Source: Saprospiraceae bacterium (lineage in GTDB: Bacteria > Bacteroidota > Bacteroidia > Chitinophagales > Saprospiraceae). Taken from it: a stretch of DNA of 64,000 nt. Under the pieces are notes generated by a model that saw nothing but the letters and a program-made list of their open reading frames with translations, did not search any database and had not been told where the DNA came from. Where the stretch lies: positions 1 to 64,000 of the forward strand of contig JAHDBJ010000017.1 in NCBI GenBank assembly GCA_020630435.1, given 5' to 3'. The position numbers and the translations under genes were made by a program. Below, piece after piece: positions 1-64,000 of this stretch (its first letter is position 1; each line of letters opens with the position of its first letter).

Positions 1-36
1 GGCATTATTTAGCCTTTTCTCTAATTTTAACTAGAC

Positions 37-61
37 CTATTTTTTAAACAACTTCCATATA
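37..61. repeat. Solo end of MITE-like repeat
   Basis: The stretch reads CTATTTTTTAAACAACTTCC and then ATATA. It matches the right end of the full repeat at 43508..43675 (CTATTTTTGAACAACTTC, then ATAG) with only a few changes. No partner end is seen to its right before the DUF1272 gene; a left end may lie outside the window. Confidence 0.5.
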
Positions 62-84
62 TAAAACAACTACATAAAAGTACA

Positions 85-375
85 TTATCGCTCACGAGGA
101 GGAATTGCTATCATTTTTTCTTGAAGAGGTCTATACTTTTTTATATCAATTGGTTTATGAACTTGTTTGGCACTTGGTGGATATTTTTCTAGATACGAAG
201 TAGGTCTACTGGGACGTTTTTCAAAACCACCGCCACAGTTAGGACATACATTTTTCAATATATCTTCTACACAAGATTTGCAAAATGTACATTCGAAAGT
301 ACAGATATAAGCATCATTGCTTTCGTTTGGTAAATCTTTAGCACAATGCTCACAATTAGGGCGAATTTCTAACAT
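85..375 (-). CDS. DUF1272 family zinc-binding protein
   Basis: This 96-residue protein of unknown function matches the DUF1272 family, which opens with MLEIRPNCE.C...LP and carries paired cysteines. Visible zinc-ligand candidates are CEHC near residue 8, the cluster CTFECTFCKSC near 26-36 and CPNC near 45. The basic, proline-containing tail after the cysteines is longer than the family core and is probably flexible. I use the ATG at 375 rather than the in-frame TTG at 381, because family members start at this methionine. It lies close downstream of a PepSY gene on the same strand (22 bases) and may be cotranscribed with it. The role of the family is not known. Confidence 0.8.
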   Translation of the reverse strand: MLEIRPNCEHCAKDLPNESNDAYICTFECTFCKSCVEDILKNVCPNCGGGFEKRPSRPTSYLEKYPPSAKQVHKPIDIKKYRPLQEKMIAIPPRER

Positions 376-397
376 AATCAATATAGTTTGTTCATTA

Positions 398-946
398 TCA
401 AGAAGGACTTCTCTCCTTTATTTTTTTTATCAACTTAGGACCATACCACAACCAAAAACCTGTAATTATCAATATTATTGTTCCAAAGCCTAGAATATTC
501 ATAGAGGTTAATTTAAACACCTTCCCCAAAATCGAGCCATCATGAATATCCTCTATCCAATCAGAATGTCGCTTGGCAATAGACAACACTTCCCCTGAAT
601 GACCATCAATTTGAATTTCCCAAAACTCATCTTCAAACAACACTTTCGCACTTCCTTTTTGGGGACGCACATCAATCTTATTGATTTTATTTTTTTCTTG
701 ATTTGATATTGAATCTTGTAAAGCTGTTTTAGCAATCAAACCAATTTCTGAAAGCGATTTCCATTCATCTAATTTTTTAGAAACGCCTCTCTGTAATTTA
801 GGTTGAATCCAATCCATCTCTTTTTTCCAACTCAGCAATAAACCTGTAAAACAACTTATAAGTAAAAGTATTGCTAGCACAATACCTAATGATCGATGAT
901 AACGCCTATAGTTTCTTAATTTTTGAACATATTTTTTGTGCTTCAA
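398..946 (-). CDS. PepSY-domain membrane protein
   Basis: This 182-residue protein has an N-terminal basic stretch, a transmembrane helix at about residues 18-40 (LGIVLAILLLISCFTGLLL), a soluble middle part and a second helix at about 148-170. The pattern RRYHRSLG...TGLLLSWKK is typical of PepSY-associated TM helix proteins, many of which are linked to iron uptake or flavin/haem reduction in Bacteroidota. The middle part (DEFWEIQIDGHSGEVLSI) looks like a PepSY repeat. It is much shorter than the four-helix PepSY reductases, so it is a small variant. Neighbours give no firm functional hint. Confidence 0.75.
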   Translation of the reverse strand: MKHKKYVQKLRNYRRYHRSLGIVLAILLLISCFTGLLLSWKKEMDWIQPKLQRGVSKKLDEWKSLSEIGLIAKTALQDSISNQEKNKINKIDVRPQKGSAKVLFEDEFWEIQIDGHSGEVLSIAKRHSDWIEDIHDGSILGKVFKLTSMNILGFGTIILIITGFWLWYGPKLIKKIKERSPS

Positions 947-985
947 AATTATTTTATTTATTTCATTAGAGAAGTTGTTTCAACA

Positions 986-1594
986 CTAACTTTTATCATT
1001 TAATAATCGCCGATAATCTTCTGGAGTATCAATATCTAATACTCCTCCTTCAAAAAAAACTTTTCCAACATTATTTATTTGTTTTTTTATAAGTTCTCTT
1101 GCCCCTTTATCTCCTCTTAATTGTAGTAATTGATGAAATATAGTTTGATGAAAAAATGCTGGAACTCCCAAAACCTTGTTATATGAAGCTACAATAATTG
1201 GTAAAGTTGTTTCTTCATGTTTTTGAATAAATCTTTGTAATAGTTTGTGATTAATATAAGGTTGATCACCTACCATAATTAAAATTCCCTCAACCTTCTT
1301 TACTGTATTTATAATATGCTCTGCTCCTAAACGAATAGATGAGCTCATTCCTTCTATCCAAGTTTCATTGATAATGATACTTGATTTAGTATGTTCTAGT
1401 TTATTCAAGATTGATTTTGCATTTGCTCCTAATACTATAAAAACACGACCTATATTTGCTTCTAAAGCCATATCTATAGAATGCTGTAGAAGCGTTTTTC
1501 CTTTATACGATAGCAGTTGTTTGGGACTTCCCATTCGACTGGAACTTCCTGCAGCTAATATTAAAATAGCATATTGACTATTCATTCTAAGCAT
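986..1594 (-). CDS. MocA-like nucleotidyltransferase (molybdenum cofactor cytidylyltransferase family)
   Basis: This 202-residue protein has the nucleotide-binding signature LAAGSSSRMGSPKQLL at residues 13-28, and the motifs MVGDQPY near 107 and DIDTPEDY near the C-terminus, all typical of the MobA-like NTP transferase family. MocA adds CMP to molybdopterin for xanthine dehydrogenase-family enzymes. The gene overlaps the end of the XdhC gene (ATG inside ACATGCTTAG), indicating translational coupling; an alternative ATG sits at 1585, just after the XdhC stop. Pairing with XdhC strongly supports a role in maturing a molybdenum hydroxylase. The enzyme itself is not in this window. Confidence 0.82.
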   Translation of the reverse strand: MLRMNSQYAILILAAGSSSRMGSPKQLLSYKGKTLLQHSIDMALEANIGRVFIVLGANAKSILNKLEHTKSSIIINETWIEGMSSSIRLGAEHIINTVKKVEGILIMVGDQPYINHKLLQRFIQKHEETTLPIIVASYNKVLGVPAFFHQTIFHQLLQLRGDKGARELIKKQINNVGKVFFEGGVLDIDTPEDYRRLLNDKS

Positions 1595-2705
1595 GTATTC
1601 TAGCTATTTTATTTTTTAAAAAAATTGGCGCTTTTTGTGCAAAAACAGACATAATTTCAGCAGCTATACAAAGTGCGATTTCTTCAGCGGTTTCTGCTCC
1701 AATATCTAAACCAATTGGACTATGTACTCTAACAATTTGTTCTTCACTTATTGTTATACCTTCTTCTTCATATTCTTTAATGATTCGCTTAAATTTACTC
1801 TTAGGTCCTAACATTCCAATATAAGGAATGTCTTTTTGAATAATATTTTTTAAAACATTCTTATCATACTGATAATTATGAGACATTAATATAAAGGCTG
1901 TTCTATTATGAAGCACTATCTTATCCAATAATTGCGTCGGTTGAGCAATAATCATTCGACAAGAATTTTGCAGATTTTTAGTAGCTGAAGATGGACGTTC
2001 CCCTATAATTTTGGCTTCCCATCCTAACAATTGACAAATATTGATGAGCGGAAAAACGTCATACCCTGTACCTATGATATTTACTGAAATTACAGGTTCT
2101 AAATATTGAATTAAGGTATTCATCCTCTTCCCTTTCCAAAAAAACTGCGTAAAGACAGATTGTTTTTCATCAATGGTTTTCTCGATATTTGTTTTTAAGA
2201 GATTTGATAATAATGGAAAATCGTCATTACGATAAATAAGATTACCAATTGTAGACAAAAGATAGGTTCCTACTTGGGTTTGGCGTCGATTCTCTAATGA
2301 AAATACAACTGCTAAAGTGACTGTTTCTATCTGTTGAGCTGCTAATCGAAGAATTTTGGGTAATGTACCCTCTTGATTTTCAGCAATAGGTTCAATCAGA
2401 ATATGTATAATACCATTACACCCCAAGCGTAAACCAAATGAAACATCTGCCTCATCAGTAGTCTCATATGTTATCAATCTATTTTCTTGTTTGAACATTA
2501 CGTGCATAGCTTTACGCAATACATCTTCTTCTAGACATCCTCCGCTAATTGCTCCCGTTAATTCCCCCTTCTCTGTAATAAGCATTCTTGCTCCATGTTT
2601 TCGATAGGCTGACCCCTCAATATGAACAACTGTTGCTAGGGCTGCTTTTATATTTTCCCTCTTGGCTTTATCTAAAGCTTTTACAATTGCTCTAATTTCT
2701 TTCAT
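1587..2705 (-). CDS. XdhC/CoxI family protein (molybdenum hydroxylase maturation factor)
   Basis: This 372-residue protein has the XdhC/CoxI N-terminal domain (ATVVHIEGSAYRKHGARMLI, then GAISGGCLEEDV with the conserved GGCLE) and a C-terminal Rossmann-like XdhC_C domain (VNIIGTGYDVFPL, later IGMLGPKSKF and HSPIGLDIGAETAEEIA). XdhC binds the molybdenum cofactor, protects and sulfurates it, and inserts it into xanthine dehydrogenase or related CO/aldehyde oxidoreductases. It is followed by an overlapping MocA-like gene, a common operon. No molybdoenzyme subunit is visible, so the client enzyme must be encoded elsewhere, possibly left of this window. Confidence 0.88.
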   Translation of the reverse strand: MKEIRAIVKALDKAKRENIKAALATVVHIEGSAYRKHGARMLITEKGELTGAISGGCLEEDVLRKAMHVMFKQENRLITYETTDEADVSFGLRLGCNGIIHILIEPIAENQEGTLPKILRLAAQQIETVTLAVVFSLENRRQTQVGTYLLSTIGNLIYRNDDFPLLSNLLKTNIEKTIDEKQSVFTQFFWKGKRMNTLIQYLEPVISVNIIGTGYDVFPLINICQLLGWEAKIIGERPSSATKNLQNSCRMIIAQPTQLLDKIVLHNRTAFILMSHNYQYDKNVLKNIIQKDIPYIGMLGPKSKFKRIIKEYEEEGITISEEQIVRVHSPIGLDIGAETAEEIALCIAAEIMSVFAQKAPIFLKNKIARIHA

Positions 2706-2869
2706 TTTATATAGTTTTGTGTACTATTCTATGATAGAAATTGTTTTATAGACAATTTCTTAAAATTTGAAAAATCAAATCCTTTCACAATTCTAACTAA
2801 AATTTCATATAAATAATCAACCGAAAGGAAAATTATGAACGTCATTTTATAATATAAAAATAGTAAACT

Positions 2870-3217
2870 ATGTCAATTGTCAAAGAATTTAATGTGTATC
2901 GTGAAAAAATGAATGAACGCATTTTATCTCAGGATAATAAATTTATGAAACGTTTTTTCAATTTGGATACAAAGGCTTATGAAGCAGGAGCGCTTGATGT
3001 CAAAACAAAAGAAATGTTAGGTTTAGTTGCTTCAATGGTATTACGGTGCGATGATTGTATTCGCTACCATATTGGAACTTGTTTTGAATTGGGTATGACG
3101 AAAGAAGAGGCTTATGAAGTTTTTTCTATTGCGAATTTGGTTGGTGGTTCGATTTGTATTCCTCATACTAGACGAGCTGTTGAATATTGGGAAGCTCTGG
3201 AAGCCGAACAAGCATAG
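2870..3217 (+). CDS. Carboxymuconolactone decarboxylase (AhpD-like) family protein
   Basis: This 115-residue cytoplasmic protein shows the CMD fold signature: a helical N-terminal part, then LRCDDCIRYHIGTCFELGMTKEE, with a CxxCxxxH centre at about residues 62-69 as in AhpD-like proteins. Members with this motif are often peroxidase-linked disulfide reductases; others are decarboxylases. The C-terminus (HTRRAVEYWEAL) is typical of the single-domain Bacteroidota version. It is a monocistron, divergent from the XdhC operon. The exact substrate cannot be told. Confidence 0.85.
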   Translation: MSIVKEFNVYREKMNERILSQDNKFMKRFFNLDTKAYEAGALDVKTKEMLGLVASMVLRCDDCIRYHIGTCFELGMTKEEAYEVFSIANLVGGSICIPHTRRAVEYWEALEAEQA

Positions 3218-3313
3218 TATTTTTTTTTGGTGGGGTCATATTACCTTTTTCTTAAAACCTATATTAACCTATCTAAATTGTTGAACACGCATTTCTAGAC
3301 ATAACATATAAAT

Positions 3314-4093
3314 ATGAATTTACGCAACTATTTTTTAAAGCACTTTTATAGTTTTTTAAAAAGATCTTTCCCATTCATAGTTATTATAGTAATCATAGAT
3401 TTGTTACCATTGTATGCTATATTATGTTATGGTTGGTCTGCTATAGAAGCATTATATTTATATGCTATTGAAACGATAATATTACTGTTGATTGCCTTTG
3501 TAAAAATGTGGAATGCAAAGTTTATACTTGCCATTTTTATGGATAAGGCCAAACAAGTAGCTCATAGCATTAGCACAAAAAGTACAAACATAATGCGTTT
3601 CAAACTGCCACGTTTTTCATGGGCTATTAGTGGTCTAAGAGGAAGTATCTATTTCCTATTTTTAGGAATATGGCTGCCTTTGGTAATTTTACAATTAATG
3701 TTGATTTCCTTGGTATCTGGTGATGGTTTTGCATTGCAAGGGTTTATGGGGCATAACGCTGGAAGGTTAAACTTGGGTTTATTCTCGCTTAATCTAATGC
3801 TCGTTTTTTTAATATTGTTATTTATAGAACACTCTTATGCTTATCGAAATAAGTACATAGGTGAAAAGGAATACGAAAATACGGGCGTTATCAATGAAGG
3901 GGTAAATTATAGTATCCGAATTTTCATACAGCAATTTGTCTTAATTGGCTTGTATGCTTTAATTAGTTTACTCCATATTGATACCCTTGCAATGATAATC
4001 ATTATACTACTCAAAACATTATTGGATATCGTGACGTATATCTTTAATAGAATTTGGGGCAGCTTAAAAAACAAAAAAGAAGGAAAGGCTTAA
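3314..4093 (+). CDS. Polytopic membrane protein, DUF6498-like
   Basis: This 259-residue protein has about six hydrophobic helices (around residues 18-38, 42-62, 110-135, 150-175, 205-225 and 225-245). The segment YGWSAIEALYLYAIETIILLL resembles the DUF6498 family of bacterial membrane proteins with no known function; this assignment is from memory and tentative. There is a polar loop around residues 70-100. The gene converges with prfB (16 bases between stops) and has no visible terminator. No functional call is possible. Confidence 0.6.
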   Translation: MNLRNYFLKHFYSFLKRSFPFIVIIVIIDLLPLYAILCYGWSAIEALYLYAIETIILLLIAFVKMWNAKFILAIFMDKAKQVAHSISTKSTNIMRFKLPRFSWAISGLRGSIYFLFLGIWLPLVILQLMLISLVSGDGFALQGFMGHNAGRLNLGLFSLNLMLVFLILLFIEHSYAYRNKYIGEKEYENTGVINEGVNYSIRIFIQQFVLIGLYALISLLHIDTLAMIIIILLKTLLDIVTYIFNRIWGSLKNKKEGKA

Positions 4094-4109
4094 AATTAAT
4101 GCAATTAAT

Positions 4110-5196
4110 CTACTTTTCTATAGCTCCATGCATAAGAAAGGCTTTTAAAAAATCATCAATTTCTCCATTTAGTACCGCATCTGTTCTACTAGTTTGGAAG
4201 TTTGTCCTATGATCTTTTACACGACGGTCATCTAGTACATAACTGCGTATTTGTGATCCCCATTCGTTTTTCATCTTGCCAGATTCGATTTCATCTCTCT
4301 CTGCATTTTGCTTTTCAAGTTCTAACTCATAAAGGCGAGATTTTAACATTTTGATTGCTTTTTCTCGATTAAGATGCTGTGAACGTTCTTCTTGGCATTC
4401 GACAACAACACCAGATGGTAAATGCCGAACTCGAACGGCTGATTCTGTTTTATTTACGTGCTGTCCTCCTGCCCCACTGGCTCTAAAAGTATCCCAATCT
4501 AAATCAGCAGGATTGATTTCAATTTCGATCGTATCATCTATCATTGGATGCACAAATACTGACGAGAAAGAAGTCATCCTTTTTCCTTGTGCATTGAAAG
4601 GGCTTATTCGGACTAGACGATGTACTCCGTTTTCACCTTTTAATAGTCCGTATACAAAATCCCCTGTTATTTCAACTGAAACACTCTTGATGCCTGCAAC
4701 GTCTCCATCTACTCGATGTAGGACTTTGAATTTATGCTTATTTTTATCTGCCCACATCTTATACATTCGTAGGAGCATCTCTGACCAATCACAACTCTCT
4801 GTTCCTCCTGCTCCTGCATTAATCTCTAAGATTGCAGATAACTCGTCTTCAGGTCGGTTTAATGTAGAACGAAATTCTAAATCATCTAAAGCTAAAATAC
4901 TAGCTTGATAAGCCTCCTCAATTTCCTCTTCGGAACTTTCTCCTTCTTTGTAAAATTCGTATAAGACAGCCGTATCCTCTACTACTGTTTCAACAGTTTG
5001 GAACTGGTTTACCCAAAATTTATTGGATTTTATACTTTTGAGGAGAGCCTCTGCTTCTTTTGGGTTACTCCAAAAGTTCGGATTCAGGGTTAACTCTTCT
5101 TTGTCTTTTATTTGAAATATACGTTTCTCGACGTCAAAGATACCTCCTTAGCAAATCCAGTCGGTCTTGTAGTTCTTTTAATTGTTCTTGTGTCAT
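4110..5196 (-). CDS. prfB: Peptide chain release factor 2, expressed by programmed +1 frameshift
   Basis: RF2 recognises UAA and UGA and triggers peptide release. The second part of the gene, 4110..5135, carries the SPF stop-recognition tripeptide (about residues 198-200) and the catalytic GGQ (about 243-245). Translation starts at the ATG at 5196 and runs 20 codons (MTQEQLKELQDRLDLLRRYL) to an in-frame TGA at 5136..5134. Shifting +1 at CTT-TGA-C gives GAC GTC GAG AAA (DVEK) and an open frame to 4110, for a total of 361 residues, normal for RF2. An AGGAGG stimulator lies at 5148..5143, three bases before the CTT slippery codon, as in the classic autoregulatory RF2 site. A simple ORF call would miss the first 139 residues. 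A promoter sits directly before the start. Confidence 0.95.
5133..5148 (-). promoter_or_regulatory. prfB programmed frameshift site
   Basis: On the minus strand the site reads AGGAGG TAT CTT TGA C. The Shine-Dalgarno-like AGGAGG pauses the ribosome, CTT is the slippery P-site codon and TGA is the RF2-dependent stop with C in the following position. When RF2 is scarce the ribosome shifts +1 and makes more RF2. The arrangement differs from E. coli only in the internal stimulator (AGGGGG there). Confidence 0.95.
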
Positions 5197-5201
5197 AGCT
5201 G

Positions 5202-5232
5202 CAAAGATAATTAGCTCCTAAGAATATCAAAA
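5202..5232 (-). promoter_or_regulatory. Bacteroidota-type promoter of prfB
   Basis: On the minus strand a TTTTG at 5232..5228 is followed, after 18 bases, by TATCTTTG at 5209..5202, matching the Bacteroidota consensus TTTG / TAnnTTTG. The -7 box ends only five bases before the prfB ATG at 5196, so the transcript would have almost no 5' leader. Confidence 0.72.
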
Positions 5233-5253
5233 TATTAAGCGCATCTTTAAAAT

Positions 5254-6600
5254 TTATTTTCTCAACGTAAATATGAAAGAGCTTCCTTCATGTTCAATAC
5301 TTTCAACTTTAATCGTTCCATTGTGTTGTTCTACAATATTTTTACATAGAGCAAGACCTAAACCTGATCCTGTGTATTTATTTTCTTTTGGATATAAACG
5401 ATGAAAGATATTAAATATATACTCCCTAACCTTTGGATCATTTTTTATACCAATACCATTATCTTGCACATTAAATTCCCAGTAATTAGCCTGTTCTATA
5501 TAACTTATATTGATAATAGGAGGTTTATCAGAGCGAAACTTTATGGCGTTATCCACCAAATTTTGAAATAAAACTAAAAGAAGCGATTTTTTCCCTCGGA
5601 CAATTGGGAGATCTCTAGTGCAATTTATATTGGTATTCGTCTCATCTATTTTTAGGGATAGATTTTTCTCTATTATTTGAATAATCTCTTTTATATCTAC
5701 ATCAACAACATCTCCTTTATCTTTATCCAATTTAGAATATTCTAATATCCCCTGAATTAAACTATCCATTCTTTTAGCCCCATCAACTGCCCGATTTAAA
5801 TATTCTATGCTTTCTTCGGAAAGTTCATTGGTAGTAGAAGTCATTTCTAAGAGTTGAAGATAACTTGCTATAGTCCTTAAAGGCTCTCGTAAATCATGAG
5901 AAACAATGTAAGAAAAATTCTTAAATGCTTTATTAGAATGTTCCAGTTTTTTGAGCGTATCCTGAAGGTTTCGAGTTCTATCAGTTACTATATTTTCAAG
6001 TTCTTCTTGATGTTGTTCTAGTTTCTTCACAGCTCTAGCCTGAGCTAACTTTGTAGCAGTCATAGAAGCTATTGTACGCATAATTTTAACGTGTTCTACT
6101 GTGAAAAAATTTTTATCATGATGTTCGGAATCAATTACACCTAATACTTCACCATTCATCATAATTGGTACAGCGAGTTCAGAACCATTTTGGACAACAT
6201 CCAATATATAACGTTTATCCTTTGTTACATCATTGATAAGTTCTATTGCTCCTGTAGCAGCTACAGTCCCTACGATTCCTTTACCAATGGGAATCTCAAT
6301 AGGAGCTACAATTTCCGTATAATCTGGGCTTTTAATACCATGGGCTGCTTTTTGGATAAGACAATTTTTTGATTTATCAACTAAATAAACAACACAATCT
6401 ACAAAACCCAATTTCCCCATCGCATTTTTAGCAATAAACCATACAATATCATGCTCAGAATATCTATCTAATAGACCTATAGCAAATTCGTTGATAACCT
6501 CAAGATAATGACGATAAATTTTGCTATCTAAACTCTGTACTTGTTCAGCGTTTATTTTTTCAATTGACTGATATTTTTTATCTGATTTATTTTGTTCCAT
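5254..6600 (-). CDS. Cytoplasmic GAF-domain sensor histidine kinase
   Basis: This 448-residue protein has no membrane helix. A GAF domain covers about residues 40-190 (IGKGIVGTVAATGAIELINDV, VPIMMNGEVLGVID). A coiled coil (about 190-230) leads to a HisKA domain with the phospho-acceptor His235 in YIVSHDLREPLR. A HATPase_c domain follows, with the N box (LVDNAIKF), the G1 motif DNGIGI and the G2 motif GSGLGLALCKNIV. It would sense a small molecule or redox state through GAF and phosphorylate an unlinked response regulator, because none is adjacent. It ends 57 bases before prfB. Its upstream region contains an 8-G tract. Confidence 0.92.
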   Translation of the reverse strand: MEQNKSDKKYQSIEKINAEQVQSLDSKIYRHYLEVINEFAIGLLDRYSEHDIVWFIAKNAMGKLGFVDCVVYLVDKSKNCLIQKAAHGIKSPDYTEIVAPIEIPIGKGIVGTVAATGAIELINDVTKDKRYILDVVQNGSELAVPIMMNGEVLGVIDSEHHDKNFFTVEHVKIMRTIASMTATKLAQARAVKKLEQHQEELENIVTDRTRNLQDTLKKLEHSNKAFKNFSYIVSHDLREPLRTIASYLQLLEMTSTTNELSEESIEYLNRAVDGAKRMDSLIQGILEYSKLDKDKGDVVDVDIKEIIQIIEKNLSLKIDETNTNINCTRDLPIVRGKKSLLLVLFQNLVDNAIKFRSDKPPIINISYIEQANYWEFNVQDNGIGIKNDPKVREYIFNIFHRLYPKENKYTGSGLGLALCKNIVEQHNGTIKVESIEHEGSSFIFTLRK

Positions 6601-6693
6601 CTCTGTGTTTGGTCATTAGGAAATTATAGCTATTTAATTGTTATATGTGTTTGTTGTAATTTGCTCTAATGCTTTCCTAAACATAACTGCCAA

Positions 6694-6701
6694 GGGGGGG
6701 G
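6694..6701. repeat. G8 homopolymer tract in divergent promoter region
   Basis: A run of eight G in very AT-rich DNA lies between the histidine kinase (start 6600, leftward) and the FAH-family gene (start 6850, rightward). Such tracts can change length by slippage and alter promoter spacing, but no effect is shown here. Confidence 0.6.
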
Positions 6702-6849
6702 ATAACTATACAATAAAGATAAAAATAATTGGATAAAGTTTTAGAAGAGATTAAGTAGAAATAAAATAATTTTCAGCATAGTGTTGAATAATTTTTAATT
6801 TTAAATCCAAATAGAATTTTCAATTACTCAAAAATAAACTTTTATCAAA

Positions 6850-7458
6850 ATGAAAATATTTTGTATTGGAAGAAACTATATTAATCACGCAAAAGAATTG
6901 AATAATCCTATACCAAAGCAACCATTGGTTTTTATGAAGCCTCCTTCAGCACTTTTAATTAATAATAAACCATTTTACTATCCAGACTTTTCAGAAAACA
7001 TTCATTTCGAAGTAGAAATTGTCCTTAAAATATGTAGAAATGGTCGACATATACAGCCTGAATTTGCTGCTTCCTATTATAACCAAGTCGGCATTGGAAT
7101 TGATTTTACTGCTAGAGATATACAAGCTAAATGCAAAGAAAAAGGACACCCTTGGGAAATTGCTAAAGGATTTGATAATGCAGCTCCCTTGAGCAACTTT
7201 ATGTCTATTGACTTGTTCAATCGAGAAGCTATTAACTTTCGCTTAGAAAAAAATGGTGAAGTTGTACAAAAAGGAAATACGAAAGACTTAATATTTTCAT
7301 TTGATACCCTAATCTGCTATTTATCTAAATATTTCAAACTACAGCAAGGGGATATTATTTATACTGGCACACCAGAAGGTGTTGGGCCTGTTCAAATTGG
7401 TGATAAACTTGAGGCTTTTATTGAAGGAAAATCATTATTGGAATGTGAAATAAAATAA
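6850..7458 (+). CDS. Fumarylacetoacetate hydrolase (FAH) family protein
   Basis: This 202-residue protein starts with the family signature MKIFCIGRNYINHAKEL and continues with FMKPPSALL, HFEVEIVLKI (metal-ligand E.E region), GIDFTARDIQ and the C-terminal TGTPEGVGP. FAH-family enzymes hydrolyse or decarboxylate 2-oxo acids using a divalent metal; single-domain proteins of about 200 residues are often acylpyruvases or oxaloacetate decarboxylases. The native substrate here is not known. It stands alone, with metK downstream under its own promoter. Confidence 0.88.
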   Translation: MKIFCIGRNYINHAKELNNPIPKQPLVFMKPPSALLINNKPFYYPDFSENIHFEVEIVLKICRNGRHIQPEFAASYYNQVGIGIDFTARDIQAKCKEKGHPWEIAKGFDNAAPLSNFMSIDLFNREAINFRLEKNGEVVQKGNTKDLIFSFDTLICYLSKYFKLQQGDIIYTGTPEGVGPVQIGDKLEAFIEGKSLLECEIK

Positions 7459-7466
7459 AGTCCATT

Positions 7467-7495
7467 TTTGAATTATAAACTAATTTATATCTTTG
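7467..7495 (+). promoter_or_regulatory. metK promoter
   Basis: TTTG at 7467..7470 and TATCTTTG at 7488..7495 are separated by 17 bases and match the Bacteroidota primary-sigma consensus exactly. Transcription would start near 7501, giving an untranslated leader of about 70 bases before metK. I see no SAM riboswitch fold in that short AT-rich leader. Confidence 0.72.
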
Positions 7496-7570
7496 CGGCT
7501 GTATTATAATTTAATACTAATTTTTAAATATTCTAACCATTAAAACAATACCTTTTAAAAAATAAAAACG

Positions 7571-8806
7571 ATGCCATACTACTTTACCTCAGAATCTGTA
7601 TCTGAAGGACATCCAGATAAAGTTTCTGATCAAATATCAGATGCAATACTTGACGCTTTTTTATCTCAAGATAGTGAATCCAAGGTAGCATGTGAAACGC
7701 TTTGTACTACAGGATTAGTGGTTGTAGCAGGAGAAGTACGCTCTAGTGCCTATGTAGATATTCAAAAAACAGTTCGTAAAGTGATTGAGAAAATTGGTTA
7801 TACTAAATCAGAATACCAATTTGATGCTAATTCCTGTGGTGTTATTTCAGCTATACATGAACAATCTTCTGATATAGCTCAAGGAGTTGACGTAGGTAAA
7901 ATAGAAGAAGAACAAGGTGCTGGAGACCAAGGAATGATGTTTGGCTATGCAACAAACGAAACGGAAAGCTATATGCCTCTCGCATTAGAATTATCACATC
8001 ACTTATTACGTGAGCTTGCGAGTATTCGCCATGAGGGAAAAATAATGACCTATCTTCGCCCTGATTCCAAATCTCAGGTTACTATAGAATACAATGATGA
8101 TCATACGCCAAATAAGATTAATACCATTGTAGTTTCTACTCAACATGATGACTTTGATGAAGAAGCAGCTATGTTGGCAAAAATCAAAGAAGACATTATT
8201 AACATACTAGTTCCTAGAGTTAAAGCTAAACTGTCTCCTGATATCCAAGCTTTATTTGACAATAATATTATATACCATGTCAATCCTACTGGTAAATTTG
8301 TTATCGGAGGACCACATGGAGATACAGGTTTAACTGGTAGAAAAATCATAGTTGATACTTATGGTGGAAAAGGAGCTCATGGAGGTGGTGCATTTTCAGG
8401 TAAAGACAGTTCTAAAGTAGATCGTTCCGCAGCATATGCCACTCGACATATTGCGAAAAATCTAGTAGCAGCTGGAATAGCAAGCCAGTGTCTCGTGCAA
8501 GTCGCTTATGCTATTGGTGTCGCTGAACCTGTAGGACTTTTTGTTGACACATATGGTACTTGCCTAATCGCTGGACTTTCAGATAGTGAAATTGCAGCCA
8601 AGTTAGGTTCTATTTTCGATATGCGTCCAGCAGCAATTGTAAAGCGTTTTGGGTTAAAAAATCCAATCTTTTCAGAAACGGCTGCTTATGGACATATGGG
8701 TAGACCATGCGGAACAAAAACGGTTGAAGGAGTAACTTATGAAACATTTCTTTGGGAAAAACTAGATAAAGTCGATGAGTTAAAAGCAGCGTTTGATATA
8801 TCTTAA
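7571..8806 (+). CDS. metK: S-adenosylmethionine synthetase
   Basis: This 411-residue enzyme makes S-adenosylmethionine from methionine and ATP. The N-terminal motif [34 protein letters not shown] and [19 protein letters not shown] are the ATP-, methionine- and phosphate-binding signatures; the C-terminal HMGRP is also present. Length is slightly above the E. coli enzyme (384), as usual in Bacteroidota. It has its own promoter (7467..7495) and terminator (8846..8881), so it is a monocistron. SAM made here would serve methyltransferases such as those at 49.8-51.2 kb. Confidence 0.97.
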
Positions 8807-8845
8807 GTCTTAAAAATTTTAATTCTCTAAACACCTTATAAATTT

Positions 8846-8881
8846 AAAGCTGCTCTAACCTCCTATAGAGCAGCTTTTTTT
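8846..8881 (+). terminator. Rho-independent terminator after metK
   Basis: GCTGCTCTA (8849..8857) pairs perfectly with TAGAGCAGC (8866..8874), extended by AAA/TTT, with an 8-base loop followed by a run of T. It lies between metK and purB. Confidence 0.9.
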
Positions 8882-8905
8882 AAATAAAACAATTGTTACT
8901 TTATC

Positions 8906-10249
8906 ATGTTAAAAGCAATCTCTCCTATTGATGGTCGTTATGCATCTAAGACGAACGAACTCCAGTCTTATTTTTCTGAATTTGCTTTAATCAAATATCG
9001 TGTTTTTGTAGAAATTCAATATTTCATTGCTTTGTGTGAAATTCCCCTGCCCCAATTAAAGGACATTACTAAAAAACAAATTTCCACAATACAGCAAATC
9101 TTTGATGATTTTTCAATAACTGATGCAGAGACTATAAAGCAAATAGAACGAACAACCAACCATGATGTTAAGGCTGTTGAATATTATCTAAAAACAAAAT
9201 TTGACCAATTAGGAATAGATAAACAAAAAGAATTCATTCACTTTGCTTTAACTTCTCAGGATGTCAATAATACTGCTACCCCCTTACTGGTACAATCAGC
9301 TGTAAAAGATATCTATTTTCCTCTATTAGAGGAAATTATTGAAAATATTACAATACTATCTCATCAATGGAAAGATGTTCCTATGCTCGCTAGAACACAT
9401 GGACAACCAGCCTCTCCCACAAAGCTTGGAAAAGAAATGATGGTTTTTATTGAACGACTTACTATACAACAAAAGCATTTAGCAGCTATAAAACTACGAG
9501 CTAAATTTGGAGGAGCTACTGGTAATTTCAATGCCCATTTTGTAAGCTATCCTGATATTGATTGGCGAAAATTTGCAAATGATTTTGTGAAAGATAAATT
9601 AGCATTAAAACGATCTCAATTTACAACACAGATAGAGCATTATGATGAGCTAGCCAATTTATTTCAAACAATGGCTAGGATTAATACTATCCTTATAGAT
9701 TTTGCAAGAGATATATGGACGTATATTTCTATGGATTATTTTAAACAAAAAATCATACAGGGAGAAGTAGGATCATCAGCTATGCCACACAAAGTTAATC
9801 CAATAGATTTTGAAAATGCTGAAGGGAATTTAGGTATTGCCAATGCACTCTTCAATCATTTAGCTTCTAAACTCCCTATTTCTAGATTACAAAGAGATTT
9901 AACAGATAGTACCGTACTACGTAATATTGGTGTTCCTGTAGCACATTCCATTCTAGCATTCAAAGCCTTAAAAAAGGGGATGGGAAAACTCCTATTAAAC
10001 CAATCAAAAATAGATGCTGATCTAGAAAACAATTGGATGGTGGTCGCTGAAGCTATTCAGAACATACTTCGTCGAGAAGGCTATCCTAAGCCCTATGAAG
10101 CACTTAAAGCCTTAACCCGTAATAATGATAAAATAGATAAAGCAACTTTTCATAATTTCATTGACACGCTAGATATTTCTACAGAAATTAAAAATGAACT
10201 TAAAGCCATTACTCCTCAAAACTACTTAGGAATATTTTGGCCAAATTGA
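8906..10249 (+). CDS. purB: Adenylosuccinate lyase
   Basis: This 447-residue enzyme of the fumarase/aspartase superfamily catalyses two steps of purine synthesis (SAICAR to AICAR, adenylosuccinate to AMP). The superfamily signature GSSAMPHKVNPIDFENAEGN is at about residues 290-310, with LTSQDVNNTA and ARTHGQPASPTKLGKE upstream. The opening LKAISPIDGRYASKTNEL is typical of the E. coli-like PurB subfamily. Nothing is missing. The metK terminator lies just upstream, so it probably has its own promoter, which I could not pin down. Confidence 0.96.
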   Translation: MLKAISPIDGRYASKTNELQSYFSEFALIKYRVFVEIQYFIALCEIPLPQLKDITKKQISTIQQIFDDFSITDAETIKQIERTTNHDVKAVEYYLKTKFDQLGIDKQKEFIHFALTSQDVNNTATPLLVQSAVKDIYFPLLEEIIENITILSHQWKDVPMLARTHGQPASPTKLGKEMMVFIERLTIQQKHLAAIKLRAKFGGATGNFNAHFVSYPDIDWRKFANDFVKDKLALKRSQFTTQIEHYDELANLFQTMARINTILIDFARDIWTYISMDYFKQKIIQGEVGSSAMPHKVNPIDFENAEGNLGIANALFNHLASKLPISRLQRDLTDSTVLRNIGVPVAHSILAFKALKKGMGKLLLNQSKIDADLENNWMVVAEAIQNILRREGYPKPYEALKALTRNNDKIDKATFHNFIDTLDISTEIKNELKAITPQNYLGIFWPN

Positions 10250-10573
10250 TATTTTCTAGGAAACATCAATTAACAATATCCATCTACCATCAAACCTATA
10301 CATAGCTGTACTCCTACAAGGTATTCGTTTGTAAATTAGCTTTCAAATCACTCTTCTAGGACGTTCTAGTCATATTTCATCATCTCTTCTAATATTAGAA
10401 AGAAGTCTTTAAAATCTATTTCCTTTAATTTTTACAAAGAGTATAAAAAATAAAAAATTCTTTTAGCGAAAATTTCGCTTTTAATGAAAAGGTTGTATAT
10501 TGCGATATATTTACTTTTAGAAGTCTATTTTTAAAATAGAAATAAGTATCAATAGAAACCGTAAAAAAGCGAT
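10250..10573. other. Intergenic region before aceB
   Basis: These 324 bases hold no ORF of note, no RNA gene that I can recognise and no clear terminator for purB. The only structured signal is a 15-base palindrome at 10465..10479. The region probably contains the aceB promoter; no exact TAnnTTTG was found. Confidence 0.5.
10465..10479. promoter_or_regulatory. Palindrome, candidate operator of aceB
   Basis: AGCGAAAATTTCGCT is a perfect inverted repeat (7-base arms, one central base) 95 bases upstream of the malate synthase start. Its size and symmetry fit a dimeric regulator's site, but no regulator gene is adjacent. Confidence 0.45.
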
Positions 10574-12196
10574 ATGGCAACTTTAATTTCAACAAAAAAT
10601 ATAGCAGCTCTTTCTATCCCTGAAAGGGTCGAAGTCAAAGGACAAATCAATGAGCGATATAGTGAAATTTTAACAACAGAAGCACTTAGCTTTTTAATTG
10701 AACTACATGACTTATTCGAAGCACGTCGTCTCGAACTATTGGACAAACGCAAATTATTACAATTAACTCTAGATGCTGGTGCATTGCCCCAATTTTTAAA
10801 AGAGACTAAACATATACGAGAAAGTGAATGGACGGTTGCTACAATTCCTGATGATATTCGAGATAGACGAGTGGAAATTACAGGCCCTGTGGATAGAAAG
10901 ATGATTATTAATGCACTAAATTCTGGTGCTAAAGTTTTTATGGCTGACTTTGAGGACTCTAATTCTCCAACTTGGACAAATAATATTGATGGGCAAATCA
11001 ATTTAATGGATGCCAATCGTAAAACAATTACTTATCAGCACCCCAAAAAGGATAAGACTTATAAACTAAATGAGGAAATCGCAACATTATTCGTTCGTCC
11101 TAGAGGCTGGCATTTAGTAGAGAAAAACATCCTTATTGATGGTCAAGCAATTAGTGGCTCTATTGTAGATTTTGGCTTATATTTTTTCCATAATGCCAAA
11201 ACAAGGTTAGAAAATGGAACAGGTACTTATTTTTATTTGCCTAAATTAGAGAATCATTTAGAAGCTAGATTGTGGAATGACCTTTTTGTTTTTGCACAAC
11301 ATCGACTAGAAATTCCTAAAGGACATATTAAAGCAACCGTATTAATAGAAACAATACTCGCCGCTTTTGAAATTAATGAAATCCTCTGGGAATTAAGAGA
11401 TCATTCTGCGGGTTTAAACTGCGGTCGCTGGGATTATATTTTTTCCATTATCAAAAAATTCAGTAAAAATCCTGATTTCATCTTTCCTGATAGAGCTAAA
11501 GTTGGTATGGGCGTACATTGCATGAAGTCCTATTCTCAATTGGTTATTCAAACCTGTCATAAACGAGGCATCCATGCAATGGGAGGAATGGCAGCACAAA
11601 TTCCTATCAAAGGAGATAAAATTGCTAATAATGCGGCCTTTGAGAAAATTAGTATTGACAAAAGACGAGAAGCTGAAAATGGGCATGATGGAACATGGGT
11701 AGCACATCCTGGATTAGTACAATTAGCAATGGATACATTTAATGAATTTATGCCTACCCCTAACAATATTAATAATAAACGAGAAGATGTAAATGTGACA
11801 GCAGAGGATTTATTGGCAGTACCCGAAGGAAGTATTACGATAGAAGGTGTCCGAGAAAATATCAATGTCGGTATTTTATATATAGAATCTTGGTTAAGAG
11901 GCGTAGGAGCTGCGGCTCTATATCATAAAATGGAAGATGCCGCAACAGCAGAGATTTCTAGGGCGCAACTGTGGCAATGGATAAGAAATAAAGCTAAAAT
12001 GGACAATGGTAGACCTGTTACCTATGAGCTTTATAGAGAGTTATTAGAAGAAGAATTGTTTAAGATAAAAGATTATGTAGGAGAAGAAAACTTCAAAAAT
12101 GGACGCTTTGAAGAAGCCGTTGAGATTTTTGAAAAACTCATTACTACGGATACGTTTATTGAGTTTTTGACTTTAGAGGCCTATAAAAAGATTTAA
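10574..12196 (+). CDS. aceB: Malate synthase A
   Basis: This 540-residue enzyme condenses glyoxylate with acetyl-CoA to malate, the second step of the glyoxylate shunt. Typical malate synthase A motifs are present: the region DRRVEITGPVDRKMIINALNSG, the metal/active-site segment VFMADFEDSNSPTW, CGRWDYIF, and GGMAAQIPIKGD. Length equals that of the usual A-isoform (about 530). It is followed after 136 bases by isocitrate lyase, so the two shunt enzymes probably form one transcription unit and allow growth on acetate or fatty acids. Confidence 0.97.
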   Translation: MATLISTKNIAALSIPERVEVKGQINERYSEILTTEALSFLIELHDLFEARRLELLDKRKLLQLTLDAGALPQFLKETKHIRESEWTVATIPDDIRDRRVEITGPVDRKMIINALNSGAKVFMADFEDSNSPTWTNNIDGQINLMDANRKTITYQHPKKDKTYKLNEEIATLFVRPRGWHLVEKNILIDGQAISGSIVDFGLYFFHNAKTRLENGTGTYFYLPKLENHLEARLWNDLFVFAQHRLEIPKGHIKATVLIETILAAFEINEILWELRDHSAGLNCGRWDYIFSIIKKFSKNPDFIFPDRAKVGMGVHCMKSYSQLVIQTCHKRGIHAMGGMAAQIPIKGDKIANNAAFEKISIDKRREAENGHDGTWVAHPGLVQLAMDTFNEFMPTPNNINNKREDVNVTAEDLLAVPEGSITIEGVRENINVGILYIESWLRGVGAAALYHKMEDAATAEISRAQLWQWIRNKAKMDNGRPVTYELYRELLEEELFKIKDYVGEENFKNGRFEEAVEIFEKLITTDTFIEFLTLEAYKKI

Positions 12197-12228
12197 TAAT
12201 AATACACCAATACCTTTTTTATAATATT

Positions 12229-12288
12229 CAAGCAGGTAGTTGAGTAAAGCTAGAACATTTTGTCCTGCTTTACCTTACCTCCTGCTTG
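12229..12288 (+). other. Nested stem-loop in the aceB-aceA spacer
   Basis: Outer arms CAAGCAGG (12229..12236) and CCTGCTTG (12281..12288) pair perfectly; inner arms GTAAAGC (12244..12250) and GCTTTAC (12267..12273) also pair. No T run follows, so it does not look like a terminator. It could stabilise or process the aceBA message, or set relative expression. Confidence 0.6.
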
Positions 12289-12332
12289 TTGTAACTAAAC
12301 CAATTCAATAAAATCATTTAAATAAATTGAAT

Positions 12333-13622
12333 ATGACTAAGCAAGAGCAAATTAACGAGTTAATAGCCGATTGGGCAAGGAATCCAAGATGGAAAGGGAT
12401 TGAAAGACCATATACTGCTACTGAAGTTGTGAATTTGAGAGGTTCTGTTCAAATAGAACATACTTTAGCTAAGAGAGGTGCAGAAAAGTTCTGGAAACAA
12501 TTAAAGGAATGTCAAAGTGATGAAGCAATTTGTGGGTTAGGTGCTTTATCTGGAAATCAAGCCGTACAAGAAGTACAAGCAGGATTGAAAGCAATTTATT
12601 GTTCGGGATGGCAAGTAGCTGCGGACGGGAATACCGCAGGAGCTATGTATCCTGATCAATCGTTGTATCCAGTAGATTCTGTTCCTAATATGGTAAAAAG
12701 AATCAATAATGCCTTACAAAGAACCGATCAGATTCATTGGTTAAATGATGATACTTCTACCGACTGGATGGTGCCTATTATTGCAGATGCCGAGGCAGGT
12801 TTTGGAGGCAATTTAAATGCCTTTGAATTGATGAAACATATGATAAAAGCAGGAGCTTCGGGAGTACATTGGGAAGACCAATTGTCATCTGCTAAAAAAT
12901 GTGGACATTTAGGTGGTAAAGTACTTGTTCCAACGACAGAAGCTATTAATAAGCTGGTGGCTGCTCGTCTAGCAGCAGATGTATGTGGCGTACCGTCTGT
13001 TATTATTGCTAGAACCGATGCAGATGCCGCTAATTTGATAACTTCGGATGTAGATCCACTAGACAAACCTTTCTGTACAGGGGAGCGTTCAAATGAAGGA
13101 TTTTATTATGTTAATAATGGTTTGGAAGCCTGCATTGCAAGAGCACTTGCATACGCTCCTCATTCGGATTTAATTTGGATGGAAACCTCTAAACCGAATC
13201 TAGAACAGGCTAGAAAGTTTGCGGAGGCTGTTCATGCAAAATATCCAGATCAAATGTTAGCCTATAACTGTTCTCCTTCCTTCAATTGGAAATCTAATTT
13301 AGATGATGAAACCATGAAAATATTTAGAGAAGAACTAGCAAAAATGGGTTTCAAATTCCAGTTTATTACACTTGCAGGATGGCATGCCTTAAACAATAGT
13401 ATGTTTGAACTTGCTACGGCTTATGTGAAAGAAGGAATGTACGCTTATTCTCAACTACAAGAGAGAGAGTTCGCTAATGCAAAAGATGGCTATAGAGCGG
13501 ATAAGCATCAATCTTTTGTGGGGACTGGCTATTTTGATGCTGTTCAGAATACCATTACACAAGGAAAAAGTTCAACTACTGCTCTTGCAGGAAGTACTGA
13601 AACCGAACAATTTGAACATTAA
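12333..13622 (+). CDS. aceA: Isocitrate lyase
   Basis: This 429-residue enzyme splits isocitrate into succinate and glyoxylate, the first step of the glyoxylate shunt. The catalytic-loop signature [14 protein letters not shown] is present, together with [20 protein letters not shown] and the C-terminal [12 protein letters not shown]. Size matches the short bacterial type (about 430). I take the ATG at 12333; a TTG two codons earlier is in frame. It follows malate synthase and is closed by a strong terminator. Confidence 0.97.
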
Positions 13623-13678
13623 GATATTGTAAACAATATAAGTTTATAAACTTGTAATTGGATTGCATTTTGGTTAAA

Positions 13679-13718
13679 AACCTCTCCAAAATTAGAGCAT
13701 TTGACGGAGAGGTTTTTT
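13679..13718. terminator. Bidirectional terminator between aceA and the amidase gene
   Basis: AACCTCTCC (13679..13687) pairs with GGAGAGGTT (13706..13714), followed by a T run on the plus strand and, on the minus strand, by TTTTTAACC. It can stop both aceA and the convergent gene at 13738..14739. Confidence 0.88.
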
Positions 13719-13737
13719 ATTATTCTTAATCATAAAT

Positions 13738-14739
13738 TTAGACGTCAAAATCCAAAAAACGCTTGCTGATCCATTCTTCACGCATCACCAGTTGACACCA
13801 TTTATTTTCCTCTTCCATCTCAACAAAGACTTCCTCTTTTGGATTAAGACTACCGACTTTATCAAATCGACTACTCGGACCTGTACGGATATTTAACACA
13901 TCATCAGGATCGACGTCTACTACAGCTTTTCGGACTTCTTTGGTATATCGTCCTGACACCCAATGCTCTTTCGTGCTGGATATTTTCAACCATTTATTTT
14001 TTTCATCAAAAACACGGATAATTCCTCCCAAAGCAATTGGATCACGCTCAGAAGTCTTAGGAAAACGAGCCCTTGGTCCTTGACGTACATTCAAAAAATC
14101 GGCTGTTACACTAGCATATTTTAATACTGGCGGTGCTGGAATAACAAAATTCGGATCAATGACTTGTACAACCTTTGGTATAAAATTGGTTTCACAATCT
14201 ACTACTTTATTACCTCCAAAGAAGTTCGTTCCTGGACAACTCTTATTGCCCCCTTTTCCATTGTTGCGTTCTCCTGTACTGAGTTTAAACCAATGGTGAT
14301 AAACTATTGTATTAGAATTGACTTCTAGGTTAAATCGCTGACATAATGCAGCAGTCATTTCAATTGCAGTTTGTTTTTGGGCTTCATTCATCTGATCTCT
14401 TTCTTTATCAAAATCTCCTAGATGTTCTATACAAATAGAATTTGAATTATTCCCATAAATGCAAGCAGGTGACTGTTCCATACTACGCCCTGTTACTATT
14501 GTTCCATCAGGAAAGGTCGTAAAATGCTGTCCAATATTTCGCCATCCATTATCAAAAACATGGGTATTTCGCATACTTCGTTGCAAAGCAAAATGATTGT
14601 TTCCTTTAAAATGCCCGTAATTTGGAATGTAGGTATGATGCTGCTGAATTCTAAAAATCGTATTGGCTACTTTCTTTTCCTTTAGCCAGTCTTTGAATTC
14701 CGCTAAGGTCATTTTAATGAATCCGTACTTTTTTTCCAT
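13738..14739 (-). CDS. PGRP-type N-acetylmuramoyl-L-alanine amidase with two SH3b domains
   Basis: This 333-residue protein has an Amidase_2/PGRP catalytic domain at about residues 20-190: the zinc-ligand regions IQQHHTYIP and VYHHWF and the closing NKSCPGTNFF. Two SH3b domains follow (about 208-272 and 275-333; TADFLNVRQGPRARFPKT and DVLNIRTGPSSRFDKV), which usually bind peptidoglycan. It would cleave the amide between muramic acid and L-Ala. There is no signal peptide, which is unusual for a housekeeping amidase and resembles phage-type endolysins or proteins exported by another route. A promoter-like TATATTTG lies upstream. Confidence 0.85.
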   Translation of the reverse strand: MEKKYGFIKMTLAEFKDWLKEKKVANTIFRIQQHHTYIPNYGHFKGNNHFALQRSMRNTHVFDNGWRNIGQHFTTFPDGTIVTGRSMEQSPACIYGNNSNSICIEHLGDFDKERDQMNEAQKQTAIEMTAALCQRFNLEVNSNTIVYHHWFKLSTGERNNGKGGNKSCPGTNFFGGNKVVDCETNFIPKVVQVIDPNFVIPAPPVLKYASVTADFLNVRQGPRARFPKTSERDPIALGGIIRVFDEKNKWLKISSTKEHWVSGRYTKEVRKAVVDVDPDDVLNIRTGPSSRFDKVGSLNPKEEVFVEMEEENKWCQLVMREEWISKRFLDFDV

Positions 14740-14777
14740 TATTGCTGCTTTTAGGGTTAAAAGAATAAGTCAGGATT

Positions 14778-14785
14778 CAAATATA
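14778..14785 (-). promoter_or_regulatory. -7 element of the amidase gene (candidate)
   Basis: The minus strand reads TATATTTG at 14785..14778, matching TAnnTTTG, 39 bases before the amidase start. No good -33 TTTG is seen, so support is partial. Confidence 0.4.
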
Positions 14786-14827
14786 TTAATTTTATTGATA
14801 AAAAATAAAAGAGAGAATCCATCAAAA

Positions 14828-16327
14828 TTATCTCACATAATTTTTCAGTGCATCTGCAATTTTACGATCATTGCTTAGCCTAGGCACTTTATTCTGCCCG
14901 CCTAGTTTTCCTTGTGTTTTCATATATTGTCGAAAAGCATTTTTTTGAAGGGGTGTAATTTTCAGCGGACGTAATATACCTCCATCAATCAAATCTTCAT
15001 AATAAATGTTTTGATTTACCATCTCACTATCAAGTTTTGAGGCAAATGTTTCGAGCCCGAATGGTACTTCATCAAATTCTACAAACCATTCATGGTATGG
15101 TAATCCCCCTTCAGGTGGTGAAATTTGAGGAGCTACCGTAAATTCCGTTATTTTAATATTCTCTTGATCGGCAATTTTTAGCATAGCTTCTTCAACTTCT
15201 TTCCCAATAACGTGTTCTCCAAAAGCTGAAATAAAGTGTTTCACTCTACCCGTAACGATTAGTCGATATGGATTTTTTGATACAAATTTTATGGTATCAC
15301 CTATATTATATCCCCATAAGCCTGCATTATTATTGATAATTAAGGCATAATTTACCCCCAGTTCTATTTCTTTTAATGAATATCGAGTAGGATTATCCTT
15401 AAAAATTTCTTCGGCTGGAATAAATTCAAAGAAAATACCCGAGTTCGCATTAAGCAATAAGCCCTGATGTGGGAAAGCATCTTGAAAAGCAATAAATCCC
15501 TCTGATGCGGGAAAGGTTTCTACACTATTAAGTGACTGGCCAACTAATTCTTCTAACTTCGCCCGATAGGGTTCAAAATTCACACCTCCATAAGCAAAGA
15601 CCGAATAATTTGGAAAAATCTCCATAATTGTTTGCTTGCCCGTTCGTTCCAATAATCGTTCATAATACATCTGAACCCAAGGCGGAATACCGCTTATCAA
15701 ACGCATATCTTGATCAATAGTCTCATCAATAATTCTTTCTAACTTTTCTTCCCAATCTTCTATACAATTTGTTTCATAGGAAGGCAACTGGTTTGTCCTT
15801 AACCATCCAGGGACTTGATGATTGACAATACCCGAAAGCCGCCCAGTATTGATTCCTGCCGTTTTTGTCAATTTAGGGCTTCCCGATAAAAAAATCATTT
15901 TACCATCCAAAAAACTACCATCTCCAGTCCTAGCATAGTAATTGAACAAAGCATTACGAGCCGAACCAAAATGATTAGGGATACTTTCCTTTGTCAAAGG
16001 GATATATTTTACTCCTGAAGTAGTCCCCGATGTCTTCGCAAAATACATGGGAACGCCTTTCCAAAGTACATTCTTTTCGCCTTCTTTTATACGTTCTATA
16101 TATGGTCGGATTCCCTCATAATCTCGAATAGGAACTTGATTTTTAAATGCTTCATAGGAATTAATTTTATCGAATCCGTGTTCTTTACCAAAAGCCGTTT
16201 TCCTAGCAGATTGAATGAGATTTTGGAAGACTTTTTCTTGTGCTGAAACCGCATCAGAAGCCCATCGATTAATATCTCTAGCAATCTTAGAGGCAAAAGG
16301 CTTGATAAGGTGTTTTTTCAATCCCAT
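14828..16327 (-). CDS. GH3 auxin-responsive promoter family protein (acyl-acid-amido synthetase-like)
   Basis: This 499-residue protein belongs to the GH3 family of ANL adenylating enzymes, known in plants for joining amino acids to auxin or jasmonate and widespread but uncharacterised in Bacteroidota. Seen motifs are the ATP-binding FAKTSGTTSGVKYIPLTKES (about residues 113-132), VFAYGGVNF, FPASEGFIAFQ and LWGYNIGDTIKF with VTGRVKHFISAFGEHV. No signal peptide. The acyl and amino substrates cannot be inferred. It is divergent from the App1-type gene. Confidence 0.9.
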   Translation of the reverse strand: MGLKKHLIKPFASKIARDINRWASDAVSAQEKVFQNLIQSARKTAFGKEHGFDKINSYEAFKNQVPIRDYEGIRPYIERIKEGEKNVLWKGVPMYFAKTSGTTSGVKYIPLTKESIPNHFGSARNALFNYYARTGDGSFLDGKMIFLSGSPKLTKTAGINTGRLSGIVNHQVPGWLRTNQLPSYETNCIEDWEEKLERIIDETIDQDMRLISGIPPWVQMYYERLLERTGKQTIMEIFPNYSVFAYGGVNFEPYRAKLEELVGQSLNSVETFPASEGFIAFQDAFPHQGLLLNANSGIFFEFIPAEEIFKDNPTRYSLKEIELGVNYALIINNNAGLWGYNIGDTIKFVSKNPYRLIVTGRVKHFISAFGEHVIGKEVEEAMLKIADQENIKITEFTVAPQISPPEGGLPYHEWFVEFDEVPFGLETFASKLDSEMVNQNIYYEDLIDGGILRPLKITPLQKNAFRQYMKTQGKLGGQNKVPRLSNDRKIADALKNYVR

Positions 16328-16462
16328 AATTTATGTTCTGTATTTTATTGCTAATATCATTATTTTTACGTTAAGTTTATATTTTGATTGGCACATTTCT
16401 TTAAGATGTCTTATTTTTAGTTTTATAAATGCTGCAATATTAACTATTCAAATTCATAACGA

Positions 16463-17572
16463 ATGAGTAATTTTTCTTCTAAATGGAAAAGAAGGCTTCA
16501 AAATATGGTTGGAAATGTGGAAGAAAACTATGATGCTTTTAAGTACAAGTTAAAAAAGTACGAAAACATCAAACATCCACTTCAATTAAATTGTTACCTA
16601 GGCTTTGGTAACTCTAAAAACTTCTTTGTACAAGGAAGGCTTTTGGAGGATAAAGAAATCAAACAATCTAGTAGGAAGGACTCTACATGGAGAAATATGG
16701 TCAACATGTATAAGCGTTTTGGGACAGATGAACTCCCTGATGTAGGCTTAACCATTTCAGGAGAAGGGTTTGAAGTTGATGTAAAAACCGATGAGGAAGG
16801 TTTCTTCCAAGCTCAAATTCCGACACCTGTATCTTTTCTAGAAAATAATCTTTGGAATGAAGTTGAAGTTAAATTAACTGATAAACGTTTTAAAAAATTA
16901 AAAGAATTAAAAAATACTGCCAAGATACTAATCCCCGCTTCTTCAGCAAAATATGGAATTATTTCTGACATTGACGATACCATTATGATTACTCGGGCAG
17001 ATAGTGTATTTAGAATGGTCAGTCTAACGATACTAAATAACGCTTATACTCGGCATGCCTTTAGAGGAGTAACTTCCTTCTATAGAGCTTTAAAAAATAC
17101 TGGAAAAGGTGGAAATCCTTTTTTCTATGTCTCTAGCTCTCCTTGGAATTTATTTGACTTTATTAAAGATTTTTTCCAATATAATCGATTGCCTATTGGT
17201 CCTTTTATGTTAAGAGATTATGGTATCGATGAATCAAAATTCCAGCAAGATGGGCACCATAGTCATAAAATGTATCAAATCAGTAGAATACTAGATACAT
17301 ATCCTGAGTTGCCTTTCATTTTAATTGGTGATAGTGGTCAACATGATCCAGAGATCTTCACAGATGTGGTTAAAAAATACCCCAATCGTATTCTTACCGT
17401 ATATATTAGAGATATTGTTGGAGAAAAACGCTATGCTTCTATTAAAAAATTAGCCAAAAAAATGGAGAAGAACGGTGTAGATCTAGTTCTATTTCATCGT
17501 ACAAAAGAAGCGGCTCTACATGCTATTAGAAAAGGGTATATCAATTCTAGCACATACTTGGAAATCATCTAG
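16463..17572 (+). CDS. App1-type phosphatidate phosphatase family protein (DUF2183)
   Basis: This 369-residue protein contains the App1 catalytic domain in its C-terminal half: SDIDDTIMITRA at about residue 167 supplies the HAD-like DxDxT nucleophile, then FFYVSSSPWNLFDFI, PFMLRDYG and FILIGDSGQHDPEIF. Yeast App1 is a Mg-dependent phosphatidate phosphatase. The N-terminal part (residues 45-145) looks like a beta-rich, transthyretin-like domain (VGLTISGEGFEVDVKTDEEGFF) common in bacterial homologues. No signal peptide; a cytoplasmic, possibly membrane-associated lipid phosphatase is likely. Confidence 0.88.
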   Translation: MSNFSSKWKRRLQNMVGNVEENYDAFKYKLKKYENIKHPLQLNCYLGFGNSKNFFVQGRLLEDKEIKQSSRKDSTWRNMVNMYKRFGTDELPDVGLTISGEGFEVDVKTDEEGFFQAQIPTPVSFLENNLWNEVEVKLTDKRFKKLKELKNTAKILIPASSAKYGIISDIDDTIMITRADSVFRMVSLTILNNAYTRHAFRGVTSFYRALKNTGKGGNPFFYVSSSPWNLFDFIKDFFQYNRLPIGPFMLRDYGIDESKFQQDGHHSHKMYQISRILDTYPELPFILIGDSGQHDPEIFTDVVKKYPNRILTVYIRDIVGEKRYASIKKLAKKMEKNGVDLVLFHRTKEAALHAIRKGYINSSTYLEII

Positions 17573-17575
17573 AAA

Positions 17576-17636
17576 GGTCGAGATAAACTGAGCTACCCCG
17601 ACCCTATAATCAGCATCTATTAGTTTGATGCTTATT
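17576..17636 (+). terminator. Weak terminator-like hairpins after the App1 gene
   Basis: GGTCG (17576..17580) pairs with CGACC (17599..17603), and AGCATC (17612..17617) with GATGCT (17627..17632) followed by TATTTC. Stems are short, so termination is plausible but not strong. Confidence 0.4.
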
Positions 17637-17682
17637 TCATGTATTATCTTACGCTTTTGTTACCTCTATTGTAGATTTTTTT

Positions 17683-18153
17683 CTATTTTTTCCATTCCAC
17701 ATAAGGAAATTTTATCAAATTAGAATTATAATATCGACTATCGGTCGTGACTTCTTCCCCACACCATTCGGGAATATCAATTTGTTGAGTCACCTCTTCC
17801 AGTTCTACTTCTGCTAGGGTTAGTCCTTCGTTTATTCCTAGAAATTCATCTATTTCCCAAGTTAATTTTCCTAGAAAAATTTCATATCGTATCTTTTCAA
17901 TGATTGGTTGTTCACACAACTCCAACATATTTTCTGCGTCTTGGAGAGGTATCTCATATTCGTACTCTGGACGAGTAGCATTTACAGTTTTACCTTTTAC
18001 TGTCAAATAGGCTTTTTTTCCTTTAATTCTAACTCGTACTGTGCGCTCTTTATGGGCATTCAGATAACCTTGACGGATAATCACTCCACTATTTGCGTGC
18101 TTCTTCCAATTCCCATTCTTTATTAAAAACTTTCGCTCAATCTCAAAAGGCAT
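17683..18153 (-). CDS. CYTH domain protein (triphosphate tunnel family)
   Basis: This 156-residue protein starts MPFEIERKFLI, giving the CYTH signature ExExK at residues 4-8. Further charged strands line the predicted tunnel (ERTVRVRIKGKKAYLTVKGK, EYEYEIPLQDAE, WEIDEFLG, LAEVELE). Single-domain bacterial CYTH proteins of this size commonly act as inorganic triphosphatases or related metal-dependent phosphohydrolases. Seven bases separate it from the upstream thymidine kinase, so they are cotranscribed. Confidence 0.9.
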   Translation of the reverse strand: MPFEIERKFLIKNGNWKKHANSGVIIRQGYLNAHKERTVRVRIKGKKAYLTVKGKTVNATRPEYEYEIPLQDAENMLELCEQPIIEKIRYEIFLGKLTWEIDEFLGINEGLTLAEVELEEVTQQIDIPEWCGEEVTTDSRYYNSNLIKFPYVEWKK

Positions 18154-18160
18154 TGCGATT

Positions 18161-18772
18161 TTAATTTTTAGGTGCTTCTTCTTTTTTCATTTGAAAATTT
18201 AAAATATTCCCCATCTGATAACAAGTTCGACACCTTGGTTCATAACGATCTTTTTCTCCTAGAAGGACTGTGCCTTCTTCTGCAGATAAACGATAAGAAT
18301 GTACCGCCAAATTACCGCAGTGCGGACAGATAGCATGAACCTTTGTAATGTATTCAGCTATAGCCAATAAATTAGGCATAGGTCCAAAAGGCTCTCCTTT
18401 ATAATCCATATCTAAACCTGCAACGATAATACGAATTCCTCTAAGTACTAATTTTTCGCATACGCTTGGCAATTCCATATCAAAGAATTGTGCTTCATCA
18501 ATACCAATTACATCAAAACCATTTGCTAAGGTCAATATTTCTTTAGAAGAAGCTACTGGAGTAGAAAGAATTGCATTGGAATCATGTGACACTACTTTTA
18601 TATCATCATATCTTGTATCTAATTTAGGTTTAAAAATCTCTACTTTTTGGTTGGCAAACTTGGAGCGTTTTAAGCGACGGATAAGTTCTTCTGTTTTCCC
18701 TGAAAACATTGACCCACAAATGACTTCTATCCAGCCGCTTCGCTGACCTTTAAAATGAGGTTCTAAAAACAT
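18161..18772 (-). CDS. tdk: Thymidine kinase
   Basis: This 203-residue type II thymidine kinase phosphorylates thymidine in the dNTP salvage pathway. The P-loop [11 protein letters not shown] is at about residues 21-31, the DEAQF motif at about 93-97, and the zinc-binding pairs CPHC (about 147) and CRTC (about 181) hold the lasso domain. The C-terminal lysine/glutamate tail is variable. It is followed closely by the CYTH gene. Confidence 0.95.
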
Positions 18773-18810
18773 ATTAATATTTTTCTTCGTTTTTAATATA
18801 AAAAACTAAA

Positions 18811-18843
18811 TTTGGAACTCTTATTGCTGCCTAGATAACTTTG
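18811..18843 (+). promoter_or_regulatory. Promoter of the proline-rich protein gene (candidate)
   Basis: TTTG at 18811..18814 and TAACTTTG at 18836..18843 match the Bacteroidota boxes with a 21-base spacer, slightly long. The predicted transcript would start near 18849, upstream of both possible start codons of the next gene. Confidence 0.5.
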
Positions 18844-18861
18844 GCTAAAGTTAAATAGTGT

Positions 18862-19608
18862 GTGCTTCAAAATCTAAAATCAAAAATACGGTTTCATCAC
18901 CATAAAGCAAAAGTTCAGATGGATTTTCAAAAAGCAAAAATTTTATCTCAAAAAATTAATCGTCATTTAGAGATTATAAGTCTTGATAATAAAATTTCAA
19001 GTATTGAACGTGATCTAATGTTACAATACATTAGAGAATTTTATGAAATATTTTTAAATGAAACTGACGTTCCTAGTCCTAAGGTTGAAAAAAAGCTATA
19101 TACTCCACCCCCTACAATTGTTCCTCCCCCTCCTAAGCCCAAACCTAAACCCGTAATAGTCGAGCCGCCTAAACCTAAAAAAGTATCACCACCGCCACCA
19201 GTAGTCAAGGCACCACCACCAGTGGTCGAAAAACCTAAACCTACCCCAGTTTATGTTCCTCCTCCTAAGCCTAAACCTGCGCCTAAAAAGGCTTTAAATG
19301 CTGAACAAGAGGAATTATTTGAATACAAAGAGGCTAAAGAAATTTCGGAAAAACTAAGCCAATCAAAAATTAAAGATCTCAATAAAGCAATGGGCATCAA
19401 CGATAAGCTCCATTATATCAATGAATTGTTTGGCAAAGATAATAAAGCCTTTGATCAAGCCATTACCGCCTTAAATGGTTTAAACAGCTTTGAAGAAGCT
19501 AAGGTGTTTATCTCTGAGAAAGTTGCTCTTAAATATGACTGGACAAACAAACAAAAGAAGAAAAAGGCTATGGAATTTATAAAATTAGTACGTAGACGCT
19601 ACGATTAG
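18862..19608 (+). CDS. Proline-rich protein with conserved Bacteroidota C-terminal domain
   Basis: This 248-residue protein is of unknown function. Residues 1-70 are helical, residues about 75-145 form a low-complexity linker of PPP/PKPKP repeats, and the C-terminal 90 residues (INDKLHYINELFGKD...FEEAKVFIS...WTNKQKKKKAMEFIKLVRRRY) resemble a short helical tail found in many hypothetical Bacteroidota proteins. The start is uncertain: the frame opens with GTG at 18862 just after a stop, while the first ATG is at 18916. No signal peptide. A promoter-like pair lies upstream. Confidence 0.7.
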   Translation: MLQNLKSKIRFHHHKAKVQMDFQKAKILSQKINRHLEIISLDNKISSIERDLMLQYIREFYEIFLNETDVPSPKVEKKLYTPPPTIVPPPPKPKPKPVIVEPPKPKKVSPPPPVVKAPPPVVEKPKPTPVYVPPPKPKPAPKKALNAEQEELFEYKEAKEISEKLSQSKIKDLNKAMGINDKLHYINELFGKDNKAFDQAITALNGLNSFEEAKVFISEKVALKYDWTNKQKKKKAMEFIKLVRRRYD

Positions 19609-19635
19609 TCATAAAACCTATATACTGTTTCAAAA

Positions 19636-20544
19636 ATGAGCATTTCCTCTATTTTTTTTATAAAAATACTGCAGTTAGTAGGAATAAAAAAAGATTTTCA
19701 AAAAGAAAATTTTGATTATAAAAACTTAAGGAAAAATGATGTTAAGAATATCCCTTGGTTATTTAAACGAAAGCTTACAATAACTAAATTCTATAAAGGA
19801 GAAACTGTCATTACAAACCTACTCCCTAAAAATCAGCATAAAGGAAATAACTTTCAAATTCTATATATCCCTGGTGGAGCTTTTGTTTCGGGACCAACAC
19901 TATTTCAATGGAGCTTCCTTAAAAATATTAGTTTAAAAACAGGGCTTGAAACAAGTATGATTGATTATCCTAAAGCTCCTGAACATAATATCACATCTAT
20001 TACAAACATCATTGATACTATTTATAACGATTTTATAGCGCAATATCCCGAAAAAAAATTGATTTTAATAGGTGATTCAGTTGGTGCAAATCTAATCTTA
20101 AGTCTTTGTCAAAGACTGATTGCATTAAATAAAAAACTTCCTATGTTGAACGTGTTGATTACCCCTGTATTTGACGCTAGTTTATCGAATCCTGAAATCG
20201 AGAAAATCGATGCCTACGACCCAATGTTAAGCAAAAACGGAGCTCTTGCCGCTAAAAAACTTTGTGCCACTGGTCTTGACTTGAAAGATGAGCTAATTTC
20301 GCCTCTATATGGTAGTTTTAATAAATTACCAGAAACGATACTTTTACTAGGAGGAAAAGATATTATGTATCCTGATGGAAAAATAGCCGAGACTAAATTT
20401 ATTAAGAATGGTGTTAAACTTCACCTTATTGAAGATAAAGAAATGATACATATTTGGCCTTTATTACCAATCATGCAGGAATCAAAAACCGCAAAAAACA
20501 AAATCATTGACCATATTAAACAAATCATATTTAAGAAAAACTAG
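19636..20544 (+). CDS. Alpha/beta hydrolase (HSL-like esterase family)
   Basis: This 302-residue protein has the alpha/beta hydrolase fold of the hormone-sensitive-lipase type. The oxyanion loop is YIPGGAFVSGP (about residue 78), the nucleophile elbow IGDSVGANL (Ser about 150), the acid lies in LLLGGKDIMYPDG and the His in EMIHIWPLLP. It should cleave a short acyl ester; the substrate is unknown. It begins 27 bases after the proline-rich gene and is followed after 8 bases by a small membrane protein gene, suggesting a three-gene unit. Confidence 0.85.
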   Translation: MSISSIFFIKILQLVGIKKDFQKENFDYKNLRKNDVKNIPWLFKRKLTITKFYKGETVITNLLPKNQHKGNNFQILYIPGGAFVSGPTLFQWSFLKNISLKTGLETSMIDYPKAPEHNITSITNIIDTIYNDFIAQYPEKKLILIGDSVGANLILSLCQRLIALNKKLPMLNVLITPVFDASLSNPEIEKIDAYDPMLSKNGALAAKKLCATGLDLKDELISPLYGSFNKLPETILLLGGKDIMYPDGKIAETKFIKNGVKLHLIEDKEMIHIWPLLPIMQESKTAKNKIIDHIKQIIFKKN

Positions 20545-20552
20545 AAAGTGAG

Positions 20553-20987
20553 ATGAGGTCAAAAATTAAAGCGAGCCTATTTGCTTATCATCTTTTTATA
20601 ATACTATTAGTAGGAGGACTATCTGGAGGTATGCTGTATGATTTAGGAGCAAATATTCCTCTTTGGAGCAAAATCATTTTAATAATCATACTCATTTGTT
20701 ATCCTCCATTTGTCATTTATTCATACTTAAAAATTCCAATAATATGGGTCAAAGAAAATAAAATCATTGAACAATCTTTTCAAGAAAAAAAAGAAATCAA
20801 CTTTGATGATATTCTAGAAATAACACCATCAAAGTTTTTGAATAAAATATATAAAATTGGAATATATTATTCCATTCAATCAAAGGATGATCTAGTCATT
20901 AACATTCCACTTAAAGTATATAAAAATGAAATGGAATTATTACAACAAATAGAAACTAAATATAAAATCTATAAATCAATAATTTAG
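20553..20987 (+). CDS. Small membrane protein with two N-terminal helices
   Basis: This 144-residue protein is not recognised. Two hydrophobic helices (about residues 10-32 and 38-60) are followed by a soluble beta-rich part (KENKIIEQSFQEKKEINFDDILEITPSKF...) that resembles a bacterial PH-like domain in layout, though this is only an impression. It lies 8 bases after the esterase gene and probably shares its transcript. It converges with the SDR gene. Confidence 0.6.
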   Translation: MRSKIKASLFAYHLFIILLVGGLSGGMLYDLGANIPLWSKIILIIILICYPPFVIYSYLKIPIIWVKENKIIEQSFQEKKEINFDDILEITPSKFLNKIYKIGIYYSIQSKDDLVINIPLKVYKNEMELLQQIETKYKIYKSII

Positions 20988-20991
20988 ACCA

Positions 20992-21738
20992 TTAAGCCGT
21001 TAATCCCCCATCGACTGTTAACTCAGACCCTGTAATAAATCCTGCATCAGGACCTGCTAGAAAAGCTACAGCCACAGCAATTTCGTGCGGTGTCCCATAT
21101 CTTCCTAGTGGATTAAGTGTTTTTTGATATGCTGCAAAATCATTATCAGGAACATCGGGGTTCATATCTGTATTAATACTACCTGGATGCACTGTATTGA
21201 CAGTAATCTGTCTGCTAGCCAATTCTTTCGCCCAAGAACGACTCAGCCCTGCAACAGCAGCTTTAGTAGCCCCATAAGCACTAGCTCCTGGAAAAGCATA
21301 ATGTGCAACAGAAGAACCAATGTTAATAACTCTACCGTGATCATTCAAATGCGGTACTGCTGCTCGAGTAGTTTCATAAACGCCCCTCACATTTAAGTTA
21401 AAATTCGTTTCATAAATATCTACACCACTTTCTGCTAAAGTCCCTGTAGAAAACACCCCTGCATTATTAACTAAAATATCTATACCAGCTCCCCAATATT
21501 GAATAACATTTTCAACCAATTGACTAGGAGCATTAGAGTTAGATCCGTCTGCCTGAAATGCGACTGCATCACCTCCCTCTCCTTTAATTTCTTCGACAAC
21601 TTGTTGAGCCTGTTCTCTACTACGATTATAAGAAATAGCTACTTTTGCACCCTGTTTTGCTAAAAGTTTAGCAGTAGCCGCACCAATACCTCTTGAGCCT
21701 CCAGTCACTAAAGCAATTTTATTTGATAAGTTTGACAT
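20992..21738 (-). CDS. SDR family oxidoreductase
   Basis: This 248-residue classical short-chain dehydrogenase has the cofactor motif TGGSRGIGAA (residues 13-22), NNAGV (about 91), the catalytic Ser in INIGSSVAHYA and the YGATK Tyr/Lys pair (about 155-159), then HPGSINTDM and a GGL terminus. AISYNRS after the second strand suggests NADP preference. The sequence resembles the 3-oxoacyl-ACP reductase-like group; the substrate is not known. Confidence 0.9.
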   Translation of the reverse strand: MSNLSNKIALVTGGSRGIGAATAKLLAKQGAKVAISYNRSREQAQQVVEEIKGEGGDAVAFQADGSNSNAPSQLVENVIQYWGAGIDILVNNAGVFSTGTLAESGVDIYETNFNLNVRGVYETTRAAVPHLNDHGRVINIGSSVAHYAFPGASAYGATKAAVAGLSRSWAKELASRQITVNTVHPGSINTDMNPDVPDNDFAAYQKTLNPLGRYGTPHEIAVAVAFLAGPDAGFITGSELTVDGGLTA

Positions 21739-21900
21739 AATTTATATTTTTTATAAAAAATTGTGTTAATCAATATTATTGAAACAAGCATAAATATATA
21801 AAGTTTCTTAAGTGTTAATTTTTATATCCTTTTTTAAAATTGAATATTTCTAGTGTAATTTTTTATAAAAAAAAATTACTTTTTTGTAAAAAAAGATAAC

Positions 21901-21908
21901 TAAGTTTG
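21901..21908 (+). promoter_or_regulatory. -7 element of the RND efflux operon (candidate)
   Basis: TAAGTTTG matches TAnnTTTG, 52 bases before the adaptor gene. The nearest TTTG upstream (21883..21886) is only 14 bases away, shorter than usual, so the promoter call is tentative. Confidence 0.4.
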
Positions 21909-21959
21909 GTCTAATATGTTCAATAATAATACAGAACACACTTATTTAAACATCAAAAC

Positions 21960-23129
21960 ATGACGACCAAACGTATTATTGCTACTATTATTACGTTCCT
22001 AGTTGGAGTAGCAGCATTGGGGTTCTCTTACATGATATTTAAAAATGTTTCAGAATTAATTACTTCACCTTCTGAAGAAGCTATAGATACTACGCTGACT
22101 GCTCCGCCCCAATCAAAGACGATTCCTACTACACCACTTAGAAACATCAAAGTAAAGCCTATAAAAAACCAACGATTACAATCAGGCATTTCGGCACAGG
22201 GTCGTTTAAGAGCATACGATAAAGTTGATTTAGTCGCAGAAATCCCAGGCATGATGCGCCCTAAAATTAAACCCTTCAAAATTGGAACTCGATATAAAAA
22301 AGGAGAAACGATTTTTGAAGTTGATAACGAAGAAGCAAAGCTGAACCTCCAAGCGCAAAAAGCACAGCTCCAAACCGTTTTAACCCAAATGATGCCTGAC
22401 TTAAAAATTGATATGCCTAGTGGATTTGAACACTGGAAAAAATACCTAGATAATTTTAATGTAAATCAAACACTCAGACCTTTTCCTAAGCCAAGTTCAG
22501 AACAAGAAGCCTATTATGTTTCTTTGAAAGGTATTCACAGTCAATATTATACAATCAAGAGTGGAGAATTACGATTGACTAAATATAACGTGACTGCGCC
22601 TTTTGATGGAATTATCACACAAGCATTTGTTGGAGATAGTGGCTATCTTCGTGCAGGCGCACCACTAGGAACAATTATGAATACATCTGCTTATGAATTA
22701 GAAGCAGCCATACCTGTGGCAGATTTAAAATCTATACGAATCGGGCGCTCCGTAAAAGTAGTATCCGATGATTCTAATAAATCATGGTCAGGAACAGTCG
22801 TCCGAATAGGAGACATTATTGAACCAACAACTCAAATGGCTACTGTATATATCACGTTAAATGGACAAGACTTAAGAGAGGGGCAATATCTACGAGCAAT
22901 TATTAATCATTCAACGAGCAAACAAGCAAGTACAATTGATAATGATTTGATAGTTGATGGAAATAAAGTTTATGTTGTACAGGATTCAGTCGTAATATTA
23001 ATCCCAATTCAAGTAATAAAAATAGAAGGAAATAATGCAGTAGTAAAAGGTTTAAAAGATAATGCCTTGCTCATCACAGATCAATCTCGTTCTTTAAAAG
23101 AAGGAGAAAAAATCATTCCTATAAACTAA
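21960..23129 (+). CDS. RND efflux periplasmic adaptor (HlyD/MFP family)
   Basis: This 389-residue membrane fusion protein has an N-terminal signal-anchor (residues 7-28), a lipoyl/barrel-sandwich half-motif (AYDKVDLVAEIPGMMRPK...KGETIFEVDNEEAKL), a short alpha-hairpin, the second half-motif (YNVTAPFDGIITQAFVGDSGYLRAGAPLGTI) and beta-barrel plus membrane-proximal domains. It links the inner-membrane pump to a TolC channel. It is first in a three-gene operon with 19 bases to the pump gene. No transcription regulator is adjacent. Confidence 0.93.
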   Translation: MTTKRIIATIITFLVGVAALGFSYMIFKNVSELITSPSEEAIDTTLTAPPQSKTIPTTPLRNIKVKPIKNQRLQSGISAQGRLRAYDKVDLVAEIPGMMRPKIKPFKIGTRYKKGETIFEVDNEEAKLNLQAQKAQLQTVLTQMMPDLKIDMPSGFEHWKKYLDNFNVNQTLRPFPKPSSEQEAYYVSLKGIHSQYYTIKSGELRLTKYNVTAPFDGIITQAFVGDSGYLRAGAPLGTIMNTSAYELEAAIPVADLKSIRIGRSVKVVSDDSNKSWSGTVVRIGDIIEPTTQMATVYITLNGQDLREGQYLRAIINHSTSKQASTIDNDLIVDGNKVYVVQDSVVILIPIQVIKIEGNNAVVKGLKDNALLITDQSRSLKEGEKIIPIN

Positions 23130-23148
23130 CCATTCCAACCTCACTGAA

Positions 23149-26100
23149 ATGAAAGGAATAATTACATATTTTATAAAATTTCCAGTAGCCGGAAATCTAC
23201 TAATGTTTACCTTATTGGTTGGAGGAATATTTGGAGCATCTATGATGAAATCCACTTTCTTTCCCGAAACTCCTGATGATACTATACGAGTTCAAGCCAT
23301 TTACCCAGGATCATCACCTGAAGAAATAGAAGAAGGTATCGTTTTAAAAATCGAAGAAGAACTAAAAGGACTAGAAGGAGTAGAAAAAATAACGTCTTCT
23401 TCACAAGAAAACCTAGGGATCGTAACGATTAAAGTTTTAAAAAGATACGATGCTAATGATGTTATTCAGGATGTTCGAAATGCAGTTGATGCGATTTCCT
23501 CTTTTCCCTCAGGTATGGAACCTGTTACTGTCTTTGTAACAGAAAATACAGATTTTGCGATTGCATTTGGACTCAGTAGCGATACTGATTTGAAAACGAT
23601 TAAAGAAGAAATAAGGAGAATAGAAGATGAATTGAGAACACAGGTGGGCGTTACAAATATCACAATAAGTGGTTTTCCTGATGAAGAGATTGAGATCGCC
23701 TTTAAAGAAGATGCCCTTAGAAAATATAGAATGACTTTCGCAGAAGCAGCACTTGCTGTCCGAAGTTCTAACTTAATTACAACAGGGGGAACGATAAAAG
23801 GAGCAGAAGAAGAATTGTTAATAAGAGCAGAAAATAAAAAATATACAGCCAATGAACTTCGAGATATTGTAGTACGTACTTCTTCTAATGGAAGTGTCAT
23901 TCGACTTAGCGATGTAGCACGAATTCGGGATAAATGGTCTGATAATCCTAACCGAGAATTTATTGATGGTAAAACTGCCGTTATTCTCAATGTTTTTCAT
24001 ACTAAAACACAAGATGTACTTACGATATGCGACGATGTAAAAGCCTATTTTAAAAAATACAATAAAAACAATACCACCTATAGAGCTACCATGCTTAGAG
24101 ATAGTTCTATTGCCTTAAATCAACGTATTGGGCTGCTCGTCAATAATGGACTAATGGGCTTCTTGATAGTCATGATACTATTGGCCATGTTTTTAAATTG
24201 GCGATTAGCCTTTTGGGTGGCTATTGCCATTCCTATTTCGTTTGCAGGAATGTTCATCTTTGCGCCTATTGTCGGACAAACGATCAATGTTATTTCATTA
24301 TTTGGGATGATACTCGTTATTGGAATTCTCGTAGATGATGGAATTGTGATTTCTGAAAATATATACCAGTTATACGAGAAGGGAATGGATAGAACTCAAG
24401 CCGCTATAGAAGGAACAATGAGTGTTTTACCTGCGGTAACAGCCGCCATTATTACCACCATGATTGCCTTTAGTTGTTTCTTCTTTTTGGATGGAAACAT
24501 TGGTAGCTTTTTTACTTCAATGGCCGTAATAGTCATCTTTTCTTTGCTCTTTTCTCTAGTAGAAGGAGCTTTGATTTTACCTGCCCATGTAGCACATTCT
24601 AAAGCCTTACAAAAAGGACTAAAAAAGAATATCGTATCAAGAGCATTAGATAGTTTCATGTTATTTTTAAGAGATAAACTATATTACCCAGTTTTGCGGT
24701 TGTTTACCCTCAATTTCCTTACAGCATTGTCCATGTTGTTTATTATGGTAGCTTGTTTAATCCTTTCGTTTACTGCAATGAAAGGCGGCTATGTAAAAAA
24801 CACCTTCTTCCCTCAAATCCCTTTTGATGCGATAAATGCTACGTTAAAGATGCCTGCGGGGACAGCCGAATCCATTACTAATCAAAATCTTCAAACCATA
24901 GAAAATGCCGTTTGGATAGTTAATGATGAGTTATCTGAAAAATTGTATAATAATGAATATCAATTAATCCAGTCTGTCCAAAAAACAGTAGGCCCGACAA
25001 CCTATGATGGTCGATTGACCATCAATATGGTCGATGCAGAACGTCGAGGCAACCAAATTTCTGAACGAGAAATCGCCAATCGCATTAAAAAAATCGTAGG
25101 AACAATTCCTAATGCTGAAACTTTTTCTATGCAAAATGTATCGGTTTTTGGTTTGGCAATTGATGTCTCTTTATTGAGTGAGAACAACGACGAATTGCAA
25201 AAAGCAGTCGAAGAATTAAAAACAGCACTTTTGAAAGATGCGGATTATAAAGATGTACAAGACGACAACCAAGAAGGACTCCGAGAAGTCAACATTCAAT
25301 TGAATGATAAAGCAAAGTTTTTAGGGTTGAATCTGAGTGATGTTGTAGGACAAGTACGGCAAGGTTTCTTCGGAAACGAAGTGCAGCGTCTACAACGAGG
25401 TCGAGATGAGGTCAAAGTGTGGGTTCGTTATGAAAATAGCGATCGTTCAAGCATTGAAAAATTGAAAGATATGCGTGTACGATTTGTCGATGGTCGAGCG
25501 TTCGTTTTATCAGACATTACTGAGTTTAGCATTGAAAGAGGGATTGTAAACATTCGGCATTTGAATGGAAAACGAGTGATTAGAGTAACCTCTGATGTGT
25601 CATCTGATCAAGTGAGTGTTGCGGAAGCCAACGATAAGGTCAACAATGAAATGCTTCCTGCTATACTAGCCAAATATCCTAGTGTATCGATAGATTATGG
25701 AGGGCAAAAGGAAGAACAGTTAAAAATGCAAAACTCTGTAGGAATCGTAATGCCTGTTATTTTATTTTTAATGTTTTTATGTATTGCAGTAGTCTTCAGA
25801 TCAGTTAGTCAATCAGCAATTGTCTTTTTCTTAATCCCCTTTTCATTTATTGGAGTGGTGATGGGACACTATATTATGGATAAACCCATTAGTATCCTCT
25901 CTTCTCTGGGCGTCATTGCCTTGATTGGAATATTAGTAAATGATGCCCTAGTCTATATTGCTCGATACAATGATTTGATAGCAACTGGCGAAACACAACA
26001 GTCCGCCATAGTAGAAGCAAGTGTTAGTCGTTTTAGACCAATTGTTTTAACCTCAATCACAACGGTTGCAGGTTTACTTCCTTTACTTTTTGAAAAAAGT

Positions 26101-26382
26101 ACGCAAGCACAGTTTTTAATACCTATGGGAATTTCTGTGGCATTTGGGTTAATGATTATTACGGTTATTATTCTATTATTACTACCAGCTTTAATTGTGA
26201 TTTTAAATCGTATAAAATGGGCGATGGCATGGAGTCTTTCTGTAGTAATAGAAAAAAAAGAAATTCATTATAGTGCTGTCGAACCGCACTACCCAGGAGA
26301 ACGGCATTGGATATTTGGTTTATTTTCTGCCCTTTTTGGTATTTTAATTTTAATCTTTATTTATAAAATGAAGTTTGGATAA
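23149..26382 (+). CDS. RND efflux transporter permease (AcrB/MexF-like)
   Basis: This 1077-residue protein has the full RND layout: TM1 near residues 12-32, a large periplasmic porter/docking loop, TM2-6 (about 335-500), TM7, a second periplasmic loop and TM8-12 (about 870-1020). The proton-relay aspartates lie in GILVDDGIVISENIY (TM4). FPETPDDTIRVQAIYPGSSPEEIEE is typical of the acriflavin-resistance permease family. The C-terminal extension ends with an extra hydrophobic helix. The substrate is unknown. Confidence 0.95.
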   Translation: MKGIITYFIKFPVAGNLLMFTLLVGGIFGASMMKSTFFPETPDDTIRVQAIYPGSSPEEIEEGIVLKIEEELKGLEGVEKITSSSQENLGIVTIKVLKRYDANDVIQDVRNAVDAISSFPSGMEPVTVFVTENTDFAIAFGLSSDTDLKTIKEEIRRIEDELRTQVGVTNITISGFPDEEIEIAFKEDALRKYRMTFAEAALAVRSSNLITTGGTIKGAEEELLIRAENKKYTANELRDIVVRTSSNGSVIRLSDVARIRDKWSDNPNREFIDGKTAVILNVFHTKTQDVLTICDDVKAYFKKYNKNNTTYRATMLRDSSIALNQRIGLLVNNGLMGFLIVMILLAMFLNWRLAFWVAIAIPISFAGMFIFAPIVGQTINVISLFGMILVIGILVDDGIVISENIYQLYEKGMDRTQAAIEGTMSVLPAVTAAIITTMIAFSCFFFLDGNIGSFFTSMAVIVIFSLLFSLVEGALILPAHVAHSKALQKGLKKNIVSRALDSFMLFLRDKLYYPVLRLFTLNFLTALSMLFIMVACLILSFTAMKGGYVKNTFFPQIPFDAINATLKMPAGTAESITNQNLQTIENAVWIVNDELSEKLYNNEYQLIQSVQKTVGPTTYDGRLTINMVDAERRGNQISEREIANRIKKIVGTIPNAETFSMQNVSVFGLAIDVSLLSENNDELQKAVEELKTALLKDADYKDVQDDNQEGLREVNIQLNDKAKFLGLNLSDVVGQVRQGFFGNEVQRLQRGRDEVKVWVRYENSDRSSIEKLKDMRVRFVDGRAFVLSDITEFSIERGIVNIRHLNGKRVIRVTSDVSSDQVSVAEANDKVNNEMLPAILAKYPSVSIDYGGQKEEQLKMQNSVGIVMPVILFLMFLCIAVVFRSVSQSAIVFFLIPFSFIGVVMGHYIMDKPISILSSLGVIALIGILVNDALVYIARYNDLIATGETQQSAIVEASVSRFRPIVLTSITTVAGLLPLLFEKSTQAQFLIPMGISVAFGLMIITVIILLLLPALIVILNRIKWAMAWSLSVVIEKKEIHYSAVEPHYPGERHWIFGLFSALFGILILIFIYKMKFG

Positions 26383-26425
26383 GAAAGCCTTTTGGCATTG
26401 AAAAACTTTATATTTTTTTAAAATT

Positions 26426-27757
26426 ATGGTAAGAAAAATAATTCTTTGTTCATTTTTTTTTGTGCTTATCTCTAAAGTAAACGCTCAACAATTCATAAGT
26501 TTATCTGAAGCAATTGAAATTGGTCTTGAAAATAATTATCAAATTAAAATTACAGAAAAACAAGTCGAAATCGCTTCTAGTAACAACACTCTAAAAAATA
26601 CGGGAAAGTACCCAACTGTAGATTTTAATTTAAATTCCAATAATACCTTCCGACATTCTAATAATCCTGCTTCTTTTAATCCCAAAATAAGTACATACAA
26701 TAGCGGACTAACACCTAGCATTGATGGACAATGGATACTCTTTAACGGATTTAAGTTTGATATTAATAAACAACAGCTAGAAGTACTAGAACTGCAAAGT
26801 AACGCTCAAGTAAAAATTGCAGTAGAACGAACGATTCAAAGTATTATGTTATCATACTACCAAGCAATCATACAAAAAGAACAACTCAAAACCCTAGAAG
26901 AAGTTCTAAACCTTTCTAGAGATCGGATTCAATATCAGGAAATTAGAAAATCTTTTGGTCAAGGTGGCAAATACGATATGTTACAAACTTCTAATGCTTT
27001 CTTAAATGATTCTACAACTTTACTTATTCAAAAAAACAACTACGAAACAACGCTGTTGAACTTAAAACTAGCAATGGGCATTGATAATTTAGGAATACGA
27101 TATGAACCAAATGAAACACTAGATTTCAATACCAAACAATACGTCTATCAAGATTTAGAACAGGAGCTATTTTCAAAAAATATTAATTTAAAACAGCTTT
27201 ACATTTCTCAAAGTATGAGTGCTTTGAATACTAAACTCAGCGAGGCAGATAGGTATCCTACACTAGCACTTCGAGGAGGAGTTTCGTTTACCGAAAATAT
27301 CTACTGGCAAAGTGGCAATAATCCCATTACTCAAGAAGCTTATGGTTCGGACTTTAGTAATAATTTTAATGTGTATGCCAATGCAACACTTAGCTATAAT
27401 CTTTTTGATGCAGGTAGGAGAAAACGGAATATCGAAAATGCTAAAATTGAAGAAGAAATCGCCCAATTTAATATTGACGATCTAAAACGAAGCCTGTCTA
27501 ACGAGTTAAAAATCACACTACAAAACTACAACAATCAATTAGAGTTGCTACGTTTAACCGACAAGCTCATCAATAACGCTTCGGAGAATTTAAAAATCTC
27601 TGCCGAACGTTTCAAAAGCGGTCAAATCTCCTCTTTTGATTATCGTGCCGTACAAGTCGCCTATATGAATGCCGTACAAGCTAGATTGAATGCTTTATTC
27701 AACCTTAAAACAACGGAAATTGGATTGATTCGTTTGATTGGAGGATTAGTACGATAA
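26426..27757 (+). CDS. TolC-family outer membrane efflux channel
   Basis: This 443-residue protein carries a signal peptide (residues 1-20, cleavage after NA) and the two long helical-hairpin repeats of TolC: SLSEAIEIGLENNYQIKI near the start and FRHSN...LSYNLFDAGRRKRNIENAKIE in the second half, ending with ISAERFKSGQISSFDYR. It would trimerise in the outer membrane and complete the tripartite pump with the preceding two genes (43-base spacer). It converges with a lipoprotein gene 14 bases away. Confidence 0.93.
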   Translation: MVRKIILCSFFFVLISKVNAQQFISLSEAIEIGLENNYQIKITEKQVEIASSNNTLKNTGKYPTVDFNLNSNNTFRHSNNPASFNPKISTYNSGLTPSIDGQWILFNGFKFDINKQQLEVLELQSNAQVKIAVERTIQSIMLSYYQAIIQKEQLKTLEEVLNLSRDRIQYQEIRKSFGQGGKYDMLQTSNAFLNDSTTLLIQKNNYETTLLNLKLAMGIDNLGIRYEPNETLDFNTKQYVYQDLEQELFSKNINLKQLYISQSMSALNTKLSEADRYPTLALRGGVSFTENIYWQSGNNPITQEAYGSDFSNNFNVYANATLSYNLFDAGRRKRNIENAKIEEEIAQFNIDDLKRSLSNELKITLQNYNNQLELLRLTDKLINNASENLKISAERFKSGQISSFDYRAVQVAYMNAVQARLNALFNLKTTEIGLIRLIGGLVR

Positions 27758-27771
27758 ATTCAGAGTTATCA

Positions 27772-28740
27772 TCACTCTACAACATCACAATCGTAAATAT
27801 TATGTTCCGAACTACTAATAACGACTTCCATGTTTTCGCCTGTCCTGTCTATCTTGACAATTTTCCCATATTCGGCGCATTCCGTACGAGCAAAATATAA
27901 ATGCTGCGAATCTTCTGTCCATCGAGGAATACCATTCGCCGTATCATCTTTAAGCAATTCAATGGTTTGTTTATTTGCAACCTTCACCTTACGAATCGCC
28001 CATTTCCCTAAAAAACAATGCAACAATTCCCACTGGCTTTCAAAAGCGATTTCCTTGCCATCGGGTGACCAATAAGGATCGTGATCCCGCATCTCATCAA
28101 ATGTCAATCGCTGTTCATCCGTACCGTCCGTTTTCATTGTATGTACTTCCAACTCAAATAGATTAAATCCAACATAATCTTTAGGAAAAGCCGTACAAAC
28201 AATTCGAGTACCATCAGGTGACCAGCTGGGGTCCGTATACAAGCTATTCCGCTGGCTAATCTTTCTAGGATTTTGACCATTAGCATCAGTTATATAAATA
28301 TGCCAATGCCCCGTTTGATCCGTTACTGCCATCACCAATTCTTCGCCATCGGGCGACCAATCGGCTACACCTTGAGCCGTCCAGTCGTATTGTCCATCAG
28401 CAATAACTTTTCGTTGATTTGTTCCATCTGCATTTGCCATCCATAATTCTGCTTGTTCATAGTTATTATAATCACCATTTTTAGGCGATTTATACCAGAG
28501 TAAGGTTTTTTTATCAGGTGACAATCGAGGCCACCAATCCTGATGCTCATTATCAATAATCAGTTCTTCTTCTTGCCCTAGAGCATTGAGTTTATAAATG
28601 TTAATAATATTGTTCCGTTTACTATAATAAATCAATTCGAGTCCATTTTGGTCTTCAATAATATCTTCGCCCTTTGAACAAGACAAAGCAAAAAGAGAAA
28701 GTAAAACGATTGGAAAACTAAATAAAGAATGCTTTTTCAT
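27772..28740 (-). CDS. TolB-like beta-propeller (PD40/WD40) lipoprotein
   Basis: This 322-residue protein has a lipoprotein signal with lipobox LSC (Cys about 21) and several PD40 repeats marked by W(S/T)PDG(K/T) motifs (DWSPDGEELV, SWSPDGTRIV, YWSPDGKEIAF, and variant RLSPDKKTL). It should form a beta-propeller in the periplasm or at the surface, as in TolB and in PD40 proteins of Bacteroidota. No catalytic part is visible. A long hairpin lies in its upstream region. Confidence 0.88.
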   Translation of the reverse strand: MKKHSLFSFPIVLLSLFALSCSKGEDIIEDQNGLELIYYSKRNNIINIYKLNALGQEEELIIDNEHQDWWPRLSPDKKTLLWYKSPKNGDYNNYEQAELWMANADGTNQRKVIADGQYDWTAQGVADWSPDGEELVMAVTDQTGHWHIYITDANGQNPRKISQRNSLYTDPSWSPDGTRIVCTAFPKDYVGFNLFELEVHTMKTDGTDEQRLTFDEMRDHDPYWSPDGKEIAFESQWELLHCFLGKWAIRKVKVANKQTIELLKDDTANGIPRWTEDSQHLYFARTECAEYGKIVKIDRTGENMEVVISSSEHNIYDCDVVE

Positions 28741-29099
28741 CTGTTTATTTTAATTTTCTGTTAAGGTCAGATGGAACTTACCATGATTAAATAATCATTT
28801 CCTTGTGTGTTTAAGGATTACTTAATCATGGCCGTTTCATAGTTTATCATTTTTATTTTAGATGTTCCAATTTATTGTTTTGTGGATTACGATGCTGTTA
28901 ATATTATATTATTTTAAAATATCTCTTTGTTAAAAAGTGTTATTTTTATAAAAAAAGCAAGGTCTAACTTGTTAATTTTTAGCAATTTATATTTTCTCTG
29001 TAATATTAATTTAAAAGTCAGCCACCTTTTTTAGTAAAAAACTCATCTAAAAAGGTATAAAGGATTGAGACTTTTTTATCTAATTTTAAATCATAAAAA
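28741..29099. other. Divergent intergenic region with a long hairpin
   Basis: These 359 bases separate the leftward PD40 lipoprotein gene from the rightward VIT-VWA gene and contain no ORF worth noting. The only clear structure is the inverted repeat at 28781..28831. The rest is AT-rich promoter-like DNA without an exact TAnnTTTG box. Confidence 0.5.
28781..28831. repeat. Long inverted repeat / hairpin
   Basis: CCATGATTAA (28781..28790) pairs perfectly with TTAATCATGG (28822..28831). After one mismatch the stem continues with TAATC/GATTA and then CCTT/AAGG with a small bulge, closing on GTGTGTTT. No T run follows on either strand. It may be an operator, an RNA element of the lipoprotein leader, or a mobile-element remnant. 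Confidence 0.6.
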
Positions 29100-31511
29100 A
29101 TGAAATACCTAAAAGGATGGAATATAATTCTACTAGGAATTTGTTCCTTACTAGCACAACCCATTTTTGCCCAAGAAAAAAATAACGACCAAACCTTATC
29201 CCCTTATTTTTTTGTAAAAAGTGAAGACGACAGCATCGATAAAATGCCTCTTTTACATACCGAAGCTAATGTAAATATTGCAGGTGTTATTGCAGATGTA
29301 AAAGTAACTCAGCTTTATAAAAATGAAGGAAAAAAATCTATTGAAGCGATATACATCTTTCCTGCATCAACTCGTGCTGCGGTTTATGATATGCGAATGA
29401 CGATTGGTGAACGAACAATTGTTGCAAAAATAGAAGAAAAAGGAAAAGCGAGAGCGGATTATGAACAAGCAAAAAGCGAAGGAAAAAGTGCTTCTTTACT
29501 AGAACAAGAACGCCCAAACGTATTTCAAATGAATGTCGCAAATATTATGCCTGGTGATAAAATTAAAGTCGAGTTGTCCTATACAGAACTAATTGTTCCC
29601 GAAGATGGCTTATACGAATTTGTCTACCCCACCGTTGTTGGTCCCAGATATTCCAACACGCCTAAAACCGATGCCCTTGCTTCCAATGAAGACTGGGTAG
29701 AAAACCCTTATTTACATGAAGGCGAAGCAGCACCTTATACCTTCGACATGAAAATCAATATTCAAGCTGCTGTCCCTATTCAATCTGCTGTGTCAACCTC
29801 CCATAAAGTAAATATCAATTATACTTCTAAAGACCATGCGAATATCGAATTAAATGCTAGTGATAAATCTAAAGGTAACAAAGATTTTATTGTTCAATAT
29901 GTGCTTAAGGGTAAAGAAATTGAAAATGGAATGCTACTCTATGAAGGCGAAAAAGAAAATTTCTTTATGATGATGATGCAGCCGCCAGAGCGGATAATTC
30001 CAAAAGAGATGCCTACTAGAGAATATATTTTCATTGTAGACATATCAGGTTCTATGAATGGTTTCCCTTTAGATATTTCTAAAAAAATGATGAAAGAACT
30101 GTTAGGAACTTTGCAGTCCAGAGATAAATTTAATGTACTCACTTTTGCAGGTAGTGCCAATTTTTTATCGGAGCAATCGGTAACTGCTACTCCTACAAAT
30201 ATTCAGCAAGCCATGTCAACACTACAACGTAAAAGAGGAGGAGGCAGCACGGAGCTATTGCCCGCATTGAAAAAAGCAATGAGCGCACCAAAACCAGAAA
30301 ATACCTCTCGTTCTTTTGTGATTTTAACGGATGGTTACGTTACTGTTGAAAGCGATGCTTTTGACTACATCAAATCCAATCTAGGAAATGCTAATTTCTT
30401 TTCCTTTGGAATTGGTTCTTCTGTTAATCGCCATTTGATAGAAGGGATGGCAAGAGTAGGATATGGAGAGCCATTTATTGTCACCAAACAAGAAGAAGGA
30501 ATAGAAACAGCTGCTCGTTTCAAAACGTATATCCAGTCTCCTGTTTTAACGAATATAAAAACGGACTTTAGTGGTTTAGAGGTTTATGATGTTTATCCAA
30601 AAGAAGTACCCGATTTGCTAGGAGAACGTCCTTTAATTATTTATGGAAAATATAAAAATCGTCCTACTGGTAAAATTACAGTAAAAGGCGAATCTGGTAA
30701 AGGAAAGTTCAAAGAAAGTATTGACGTATCTACGGTTAAAGCAAGTAAAGAAAATCAAGCACTACGCTATATATGGGCAAGGCAGCGAATAAAGTCGTTA
30801 GACGACTATAGTAATTTGTCTAGAAATGGTATTGATGATAAATTGATAGATGAGGTCACCGATTTAGGGTTAAAATACAACCTATTAACAAAATATACCT
30901 CTTTTATTGCCATTGATTCTAAAGTGCGAAATAAAGATGGAAAAGTTGAAACCGTAAAACAGCCCTTGCCAATGCCCGAAGGCGTTTCGGATGCAGCCGT
31001 AGGAGGTAACCGAGGCGCAATTGCATATTCAACAACGAGTAATTATAAATCAAGTCTTCCTAGAACCTATAGCCCAAAGCCTAAATTTAAACCTGTACCA
31101 ATAGTTCCTTCAACAACTGTAACAGAACAAACTGTAGAAGAAGAAAAAGAAGAGGAGGTTTATGCTATCGTCGAGCAAATGCCTTTATTTGTGGGAAGTC
31201 AAGGAAATACTTATGCAGAGAAAAAACGACATTCAGATAAACTATTGTTAGAGTTTATAATCAAAAACATCCAATACCCACAAGACGCTAGGGAGCAAGG
31301 TATCGAAGGTATTGTGGTTGTTTCATTTGTCATAGATAAACAAGGAAATGTAAGAGATATTAAATTAATTCGAAGTGTTTCTCCGAGTTGCGACAAAGAA
31401 GCCCTGCGGGTCATTGGCTTAATGCCTAAATGGATTCCTGGTCGACAAAGAGGAAAAAATGTAAACGTACAATATAATTTCCCATTTAATTTTAAATTGC
31501 CTTCTAAATAA
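29100..31511 (+). CDS. Secreted VIT-VWA protein with C-terminal TonB domain
   Basis: This 803-residue protein begins with a signal peptide (residues 1-24, ends IFAQ). A VIT domain follows (about 35-165; AIYIFPASTRAAVYDMRMTIG and LEQERPNVFQMNVANI). A von Willebrand A domain has the MIDAS motif DISGS (about residues 314-318) and FVILTDGY. After a proline/glutamate linker, the last 100 residues are a TonB C-terminal domain (NIQYPQDAREQGIEGIVVVSFVIDKQGNVRDIKL, ending FNFKL). VIT-VWA proteins resemble inter-alpha-trypsin inhibitor heavy chains; TonB_C normally contacts outer-membrane receptors. A fusion of the two is uncommon and suggests a periplasmic, envelope-linked binding protein. It is a monocistron with a strong terminator. 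Confidence 0.9.
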   Translation: MKYLKGWNIILLGICSLLAQPIFAQEKNNDQTLSPYFFVKSEDDSIDKMPLLHTEANVNIAGVIADVKVTQLYKNEGKKSIEAIYIFPASTRAAVYDMRMTIGERTIVAKIEEKGKARADYEQAKSEGKSASLLEQERPNVFQMNVANIMPGDKIKVELSYTELIVPEDGLYEFVYPTVVGPRYSNTPKTDALASNEDWVENPYLHEGEAAPYTFDMKINIQAAVPIQSAVSTSHKVNINYTSKDHANIELNASDKSKGNKDFIVQYVLKGKEIENGMLLYEGEKENFFMMMMQPPERIIPKEMPTREYIFIVDISGSMNGFPLDISKKMMKELLGTLQSRDKFNVLTFAGSANFLSEQSVTATPTNIQQAMSTLQRKRGGGSTELLPALKKAMSAPKPENTSRSFVILTDGYVTVESDAFDYIKSNLGNANFFSFGIGSSVNRHLIEGMARVGYGEPFIVTKQEEGIETAARFKTYIQSPVLTNIKTDFSGLEVYDVYPKEVPDLLGERPLIIYGKYKNRPTGKITVKGESGKGKFKESIDVSTVKASKENQALRYIWARQRIKSLDDYSNLSRNGIDDKLIDEVTDLGLKYNLLTKYTSFIAIDSKVRNKDGKVETVKQPLPMPEGVSDAAVGGNRGAIAYSTTSNYKSSLPRTYSPKPKFKPVPIVPSTTVTEQTVEEEKEEEVYAIVEQMPLFVGSQGNTYAEKKRHSDKLLLEFIIKNIQYPQDAREQGIEGIVVVSFVIDKQGNVRDIKLIRSVSPSCDKEALRVIGLMPKWIPGRQRGKNVNVQYNFPFNFKLPSK

Positions 31512-31524
31512 AGTTTGTTTTAAC

Positions 31525-31581
31525 AAAACATCAAAATAATCTATAATTGTAAATAGAATAGATTATTTTGATGTTTTTTTT
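31525..31581 (+). terminator. Strong terminator after the VIT-VWA gene
   Basis: A perfect 17-base stem (left arm 31528..31544 starting ACATCAAAAT, right arm 31558..31574 ending TTTTGATGT) closes a 13-base loop and is followed by a run of T to 31581. Confidence 0.92.
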
Positions 31582-31598
31582 GTTAAAGCTTTATCCTT

Positions 31599-32204
31599 AT
31601 GAATACCCGATCAATCTATATTCTATTGACCTCAGTATTATTCCTAGTAATGGGTTGTCATTCAAAAAACGAATCCTCAACATCAAGCCCTAAAAATGAC
31701 GAAACTGTAAAACCCTCTCAATCCAATCCATCTGCCCAATCTGCTGCATACCTTATCCAAGACAGCATTTTTTTGGGGATCCACATTGGAACCGCAATTG
31801 CATCTTTACCCAACAAGAAAATAAAGAAAGCAACTTTAGAAACAGGCGAAGGGACATTCCAAGTCTATGACATTATTTCAGATAAAGGAGAAAAACTAGG
31901 CAATTTTTTACCTGATCCGCTTGATAAAAAGCGTGTTGGCGATATTATGATAACCTCTCCTTTGGCTGCTACAAAAGAAGGATTCAAAATCGGCACTACC
32001 TTTCAAACACTTGATTCGAAACTTAAAAACATTGAAGTACATGGCTCTGAAATAGAGAGTAAAACTACTGTTTTCCATGGGAATTTAGGGCTGCAATTAG
32101 ACTATCCTAGTGCAACTTATGATTTGGATAAAAATGAAATCCCCAAAGACTCGAAAGTCACTCAAATATGGATTAGGAGAAAGATTAATACCAATCCATA
32201 TTAA
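31599..32204 (+). CDS. Lipoprotein of unknown function
   Basis: This 201-residue protein has a lipoprotein signal (LLTSVLFLVMGC, lipid Cys about 20), a Ser/Asn/Pro-rich spacer to about residue 48 and a single beta-rich domain (SIFLGIHIGTAIASLPNKKIKKATLETGEGTFQVYDIISDKGE...). It should be anchored to the outer or inner membrane facing the periplasm. I do not recognise the domain. The preceding terminator makes it an independent unit. Confidence 0.75.
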   Translation: MNTRSIYILLTSVLFLVMGCHSKNESSTSSPKNDETVKPSQSNPSAQSAAYLIQDSIFLGIHIGTAIASLPNKKIKKATLETGEGTFQVYDIISDKGEKLGNFLPDPLDKKRVGDIMITSPLAATKEGFKIGTTFQTLDSKLKNIEVHGSEIESKTTVFHGNLGLQLDYPSATYDLDKNEIPKDSKVTQIWIRRKINTNPY

Positions 32205-32231
32205 ATATAAAGGTATGACGCATAACAAATA

Positions 32232-32942
32232 TTAATTCAGATAAAACTTATAGCCTATATTAATACCAAAACCCTGATTGGTTAGCTGTGCATCTATAAT
32301 CGGATCGTTCAACATATTGGTAAAACCATGATGATACCGAACATCCGCAAATAAAGCTCCTGCTCCAGCACTCCACTCTCCGCCAATACCTATTAATCCT
32401 CCCACTTCAAAGCGTTGGAAATTATCGTTCTTTAGATTAATGTCCGTTTTGTTTACAGTAATATCAATCAACAAGCTCGCTACTGTTTTTAATTTCCCAC
32501 TCATCGCATAACCTACAGTCGGTCCACCAATGACGTAGCCTTTTAATTGTTCATTACCAAATTTATATTTTAATAAAATCGGTAATTCTAAATACTTAAC
32601 TTCCGTCTCTGCCCTTGCCCCCACCTCTAAAGGAAAATTAAACAAGGTGAAATCCACACCTACTCCTGTAGAAAAACCTTTTTTTACAAAATTTATTTCA
32701 GGTTGGAAAGCAAGTTGGTTGGTCATCGGAATTTCAGCAAATCCACCAAATGCAATTGTCCGAATATTAGAAATATCTGCAAAAGCATCTATGGATTGGT
32801 TTTGTAGATTAGCTTTAGCATAATGTAAACCACCCTTGAAACCAAACGCAATAGGCTCAGAAGTATAGGTTTGAGCATTAAGATTTGATAAACATAAACA
32901 AATTGCAAAAAGTAGAAAAGAAAAAATTCGTAGCGTTTTCAT
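32232..32942 (-). CDS. PorT-family outer membrane beta-barrel protein
   Basis: This 236-residue protein has a signal peptide (residues 1-23, ends LNAQ) and alternating strands ending in an aromatic/hydrophobic terminus (GFGINIGYKFYLN), the pattern of the porin-like OMP_b-brl_2 / PorT family. FGFKGGLHYAKANL and EIPMTNQLAFQPEINFVKKG are typical strands. Such eight-stranded barrels are abundant in Bacteroidota; some support T9SS, most have no known role. Confidence 0.85.
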   Translation of the reverse strand: MKTLRIFSFLLFAICLCLSNLNAQTYTSEPIAFGFKGGLHYAKANLQNQSIDAFADISNIRTIAFGGFAEIPMTNQLAFQPEINFVKKGFSTGVGVDFTLFNFPLEVGARAETEVKYLELPILLKYKFGNEQLKGYVIGGPTVGYAMSGKLKTVASLLIDITVNKTDINLKNDNFQRFEVGGLIGIGGEWSAGAGALFADVRYHHGFTNMLNDPIIDAQLTNQGFGINIGYKFYLN

Positions 32943-33073
32943 AGAAAAATTTTAAATTGGTTGAATAATACCTTTAAAACTTTTCAAAGAGTACTATTAT
33001 TTGTTAAGGAAGGTTAAGTCTTACTTACGAGCATATTAAAGAAAAATACGATAAATCAAATGCTGTTAAAAAA

Positions 33074-33580
33074 TTAACGAACGACTCCCCTCCTCCCCAA
33101 TTCAATGACTTCACAATCTTTTATTTGTCCTTCTTCTAAAGCAAATCGAACCAGCGTCCGCATTTTGTGAAAACCATGATGACCACAGGCACCAGGGTTA
33201 ATATGTAATAAGCCATATCTTTTATCCGCCATAATCTTCAAAATATGAGAATGCCCACAGATGAACAATTTAGGAGGATGTTGTTCAATCATCGGGCGAG
33301 TACGTCGATTATATCGAGTAGGATAACCACCAATATGCGTTATCCATACGTCAACACCTTCACATTCAAAACGCAAATCTTCTGGAAATGCACGCCTAAT
33401 TTTTTGATTATCAATATTACCATAAACGGCTCTAAAAGGCTTAAAAGCCTCCAATTCTTCTACAATATCAAAACTTCCTATATCCCCAGCATGCCAGATT
33501 TCATCACAATCTTCAAAGTATTCAAATACCTTTTCATCTAAATAACTATGCGTATCTGACAATAAGCCTATCTTTTTCAT
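33074..33580 (-). CDS. YfcE/MJ0936-family metallophosphoesterase
   Basis: This 168-residue protein holds the full calcineurin-like metal-binding set: LLSDTHSYLD (DxH), HAGDIG (GD), VYGNIDNQ (GNxD), ITHIGGYP and FICGHSHILKI (GHSH), then HINPGACG. Members are small cytoplasmic phosphodiesterases that use Mn or Ni; the physiological substrate is unknown. Confidence 0.93.
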   Translation of the reverse strand: MKKIGLLSDTHSYLDEKVFEYFEDCDEIWHAGDIGSFDIVEELEAFKPFRAVYGNIDNQKIRRAFPEDLRFECEGVDVWITHIGGYPTRYNRRTRPMIEQHPPKLFICGHSHILKIMADKRYGLLHINPGACGHHGFHKMRTLVRFALEEGQIKDCEVIELGRRGVVR

Positions 33581-33651
33581 ATAAAAATCCTGTTAATTCA
33601 GCTTCACAATGAAGAATTCTATTATAAAATCGTATACAATTTCTATTTCTT

Positions 33652-33659
33652 TACCTTTG
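33652..33659 (+). promoter_or_regulatory. -7 element of the DUF2809 gene (candidate)
   Basis: TACCTTTG matches TAnnTTTG 24 bases before the start codon at 33684. No convincing -33 TTTG at the right spacing, so this is tentative. Confidence 0.4.
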
Positions 33660-33683
33660 CAATTTACTCAATTCACTTAGTGC

Positions 33684-34046
33684 ATGAAAATAAACAAACG
33701 ATATATTTGGCTTTTCATCATTTTATTTTTGGTAGAATTATGTATTGCCTTATTCGTACACGATAGGATTATTCGCCCATTTGTAGGAGATGTCTTAGTG
33801 GTAGTATTGATTTATTTCTTTTTAAAAATATTTTGGAATGCACCTAATTGGAAAGTCGCTTTAGTTGTACTTATTTTTGCTTTTAGTGTAGAGATTTTGC
33901 AGTATTTCAATATTGTAGAACTACTAGGGTTAGAAGGGAATCCTATCCTTGCAACCATTATTGGGCGAACTTTCGATCCAAAAGATCTCTTAGCTTATAG
34001 TATTGGTTTTTTATTAATCGTATTCTTTGATAAAAAGAACTTGTAA
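33684..34046 (+). CDS. DUF2809 small membrane protein
   Basis: This 120-residue protein has four predicted helices (about residues 8-27, 33-50, 57-75 and 98-116) and the DUF2809 features: FVGDVLVVVLIYFFLK, FAFSVEILQYFN and GRTFDPKDLLAYSIGFLL. The family has no known function. It is divergent from the phosphoesterase gene and converges with gldA. Confidence 0.88.
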   Translation: MKINKRYIWLFIILFLVELCIALFVHDRIIRPFVGDVLVVVLIYFFLKIFWNAPNWKVALVVLIFAFSVEILQYFNIVELLGLEGNPILATIIGRTFDPKDLLAYSIGFLLIVFFDKKNL

Positions 34047-34063
34047 CGCTATCCAATAAAAAC

Positions 34064-34969
34064 TCACTTTGTTAAATTCTGGAATATATTTTCAATAGAA
34101 ACTTTTTCCTTTTTGAGTTCTAAAAGCGTTAAACCTTCTGAAACTACAAAACGATAAACCTCAGCCCTCACATCTTTTTCTGTTTTAAATATCAATTTCC
34201 ATTTATGCTCGTCTTGAGCAATAACTTGCTCAAGGGCAGGAATCTTCTCAAAAAGAGAAGCAACACAAGGTTCTTCAACTTCAATGATAATGCTTTGTGT
34301 GTTATTTGTATTAAACTGAAGTTTATCAATCGTCTCATTTACTACAATTTGTCCTCTATTAATAATAATGACTCGATCACAAACAGCCTGAACTTCTTGC
34401 ATAATATGTGTAGAAAAAATTACTGTTTTTTCTTTGCCTATTGTCCTGATTAAATTTCGAATATCAACCAACTGATTCGGATCTAGACCTGAAGTAGGTT
34501 CATCCAAAATTAAGACTTGCGGATCATGGATCATCGCTTGTGCCAATCCAACTCGTTGTCGATATCCTTTGGATAGCATCCCAATTTTTTTATGTTGCTC
34601 TATTTCTAAACCTGTCAATTCGATCATCTCTGCCACCCGCTGTTTTTTACTAGAAATTTTATGCAGTCCCGCAATAAATTGGAGGTACTCTTTGACGTAC
34701 ATATCTTTGTACAATGGATTATGTTCTGGCAAATAGCCAATCTGTTGGCGACATTTTATTGAATCCTTATATACATTAAAACCACATACTTCTATATGAC
34801 CATTAGAGGGCATCGTGTAGCCTGTAATCATTTTCATAGTGGTAGTCTTTCCTGCGCCATTAGGACCTAAAAATCCTAATACTTGACCCTCATTAGCATC
34901 GAAAGAAATATCATTGACGGCTTTTTGCGCACCATATATTTTAGAAAGTTGACGAACAGCTACTGACAT
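34064..34969 (-). CDS. gldA: GldA-type ABC transporter ATP-binding protein (gliding motility)
   Basis: This 301-residue ATPase has Walker A GPNGAGKTT (about residues 35-43), the Q-loop QIGYLPEHNPLY, the signature LSKGYRQRVGLAQA, Walker B VLILDEP and the H-loop STH. PEHNPLYKDMYVKEYL is typical of GldA, the ATPase partner of GldF/GldG needed for gliding in Flavobacterium johnsoniae. gldF and gldG are not nearby, which is common outside Flavobacteriia. An unrelated ABC-2 exporter ATPase remains possible. Confidence 0.8.
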   Translation of the reverse strand: MSVAVRQLSKIYGAQKAVNDISFDANEGQVLGFLGPNGAGKTTTMKMITGYTMPSNGHIEVCGFNVYKDSIKCRQQIGYLPEHNPLYKDMYVKEYLQFIAGLHKISSKKQRVAEMIELTGLEIEQHKKIGMLSKGYRQRVGLAQAMIHDPQVLILDEPTSGLDPNQLVDIRNLIRTIGKEKTVIFSTHIMQEVQAVCDRVIIINRGQIVVNETIDKLQFNTNNTQSIIIEVEEPCVASLFEKIPALEQVIAQDEHKWKLIFKTEKDVRAEVYRFVVSEGLTLLELKKEKVSIENIFQNLTK

Positions 34970-35263
34970 AATTATAATTTATGTTTTTTTAACGGTTTAA
35001 AATTAATGCAAATTGTTTAGAAAGTAATTTGAATAAATTTAATACTGGATATTTCTCTACAAAAAAAATTGGTGTACAGCATATTTCATGTCATGTAATA
35101 TGTATTTTAAGGACATAAATATGTTTAATTCTAATATTGACAAAATCGATTTATTTTCATCAATCAAGACCATTTTATTTTTAGTTAAAAACAGTAGTTT
35201 TTTACCAAAATACATTTTACAAAAGTGTTACAAATAAAATTTTATTATCATTTTTTTAATTAG

Positions 35264-35276
35264 TGTAAAATTTACA
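35264..35276. promoter_or_regulatory. Palindrome upstream of pgmB
   Basis: TGTAAAATTTACA is a perfect inverted repeat with one central base, 74 bases before the pgmB start. It could bind a regulator; in such AT-rich DNA chance is a real alternative. Confidence 0.3.
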
Positions 35277-35305
35277 TTTATATTTACGATATTAACAACA
35301 CTTAG

Positions 35306-35319
35306 TACCAAAAATGGTA
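35306..35319. promoter_or_regulatory. Palindrome close to the pgmB start, candidate operator
   Basis: TACCAAAAATGGTA has perfect 5-base arms around AAAA and lies 31 bases before the pgmB start, where a repressor could block transcription or early elongation. Confidence 0.4.
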
Positions 35320-35349
35320 TTACATTATTCATACCTATTTAACTAACCT

Positions 35350-36018
35350 ATGCCTTCAATTAGAGCTTGTATTTTTGATTTAGATGGTGTCATTGTAGAT
35401 ACTGCAAAATATCATTTCATCGCATGGAGAAGACTAGCGAACGAACTTGGATTTGATTTCAATGAAGAAGATAATGAAAAATTGAAAGGTGTCAGTAGAG
35501 TTGACTCCCTAAATCTAATCCTAAAATGGGGTGGCGTTCAATTGACCGATGTTGAAAAAACTGAATGGGCGGCTAAAAAGAATGAATGGTATCTAGAATA
35601 TGTGAAACAAATGCCTGCTAGTGAAATATTAGAAGGTGTCCTTCCTTTTCTAGAAGATTTACAAGCTAACAATATTAAAATAGTTTTAGGCTCTGCATCA
35701 AAAAATGCCACTACTATCCTAAAGCAAATTGGAATTATAGATATGTTTGATGCTATCATTGATGGGACGAAAACAACAAAAGGCAAACCAGATCCCCAAG
35801 TGTTTCAACTAGGGGCTAAAGCCGTAAATGTTAGCCCTAATGAATGTATCGTTTTTGAAGATGCTGAAAAAGGTGTCCAAGCAGCTAATGCTGGTGGTTT
35901 TCATTCTATTGGAGTGGGTAGTCCCGAAGTACTTAGTCATGCGGATTATGTTATTTCAGGGTTTGAGAATCTCACACCTGCTGACATCTTTCAAAAAATA
36001 GCAACTGAAAGTGTATAA
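35350..36018 (+). CDS. pgmB: Beta-phosphoglucomutase
   Basis: This 222-residue HAD-family enzyme interconverts beta-glucose-1-phosphate and glucose-6-phosphate. The nucleophile motif FDLDGVIVDTAKYHFIAWRRLA (DxD at residues 9-11), the cap-domain LKGVSRVDSLNLIL, LGSASKNA (motif II Ser), GKPDPQVF (Lys) and VFEDAEKGVQAA are the hallmarks of PgmB. The next gene is a GH65 maltose phosphorylase that makes beta-glucose-1-phosphate, so the pair forms one pathway. Confidence 0.95.
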   Translation: MPSIRACIFDLDGVIVDTAKYHFIAWRRLANELGFDFNEEDNEKLKGVSRVDSLNLILKWGGVQLTDVEKTEWAAKKNEWYLEYVKQMPASEILEGVLPFLEDLQANNIKIVLGSASKNATTILKQIGIIDMFDAIIDGTKTTKGKPDPQVFQLGAKAVNVSPNECIVFEDAEKGVQAANAGGFHSIGVGSPEVLSHADYVISGFENLTPADIFQKIATESV

Positions 36019-36032
36019 TTATTTATAATAAC

Positions 36033-36115
36033 TAGAGTATCTATCTAGTCTGGATTAAAAATGTACTAATTTTCAAATAAAATACATTTCTAATAAAGTA
36101 CACTCAGATACTCTA
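36033..36115 (+). other. Nested inverted repeats in the pgmB-GH65 spacer
   Basis: TAGAGTATCT (36033..36042) pairs perfectly with AGATACTCTA (36106..36115). Inside, AAATGTA (36059..36065) pairs with TACATTT (36083..36089). No T run follows. The structure fills most of the 128-base spacer and may act on the message. Confidence 0.5.
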
Positions 36116-36146
36116 TGAACAAACAAATCACCAATTAAATAATACT

Positions 36147-38450
36147 ATGAAGCAATACCTAAAAGCTGATCCTTGGAGTATTATCGAAGAAGGATTTCAC
36201 AGAGCGTATAACGAAAATTCCGAAAGTATCTTTAGCATCGGAAATGGTCGAATGGGACAACGTGCTAATTTCGAAGAAAAATTTACTGGAAAAACCCTAC
36301 AAGGTAGTTATGTAGCTGGCGTTTATTATCCTGATAAAACAAGAGTTGGATGGTGGAAAAATGGTTATCCAGAATATTTTGCCAAGGTACTCAATGCACC
36401 AAATTGGATAGGTATTGACATTACAATTAATGGTAAAGCCCTAGACCTAAATCAATGTGAAGTAGAAGATTTTCGTCGGGAATTAAACATGAAAGAAGGT
36501 TATCTAGAACGTTCTTTTATTGCAAAAATGAAAAACGGTGTTAAAGTCAAAGTTAACTCAAAACGTTTTTGTAGCATTGTAGAAGATGAAGTTGGTGCAA
36601 TACGATATTCTATCACGCCTTTAAATTATAGTGGTGTCATTGATATTACGCCTTATATTGATGCAGACATTGTCAATAAAGATTCTAATTATGATGAAAA
36701 ATTCTGGAACGAAATTGATAGAGAAGTACGAAGAAGACAAGGGTATATCGTTGCAGAAACTAAAAAAACAGCCTTCCAAGTTGCAACAGGAATGAAATTC
36801 TCTATTACTGTTGAAGAAGAAGATATTGATTTTGATTCTAAAAAAATCAACAAAGAGAAATACGTTGGAAATAAAGTAAGCATTGGTGTCAGTGAGGGGA
36901 GTGAATTGGTTGTTTACAAATATGCAGCTTACCTTTCTTCTGAAAACCACTCAAAGAAAGAATTATTAGGAAATTGTAAATCTGTGGTAAAAAATGCCTT
37001 TAAAAAAGGATTCAATACATTACTTAGTGAGCATAAAAATGCTTGGGCTGCAAAATGGGAAGAAAGTGACATAATCATAGAGGGCGATGTTTCGGCTCAA
37101 CAAGGAATCCGTTTTAATATTTTTCATCTTAATCAAACCTACACAGGTGAAGATGAACGATTGAATATCGGTCCTAAAGGATTTACAGGTGAAAAATATG
37201 GCGGAAGTACCTATTGGGACACCGAAGCATATTGCCTTCCCTTTTACCTTTCTACTGCCGACCAAAGAGTTGCCCGAAATCTATTAGTCTATCGACATCG
37301 ACATCTTGAAAAAGCAATCGAAAATGCTGGTAAACTAGGTTTTGTAAAGGGTGCTGCACTATATCCGATGGTAACAATGAATGGTGAAGAGTGCCATAAC
37401 GAATGGGAGATTACCTTTGAAGAAATTCATAGAAATGGAGCTATCGCATATGCCATTTACGATTATATCAATTATACTGGTGATGTTAATTATCTAGCAG
37501 AATATGGTCTAGAAGTCCTTATTGGAATTGCTAGATTTTGGAAGCAACGGGTACATATGTCTGCCGCAAAAGGTAAGTATGTAATGTTGGGTGTGACTGG
37601 TCCGAATGAATACGAAAACAACGTCAACAATAACTGGTATACCAATTACATTGCAACTTGGTGTATGAAATATACCTTAGAGTCTATTGCTCATGTTAAA
37701 CAAACGAGTCCACAACGTTATGCTGAAATCTGTTCTAAGATTAACTTCATTGAAATTCGAGAGTCTGACGATTGGAAAGAAATTATTGATAATATGTATT
37801 ATCCAGAAGATAAGGAAAAAGGTATTTTCTTACAACAGGATAATTTCTTAGATAAAGAAATCATTAAGGTAAAAGACTTAGACCCTACACACCTTCCGCT
37901 TAATCAAAAATGGTCTTGGGATAGAATTTTACGTTCTTGTTTCATTAAACAAGCCGATGTACTCCAAGGATTGTACTTCTTTGAAGACCAGTTTGATGTA
38001 GATACTATTCGTAGAAACTTTGAATTTTACGAGCCAATTACTGTTCATGAATCTTCTCTTTCTCCTTGTGTTCACTCTATTCAAGCCGCTTTATTAGGAA
38101 TGGAAGAAAAGGCTTATGAGATGTATCTCCGTACAGCACGTTTAGATTTGGATGATTATAATAACGATACGGAAGATGGCTTGCATATTACCAGTATGGC
38201 AGGAACGTGGATGGCAATCGTAAAAGGATTTGGTGGTATGCGAGTAAAAGATGACAAATTACATTTAAATCCTTTCATCCCTAAAAAATGGAAAGGATTT
38301 GCATTCAAAATTAGGTTCAGAGGCGCACTACTCCAAATAAAAGTAGGACAGGAAAAAACAGAAATATTAAATCTAAGTGACACGCCTGTTTCTATTATTT
38401 TAAATGGAAAAGATTATGCCTTGAATGCTGTAGAAAATTTAGTATTGTAA
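36147..38450 (+). CDS. GH65 maltose phosphorylase
   Basis: This 767-residue enzyme splits maltose with phosphate into glucose and beta-glucose-1-phosphate. The GH65 regions are complete: an N-terminal beta-sandwich, then the (alpha/alpha)6 barrel with YWDTEAYCLPFYL, NGEECHNEWEITFEEIHRNG and the general-acid motif VTGPNEYENNVNNNWY (Glu about residue 485), and the C-terminal beta part with HLNPFIPKKWKGFAFKIRF. The maltose-phosphorylase-like loop sequences favour maltose over kojibiose or trehalose. No signal peptide: a cytoplasmic enzyme working with pgmB just upstream. Confidence 0.93.
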   Translation: MKQYLKADPWSIIEEGFHRAYNENSESIFSIGNGRMGQRANFEEKFTGKTLQGSYVAGVYYPDKTRVGWWKNGYPEYFAKVLNAPNWIGIDITINGKALDLNQCEVEDFRRELNMKEGYLERSFIAKMKNGVKVKVNSKRFCSIVEDEVGAIRYSITPLNYSGVIDITPYIDADIVNKDSNYDEKFWNEIDREVRRRQGYIVAETKKTAFQVATGMKFSITVEEEDIDFDSKKINKEKYVGNKVSIGVSEGSELVVYKYAAYLSSENHSKKELLGNCKSVVKNAFKKGFNTLLSEHKNAWAAKWEESDIIIEGDVSAQQGIRFNIFHLNQTYTGEDERLNIGPKGFTGEKYGGSTYWDTEAYCLPFYLSTADQRVARNLLVYRHRHLEKAIENAGKLGFVKGAALYPMVTMNGEECHNEWEITFEEIHRNGAIAYAIYDYINYTGDVNYLAEYGLEVLIGIARFWKQRVHMSAAKGKYVMLGVTGPNEYENNVNNNWYTNYIATWCMKYTLESIAHVKQTSPQRYAEICSKINFIEIRESDDWKEIIDNMYYPEDKEKGIFLQQDNFLDKEIIKVKDLDPTHLPLNQKWSWDRILRSCFIKQADVLQGLYFFEDQFDVDTIRRNFEFYEPITVHESSLSPCVHSIQAALLGMEEKAYEMYLRTARLDLDDYNNDTEDGLHITSMAGTWMAIVKGFGGMRVKDDKLHLNPFIPKKWKGFAFKIRFRGALLQIKVGQEKTEILNLSDTPVSIILNGKDYALNAVENLVL

Positions 38451-38464
38451 GTAGTAATAAAGTA

Positions 38465-38502
38465 TGTCTGATCCAAAGTTTAATTTTTGGATCAGACATT
38501 TT
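38465..38502 (+). terminator. Terminator after the GH65 gene
   Basis: TGTCTGATCCAAA (38465..38477) pairs perfectly with TTTGGATCAGACA (38486..38498) around an 8-base loop. TTTTATA follows. The T run is short, so read-through into the next gene is possible. Confidence 0.75.
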
Positions 38503-38529
38503 ATAATAACCAAATAAACGTTCATTGTA

Positions 38530-39951
38530 ATGAAAACCTTATTAAGAATAGCCCATTATACCACCATTTTTTCCTTTATATTACTCTTTTCCTGTAAGCA
38601 ATCACCTTCTGCTTCAAATAATGAAGGCGATTTAACAGAACAAGAAGATTCTGTTGTGACAGAAACGAGTATGAAAGTTCCCGACTGGGTTAAAAATGCA
38701 AATATATATGAAGTTAACCTACGTCAATATACAAAAGAAGGAACAATTGCAGCATTTGAAAAACACCTACCAAGACTCAAAAATATGGGCGTGGATATTC
38801 TTTGGTTTATGCCCATTTACCCTATTAGTAAAACAAAAAGAAAAGGCTCTCTTGGCAGTTACTATGCTATTTCTGACTATACTGAAGTAAACCCTGAACA
38901 TGGTACAAAAGAAGAGTTTAAAGCACTCATTGATAAAATCCATGAAATGGGAATGAAGATAATATTAGACTGGGTCCCCAATCATACTGGCTGGGATCAT
39001 AAATGGATAAAGAGTAACCCCGAATGGTACACAAAAGCAGAAACAGGCGATACAATTACACATACTGTAAATACAGATTGGTACGATGTAGCGGATTTAA
39101 ATTACGATGCACCTGGTTTACGTAAAGCGATGATAGAAGATATGCAATATTGGGTTAGAGACATGGATATTGATGGTTTCAGATGTGATGTGGCGGGCAT
39201 GGTGCCTGGTGATTTTTGGGTGCAGTTAAGACCAGAATTGGAAAAGATTAAGCCTGTCTTCATGCTAGCCGAAGATGATGAACATACTGATTTTTTCAAT
39301 ACCTGTTTTCAAATGAATTATGCTTGGGCTGGTAAGGATTTGTTTAGAAAAGTAGCAGAAGGCAAAGCAGATGCAACAGATGTCGATAAGATGCTTAAAA
39401 AGTACAAGACTGAAAACCCTGCCCATGCTATAAAAATGTATTTCATAACCAACCACGATGAAAATTCATGGAATGACTTCCCGAAAGTGCTTGGTGCAGC
39501 AGAAGACGCTCTAGCAGTCCTTGCCTTTACCTTTGATGGAATGCCTTTAATCTATAGTGGACAAGAAGCAGGACTTTATCAGCGAATTGCCTTTTTTGAT
39601 AAAGATCAGATAGATTGGAAAGATTTTCCTAAACAGGATTTCTATACCAAGCTCCTAGAATTAAAACATAAAAACAAAGCACTATGGAATGGTATTCATG
39701 GTGGTAAGCTCGTAAAAATCTCTACAGGAAACGATAAAAAAGTTTATGCTTTTACAAGAGAAAAAGATGGGGACAGAGTCATTGTATTTATTAATCTTTC
39801 AGGAAAGAACCAAGAAATAAAAGCAGACCTAAGTGGTATAGAAGGTAACTATACCAATGTTTTTGCTCGAACGACCAATGACTTAGACAAAGAATTGTCG
39901 TTGACGCTTAAACCTTGGGAATATGCAGTCTTCGCAAACAATGAATTTTAG
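38530..39951 (+). CDS. GH13 alpha-amylase family lipoprotein
   Basis: This 473-residue protein has a lipoprotein signal with FSC lipobox (Cys about 22), then a GH13 (beta/alpha)8 barrel opening with NANIYEVNLRQYTKEGTI. The catalytic residues are all visible: nucleophile Asp in GFRCDVAG (about 220), acid Glu in LAEDDE (about 247) and Asp in ITNHDENSW (about 309). A short C-terminal beta domain ends the protein. It should hydrolyse alpha-glucans in the periplasm or at the cell surface and feed the adjacent MFS transporter (50 bases downstream). Confidence 0.92.
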   Translation: MKTLLRIAHYTTIFSFILLFSCKQSPSASNNEGDLTEQEDSVVTETSMKVPDWVKNANIYEVNLRQYTKEGTIAAFEKHLPRLKNMGVDILWFMPIYPISKTKRKGSLGSYYAISDYTEVNPEHGTKEEFKALIDKIHEMGMKIILDWVPNHTGWDHKWIKSNPEWYTKAETGDTITHTVNTDWYDVADLNYDAPGLRKAMIEDMQYWVRDMDIDGFRCDVAGMVPGDFWVQLRPELEKIKPVFMLAEDDEHTDFFNTCFQMNYAWAGKDLFRKVAEGKADATDVDKMLKKYKTENPAHAIKMYFITNHDENSWNDFPKVLGAAEDALAVLAFTFDGMPLIYSGQEAGLYQRIAFFDKDQIDWKDFPKQDFYTKLLELKHKNKALWNGIHGGKLVKISTGNDKKVYAFTREKDGDRVIVFINLSGKNQEIKADLSGIEGNYTNVFARTTNDLDKELSLTLKPWEYAVFANNEF

Positions 39952-40001
39952 TGTATCGTAAAGCAACTTAAAATTACTTTTAAACTATTAAAACAAAAAT
40001 T

Positions 40002-41396
40002 ATGGCTGGAGGAACGATATTAGATAACATAAAAGTGGGTGGTAAACAAAAACCAAGACTAAGCCTTTATAATATCATTATGATGAGCTTTGGGTTCATG
40101 GGAATTCAAATGGGTTTTGGATTACAGAATGCAAATGCCAGTAGAATCTTACAAACCTTTGGTGCAGATACTCATCAACTGTCATGGTTTTGGTTGGTTG
40201 CTCCTATTACAGGAATGCTAGTACAACCTATTATAGGTCATTATAGTGATAGAACTTGGAACTTTTTAGGAAGAAGAAAGCCATATTTTTTGATTGGTGC
40301 CATTCTCGCATCAATAGGCTTAATATTGATGCCAAATGCTTCGATGTTTACAGCGTTTTTACCTGCACTTTGGGTAGGTGCTGGAATGTTGATGATCATG
40401 GATGCTTCGATAAACGTAGCCATGGAACCATTTAGAGCCTTAGTAGCAGATAAACTGCCTACAGATCAACGAACCTTAGGTTTTTCTGTTCAAACTATCT
40501 TAATTGGTCTTGGAGCTGTTGCTGGTTCTTGGCTACCTTATGTCCTTACCAATTGGTTTGGAATATCGAATCAAGCCGCTGCTGGTCAAGTCCCCCCCAA
40601 TTTAATCTGGTCTTTTGTTTTAGGTGCTGCTGCTTTAATGATTACCATCATATTGACTGTTATTACAACCAAAGAATATCCCCCCGAAGTACAAGATTCT
40701 TTTGCTGGTGATGAAGGTCATGTTGAAGAAGAAAGTGGAGGGATAGGTCAAATTTTTAAGGACTTTGCTAGTATGCCCAAAACCATGAAGCAACTTGGTA
40801 TCGTACAATTTTTCTCTTGGTTTGCTTTATTCTCTATGTGGGTTTTTACTACTCCAGCTTTAGCACAACACGTATGGGGACTTCCTGCTTCTGACCATAC
40901 TTCTGCCGCTTATAGCGAAGCAGGTGACTATGTTGGTTATATTTTTGGTATCTATAACTTGGTCGCAACCATCTTTGCTTTTTTATTGCCTACAATTGCA
41001 AAAATGATTGGTCGAAAAACAACTCATACAGTTGCTCTAATTTGTGGCGGTCTAGGATTAATATCCATTATGTTTATTACGGATCCCTCTCAAAAAGCAT
41101 GGCTCAATTTCTCTATGATAGGGGTTGGAATTGCTTGGGCTAGTATATTGGCAATGCCTTATGCTATCCTAGCGGGTTCTATCCCTGTTCGAAAAATGGG
41201 GGTTTATATGGGAATTTTTAACTTCTTTATCACTTTCCCTCAAATTGTAAATGGAATTTTTGGTGGACCAATCGTAAAATATGTCTATGACGATTATGCC
41301 ATTTACGCCTTAGTAATGGCTGGTGTCTTTATGATTTTAGGAGGTCTAAGTGTCTATTTTGTAGAAGATAAAGACGATACTGTAATACAAAACTAA
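40002..41396 (+). CDS. MFS sugar transporter (SLC45/GPH-like), probable maltose importer
   Basis: This 464-residue protein has about 12 helices. SFGFMGIQMGFGLQNANASRIL in helix 1, QPIIGHYSDRTWNFLGRRKPYFLIGA in the loop 2-3 region and the second conserved loop PTIAKMIGRKTTH are typical of the MFS sugar importers found next to maltose phosphorylase genes in Bacteroidota. Placed between two GH13 genes and behind GH65/pgmB, it most likely imports maltose or maltodextrin with protons. A strong hairpin terminator follows. Confidence 0.9.
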   Translation: MAGGTILDNIKVGGKQKPRLSLYNIIMMSFGFMGIQMGFGLQNANASRILQTFGADTHQLSWFWLVAPITGMLVQPIIGHYSDRTWNFLGRRKPYFLIGAILASIGLILMPNASMFTAFLPALWVGAGMLMIMDASINVAMEPFRALVADKLPTDQRTLGFSVQTILIGLGAVAGSWLPYVLTNWFGISNQAAAGQVPPNLIWSFVLGAAALMITIILTVITTKEYPPEVQDSFAGDEGHVEEESGGIGQIFKDFASMPKTMKQLGIVQFFSWFALFSMWVFTTPALAQHVWGLPASDHTSAAYSEAGDYVGYIFGIYNLVATIFAFLLPTIAKMIGRKTTHTVALICGGLGLISIMFITDPSQKAWLNFSMIGVGIAWASILAMPYAILAGSIPVRKMGVYMGIFNFFITFPQIVNGIFGGPIVKYVYDDYAIYALVMAGVFMILGGLSVYFVEDKDDTVIQN

Positions 41397-41422
41397 TCCT
41401 TTTCTATTTTAATATATTCAAG

Positions 41423-41461
41423 ATATGCCATATTAGAACGTGTTTAATATGGCATATTTTT
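41423..41461 (+). terminator. Terminator after the MFS gene
   Basis: ATATGCCATATTA (41423..41435) pairs perfectly with TAATATGGCATAT (41445..41457), 9-base loop, followed by TTTTT. It separates the transporter from the second GH13 gene. Confidence 0.85.
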
Positions 41462-41479
41462 ATAAAAACAAAATTCAAT

Positions 41480-43423
41480 ATGAGAAAGTTATTAATATTT
41501 TTATTTCCTATAATATATATTACTTCTTGTACACAGACTAATACTACAGAAGACCACAGCAATGGTCATTCTGGTGCGGAGATTGATGTAGAAGGTGAAA
41601 AGAAAGCCTTTGAACACCTCGTTCCTAAACACAAAAAACTTACTGCTAGCCCTCAAAAGGTGGACAAACCCAGAGTCGAACCATCATCTTGGTGGACAGG
41701 CATGGCAAATCCTGTTGTAGAGTTGATAGTCCACGATAATAATATCAAAGATCACAAGGTAAGCGTTAATCAATCGGGCGTTTCTATTAAAAAAGTCACT
41801 AAAGCTGAAAATCCGAACTACCTTTTTGTAGAAGTTAATATTAGTCCAAGTGCAAAAACAGGCAAATTCCCAATTGTACTGACCAAAGGTGGAGATAAAA
41901 GGGAGTATCCTTTTGAACTAAATATTCGAAACAAAGGAAAAGATCGAGTACAGGGACTTTCTTCTAAAGACGTTATCTATCTAATCATGCCTGATCGTTT
42001 TGCAAATGGAGATGAAAGCAATGATAGTATAGAGGGAATGAACGAAACGGGCATCAATCGTAATAAAATACTATCTCGTCATGGTGGTGACTTACAGGGG
42101 ATCATCGATAATTTAGATTATTTAAAAGATTTGGGTGTGACGGCTTTATGGTTAAATCCCGTCCTAGAAAATGATCAGCCTTACGAATCTTATCATGGCT
42201 ATGCCACCAGCGATCACTATCTAGTTGACCGCCGTTTTGGTACAAACGAAACCTATAAAAAACTCGTAGAAGAAGCCCATAAAAAAGGAATTAAAATCGT
42301 GAAGGATATTATTCAAAATCATTGTGGTGATCAGCATTGGTTTATCAAGGATTTACCTTCAGCAGATTGGGTACACCAATGGGATGATTTTACAAGGACA
42401 ACCTATCGTGCCCCTGCCCTACTCGACCCTTATGCCGCCGAAGCAGATCGTACTAAAATGGTGGATGGCTGGTTTGATCACCATATGCCTGACTTGAATC
42501 AACAAAATCCACACCTTGCCAATTACCTAATTCAAAATACCATTTGGTGGGTTGAATATACAGGGTTAGATGGCTTTAGAATTGATACTTATGCCTACCC
42601 TGACCTCGCATTTTCGAAAGAATGGATGGACAGATTACAAGCAGAATTTCCCAACTTGGGTATTTTTGGTGAAACATGGGTACACGGTATTCCGATTCAA
42701 AACTTCTTTATTGAAAAGACAAACCTCCCAGGTGTAACAGACTTTCAAATTTATTATGCTATTAATGATGCCTTAAATAATAATCAAGGATGGACGAGTG
42801 GTGCTGCCAAAATATATTATACCCTAGCCCAAGATGTAGAATATAAAGATCCTACTAAAAATGTGGTCTTCTTAGACAACCATGATTTAAGTCGCTTTGC
42901 TTCGTCTGTTGGAGGTGATATGAACAAGTTTAAATCTGGATTAGCTTTCTTATTTACGACTAGAGGGATTCCTATGATTACCTACGGCACAGAACTGATG
43001 ATGGAAGGTTTAGGTGGTGGTTTCGGAGAAGGAGGACGTCGAGATTTCCCTGGAGGATGGAAAGACGATAGCGACAATAAATTTACGACTGATGCCCGAA
43101 AAGGCAAAGAAGCAGAAGCCTATAATTTTATTAAAAAATTATTAAACTATCGTAAAAATAATCCTGTACTTGCCACAGGTAAAATGATACAGTTTGTCCC
43201 AGAAAATGGTATTTATGTGTACTTCCGTTATAATGATAATAAAACAGTTATGATCATTATGAATACACATGAAGAAGGTACAGAGGTTGTTACTCAACGT
43301 TACCAAGAAAAAATGAAAGGCTTTTCGAAAGGAAAAGATATCATAAGCGATGAAGTACTCAATGACATCAATAAATTAAAAGTTGACGGTAAGTCTACGT
43401 TGATTCTAGAATTGATAAAATAA
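41480..43423 (+). CDS. GH13 cyclomaltodextrinase/neopullulanase-like lipoprotein
   Basis: This 647-residue protein has a lipoprotein signal with TSC lipobox (Cys about 17), an N-terminal beta domain like the cyclomaltodextrinase N-terminal family (about residues 55-155; PSSWWTGMANPVVELIVHDNNI), a GH13 barrel starting VIYLIMPDRFANGDESND and a C-terminal beta domain. The catalytic triad is present: GFRIDTYAYPD (Asp about 368), FGETWVHG (Glu about 397) and FLDNHDLSRF (Asp about 468). It should trim maltodextrins, pullulan or cyclodextrins outside the cytoplasm. Confidence 0.93.
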   Translation: MRKLLIFLFPIIYITSCTQTNTTEDHSNGHSGAEIDVEGEKKAFEHLVPKHKKLTASPQKVDKPRVEPSSWWTGMANPVVELIVHDNNIKDHKVSVNQSGVSIKKVTKAENPNYLFVEVNISPSAKTGKFPIVLTKGGDKREYPFELNIRNKGKDRVQGLSSKDVIYLIMPDRFANGDESNDSIEGMNETGINRNKILSRHGGDLQGIIDNLDYLKDLGVTALWLNPVLENDQPYESYHGYATSDHYLVDRRFGTNETYKKLVEEAHKKGIKIVKDIIQNHCGDQHWFIKDLPSADWVHQWDDFTRTTYRAPALLDPYAAEADRTKMVDGWFDHHMPDLNQQNPHLANYLIQNTIWWVEYTGLDGFRIDTYAYPDLAFSKEWMDRLQAEFPNLGIFGETWVHGIPIQNFFIEKTNLPGVTDFQIYYAINDALNNNQGWTSGAAKIYYTLAQDVEYKDPTKNVVFLDNHDLSRFASSVGGDMNKFKSGLAFLFTTRGIPMITYGTELMMEGLGGGFGEGGRRDFPGGWKDDSDNKFTTDARKGKEAEAYNFIKKLLNYRKNNPVLATGKMIQFVPENGIYVYFRYNDNKTVMIIMNTHEEGTEVVTQRYQEKMKGFSKGKDIISDEVLNDINKLKVDGKSTLILELIK

Positions 43424-43507
43424 TCTTTCAACGATTTTTATAATACGAAATCTACTTGAACAAAAGGTAAAAGATAAAGCAATATAAATAGGTTTACCTA
43501 ATTATCC

Positions 43508-43675
43508 TATAGAAGCTGTTCAATAATTGGCTGCTGAGCTTATTAAAATTAAATTTTTGTTTCCATTGCGCTTTTTTAAAGCTGCATAGCCGAGCTACGG
43601 AGCGATGAAAAAGTAAAAATCGAAGCAAAAAGGCTTTTTCAGAAGCCCCTAAGCTATTTTTGAACAACTTCATAG
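43508..43675. mobile_element. MITE-like element, full copy (168 bp)
   Basis: Terminal inverted repeats are TATAGAAGCTGTTCAA (43508..43523) and TTGAACAACTTCATAG (43660..43675), differing at one internal base and the outer end. The interior has locally higher GC than the surroundings and contains no functional gene; the small minus-strand ORF through it (43494..43730) is best seen as part of the repeat. Related ends occur at 37..61, 46901..46917 and 60414..60484. No transposase is in the window. Confidence 0.65.
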
Positions 43676-44030
43676 TCTTATCTGATATTTGTCCTTTAGT
43701 CAAGTAGATTTCTTTTGTTTTAAGCATCAAAGAGTATCTTTATATTTTAATTCTTCATAACTATTTTTTCATCATAACATTTTTTAAACACATAATTTAA
43801 TTCAAGCATAAATCATTTATTATCAATTGATTAAGTATTAAATATTTCTTTTGAAAAGAAAAAAAAATTAATTTTTAAAAAAACAATAATAAAGTCCCTT
43901 ATTATTTAAAAAAAAGAAACCACAAAATAATTGATTATCAATACTTTATGTATTAATCTAATCATTTAAAGTATCGTTTTAAATATAAAAAAATATAAAA
44001 TTTCAATTATATTACAATCCGTATCCAGCC

Positions 44031-44038
44031 TAACTTTG
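44031..44038 (+). promoter_or_regulatory. -7 element of the metalloprotease gene (candidate)
   Basis: TAACTTTG matches TAnnTTTG about 96 bases before the ATG at 44134. A matching -33 TTTG is not seen. Confidence 0.4.
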
Positions 44039-44133
44039 TATAGTTTTTAGCCCCATTTAAGATAAACACACAACTTAACTACTACTTGTTTTTAAAAGAA
44101 CTTTTTTACTTATCAAATAATAATACTTATCTA

Positions 44134-45792
44134 ATGAAGACTATTTCCAAATTATTTCTTTTAGTAATTCTTTCCTTAACATTTGTTGCCAATGTTCAAA
44201 GCCAACGTACTTGTGGCAGTATGGAGCATTTAGAAATGCAAGAATTACAAAATCCTGGTGTGATAGACCAAATGAATCAAATTGAAACATTTACACGTGA
44301 GTATCAAAATCGTCCAGATGCTAATAGAAATGGAGGTGTTATTACTATTCCTGTAGTTGTACACGTTGTATATAGAACGAACTCTGAAAATATTAGTGAT
44401 GCACAAGTACTTTCTCAAATTGATGTTTTAAATGAAGATTTTCGTCGTACAAACTCTGATGCAAACAATCAATGGTCTCAAGCAGCAGACACAGAAATAG
44501 AATTCTGTATGGCAACTGTTGATCCTAATGGAAATGCTACAGATGGTATTAATAGAGTACAAACAGGAAAACGTTCTTTTAGAACAAATGATGATGTAAA
44601 GAAAACAAATAAAGGTGGAGTTGATGCATGGCCAACTGATCAGTACCTTAATATTTGGGTATGTAACTTAGCAAATGGTATTTTAGGATATGCTCAATTT
44701 CCTGGTGGTGCTGCTTCTACAGATGGTGTAGTATGTTTATACAACGCTTTTGGTCGTGTAGGAACACTTAACTCAACTTATAATTTAGGAAGAACAACAA
44801 CACACGAAGTTGGACACTGGTTAAACCTTCGTCACATTTGGGGAGATGGCGGATGTAGCGTAGATGATTATGTGAGTGATACTCCAGTTTCTGATGGTGC
44901 TAACTATGGTTGTGCTTCGGGACATGTATCTTGTAGTACAGTTGACATGGTTGAAAACTATATGGATTATTCTGATGATGCTTGTATGAACTTATTTACA
45001 TCAGGTCAAAAAACTCGTATGAGAGCGTTATTTGCTGCTGGTGGTTTTAGAGCATCTTTGGCTAGTTCTACTGCTTGTAGCGGAAGCGGCGGTGGAGGCG
45101 GTGGAGGTTCTACTCCAACTTGTGACGATGGTGTACAAAATGGTGATGAGACAGGTGTAGATTGTGGTGGTTCTTGTTCTCCATGTGATACTGGAGGTGG
45201 CGGTGGTGGAACTGGTAGCTGTGATGTACCAACTGGACTTTATAGTACTGCAAGGAAAGGAGGAAGAGAAGCAAGACTTTCATGGGATGCTGTTGGAGCA
45301 GCGAATAGCTATACAGTAAGATTGCGTCAGGCAGGTGCAAGTACTTGGAACTCTGCTACAGCAACAGGCACATCTATCGATGCTACTGGTTTAACGAAAG
45401 GTGCAACTTATGAGTGGGGTGTTAGCTCTGATTGTGGCTCTGAAACAAGTGCATTTGCTTCTGCAACATTTGTAGCAGGTACTTCTGGAAGAGAAGAAGA
45501 TAAATTTACTAATGTTACTTTATATCCAAACCCAGCAAGTGATTTCTTAACCGTAACATTCGACTTCGCTACTTATCAAGAAGGAGACATTCACTTAGGC
45601 AAGTCTACAACTGAAACTTTAGACATTCAAGTTTTAGACTTATACGGTAAGACTATCAGCAGTTTCTCTGTTGTTGATGTTGAAGGAAGTACTGATATTG
45701 ATGTAAGCACTTTTGCTTCGGGTATGTACTTCTTAAGAATCACAAATGAGCACAATGACGTACAAGTTGAGCGATTCATTGTCAACAAGTAA
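44134..45792 (+). CDS. Secreted M43 (pappalysin-like) zinc metalloprotease with FN3 and T9SS sorting domain
   Basis: This 552-residue protein starts at the ATG at 44134 (the frame is open from a TTG 16 codons earlier, but the signal peptide MKTISKLFLLVILSLTFVANVQS begins here). The M43 catalytic domain covers about residues 65-310 with the zinc motif HEVGHWLNLRH (about 224-234) and the downstream ENYMDYSDDACMNLFT Met-turn region. Gly-rich linkers and a Cys-containing CDDGVQNGDETGVDCGGSC module lead to an FN3 domain (about 365-450). The last 80 residues are a T9SS type A sorting domain (LYPNPASDFLTV ... VERFIVNK). It should be exported and attached to the cell surface or released. Confidence 0.93.
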   Translation: MKTISKLFLLVILSLTFVANVQSQRTCGSMEHLEMQELQNPGVIDQMNQIETFTREYQNRPDANRNGGVITIPVVVHVVYRTNSENISDAQVLSQIDVLNEDFRRTNSDANNQWSQAADTEIEFCMATVDPNGNATDGINRVQTGKRSFRTNDDVKKTNKGGVDAWPTDQYLNIWVCNLANGILGYAQFPGGAASTDGVVCLYNAFGRVGTLNSTYNLGRTTTHEVGHWLNLRHIWGDGGCSVDDYVSDTPVSDGANYGCASGHVSCSTVDMVENYMDYSDDACMNLFTSGQKTRMRALFAAGGFRASLASSTACSGSGGGGGGGSTPTCDDGVQNGDETGVDCGGSCSPCDTGGGGGGTGSCDVPTGLYSTARKGGREARLSWDAVGAANSYTVRLRQAGASTWNSATATGTSIDATGLTKGATYEWGVSSDCGSETSAFASATFVAGTSGREEDKFTNVTLYPNPASDFLTVTFDFATYQEGDIHLGKSTTETLDIQVLDLYGKTISSFSVVDVEGSTDIDVSTFASGMYFLRITNEHNDVQVERFIVNK

Positions 45793-45832
45793 TTTTGATG
45801 TGAAGCTTAATATTTAAAAAGGGTGTATGAAA

Positions 45833-45863
45833 AATGTCGGGACTTATGTCCCGGCATTTTTTT
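45833..45863 (+). terminator. Terminator after the metalloprotease gene
   Basis: AATGTCGGGAC (45833..45843) pairs with GTCCCGGCATT (45848..45858), one G-T pair, TTAT tetraloop, followed by a T run. A GC-rich stem in AT-rich DNA. Confidence 0.92.
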
Positions 45864-45956
45864 ATTGTTTAAAACCTGATTTTGAATTTTCTCATTATTT
45901 TTCTTACGGCTCTTCTTTACAACACCGAATTACTATATTTTTTAGAATTCAGATAT

Positions 45957-46844
45957 TTATATTTTATTCAAAAATAAAGAGCGAACAATACCATCTGCTA
46001 CTCCAATTTTAGGAACAACAACCTGTTGTATCCCTGTCTTATCCATAACAAAAAGGAATATATCTAAGGCAGGAACAATTACTTCTGCTCTATCTCTATT
46101 CAAGTCTTGAAGGTATATTCTATCCTCTATCTCCAAAGCTGCTAGCAAATTTCTTTCCTTTCTAAGTGCCTGAATCATTATAGGTTGATAACGCTGATTT
46201 CCTGAGCGTTTAAATATTCTATTAATATTACCTCCAGAACCAATCACATTTAAAGGACGTTGTGGAGAAATTTCATTTGACAACCAATTTTCCATTTCTT
46301 TCCACACAGCGTCTACCACCATATTTTTAAATAAGCGAATAGTCCCAACTTTAAACGAGCGTGAGGCTAATATACCTTCTTGCCCTATTAATGAAATTTC
46401 AGTACTACCTCCTCCAACATCAACATATAAATGATTAAAACGTGTATCTAAATCTTGGCTTAATAAAGCACGATTAGAAAGAATAAGTTGTGCCTCTTCT
46501 TGTCCATCAATTATATGAATTTCAATACCCGTTTCAGCTAATATCTTTCCAATGACTTCACTTGAATTATCGGCTTCTCGCATTGCTGATGTTGCACAAG
46601 CTCGGTAATCCTCTACCTCATAAACCTCCATTAATGCTTTAAATGCTCGAATTGCTTTGAAAAGTTTTTCCACATTTTTAGGAGATATTTTCTTTTCTGT
46701 AAAGGCATCCATACCCAAGCGAACAGGAACTCGGTACAGTTTTACTTTTCTAAAGTGAATAATATTCCCTTTTTTATCAGCTTGTATATCTGAAATTAAT
46801 AATCGAATTGCATTTGAACCAATGTCTATAGCTGATAAGCGCAT
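45957..46844 (-). CDS. Ppx/GppA family phosphatase
   Basis: This 295-residue protein has the ASKHA fold of exopolyphosphatase and pppGpp phosphohydrolase: SAIDIGSNAIRLLISD at the start, ATSAMREADNS near residue 84, IIDGQEEAQLIL, YVDVGGGSTEISLI (about 139-152) and GSGGNINRIFK. It corresponds to the short type lacking the C-terminal HD domain. It may trim polyphosphate or pppGpp; sequence alone does not choose. Confidence 0.92.
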   Translation of the reverse strand: MRLSAIDIGSNAIRLLISDIQADKKGNIIHFRKVKLYRVPVRLGMDAFTEKKISPKNVEKLFKAIRAFKALMEVYEVEDYRACATSAMREADNSSEVIGKILAETGIEIHIIDGQEEAQLILSNRALLSQDLDTRFNHLYVDVGGGSTEISLIGQEGILASRSFKVGTIRLFKNMVVDAVWKEMENWLSNEISPQRPLNVIGSGGNINRIFKRSGNQRYQPIMIQALRKERNLLAALEIEDRIYLQDLNRDRAEVIVPALDIFLFVMDKTGIQQVVVPKIGVADGIVRSLFLNKI

Positions 46845-47180
46845 ATACTATTTTTTATTTAAAAAAGAAAGGTAAAGAAATTTAATAGGATAGTATAATA
46901 ATAGAAGTTGTTTAATTCACTACTAGTAGTAATCCTAAATGATTTTATAATCTTGATGCTAAATATAAACTAGAACAAAATGTATCTTAAATTAATAAAA
47001 TGCGTCATACTAATATATCATAGAATAAGGTTGGCTTTATAGTTAAAGGGAGATTAGTTCTCAGATAGGATCTATGTCTATATTCTCTTTTTCTATCTTG
47101 GGATTAAAAGAGGATATAATTGTAAAACTTACATATTTTAATTATATTGATATTACTAAAACAAAATGTAACCTTATAAA
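46845..47180. other. Divergent intergenic region with a solo repeat end
   Basis: These 336 bases between the Ppx gene and the DUF1508-OmpA gene hold no gene. A solo end of the MITE-like repeat is at 46901..46917. No tRNA or clear promoter box is seen. Confidence 0.5.
46901..46917. repeat. Solo end of MITE-like repeat
   Basis: ATAGAAGTTGTTTAATT matches the left terminal repeat of the family (TATAGAAGTTGTTTAA at 60414..60429). No partner end was found within the following 250 bases. Confidence 0.45.
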
Positions 47181-49238
47181 ATGAGATTTTCACTTCAAAA
47201 TCCATCAGAAGGAAGATGGCTTTATGAGCTTCTTTCTGATGATAACCAATCTTTACTACAAGGAATAGATTATCCTTCAAGAGATAATATTGTAAATAGT
47301 CTTCAGAATGATGTCATCCCTGCACTTAGAGATAAAGCCAACTTTTCAATTAATAATAGAGGAAATAATCCTGTCTTAGAATTACGTTCTGAAACAGGAA
47401 AAATCCTAGCACGTAATTCGAATATTACATCCTTAGAAAAAGGGAATGCTATTATTGAGAACATTCAAAATGAAGCCTTAAAAACAACCAATTTCAAGGT
47501 AGAATTAACGACTACTACAACTGTTACAGAGCGCCGAAAACAGTTACTTAATAAAGAACTCCCAACTCCTCCAACAATTGCGGAACTAACCCGATTTTAT
47601 AATTTTTCATGGCGTTCAAGTAATCGGAATATAGGTCCAGAGCTTTTTGAAGATAATGGAAAGTATTTCTATGTTTTTAATGATGATAATGGTCGTGCTA
47701 TTCTATATAGTCGAGCAATGGATACTGGAGGGAAAAGAAAAACAAATTTAAGAACTGTACTTCGATATGGCTCTAAAGACAAATATTATGAAAGGCTAGA
47801 AGACAATGGACAATTTTTCTTTGTAATACGAACTCCAAATGGGTTTGAAACAGCAAGAAGTCCTATGTTTGATACCATAGCAGAACGTGAAGTCGCTATC
47901 CAATATATAATCAAAAATGCGCCAAATTATAAAGCAGATTATGCAAAAGCAAGTCGTAAAAAAGGACAAGAATATTTTCTAGATCGTCCATCAATAAGTG
48001 GACAAAAGGGCTTTGAAACCTTTAAAAATAATGAAAATAAGAAACATTATTTTCACTTCAATGATGCTAGGGGGAAAGCCGTTTTGTATAGTCAAGGTTA
48101 TAGAGGTGGTAAGGCAAGAGATAATGGAATTTTATCTGTACTCAAAAACAGCAAAATCGAAGAGCGCTATCGCATCAAGGAAATAAAAGGAAAATGGCAT
48201 ATTCTTCTTTTAGCTGGTAACAATACAGAAATAGCTAGAAGTAGAGCGTTTAGTTCGATTAGTGAAGCCGAAGAAATGAAGATATGGTTACTTGGCGCAT
48301 TGCCCTCTTATGCTGCACAATATGGTGTTGAATTTGCTCAATCCACAGTAAGAACTGAAACAGAAGTATTTACCTTAGAAAGCGAAATAGAGCAAGACCA
48401 AGAACCTGAAATTATCGCAACAACTCCTATCATCAAACCAGAGCCAGAAGTTGTTCGTGCAGCAGCTCCAATACCGCCTAAGCGAGAAAAAGTAATCGTC
48501 AATACTAAAGAACATAAAGTTGAAAGAGAGACAGACATAACAGGGGCAATAGTTGGAGGAAGTAGCGGTGGTTCAGGATGTGCGCTTCCTTGGTGGTTAA
48601 TGTTATTATTATTGCTTTTATTGCTATTGGCTTTGTTCTATTGGTGGAAAGGTTGTAATACAGAAAAGACAGTAGTAGATACTAAAAACAAAACAACAAT
48701 AATTGCAGATACCATTGAGAACGAAACAAAAGTTGTAGAAAAAGAACCTATAAAGGAAGAAAAAGCCGTTAAACCTTATGGCCCTACCGCTAGCGAATTA
48801 AAATTACGTAGTCAACATAATGATGTCATTCGAATAGCAAATTATTTATCGACTGCTGGTTCAACATTCCCCCATCAATTAAAATTAGATGGTATTCGAT
48901 TTGCTCATAATTCAGCAAAAATGAATAGAGACTACTTTACAGTGATTGACGACATGGCTAAAATTATGAAAGCCTATCCAAATGTCAAGATGGATATCTA
49001 TGGTCATATTGATGGAACAGAATCAGAGTCTTATAACGGTCCTTTTGCTCAAGGTGAACAAATTACCTTATCTCAAATACGAGCAAGGTGCTTGTATAAA
49101 AAACTTATAAAAAGAGGTATTTCAGCCAATCGTTTAAGTTTTAAAGGATTTGGAAATACCAAACCAATAGCAAATAATGATACAGAAGCCAATCGTCGTA
49201 AAAATAGAAGAGTTGAAGTCGTGCTAAAGGGTCGATAG
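47181..49238 (+). CDS. DUF1508 (YegP-like) repeat protein with transmembrane helix and OmpA domain
   Basis: This 685-residue protein has four YegP/DUF1508-like units in two pairs within about residues 1-380 (GKYFYVFNDDNGRAILYS, GQFFFVIRTPNGFETARS, KKHYFHFNDARGKAVLYS, GKWHILLLAGNNTEIARS). A Pro/Glu linker follows, then one strongly hydrophobic helix at about 467-490 flanked by Trp residues, a charged linker, and an OmpA-like peptidoglycan-binding domain at about 570-685 (MDIYGHIDGTESES ... RGISANRLSFKGFG ... NRRKNRRVEVVL). There is no signal peptide, so the topology is probably DUF1508 in the cytoplasm and OmpA in the periplasm. Its role is unknown; it could tether a cytoplasmic assembly to the cell wall. 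Confidence 0.85.
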   Translation: MRFSLQNPSEGRWLYELLSDDNQSLLQGIDYPSRDNIVNSLQNDVIPALRDKANFSINNRGNNPVLELRSETGKILARNSNITSLEKGNAIIENIQNEALKTTNFKVELTTTTTVTERRKQLLNKELPTPPTIAELTRFYNFSWRSSNRNIGPELFEDNGKYFYVFNDDNGRAILYSRAMDTGGKRKTNLRTVLRYGSKDKYYERLEDNGQFFFVIRTPNGFETARSPMFDTIAEREVAIQYIIKNAPNYKADYAKASRKKGQEYFLDRPSISGQKGFETFKNNENKKHYFHFNDARGKAVLYSQGYRGGKARDNGILSVLKNSKIEERYRIKEIKGKWHILLLAGNNTEIARSRAFSSISEAEEMKIWLLGALPSYAAQYGVEFAQSTVRTETEVFTLESEIEQDQEPEIIATTPIIKPEPEVVRAAAPIPPKREKVIVNTKEHKVERETDITGAIVGGSSGGSGCALPWWLMLLLLLLLLLALFYWWKGCNTEKTVVDTKNKTTIIADTIENETKVVEKEPIKEEKAVKPYGPTASELKLRSQHNDVIRIANYLSTAGSTFPHQLKLDGIRFAHNSAKMNRDYFTVIDDMAKIMKAYPNVKMDIYGHIDGTESESYNGPFAQGEQITLSQIRARCLYKKLIKRGISANRLSFKGFGNTKPIANNDTEANRRKNRRVEVVLKGR

Positions 49239-49255
49239 TATTTGCATAGATGATA

Positions 49256-49313
49256 ACTATATAGAACAAGGGCTGTGATAATATGTATTATGACAGCCCT
49301 TGTTCTATATAGT
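49256..49313. terminator. Near-perfect 58-base palindrome, terminator of the DUF1508-OmpA gene
   Basis: Arms of 21 bases (49256..49276, containing AGAACAAGGGCTGT, and 49293..49313) pair without mismatch, and the 16-base centre can pair further (ATAATA/TATTAT) apart from one G-G. CTTTCTTTTT follows. The stem is much longer than needed for simple termination. Confidence 0.75.
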
Positions 49314-49421
49314 CTTTCTTTTTAAAAAATAATCTTTTATTTGTTTATTGCTTAAAAAAAGTCTTAGTTAAAGGAGGTAACACTTAAATCCCTGTAATCT
49401 TAAACCTACTAGAATTTTAAA

Positions 49422-49449
49422 AGGCAGCTATAGATAATCCAAGCTGCCT
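49422..49449. other. Hairpin AGGCAGCT/AGCTGCCT
   Basis: AGGCAGCT (49422..49429) pairs with AGCTGCCT (49442..49449) around a 12-base loop. On the minus strand TTTTAAAATTC follows, on the plus strand AAATC, so it could be a weak leftward terminator or part of an RNA. Confidence 0.4.
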
Positions 49450-49784
49450 AAATCAATGAATAGTTGTGTATGGTTAATAGTTCAAATTATGCATTTCAAT
49501 TATATTTTATTACATTTAATTCATATATCTATAACATATACAATTCAAATATACGTTTTGTGATAAAAGTACATTTAAAAATGTGTTCAATGGTACTATT
49601 TCTCTGGTTGACTGTTCAAAATATATTTTGAAGGTATATTCTACTTACGTAAAAGTTTGTATTCTTAATAAATTCTTAAAAAATCGCTTTTTCGTAAAAT
49701 TTTCCCAAACTTTACATATAGAATCGTTATACTATTACTACATAAATTACTTTATATACTTTTATTATTGTTTTATATAATATC

Positions 49785-50549
49785 ATGAATACTTTTTACT
49801 TAAAAACAATCTTTTTATTATTAGCCTTAGTTTTTTTCCTAGGGTGTACTGGAGACTACGATTATAGGAAAACACATAATATAAAACATGACCACAGTCA
49901 TCATCATGATCACCATCCTGATCATCATCACCATGAATCAGAAACGGGGCAGAATACTAATATTTCTAAAAGTGAGTTAGAACTATATCATGACAAAGAA
50001 AGGGAGCTGTGGCAAAAACCTAATCTTGTTTTAAAAATGCTTGGCGATATTTCAAATAAAGTAGTCGCTGAAATTGGATCTGCTTCGGGTTATTTTACCT
50101 TTCGAATTGCTCAAAAAGCAAAAAAAACCATTGGCTGTGATATTGATCCTGATGCCATTGATTTCATGGAAAAAGAAAAACGGAAATACCCCGAAGGTTT
50201 TAGAAAAAAAATAGAAACTAGGCTTGCAGAAATTGACGATCCCAAGTTGAAAGATAAAGAGGTTGATGTTGTTGTTCTTGTAAATACATATATTTACATT
50301 GGTAAGAATGCAGAAAGCCGGATTGAATATTTTAATCGATTAAAACGAACTTTTAAAAATGGCGGGATGATATTGATTGTGGACTATAAAAAGAAAAACC
50401 TCCCCAAAAATTCCTTGGCACCTGACATTAGAGTGCGCCTAGCTCTTGGAGAAGTCGAGGAAGAACTTAAAACAGCAGGATATAAAAATATTACAACCAA
50501 CGATTCTTCATTGAGTTACCAATATGTTGTAAAAGCCTATGTGGATTAA
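49785..50549 (+). CDS. Lipoprotein class I methyltransferase-like protein with His-rich segment
   Basis: This 254-residue protein has a lipoprotein signal (lipobox FLGC, Cys21), a His-rich stretch with 12 His in residues 31-50, then a Rossmann methyltransferase domain from about residue 75. Motif I reads EIGSASG (96-102), departing from the usual DxGxGxG; motif II region is IGCDIDPDAIDF, and MILIVDYKK follows. The His-rich part could bind Zn, Ni or Cu. A lipid-anchored, exported SAM methyltransferase would have no SAM supply outside the cytoplasm, so the role is puzzling. Its stop overlaps the start of a paralogue by 11 bases. Confidence 0.82.
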   Translation: MNTFYLKTIFLLLALVFFLGCTGDYDYRKTHNIKHDHSHHHDHHPDHHHHESETGQNTNISKSELELYHDKERELWQKPNLVLKMLGDISNKVVAEIGSASGYFTFRIAQKAKKTIGCDIDPDAIDFMEKEKRKYPEGFRKKIETRLAEIDDPKLKDKEVDVVVLVNTYIYIGKNAESRIEYFNRLKRTFKNGGMILIVDYKKKNLPKNSLAPDIRVRLALGEVEEELKTAGYKNITTNDSSLSYQYVVKAYVD

Positions 50550-51204
50550 ATTTAATTATATTGTCCTTCTCTCTGTTATCATTCCTAGTTTATTGGCCTG
50601 TAATCACCGTACACAAAATACTAAGACCGATCAGGAAGAAACTTTTGATAAGTTGGTACAACGATTTGAAAATACAGACAGGCTTAAATGGCAAAAGCCC
50701 TTAGAAGTAATTGAATTACTTGGCGATTTAAAAGGTAAAACTGTTGCAGATATTGGAGCTGGAACAGGTTATTTCACTTTTAGATTAGCCACCAAAGCCG
50801 CTAAAGTACTTGCAATTGATATTGATGAGCGTTTTATTCATTTTATTGAAAATACAAAAACAACTTTTCCTAAATTAATTCAAGATCGCATTGAAACTAG
50901 GCTCGTTAATGAAAATGATCCTAAACTTAAAAAAGAAGAAGTTGATGCTGTATTAGTCGTCAATACTTATAAAGATATTCAGGATAGAATATCTTATTTT
51001 GAAAAAATTCGAAAAGAAAACTTAAAACAAAATGGGCGAATAATGATTGTAGATTATAAAAAGGGAAATAAACTAAATCTACGAGAGGAAGAAATTGCGC
51101 TATCTCCAACAACCGTAAAAAAAGAACTCCGTGAAGCTGGTTATAAAACTATTCAAATCAACGAAGGTTTGCTGGAGCATCAGTATATTATCATAGCAAA
51201 ATAA
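50539..51204 (+). CDS. Lipoprotein class I SAM methyltransferase, paralogue of the preceding gene
   Basis: This 221-residue protein has a lipoprotein signal (SLLAC, Cys21) and a methyltransferase domain with canonical motif I DIGAGTG (71-77), LAIDIDERFIHFIE as motif II region and IMIVDYKKG. Shared blocks with the upstream gene (WQKP, LGDL/I, GYFTFR, IETRL, DPKLK, VVNTY, VDYKK, AGYK) show tandem duplication; this copy lacks the His-rich segment and keeps the intact SAM loop. Overlap of 11 bases implies coupled translation. Substrate unknown. Confidence 0.85.
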   Translation: MWIKFNYIVLLSVIIPSLLACNHRTQNTKTDQEETFDKLVQRFENTDRLKWQKPLEVIELLGDLKGKTVADIGAGTGYFTFRLATKAAKVLAIDIDERFIHFIENTKTTFPKLIQDRIETRLVNENDPKLKKEEVDAVLVVNTYKDIQDRISYFEKIRKENLKQNGRIMIVDYKKGNKLNLREEEIALSPTTVKKELREAGYKTIQINEGLLEHQYIIIAK

Positions 51205-51214
51205 AATACAGTTT

Positions 51215-52189
51215 TTGAAAATATTAATTATACGATTTAGTTCTATTGGTGATATTGTATTGACCACTCCTGTAATAAGGTGTTTAAAAAAACAAAAGAA
51301 CGCTACTATACATTATCTTACTTCAAGTAAATTTAAATGTATTCTCGATCCCAATCCTTATGTAGATAAAGTATGGGCATATCAGAAAAAAGTATCTGAG
51401 GTTTATGCCACTCTTCAATTAGAAGATTATGACTACATTATTGATTTACATCACAACCTTCGCAGCCTAAAAGTTAAACGTAAGTTAGGAAAGACTGCAT
51501 TTTCTTTTAATAAATTAAATATTGAGAAATGGTTACTTGTTAATCTAAAACTCAATAGGCTTCCAAATATTCATATTGTTGATAGATACATGAATACGGT
51601 ATCTAGTCTTGAAGTGATAAATGATGGTCAAGGTTTAGATTATTTTATTCCTATTAAAGACGAGGTTCTACCTTCCTCTATATTAGGTGTATCAATTCCA
51701 TATATTGCATTAGTTATTGGAGCAGCACATACAACTAAAAGGCTTCCTATTAATAAACTGGCTGAAATTTGTAATCTCACAACACAGCCAATACTTTTAT
51801 TAGGTGGCAAAGACGATACAGAGACTGGAGCAAAAATTATAACCATGGTCAAGAACAAAAATATCTATAATACTTGTGGGCAATATAATCTCAACCAATC
51901 TGCATCATTAATCAAACAAGCACAAAAAGTTATTAGCCATGATACTGGGCTTATGCACATTGCTGCAGCATTTCAAAAGACCATAATATCAACATGGGGA
52001 AATACAACACCAGCATTTGGTATGTATCCTTATTATGGCAACCGAAGTGATAAAAACACTAGTATTCAGGTCAATAATTTATCTTGCCGTCCTTGCTCAA
52101 AAATTGGATACCATAAATGTCCTAAAAAGCATTTTAAATGTATGAATGATATTCCTCTAGATAAAATACAAAAGGCATTGGAATCATAA
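51215..52189 (+). CDS. Glycosyltransferase family 9 (heptosyltransferase-like)
   Basis: This 324-residue protein starts with the GT9 signature MKILIIRFSSIGDIVLTTPVIRCLKKQ and contains VIGAAHTTKRLP (donor site), ILLLGGKDDTE and ISHDTGLMHIAAAF, matching ADP-heptose:LPS heptosyltransferases. It likely adds a sugar to the lipid A core or another surface glycan at the inner face of the inner membrane. The start codon is TTG at 51215, ten bases after the methyltransferase stop, so the three genes probably form an operon. C-terminal Cys residues (CRPC, KCPKKHFKC) are usual in this subgroup. Confidence 0.92.
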   Translation: MKILIIRFSSIGDIVLTTPVIRCLKKQKNATIHYLTSSKFKCILDPNPYVDKVWAYQKKVSEVYATLQLEDYDYIIDLHHNLRSLKVKRKLGKTAFSFNKLNIEKWLLVNLKLNRLPNIHIVDRYMNTVSSLEVINDGQGLDYFIPIKDEVLPSSILGVSIPYIALVIGAAHTTKRLPINKLAEICNLTTQPILLLGGKDDTETGAKIITMVKNKNIYNTCGQYNLNQSASLIKQAQKVISHDTGLMHIAAAFQKTIISTWGNTTPAFGMYPYYGNRSDKNTSIQVNNLSCRPCSKIGYHKCPKKHFKCMNDIPLDKIQKALES

Positions 52190-52192
52190 AAG

Positions 52193-54715
52193 TTAACCTT
52201 TTCTAATTTCTTCTTTCCCTGTAATCATCAACATCAAATTCGTTGCTTCCATCCCAAGTATCTCTTGAAGGTTATTTTGAATAATCTTCAACTTGGTCTT
52301 TTGCACCTCATCCATTGCTACTTCAGTATCATCTTTTAATATTTTAAAGACTAAGCCTTTTTCTTCTTTACTTTTAGAACCTGTAATAATAGTAGTAGAA
52401 AGTTTTTCAATAATCGTTACTATCTTCTCTTCTAGCGCTTCATCAGATGTAGACTTAGCCAATTCTAATTCTTTGAGTGCAGTCTCCTTAGCAGCTTTTT
52501 CTTCTGCTTCTTTTTTAAAGATAGCCTTATATTTCTCAATTTTAAATGCTAAATCATTCTGTTTGGTCTTTAATTCAGGATTGGTTTGAGTTGCCTTAAT
52601 ATAACATTCAGCAGCTAGTTTGGGTTTGCCCATTTCATAATAGGCGACAGCCATATCATAGTGCGTAAACGGATGATCTTCCTGTAATTGAGCTACTTTT
52701 TTTAGGTGTTTTAAAGCTTTCTTATTTTTACCAAAATGTTCATACAATAAAACACCATACTGGTAGTGTGCGTCAGGATTATCTTCATCTTGTCCTATCG
52801 CAAATTTGAAATAATCTGCTGCTTTTTTCTTATACCCTTTAAAATTATGACTAAGTAACATTCCTAGTTTAAAAGCTAATCCTGGTGTATTACTATTTAA
52901 TTTAAATACATTTTCAAAATGTGTTTTAGCAAGGAGAAAATCGCCTTGAGTCTCTGCTAATTCAGCTAATAAAAGATGAGCATCTACATAAGTATTATCT
53001 TTATTAAGAATTTTTTTCAATGCTTTTCTTCCTTCTTTTATATTATCTAGATGTGTAATATGGAAAACCGCTAATTGATATTGGGCATCTAGATTAGATG
53101 GTTCTTTTTCTGTTAAATACTCTAACCCCTCTAATGCTGCAATATATCGCTCTTCTTCAATCAACTTAGAAATTTCTGTTGTACTCAATAACCTTACAAC
53201 AGATTCTGGTTCATCTTGTTTTACCTCTTTAATAACTTGAACAATAGACTCTTTCTCCACTTGCTCCTCCTCCACTACTTCCGAAGATTCTGTTTTTTCA
53301 ATATTTTCTACTACCTCTTCTGTTGTTTCCTCTATTATTTCTTTTTCCTCATTCTCGTGTTTATTGACTATTTTTTCTGCCATCAATTCAAGTTCTTCTT
53401 CCATTTCTTCTTTTTCGATAATTGGGTCAATTCTATTCGCTAGCTTTTCTTCTGCTTTATCAACGTCTTTATCTTCTTCAAATAAGGAACGTAAAATCTC
53501 TATTGAAGATTTCTCTGAAAAATCCTCTTCTTTTTGTTCAGGAGCAATGGCATTTGTTTGAATTTCTTCAGATTTTTCTTGTACATCATTAACGATTGAT
53601 TCCTCCTCTATTACTTCTTCTACTGTTTGAGGCACAATACCTGCTTCATCCAATGTCAACTCTTCTTTTTTAAGTTCAATATCTTCTACGACTTCTTCAG
53701 TTATTCCTTTCTCTTTCTTTGCACGAGCAAGTTTTTCTAGAATAGTTTCAGGTTTTTTGGGCGTATCTGCTATCACTTTTTCCTCGATTGATTTATCGTC
53801 ATCGTTATTTTTTGAACGCACCAACTTTTCTAATAGCGTTTCAGGTTTTTTAGACTCTTCAGGTTTTACCACCTCCTCAATGACCTTCTTTGATTCTATC
53901 TCTTCCTTTACAATCGGTGGAGGTGGAGGTGGAACTTTATCCTCAATACTTTTCTGAATATTTGTTAATATTTTATCACTACCATTTACACTTAAAACAG
54001 GCTCAACGCTTACTGGTTCAGCTTGGTATTCCAATGTCGTTGATTTTTCTTCTACAATCTTATTACGTATTGGTTGATTTGATTTAGCAGAGACATCTTC
54101 TATGTTATAATTGACGATTGCTAAATTTTTGTAACTGCTGTGTAATTGTTCTTTATTTAATAATTGGAAAAGTAACTTAAATTTGTTTGCACGTAATTTT
54201 TTAAATTCATAATATTCTTTAGACTTTAAAAGTCTTAGAAATTCGCCTATCTCAGACGAAATTGAACGAACATTATTAATTTTTTGATTAAAGGCATCCT
54301 CTTTTTCATAATCATTTTCTCTTTTCTGTCTTCGTAATTCCAAATATATATCTTGCCAATGATTCATGTAGTGAATGACATTACTCACTCGTTGAAATTT
54401 TGTAGGTACATTTTCGACAGTTCCCGATTCATTAGTTTTGATTCCATCAATAACTATAGTATTTACACGGCTTTTCAACTTTGCATCTTGCAAGAATAAT
54501 ATTGCATTATACATACAATCTTCAGAGCGTAGGAAATTATCACTTATTAATAAAAAAATAGGTGCAGAAGAATTTATAATTGCTTCTTGGTGAACATTCC
54601 TTTCCTCCAAATCTCTATCATCCAACACAAAATTAATGGTTGAACGTTGAATATCTTCTGCAAATTGTTTTGCAAATTGTTCGTTTTCTTTACAGTACAC
54701 TAAAAAAGCTTGCAT
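52193..54715 (-). CDS. TIR-like domain protein with long acidic linker and TPR repeats
   Basis: This 840-residue protein has an N-terminal TIR-like fold (residues 1-110: FLVYCKENEQFAKQFAEDI, NFVLDDRDL, PIFLLISDNFLRSEDCMYNAI). At the position of the catalytic Glu of NADase TIRs (S..FL.S..C..E) it has Asn70, so NAD cleavage is unlikely. A long Glu/Lys/Val-rich, probably disordered linker with repeated KPE(T)(I/L)LEKL(A/V)R units spans about 215-510. At least five TPRs follow (about 510-725), then a coiled-coil tail. No signal peptide. It probably acts as a cytoplasmic scaffold. It is last in a leftward cluster with a thioredoxin lipoprotein and a Tudor-like protein. Confidence 0.75.
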   Translation of the reverse strand: MQAFLVYCKENEQFAKQFAEDIQRSTINFVLDDRDLEERNVHQEAIINSSAPIFLLISDNFLRSEDCMYNAILFLQDAKLKSRVNTIVIDGIKTNESGTVENVPTKFQRVSNVIHYMNHWQDIYLELRRQKRENDYEKEDAFNQKINNVRSISSEIGEFLRLLKSKEYYEFKKLRANKFKLLFQLLNKEQLHSSYKNLAIVNYNIEDVSAKSNQPIRNKIVEEKSTTLEYQAEPVSVEPVLSVNGSDKILTNIQKSIEDKVPPPPPPIVKEEIESKKVIEEVVKPEESKKPETLLEKLVRSKNNDDDKSIEEKVIADTPKKPETILEKLARAKKEKGITEEVVEDIELKKEELTLDEAGIVPQTVEEVIEEESIVNDVQEKSEEIQTNAIAPEQKEEDFSEKSSIEILRSLFEEDKDVDKAEEKLANRIDPIIEKEEMEEELELMAEKIVNKHENEEKEIIEETTEEVVENIEKTESSEVVEEEQVEKESIVQVIKEVKQDEPESVVRLLSTTEISKLIEEERYIAALEGLEYLTEKEPSNLDAQYQLAVFHITHLDNIKEGRKALKKILNKDNTYVDAHLLLAELAETQGDFLLAKTHFENVFKLNSNTPGLAFKLGMLLSHNFKGYKKKAADYFKFAIGQDEDNPDAHYQYGVLLYEHFGKNKKALKHLKKVAQLQEDHPFTHYDMAVAYYEMGKPKLAAECYIKATQTNPELKTKQNDLAFKIEKYKAIFKKEAEEKAAKETALKELELAKSTSDEALEEKIVTIIEKLSTTIITGSKSKEEKGLVFKILKDDTEVAMDEVQKTKLKIIQNNLQEILGMEATNLMLMITGKEEIRKG

Positions 54716-54731
54716 AGTATTTTTTTATAAA

Positions 54732-56051
54732 TTATTCATTTAATAATGCTCCCACAAAATCATTAAATTCTTTAATAAACTTGGGATATTCACTTGTAGC
54801 AGGTCCCGCAAATCCTGTATGAATCTTCCTAACCTTATCATTTTTATCCAAAAAAATCATGGTCGGATATGATAAAATATGATTCAACATAGGAAGCGTT
54901 TTGGCAGCTTCATCTTTTTTGCTGCTACCGGCCCATAAGACTTCATAATCTATTCCAAATCGCTTCTTAAATTTGCTTATAGCACTAAATGCTTTTTCCT
55001 TATGTTTGTGTTTTTCGTATGCTAATGCAATGACAGCAAGATCTTTATTTTTATTTTTACTCAAATAATCTGCCAAAAATTGGGTTTCATCCGCACAATT
55101 AGGGCACCAAGTTCCAATAATTTGAACTATTTTAATTTTATCTTTGTATTTTTCATCTTCTAAAGAAACTCTTTTACCATCGGAATTTTCAAAAGAAAAT
55201 GTCACTTTATCATAACCTTCTTTCAAGTATGTAAGCGTATTAGGATCAGTCAATGTTACACTTGAATTTCGTTTAGCTATCCAAATATCTTTATAATGAC
55301 TTCCTGAACGAAACGTTCCAACAAGTGTAGAATCGGGGAGCATTTTAGCTTCAAACAAAAAAGCGTGAGAACCATCAAAAGTTGATAAATACATTTTATC
55401 TGCCTGTACAGTTCCTTCTAGAAAACGATAATCTCCTGTTTCTGTAAGAAACGTTCCTGTCAAATAATTACCCTCCTGTTGGAATTCGCCAATAGCACTG
55501 TATTCCTCGCCTTTTTCGCCAAATGTTACCTCCCATTTCCCTGCTACATTTACAGGTTCTTTTTTTAACGTTGTAAATCGATGATTTTTACCTTGCCAAG
55601 CCACAAAAGGGATAGTATAATTTTTTTTGGTCTTAACGACCCACTCTCCTTCTATGACATCTTCTTCATATAATGCTCTAATATAAGAATCATAATGCGG
55701 AAATTCAATTCTTATCGTATCATCTCCATTAACTCTATTATGACCATATACGATATCGTCCACTCGAATGCGCTCTTCACCATTAATAATTTCAATATGA
55801 AATTTATCTTTAGTATCATACACTAATTCAAATGTAAACGGAAGTTCGCCATCTGTGACCTCCTCAAATTTAATTTCCTCATTAGGAGGTTTAGCATCTG
55901 TATTGAGCGGGCGATTGGGTTTACCATCAAGTTTTAATACTGCTCTATATACTCCTGGGGCAAGTACAGCATAAGGTTCATTCATAACCAAACAGCCTGA
56001 CATAAAAGTCATCCATGTTGTTAGTACAATAAGGATTGTTATTTTGTTCAT
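54732..56051 (-). CDS. TlpA-like thioredoxin-fold lipoprotein
   Basis: This 439-residue protein has a lipoprotein signal (FMSGC, Cys about 20), a beta-rich N-terminal and middle part like the DUF4369-type region in Bacteroidota thiol oxidoreductases, and a C-terminal TlpA/ResA-like thioredoxin domain (about 290-435) with the active site GTWCPNCADE. It should reduce or isomerise disulfides in the periplasm. It lies 16 bases after the Tudor-like gene and 16 bases before the TIR-like gene, so the three are cotranscribed. Confidence 0.9.
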   Translation of the reverse strand: MNKITILIVLTTWMTFMSGCLVMNEPYAVLAPGVYRAVLKLDGKPNRPLNTDAKPPNEEIKFEEVTDGELPFTFELVYDTKDKFHIEIINGEERIRVDDIVYGHNRVNGDDTIRIEFPHYDSYIRALYEEDVIEGEWVVKTKKNYTIPFVAWQGKNHRFTTLKKEPVNVAGKWEVTFGEKGEEYSAIGEFQQEGNYLTGTFLTETGDYRFLEGTVQADKMYLSTFDGSHAFLFEAKMLPDSTLVGTFRSGSHYKDIWIAKRNSSVTLTDPNTLTYLKEGYDKVTFSFENSDGKRVSLEDEKYKDKIKIVQIIGTWCPNCADETQFLADYLSKNKNKDLAVIALAYEKHKHKEKAFSAISKFKKRFGIDYEVLWAGSSKKDEAAKTLPMLNHILSYPTMIFLDKNDKVRKIHTGFAGPATSEYPKFIKEFNDFVGALLNE

Positions 56052-56067
56052 TTATTATAATTGTCGA

Positions 56068-56604
56068 TTACCTTGATTTTTCTCCCACAAAAGAATCTTC
56101 TTTATACTTAAACAATACATTAAATGTCGTTAAGCTACCATAGATACGTGTAATATATTGTTGTAAGTTGACTTTTTCCTCATCTGTTAATTTGCTACTA
56201 TTTATTCTTTGTTCCATTACTCGCAATCTATCTCTAACCATCACAACTTTATGAAAGAAGGTTTCAATGGGTATTTCCTTAGGTTTCAAACTTTCATCAG
56301 CTGGCTTTAATATCATAGTTCCGTTTTCCCATTTTTGTCCAAGATCTACTTTTGCTTCGATGCCATTATAGGTCTGCAAAATTTTTATTAAAGACTTTTC
56401 AGCTGCCGTAAAAGATACGCTATTGGTGGGTTCTATCCTTTCTATCACCTCCCATTTTTCATACGTCTTCCCCACATCTTTTATTCCATACGTTATAAAA
56501 CAAACTTGATAAGCCGCAACATTTACTTTTATAACTACTCCATCGCCAAAGGCGGGATGCCTAACTCTGGAGCCTACTCCCAGTATAGTAGTATTTTCAT
56601 CCAT
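56068..56604 (-). CDS. Small protein with N-terminal Tudor-like/CarD-like beta domain
   Basis: This 178-residue protein is not recognised as a named family. Residues 5-60 (VGSRVRHPAFGDGVVIKV...CFITYGIKDVGKTY) resemble the small Tudor-like beta barrel at the end of UvrD/PcrA helicases (VRHPKFGEGVV), a domain that binds RNA polymerase there. The rest is helical (about 70-165) without known motifs. No signal peptide. It opens a tight three-gene unit with the thioredoxin and TIR-like genes. Confidence 0.65.
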   Translation of the reverse strand: MDENTTILGVGSRVRHPAFGDGVVIKVNVAAYQVCFITYGIKDVGKTYEKWEVIERIEPTNSVSFTAAEKSLIKILQTYNGIEAKVDLGQKWENGTMILKPADESLKPKEIPIETFFHKVVMVRDRLRVMEQRINSSKLTDEEKVNLQQYITRIYGSLTTFNVLFKYKEDSFVGEKSR

Positions 56605-56685
56605 TTTACTTATATATTTTTTAAAATAAATTATTGAAATAAGTTAAGCAAAAAATATGCCTAACTCCAAATCCAAAATTCATAT

Positions 56686-57213
56686 TTAAATTAGTATCAC
56701 AAAAATATAACCCAATAAAAACAGTCCTAGCAAAACAATTATTACATATAGCCAAGAAACTCCCCCTTTTTCCCGTAAAGCAGCATAATATTCTTGTTGC
56801 CCATACCCTTTTTCCCTCATTTTATATATTTCTTTTTCTACATATTGTAAATACAATCGGTTTCCCAAAAATCCAACAGCCACACTTGTAGTTATTGTAA
56901 TTATACGATCGATAATCAGGTATACATCTCCTGATATGTCCATTAGCATCTCAAAAACTACATCTTGTAATACCCCTATTCCTAAAATTATTAAACAAAA
57001 AAAGATAGCTATTTTAATCATCTTTCTGAATAACATCCAACCAAATCCAAATAAAAATGCTCCAATGTTAAAAGAGAATAACTTTCCTTCTTTATATGCT
57101 GACCATTGTTTAATGTAATATTCAGAGGATGAACCAATAAAGGCTTCTAACTCTTCAACTCTAATATCTCCTGTAACATCAAAACGTAAATCATCAAGTA
57201 TATCATTTTCCAT
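56686..57213 (-). CDS. DUF2628 family membrane protein
   Basis: This 175-residue protein has the DUF2628 core YYIKQWSAYKEGKLFSFNIGAFLFGFGWMLFRKM (residues 33-66 region), followed by helices at about 66-85, 95-118 and 155-174. The family is widespread and without known function; some members are fused to other signalling domains. It lies 81 bases upstream of the Tudor-like gene on the same strand and may be the first gene of that cluster. Confidence 0.82.
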   Translation of the reverse strand: MENDILDDLRFDVTGDIRVEELEAFIGSSSEYYIKQWSAYKEGKLFSFNIGAFLFGFGWMLFRKMIKIAIFFCLIILGIGVLQDVVFEMLMDISGDVYLIIDRIITITTSVAVGFLGNRLYLQYVEKEIYKMREKGYGQQEYYAALREKGGVSWLYVIIVLLGLFLLGYIFVILI

Positions 57214-57528
57214 ATTAAAATAAATAACAATATAAACTATAAATTTAGCACATTTTTTAATATAATATTAGTTTCGATTAAAATTCAATAATATATTTGC
57301 CTTTTCGGCACAAGGATTGAAGCATTTTTTCGTTATAGAATCAATAAAATTTCTTTTACCCAAAAAATAGTGTTGTTCGAAAACAAAAAATGCTATAAGG
57401 AATTATCTATACTTTAGTTCCTTTATTACTTTTAGGGCAATAAAAATGCTCTTATTTTTAAACGATCTAATTTTTAAATCTAATCCAATCTTATACTTAA
57501 ATAAGCTTTTACATCTAATAAAATTCTT
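57214..57528. other. Divergent intergenic region
   Basis: These 315 AT-rich bases lie between the DUF2628 gene and the T9SS adhesin-like gene. TATATTTG at 57292..57299 could be a -7 box for the rightward gene, with a poor -33 partner and a 230-base leader. Nothing else is seen. Confidence 0.4.
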
Positions 57529-60357
57529 ATGAGATACTTCTTACTTTTATTTTTTATTTCTTTAAGTACTTTTTTTAATCTTCCCTTTTTAAATAGTTAT
57601 TTTAATTACCATTTTTATGGAGGGCAATATAAAACACAAAATAATACTGCGAGGATGGATTTCTTGGCCAGTATTAACTGCCCTAGCACTCCAGCATCGT
57701 CTCCCACAGAGGAATTTACGAGTGGTGAGATTGACATCGATTTTTCAGGTTCGGCTCAAGTTGATTTTACTTCTGATGCATATAGTAGCATTCCATCTAG
57801 TGTAAATCCTAACGATATTAAAGTTGAATTGATTACAAAACTTGAAATCACCAATGCTTCAATTTTTCTGAGTGATGTTGCCAATATCAGTATATCTACA
57901 ACTGCTCCCGATAATCCTTTAACAGAAATTACGACCTCTAGTTTGAGTTCATCTGGGAACAATAATATATATACTGGTAGTATCAATCTTGGTAATTTCG
58001 ATCCTATGGGTGTCTGGACATTTACAACGGGGACTTCTAGTAATTTCCCTGGTATCGAGTTCTTTTTAACCATGACGGTAAAACTCTCTTGGTCGCAACC
58101 TGCATTACCTTGTCAAGATGACGAAACGATCTGTGATGCTACATCACTAACCTTGACTGTGGTGGATGGTCAGTCTAACTATTCTTATATCTGGAGTCCT
58201 GGAGGTGAAACTACCTCTAGTATCACCGTTGATGCAGAAGAAGCGCCTTTCGTCAGGACTTATTCGGTAACTGTAACGGATGATGGTGGTATTCAAACTA
58301 GTGATGAAATTGAAGTAACATTTAATGCCACTCAAAAGTCTTTTAATGAGATAGTTTGTTTTGGAGAAGGCATTTTATTAGCTGATGGCTCAGGTCCTTT
58401 TTTCGCAGGTGAAGATCCTCAATTAGAAACAACGAATAGTGTTAATTGTAGTGAATTTTTAAGTTATACCATAACACAACATCCAGAAGAGCCTGGTTCT
58501 TCGTTTACTCAAGAATTATGTCCTGGAGAGGTTTTTACCTTTCAAAACCAATCTTATGACTTATCTAATCCTGGTCCTCATAGCCACACCTTTCAAAATC
58601 GATTTGAGTGTGACAGTATCGTAACCTTTGAATTATTGGAAGTTGAAGCGAAATCTGGTAATAACCCGCAAACCATATGTTCAGGAGAATCTTATTCTAT
58701 TGGAGATAATACCTATATGATAGAGGGTATATATACAGATATACTTACTACTGCACAAGGTTGTGATAGTACCGTGACTACTATCTTGACGGTACATGAG
58801 CCCATAGCTGATTCCGAAGTTTTTGATATTCAATTATGTTCTGGTGACGATTTTATGGGTCAAACTGTTACTTCTGACACTCAAATTACAGAGTGGTTGA
58901 AGTATGACTCTGGCTGTGATTCAATACTTCAAGTTTTCAATATTTCCATTCTGAACTTCCTTGGCAATGAAGATAATCCCCAACAAATCTGTGAAGGCAA
59001 TAGCTATACGATTAATGGCAATACATATGTCGAAGAAGGAACTTATAGAGATACTTTAAAATACAATAAAGGATGCGATAGTATTGTAATAGAAACAATA
59101 TTGTCTGTTGTAGAAACCATTAACAAAGAATTTGATGTTTCTATATGTGACGGAAAATCCTATAGTTTTGGAGACGAGGAATTAACGATGGGTGGAGATT
59201 ATACACAAACCTTCACTTCTGTTAATCAGTGTGATAGTGTTGTAACTATTCATTTAACTGTAAGCGATCTTATTGCGACAGAAGAAAGTGTAGAGCTTTG
59301 TTTTGGAGAGTCTTTTGAGGGTATTGTTTATAATAGGGATACGGTGCTTGTTCGAGAATTTCCAGATCCTAATGATTGTGATAGTGTTCATACTGTCACG
59401 ATAGAGGTATTACCTGAATTAGATATTAAGGTATTGGCATATGGTCAAAACTGTACATCTACAGGGTTACAAGCTTTTCCAGAAGGTGGTTCTGGAACAG
59501 GTTATATCTATCAATGGAGCAACGGTTCTTCTAATCCAATACAACCCGTATTACCTGATGGTACATATACCATTACAGTTACAGATTCTAGAGGCTGTGT
59601 AGGGAATGGTACAGGAGAAGTTGGGGTTGTAACAGGGATAGACGTTTCTTACCAAGTTACGCATATTAGTTGTAATGGAGAAAATAATGGCGCTATAGAC
59701 CTTACGGTTTTTGGAAGTCCTCCTTTTGATTTTGATTGGTCACATGGCTCGACAGATGAAGATATTGACGGATTAGCTGCTGGTGTATATACTGTAAAAG
59801 TTACAGATGCTAATGGTTGTGTTTATTCAACTACACTTCAAGTTAATGAACCATCTCCTTTAGAAGCATATGTAGCTACTACGCCTAGTACTACTGGTCT
59901 TAATGGTACTGCTACAGCTATTGTTAGTGGAGGTAAACCTCCTTATACTTTCTCTTGGACTGGTCGACCAGAAGAAAATCTTCCTTATATTGATGGTTTA
60001 GGAATTGGCACTTACTTTGTTACTATACGAGATGCCAATGGTTGTGAACTAATGGTTGGTGGTGAAGTATTTAGTAATGCTACATCAACCTATCAACTAG
60101 ACGAACTCAAAGACTTAGTTATTGCTCCTAATCCATCTGATGGACAATTTAATGTTCTCCTTGAATTTGATTCTTCAAAAGATATTGGTGGTGCAATTTA
60201 TACGATCCATGGTCAAAGAATATATGACCTATCTCCTAAAAATGGATTATATATCCAGTATGATATTGATATTAGTGATGCCCCTATAGGAACATATCTT
60301 TTAATACTAGAATCAGAAGGAAAACGACATACTGAACGTATCAGCATCGTACATTAG
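57529..60357 (+). CDS. Large secreted SprB-repeat protein with T9SS sorting domain
   Basis: This 942-residue protein has a hydrophobic N-terminal signal (residues 1-20), a beta-rich N-terminal region, and a series of Cys-containing repeats of the form C.GE.Y.I...Y...G.Y.D......GCDS(I/T)V...LTV (about residues 270-620). SprB-like units follow (about 640-850; NGAIDLTVFGSPPFDFDWSHGS and AGVYTVKVTDANGCVYS are one unit). The last 75 residues are a T9SS type A sorting domain (LVIAPNPSDGQFNVLL ... ERISIVH). SprB is the motility adhesin of F. johnsoniae, moved along the cell surface; this protein is a likely surface adhesin, not SprB itself, which is far longer. Confidence 0.9.
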   Translation: MRYFLLLFFISLSTFFNLPFLNSYFNYHFYGGQYKTQNNTARMDFLASINCPSTPASSPTEEFTSGEIDIDFSGSAQVDFTSDAYSSIPSSVNPNDIKVELITKLEITNASIFLSDVANISISTTAPDNPLTEITTSSLSSSGNNNIYTGSINLGNFDPMGVWTFTTGTSSNFPGIEFFLTMTVKLSWSQPALPCQDDETICDATSLTLTVVDGQSNYSYIWSPGGETTSSITVDAEEAPFVRTYSVTVTDDGGIQTSDEIEVTFNATQKSFNEIVCFGEGILLADGSGPFFAGEDPQLETTNSVNCSEFLSYTITQHPEEPGSSFTQELCPGEVFTFQNQSYDLSNPGPHSHTFQNRFECDSIVTFELLEVEAKSGNNPQTICSGESYSIGDNTYMIEGIYTDILTTAQGCDSTVTTILTVHEPIADSEVFDIQLCSGDDFMGQTVTSDTQITEWLKYDSGCDSILQVFNISILNFLGNEDNPQQICEGNSYTINGNTYVEEGTYRDTLKYNKGCDSIVIETILSVVETINKEFDVSICDGKSYSFGDEELTMGGDYTQTFTSVNQCDSVVTIHLTVSDLIATEESVELCFGESFEGIVYNRDTVLVREFPDPNDCDSVHTVTIEVLPELDIKVLAYGQNCTSTGLQAFPEGGSGTGYIYQWSNGSSNPIQPVLPDGTYTITVTDSRGCVGNGTGEVGVVTGIDVSYQVTHISCNGENNGAIDLTVFGSPPFDFDWSHGSTDEDIDGLAAGVYTVKVTDANGCVYSTTLQVNEPSPLEAYVATTPSTTGLNGTATAIVSGGKPPYTFSWTGRPEENLPYIDGLGIGTYFVTIRDANGCELMVGGEVFSNATSTYQLDELKDLVIAPNPSDGQFNVLLEFDSSKDIGGAIYTIHGQRIYDLSPKNGLYIQYDIDISDAPIGTYLLILESEGKRHTERISIVH

Positions 60358-60389
60358 TATTCTGATTCCTTCAAAAATAAAATGCTTAT

Positions 60390-60493
60390 TAGACATTATT
60401 CTATGGAATTTAGTATAGAAGTTGTTTAAAAATAGAATGACCTATAAATAATTCAACCTTCATTATTAAACAACTTTCATAGAATAATGTCTA
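60390..60493. repeat. Short copy of MITE-like repeat nested in a larger inverted repeat
   Basis: Inner ends TATAGAAGTTGTTTAA (60414..60429) and TTAAACAACTTTCATA (60466..60481) match the repeat family; the left end continues AAAATAG as in the full copy. Outside, a perfect 16-base inverted repeat (60390..60405 starting TAGACATTATT, and 60478..60493) flanks it, with 8 bases separating the two left arms. It may be an internally deleted copy. Confidence 0.55.
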
Positions 60494-60508
60494 TTTTCCT
60501 TTATTAAT

Positions 60509-60541
60509 ATTCCCATTTTTTTAAGATGGGAATTTTTTTTG
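60509..60541 (+). terminator. Terminator after the SprB-repeat gene
   Basis: ATTCCCAT (60509..60516) pairs with ATGGGAAT (60526..60533), followed by eight T. It lies before the histidine kinase gene. Confidence 0.85.
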
Positions 60542-60596
60542 CAGTAAACTTGAAAGGCAACGCTTAATTATAGAACTTGTTGAAAATTTCAAAATT

Positions 60597-61922
60597 TTGA
60601 AGGGTAAGATTATAGAACTTTATCAGCGCATTATTGGTATTGGAGTAACTAAAGAATTAGACTTTAGTGTACGTAGACAAGTAGAGCTAGTTAATCATTT
60701 TACTATTATAACGATACCTGGCTTAGTATTTCATCTTTTATATAATTTTTTTGGGCCTAATGATACCAAGGAATATTTCATTTCGATAGTTCTAAGTTCT
60801 ATTATCATAACAACCTTAACATTTAATTATTTTAAAAAATATAAATCTGCACAGATTACTATAACGCTAATCTCTATATTGGCAGCGGGTATGCTCCATG
60901 TTTTATCTGGTATCTCACTACGGATAGAACCTATGTATATTGTGCTTACATTAGTAATTTGTTATTTTTTCTACAATCAAAATACTATTCTTACCAGTCT
61001 ATTGAGCCTGATCCTTATTGTTTATGTACTTGTACATATTTCCTTGATTTTTTATACTCCTATTTATAAAGATCAAATCATTCCAAGCGCTCCTTATTCT
61101 TATTTTTTAGTAGCATATCTAGCAACAATATTAGTGACCTTACGAGTCTTAAGAGAAAATCAGCGGTACAACAAAAAATATACCACTCAAAATAAGATTT
61201 TAATCGAAAAAAATGATGAACTCAACCGATTCACCAATATCGCATCTCACGATTTAAAGTCACCTATAAGAAATATTGTTAGCTTTTCTGATTTAATAGA
61301 GCGTAACCTAAATCGTTCAAATTATGATGATATTCCCGAATATCTAAAGATTATTAAAACGAGTGCAAAACAAATGCAGTATTTAATTGAAGATATTTTA
61401 GAATTTTCAAAAATTAATAATGAAGAACAAAATAATACTAAAAAGAGGATTGATTTAAATAAATTAGTCAATAAAATTAAAGCAATTCTAGTATCAGAGT
61501 TGGATGGTAAAAATGGGCAGATCATCAATCAAGGTTTGCCGAATTATTATTGTAACGAATTAGAGTTTACAATACTCTTTCAAAACCTCATCCAAAATGG
61601 CATTAAATACAATGAGCGCAAAAAACCCACTATTGAAATATGGTACAAGGAACAAGCAGACAGTATTAAAATTTATATAAAAGATAATGGAATCGGGATT
61701 GAACAAGCATACCACCAACAGGTTTTCGATTTGTTTAAACGTCTCCATACCAACGAGGTTTATGAAGGTACAGGTGTGGGGCTTAGTCTTTGTAAAAAAA
61801 TTGTATCGAAATATAAAGGGCAAATTGAAATTCAATCTGCCCTTCAAATGGGGTCAACATTTATCATTACATTGCCTCCTTGTCCTACAGAAAACACCAA
61901 GTCTCCTAAGGCTGCATTGTAA
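60597..61922 (+). CDS. Membrane sensor histidine kinase
   Basis: This 441-residue protein has six predicted helices in residues 33-185, a short coiled coil, a HisKA domain with His218 in NIASHDLKSPIRN, and a HATPase_c domain with LIQNGIKY (N box), DNGIGI (G1) and GTGVGLSLCKKIV (G2). It has no HAMP or PAS domain. No ATG is available near the frame opening: I take TTG at 60597, which sits inside a perfect palindrome TTCAAAATTTTGAA (60588..60601). No response regulator is adjacent. It overlaps the end of a convergent small gene by 17 bases. Confidence 0.88.
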   Translation: MKGKIIELYQRIIGIGVTKELDFSVRRQVELVNHFTIITIPGLVFHLLYNFFGPNDTKEYFISIVLSSIIITTLTFNYFKKYKSAQITITLISILAAGMLHVLSGISLRIEPMYIVLTLVICYFFYNQNTILTSLLSLILIVYVLVHISLIFYTPIYKDQIIPSAPYSYFLVAYLATILVTLRVLRENQRYNKKYTTQNKILIEKNDELNRFTNIASHDLKSPIRNIVSFSDLIERNLNRSNYDDIPEYLKIIKTSAKQMQYLIEDILEFSKINNEEQNNTKKRIDLNKLVNKIKAILVSELDGKNGQIINQGLPNYYCNELEFTILFQNLIQNGIKYNERKKPTIEIWYKEQADSIKIYIKDNGIGIEQAYHQQVFDLFKRLHTNEVYEGTGVGLSLCKKIVSKYKGQIEIQSALQMGSTFIITLPPCPTENTKSPKAAL

Positions 61923-62109
61923 TATCTTTGAGGTTTGTATCTTCTTGTCCAAAAAGTGCCTTAATTTTGGTTCTAAATGCCGAGTCTTCAGGGCTAGAAA
62001 AATAGGCAATACTGCCAAATAATGCCAAGTGAAATACTACTGTAAATGCCACCGCAACGACTCTTGATTTGCGAGCATTTCTTTTCATTAATTCATTATC
62101 TGTTATCAT
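61906..62109 (-). CDS. Small single-helix membrane protein
   Basis: This 67-residue protein has a basic N-terminus (MKRNARKSRVV), one clear helix at about residues 17-37 (VVAVAFTVVFHLALFGSIAYF) and an acidic tail. Composition and position (overlapping the histidine kinase end by 17 bases, convergent) favour a real gene over a shadow frame. The layout recalls the N-terminal anchor of TonB-like proteins, but there is no further domain. Function unknown. Confidence 0.55.
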   Translation of the reverse strand: MITDNELMKRNARKSRVVAVAFTVVFHLALFGSIAYFSSPEDSAFRTKIKALFGQEDTNLKDITMQP

Positions 62110-62219
62110 ATTTACTTGATTTTATAGCAATTTAAACCAAAAACGATTTAAAAACACTTACTAGTATCTTAAAGACTGTTAATGATTCTTTAAAAGTAAA
62201 CATCTCATTGCTTTATTCA

Positions 62220-63335
62220 CTATAAAGTCGGAATGTCTCGGCTAATGTTATTGGCGAGTTGTTCTAGTGCATCCTGAACCAAATCATTATAATTGTAATT
62301 ATTTCCTCTGTTGCGCTCTAATTGAATATTATTAGGAACAGCAGCTCTATCACCACTTTCTAGATAATTTACAACAACAATCTCTTCTTCTCGATTTCTA
62401 AAATCATCATATTGCAATCTTCTACGAGAATTCGACTCATATATTTCGACATCTGCCCTTGTCTCAACTATATATTCATAAGTAATTTCTGAGACATTGG
62501 CACTTATTTCTTTATAGACAGGCACTTGGGTCGAAACGCCTGCGGTATCAACTTGTGTTTCATAATAATCAATAACTCGCCTAGTATAGGTATTGGTATT
62601 GCTTCTAGAGTCCCCATCTTCATCAATATCCTCTAAAGTAATGACCAGATCAAAATCAACCTCATTATCATCTCGATAATAATACGAGTTCCATCTATCC
62701 GAACGCAAATTAATCTCATCTGCAAAATAACGATCAAAAGTAAAATAATTTCCAATGGTTTGATTTTCAATGATGACTCTATATTTTCGATGCCCCATAG
62801 CTATGCAGACTTGCTCAAGTGAATCCATAAGCAACTGATTATCTGTATATTCACGCATATCCCCTACAATATCATATGCTTTCCTGATGTCATTTTGTCG
62901 AGCTGTCTCTCTAAATCGATTAACTTGATCAAAGAACGAATCATAATAATAAGTATATAATTGCTCTCCAAATTGCTCTTTCCATTCGGAAGTATTGATG
63001 TATGGAAGGTCGGCATCTTGTAATTGGGCGTATCGCTTGATTTTTTTCTGTGTTTTTTCAATTGCCCCAAGCGTTTTCATTCCTTTTCTCCAATCCTTAG
63101 GTTGACGACTATTTAAATGGGCATTCAGTTCAGCTTCTTTATCCTTATTCCATTCTTCAACAGCCTGCATCAGTATAAATTTTTCGTCTGCATCGAGCTT
63201 GCCTTTAGAAGCATTTTTATTCAATTTTGTAAAAACACTCTCATATTGCCCTCTATGATAAAGTTTCTCAGGACTAGAACAAGAAACCATCAAGGCAACA
63301 ATTGCAAGGCTAAGAAGGTGTAGTAGATTTTTCAT
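62220..63335 (-). CDS. Lipoprotein of unknown function
   Basis: This 371-residue protein has a lipoprotein signal (LMVSC, Cys about 19) followed by a helical, TPR-like part (about 25-180; LYHRGQYESVFTKLNKNASKGKLDADEKFILMQAVEEWN) and a beta-rich C-terminal half with many Tyr, Arg and Asp residues (DEVDFDLVITLEDIDEDGD, TRRVIDYYETQVDTAG). No catalytic motif is recognised. It probably lies in the periplasm attached to a membrane. A 110-base gap separates it from the small membrane protein gene. Confidence 0.75.
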   Translation of the reverse strand: MKNLLHLLSLAIVALMVSCSSPEKLYHRGQYESVFTKLNKNASKGKLDADEKFILMQAVEEWNKDKEAELNAHLNSRQPKDWRKGMKTLGAIEKTQKKIKRYAQLQDADLPYINTSEWKEQFGEQLYTYYYDSFFDQVNRFRETARQNDIRKAYDIVGDMREYTDNQLLMDSLEQVCIAMGHRKYRVIIENQTIGNYFTFDRYFADEINLRSDRWNSYYYRDDNEVDFDLVITLEDIDEDGDSRSNTNTYTRRVIDYYETQVDTAGVSTQVPVYKEISANVSEITYEYIVETRADVEIYESNSRRRLQYDDFRNREEEIVVVNYLESGDRAAVPNNIQLERNRGNNYNYNDLVQDALEQLANNISRDIPTL

Positions 63336-63532
63336 AAGTCAATAGTTTTGATGATTTACTTTAGTATTAATCACAGTACTAACTTCTTATTTTTTCTATT
63401 CAAATTCCTCTTTTTAACCATCTTTAACCAAGAATGATATTTAATTTAACTACATTTAAGAAATCCCTAGATTAGCCGTCTATTTTTTAACTTTTTTTAA
63501 TTTTTCTCTACATTTATTAAAAAATAGATACG

Positions 63533-63567
63533 AAAAAAGCGTCAGGGTTTAAAATATCCCTAACGCT
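63533..63567 (-). terminator. Terminator of the Fe-S protein gene (leftward)
   Basis: On the minus strand AGCGTTAGGG pairs with CCCTGACGCT (one mismatch in the stem) around a 10-base loop, followed by TTTTTTC. It lies 37 bases after the stop of the gene at the right edge. Confidence 0.82.
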
Positions 63568-63603
63568 CCACTATTCTTTTATTTAAGAAATTGTTATTTA
63601 ATA

Positions 63604-64000
63604 CTAGGCTAAACGATCTAAAATCATTTCACTAAGATCATAGACCATTATATCTTCTTGTTTTTCCTTAGCCTTCAAACCATCCGATAGCATTGTCAGG
63701 CAAAAAGGACAATTGGCTGCTACTACAGAAGCTCCTGTATCAATAGCCTCTTCTATTCTTTCAATATTAATACGTTTATCTCCTTCTTCATCTTCTTTAA
63801 ACATTTGTGCGCCTCCTGCACCACAACACAGTCCATTGGTTTTACAACGTTTCATTTCTACTAAATCAACATCCAATTCTGCTAATAGCTCTCTAGGAAT
63901 ATTGTAAATACCGTTAACACGGCCTACATAACAAGAATCGTGATAGGTTATTTTTTTTCCTTTAAATGCTCCTCCGCCACTTAGCTTCAACCGTCCTTCA
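63604..64000 (-). CDS. (Fe-S)-binding protein with CCG domain, partial (heterodisulfide reductase-like)
   Basis: The gene is cut by the window edge; the frame stays open to 63999, so the in-frame TTG at 63990 is probably not the start. The visible 132 residues form one CCG (cysteine-rich) domain: YHDSCYVGR, then CKTNGLCCGAGGAQMF with the conserved CCGxGG, and ANCPFCLTML. This domain binds a special 4Fe-4S or metal centre in heterodisulfide reductase HdrB, GlpC, LldE and the Bacteroidota electron-transfer proteins fused to ferredoxin domains. The rest of the protein, likely with 4Fe-4S ferredoxin motifs, lies outside. Confidence 0.88.
   Translation of the reverse strand, partial: EGRLKLSGGGAFKGKKITYHDSCYVGRVNGIYNIPRELLAELDVDLVEMKRCKTNGLCCGAGGAQMFKEDEEGDKRINIERIEEAIDTGASVVAANCPFCLTMLSDGLKAKEKQEDIMVYDLSEMILDRLA

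Follow-up and report, generated by a model that had tools for sequence, protein, structure and literature searches.

The minus-strand gene stretch at positions 52193–57213 of the window, the 64,000 nucleotides (positions 1–64,000) of contig JAHDBJ010000017.1 from a Saprospiraceae bacterium that were analysed, may be a partly decayed copy of an operon that in relatives encodes a GltP/DctA-like symporter, a small Tudor protein (TUD), a redoxin lipoprotein (RED) and a TIR-TPR protein fused to a dehydrogenase of the SDR type, a tentative reading to which we assign a probability of about 0.4. Such an operon would be metabolic or redox-related, with the TIR-TPR arm organising the dehydrogenase. Most copies of the TIR domain lack the catalytic residue, and the domain usually sits in one protein with a dehydrogenase, of which little is left here, so that the cluster resembles a metabolic system more than a defence system.

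Gene order and conservation

The four open reading frames of the original prediction were recovered at their places, separated by 16, 16 and 81 bases, and Pfam matches bear out the domain types TPR, TIR, Redoxin, Tudor and DUF2628. On the minus strand lie the TIR-linker-TPR protein (52193–54715, 840 aa), the version of which in relatives runs on into the SDR, RED (54732–56051, 439 aa), TUD (56068–56604, 178 aa), which joins a Tudor domain to a conserved unnamed C-terminal domain, and a DUF2628 protein (56686–57213, 175 aa; Pfam DUF2628 8e-9). The last was considered as a member of the conserved unit and rejected, being found in only 7/120 family genomes.

The comparison set comprised 120 Saprospiraceae genomes from 112 genera. 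RED is the most widespread member (116/120), followed by TUD (103/120, full-length matches 59–76% identical) and the TIR protein, which occurs in 72 genomes including the window's and in 67 of the 112 genera, usually beside RED. TUD and RED are adjacent in 72 of the 100 genomes that have both, and RED and the TIR protein in 59 of 72. On this comparative genomic evidence TUD-RED-TIR is a real conserved cluster in the Saprospiraceae, beyond chance. Gene order is thus conserved in the family for these three genes but not for DUF2628, and cotranscription, proposed for all four, is likely for the three genes spaced by 16 bases, the order of which is kept in relatives. Before TUD there is a weak match (56700–56734, minus strand) to TTTG-N23-TATTTTTG, which we take to be the Bacteroidota-type promoter consensus, located 95 bases ahead of TUD, within the 3′-terminal part of the DUF2628 gene; the pattern has 7 matches in the window versus 5.7 expected by chance. 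A simple scan listed no minus-strand terminator near this match, and sigma-70 promoter and terminator matches were no commoner than in shuffled sequences.

A gene for a GltP/DctA-like symporter is found upstream, in the same orientation, in 41 of 87 loci, and in 30 of these it is no more than 401 bp away; the 87 loci are 79 of 80 family regions, seven of the nine loci L102–L110 and the window, after removal of L103, L106 and L206 as duplicates and leaving out 34 additionally fetched regions. One alternative, which we consider rather unlikely, is that these are housekeeping neighbours under common regulation but with unrelated biochemistry, the TIR-TPR-SDR fusion being the sole functional unit. 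In its favour, TUD and RED are unlinked in many lineages, the products of the cluster belong to mixed compartments, and seven of the 87 loci have TIR-SDR with neither RED nor TUD in the stretch, a point that also counts against the reading we favour. So do the wide distribution of TUD and RED, which extends far beyond the unit and into other gene contexts, and their incomplete linkage: TUD is not beside RED in 28 of the 100 genomes (in 5 the two are separated on a single contig and in 23 they lie on separate contigs, in part at the ends), and TUD was not found in the same-genus genome G102, which is 64% complete. Against the alternative stand the gene order, preserved in 72 (TUD-RED) and 59 (RED-TIR) genomes from a set spanning 112 genera, and the frequent retention of TUD-RED-SDR where the TIR part is absent.

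The SDR fusion and its probable remnant

The architecture in relatives is TIR, acidic linker, TPR and a C-terminal NADP(H)-type SDR. In the window protein the Glu/Lys-rich linker (53171–54073, about residues 215–515) contains 73 E and 37 K in 300 residues and is followed by TPR repeats (52574–53164, residues 518–714) matched by Pfam TPR_19 (5e-15), TPR_1 and TPR_16. The SDR match lies within the same open reading frame in 64 of 68 judgeable TIR proteins, including L185, where a contig end cuts within the SDR, and the degenerate L225, and is the next gene in two more loci (L243, L249); the 68 are the 72 TIR genomes including the window's, less four with a contig end before the SDR (G022, G008, G110, G010). 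The two TIR proteins without an SDR are that of the window and the divergent L336 of G101 (352 aa). Where the TIR part is absent, the SDR, with adjacency judged by eye and presence counted by script, directly follows RED in 31 of 39 judgeable genomes, i.e. the 42 TIR-less genomes with TUD and RED less three at contig ends (G049, G083, G068), and does not in eight (G004, G041, G088, G112, G090, G060, G054, G069). An ancestral TIR-SDR fusion with repeated loss of the TIR part fits the rooted RED tree, in which TIR carriers lie near the base and SDR-only rows are nested, 44 of its 88 inner branches being left open.

By sequence, the active site of the SDR is intact in relatives, as among 101 SDRs scoring above 230 bits (three duplicate loci included) the three Gly, the Ser and the NADP-type Arg are kept in all 101 and the Tyr and Lys in 100 each. 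YdfG-type SDRs (3asu, the sulfoacetaldehyde reductase 6ixj and YMR226C, 3rku) are among its closest solved structures (4e-64 to 1e-47); unlike these, the family SDR is fused behind TIR-TPR and survives in the window, if at all, as a remnant, and two relatives scanned against the YdfG equivalog NF007829 score 254.5 and 245.2 bits, below its cut-off of 411. The classical signature of an active SDR (TGxxxGxG, Ser, YxxxK) is absent in the window protein and in L225, a second TIR-TPR protein, whose SDR lacks the YxxxK motif.

The C-terminus of the window protein (52196–52396, minus strand, residues 774–840) is probably a truncated and degenerate piece of SDR, as judged from alignment to the protein of the same-genus genome G102; the window piece has lost the TGxxxGIG motif, has no YxxxK part and shares a low 9 of 67 residues with that protein. 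With the register fixed from this same alignment, none of 20000 shuffles and none of 33932 unrelated 67-mers attained the gap-free score, and tblastn with the SDR of L186 gives E 0.011 at the same place; the HMM test, in which 5 of 999 shuffles scored higher, is weak and counts against a remnant. No close SDR was found elsewhere in the window's genome, where the best match is 35% identical against a family median of 63%. By sequence, this genome retains the TIR arm but has no working SDR, most of the enzyme being gone. The SDR fusion, the main feature in relatives, is invisible from the window sequence alone.

The TIR domain and its catalytic position

The TIR fold of the window protein (54146–54715, minus strand, residues 1–190) is genuine as judged from its structural model. 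The AF2 model, built on an alignment of five sequences, has a pLDDT of 83 and a pTM of 0.77 and resembles 3ozi by Foldseek (3.1e-4) and by VIA (Z 11.5, rmsd 3.5 over 156). Pfam TIR_2 scores 25.1 bits (2.6e-5) on the whole protein and 27.8 bits on the domain alone, both under the cut-off of 28, and matches 27 of the 54 sequences scanned at E<=0.01.

Bacterial TIR domains are mostly taken as NAD-cleaving defence enzymes. The position of the NADase glutamate, which we take to be the third residue after the Cys of S-x-x-[FY]-L-x-S-x-x-C, is occupied in the window by Asn70 (54506–54508, minus strand) according to the alignment of family TIRs, in agreement with the scaffold-type TIR of the original prediction. 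Glu is found here in only 2 of 65 family TIRs, a set with two duplicate pairs (L103=L198, L106=L235), and is absent in the other 63, whereas non-family TIRs keep it in 5 of 5 proteins examined from seven places (G417 and G434:C69 being left out). The two with Glu, L184 and the same-genus L185, are the nearest relatives of the window protein, so that NADase activity is possible in this lineage. The best PDB profile matches are MyD88 TIR (9e-6) and TRAM (6e-4). The TIRs of MyD88, TRAM and TIRAP are non-enzymatic adaptors, likewise carried on multidomain proteins, whereas the window protein is bacterial and possesses TPRs and, in relatives, a dehydrogenase.

These observations bear on a TIR-based anti-phage system, in which the TIR would make or degrade an NAD-derived signal and the TPRs would sense phage, and which we regard as very unlikely. 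It could draw on the genuine fold, on the Glu of the two nearest relatives, and on the non-family TIRs, which sit on dynamin-like and LRR-Roc proteins (domain names assigned by eye), presumably signalling- or defence-like. Bacterial TIR NADases and defence TIRs share the fold, VIA giving Z 10.9 for Cat1, 10.4 for SPARTA TIR-APAZ and 9.1 for TIR-STING; unlike them, the window protein and most relatives lack the catalytic Glu, and the cluster has no recognised defence partner and occupies a conserved locus. In PADLOC 2023 neither the TIR protein nor RED has a match, and the two small proteins give only DpdF (0.014) and CARF_2M (0.079). The wide and regular occurrence of the TIR protein beside RED, its fusion in relatives to a dehydrogenase whose active site is intact, and the recurrent symporter neighbour also argue against defence, and the defence role suggested originally is not upheld.

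The lipoprotein RED and the Tudor protein TUD

As had been suggested for a periplasmic redox lipoprotein, RED is a predicted redoxin/TlpA-like lipoprotein, with a C-terminal Redoxin domain (3.3e-11) behind a long N-terminal region. The lipobox, judged from the conserved Cys20 (55992–55994, minus strand), has the Cys in 80 of 80 rows, and the CPNC redox motif (55095–55106, minus strand, residues 316–319) has both Cys in 75 of 76, four of the 80 rows without residues at the motif being left out. RED shares the redoxin domain with ResA/TlpA thiol-disulfide oxidoreductases, the ResA model scoring 7e-11, below its cut-off, and differs in its long N-terminal region, its CPNC motif and its lipoprotein nature. 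With RED as core, TUD as regulator and TIR-TPR-SDR supplying or sensing reducing power, the cluster could form an envelope redox or stress unit, in accord with the prevalence of RED and its kept lipobox and CPNC motif. This is unlikely, since several RED members (L198, L228, L343, L344) lack the thioredoxin domain, which makes disulfide chemistry dispensable, and since in the 14 class loci examined RED is not found next to TUD or TIR.

TUD was predicted to contain an RNA-polymerase-binding-like small domain, and it does carry a UvrD/PcrA-type Tudor domain (56440–56592, minus strand, residues 5–55). Pfam PcrA_UvrD_tudor matches at 0.003 (17.8 bits, under the cut-off of 23.9), the profile match to 7egt has E 9e-4, and fold matches of the AF2 model (pLDDT 77, pTM 0.38) concern mainly residues 3–56, with Z 8.1 and rmsd 1.6 over 50 against 7egs_B. 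According to the mutants described in PMC5397179, H681, W684, K712 and L714 of PcrA are needed for RNA-polymerase binding; by our own mapping from the aligned ranges, their equivalents in 44 Tudor rows are H16 (44/44), F/Y19 (39/44), K/R42 (35/44) and V/I/L/F44 (44/44), W684 being replaced by F/Y in most. With fold and residue equivalents present, the domain is of the RNA-polymerase-interaction type and binding is predicted, as for the C-terminal Tudor domains of UvrD/PcrA (5dma, 6yi2, 7egs), from which TUD differs in having no helicase and in being joined to the unnamed domain. The latter (56071–56358, minus strand, residues 83–178) is conserved, has no Pfam or NCBIfam match and recurs in Bacteroidota, Verrucomicrobiota, Myxococcota and one Nitrospiraceae genome. 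A CarD model was not among the Pfam matches of TUD at E<=1, and the TUD model has structural similarity to CarD 4l5g (Z 6.6).

Proposed function and implications

In the metabolic/redox operon that we favour, the compound handled, together with its redox state, would be a small acid, an amino acid or an aldehyde. The symporter would import the substrate, the NADP(H)-type SDR would interconvert a hydroxy acid and its (semi)aldehyde, and the TIR, mostly without the NAD-cleaving residue, may together with the TPRs form an arm that docks or self-assembles and so positions the enzyme. TUD, through RNA-polymerase binding by its Tudor domain, may tune transcription, and RED would act as an exported disulfide oxidoreductase lipoprotein. 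A single physical complex is unlikely, because the exported RED would be separated from SDR, TIR-TPR and TUD, which all look cytosolic. As only the TIR-TPR arm is left of the fusion in the window's genome, the window protein should have no role here beyond docking to partners or regulating them. Text searches of a limited collection of papers gave no description of such a system, in line with the earlier view that the cluster matches no known one.

TUD, which occurs in several phyla, is a candidate RNA-polymerase-associated factor that can be put to the test. More speculatively, and with considerable doubt, the family may hold a TIR that left immunity, its NAD-cleaving residue lost in most members, and now helps to assemble a metabolic dehydrogenase without being catalytic itself; the same operon would encode, with TUD, a new class of small RNA-polymerase-binding protein. 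If true, this would mean that TIR domains act as scaffolds in bacterial metabolism across many genera, and would caution against labelling every TIR protein as defence.

Results

The original prediction placed four genes in one probably cotranscribed cluster, and all four open reading frames are present as described on the minus strand, encoding a TIR/TPR protein of 840 residues (52193-54715), a redoxin lipoprotein (RED, 54732-56051), a small Tudor-like protein (TUD, 56068-56604) and a DUF2628 protein (56686-57213). The genes are spaced by 16, 16 and 81 bases. Matches to Pfam are TPRs and a sub-threshold TIR_2 in the first protein, Redoxin in the second, the PcrA/UvrD Tudor domain, also sub-threshold, in the third and DUF2628 in the fourth. 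Across 120 Saprospiraceae genomes from 112 genera, the TIR region is present in 72, TUD in 103 and RED in 116, but DUF2628 in only 7. With adjacency defined as same strand and at most 700 bases between genes, TUD and RED are adjacent in 72 of the 100 genomes with both (5 apart on one contig, 23 on different contigs), and RED and TIR in 59 of 72 (3 apart on one contig, 10 on different contigs). By these presence and adjacency counts, TUD, RED and TIR are a conserved unit whose order is kept in relatives, while DUF2628 drops out of the proposed cluster as a neighbour. A weak promoter match directly before TUD is consistent with the same three-gene unit.

In relatives, a short-chain dehydrogenase (SDR) is fused behind TIR-TPR. 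Among 68 judgeable proteins, i.e. those whose region does not end at a contig end before the SDR could appear, the SDR match lies in the same open reading frame in 64, is the next gene in 2 and is absent in 2, the window protein and a divergent 352-residue protein. Judgeable genomes without TIR carry TUD-RED-SDR in 31 of 39 cases and lack it in 8. As judged from its residues, the dehydrogenase is intact in relatives: all of 101 SDRs scoring above 230 bits retain the glycine motif, the Ser and Arg32, while the Tyr is present in 100 of them and so is the Lys. The closest solved structures are YdfG-type enzymes, with a score that falls short of the YdfG cut-off.

The window copy has no working SDR and ends in a probable remnant of one. 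Its residues 774-840 match, gap-free, the start of the SDR from G102, a genome of the same genus, and 9 of 67 positions are identical; the score was equalled by none of 20000 shuffles and none of 33932 unrelated 67-mers. In addition, tblastn with the SDR of another relative points to the same place (E 0.011). Testing by HMM gave a weaker result, as 5 of 999 shuffles scored higher. The glycine motif is decayed and the remainder of the SDR including YxxxK is missing, with the stop codon 3 bases from a convergent glycosyltransferase-9 gene. A search of the window genome found no close SDR homologue elsewhere (best identity 35% versus a family median of 63%). As a second TIR-TPR protein in a relative (L225:4657-7098, minus strand) also carries a fused SDR without YxxxK, scoring below 230 bits, SDR decay has happened at least twice.

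The TIR fold is confirmed by structure prediction (pLDDT 83) and structure comparison, and adaptor TIRs are its top PDB sequence matches. The column of the NADase glutamate holds Glu in only 2 of 65 family TIRs; the catalytic residue is lost in the window copy, which has Asn, and in most relatives. The two exceptions are the nearest relatives of the window protein, L184 and the same-genus L185, the latter also the sister of the window in the RED tree; their Glu speaks against a dead TIR in the window's own lineage, the window itself having Asn. Outside the family, TIR matches occur in 5 genomes among 198 class-wide (best 1.3e-12). Five related TIRs of the class that belong to other families were inspected, attached to dynamin-like proteins, LRR-Roc proteins or one further protein, and each keeps Glu. 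As judged by eye, L319:1334-4006 and L320:5006-7780 bear the TIR on a GTPase/dynamin-like protein and L321:2256-5504 and L322:5497-8844 a C-terminal TIR on LRR-Roc-like proteins, in each case with the catalytic Glu retained.

RED keeps the lipobox Cys in 80 of 80 rows; the CPNC part is missing in 4, and 75 of the remaining 76 have both Cys. Four copies (L198, L228, L343, L344) of 260-280 residues lack the thioredoxin domain, and in L343 and L344 there is no SDR after RED either. RED matches at E<=0.001 occur in 116 of 198 class genomes, 90 of them, by hand count of the matches listed, at E <1e-49 (2 being family members), most of these 90 covering residues 65 onward. The six RED neighbours tested in class loci were five aldehyde dehydrogenases and one RNase E/G; the three aldehyde dehydrogenases scanned further all scored as L-piperidine-6-carboxylate dehydrogenase. 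These five aldehyde dehydrogenases lie beside or near RED in the non-family loci L306, L311, L314, L315 and L317.

Residues 5-55 of TUD have the fold of the UvrD/PcrA C-terminal Tudor domain (7egs Z 8.1; profile E 9e-4). RNA-polymerase binding by PcrA requires H681, W684, K712 and L714 (PMC5397179). At the positions mapped by us to these residues, 44 Tudor rows show H (44/44), F/Y (39/44), K/R (35/44) and V/I/L/F (44/44), consistent with an RNA-polymerase-type Tudor. The C-terminal domain is strongly conserved and holds all 19 invariant columns of a 52-row alignment, in which 8 rows lack the Tudor, so that no Tudor column could count as invariant. This domain has no Pfam or NCBIfam match in the proteins scanned. 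It stands behind a Tudor in Bacteroidota, Verrucomicrobiota and one Nitrospiraceae record; in the Myxococcota proteins inspected, the region before it contains Cys. The phylum-level search, whose matches include UvrD C-termini as well, adds further genomes in which the domain apparently occurs by itself. A CxxC...C region replaces the Tudor in the Myxococcota-type loci L139, L149, L158, L161 and L165, and L151, recorded as Comamonas sp. KCTC 72670, has a Myxococcus-like TUD domain and is possibly mislabelled or contaminated. In 71 loci (L111-L181) that record titles place outside Saprospiraceae, the available stretches contained no RED or TIR/TPR match.

Recurrent neighbours were listed by cluster, with family-library searches covering the symporter and one secreted protein. 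The symporter, GltP/DctA-like with scores under both cut-offs, is encoded upstream and in the same orientation in 41 of 87 loci, 30 of which have it no more than 401 bases away; the window genome has one, 69% identical and unlinked to the locus. On the plus strand of the window (49785-51204) lie two tandem SAM-methyltransferase-like proteins, mutually 42% identical, both with lipoprotein-like N-termini by eye and the first with a stretch rich in His; it is unusual for a methyltransferase fold to be exported.

Discussion

The open-access literature searched yielded no description of a TIR fused to SDR/TPR or of a TIR domain in Saprospiraceae. We propose that the unit may be a metabolic or redox operon, in which the dehydrogenase would be organised by TIR-TPR. 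As TIR and TPR are still recognisable in an intact frame of 840 residues, the sequence suggests that the TIR-TPR of the window may keep a partner-binding role.
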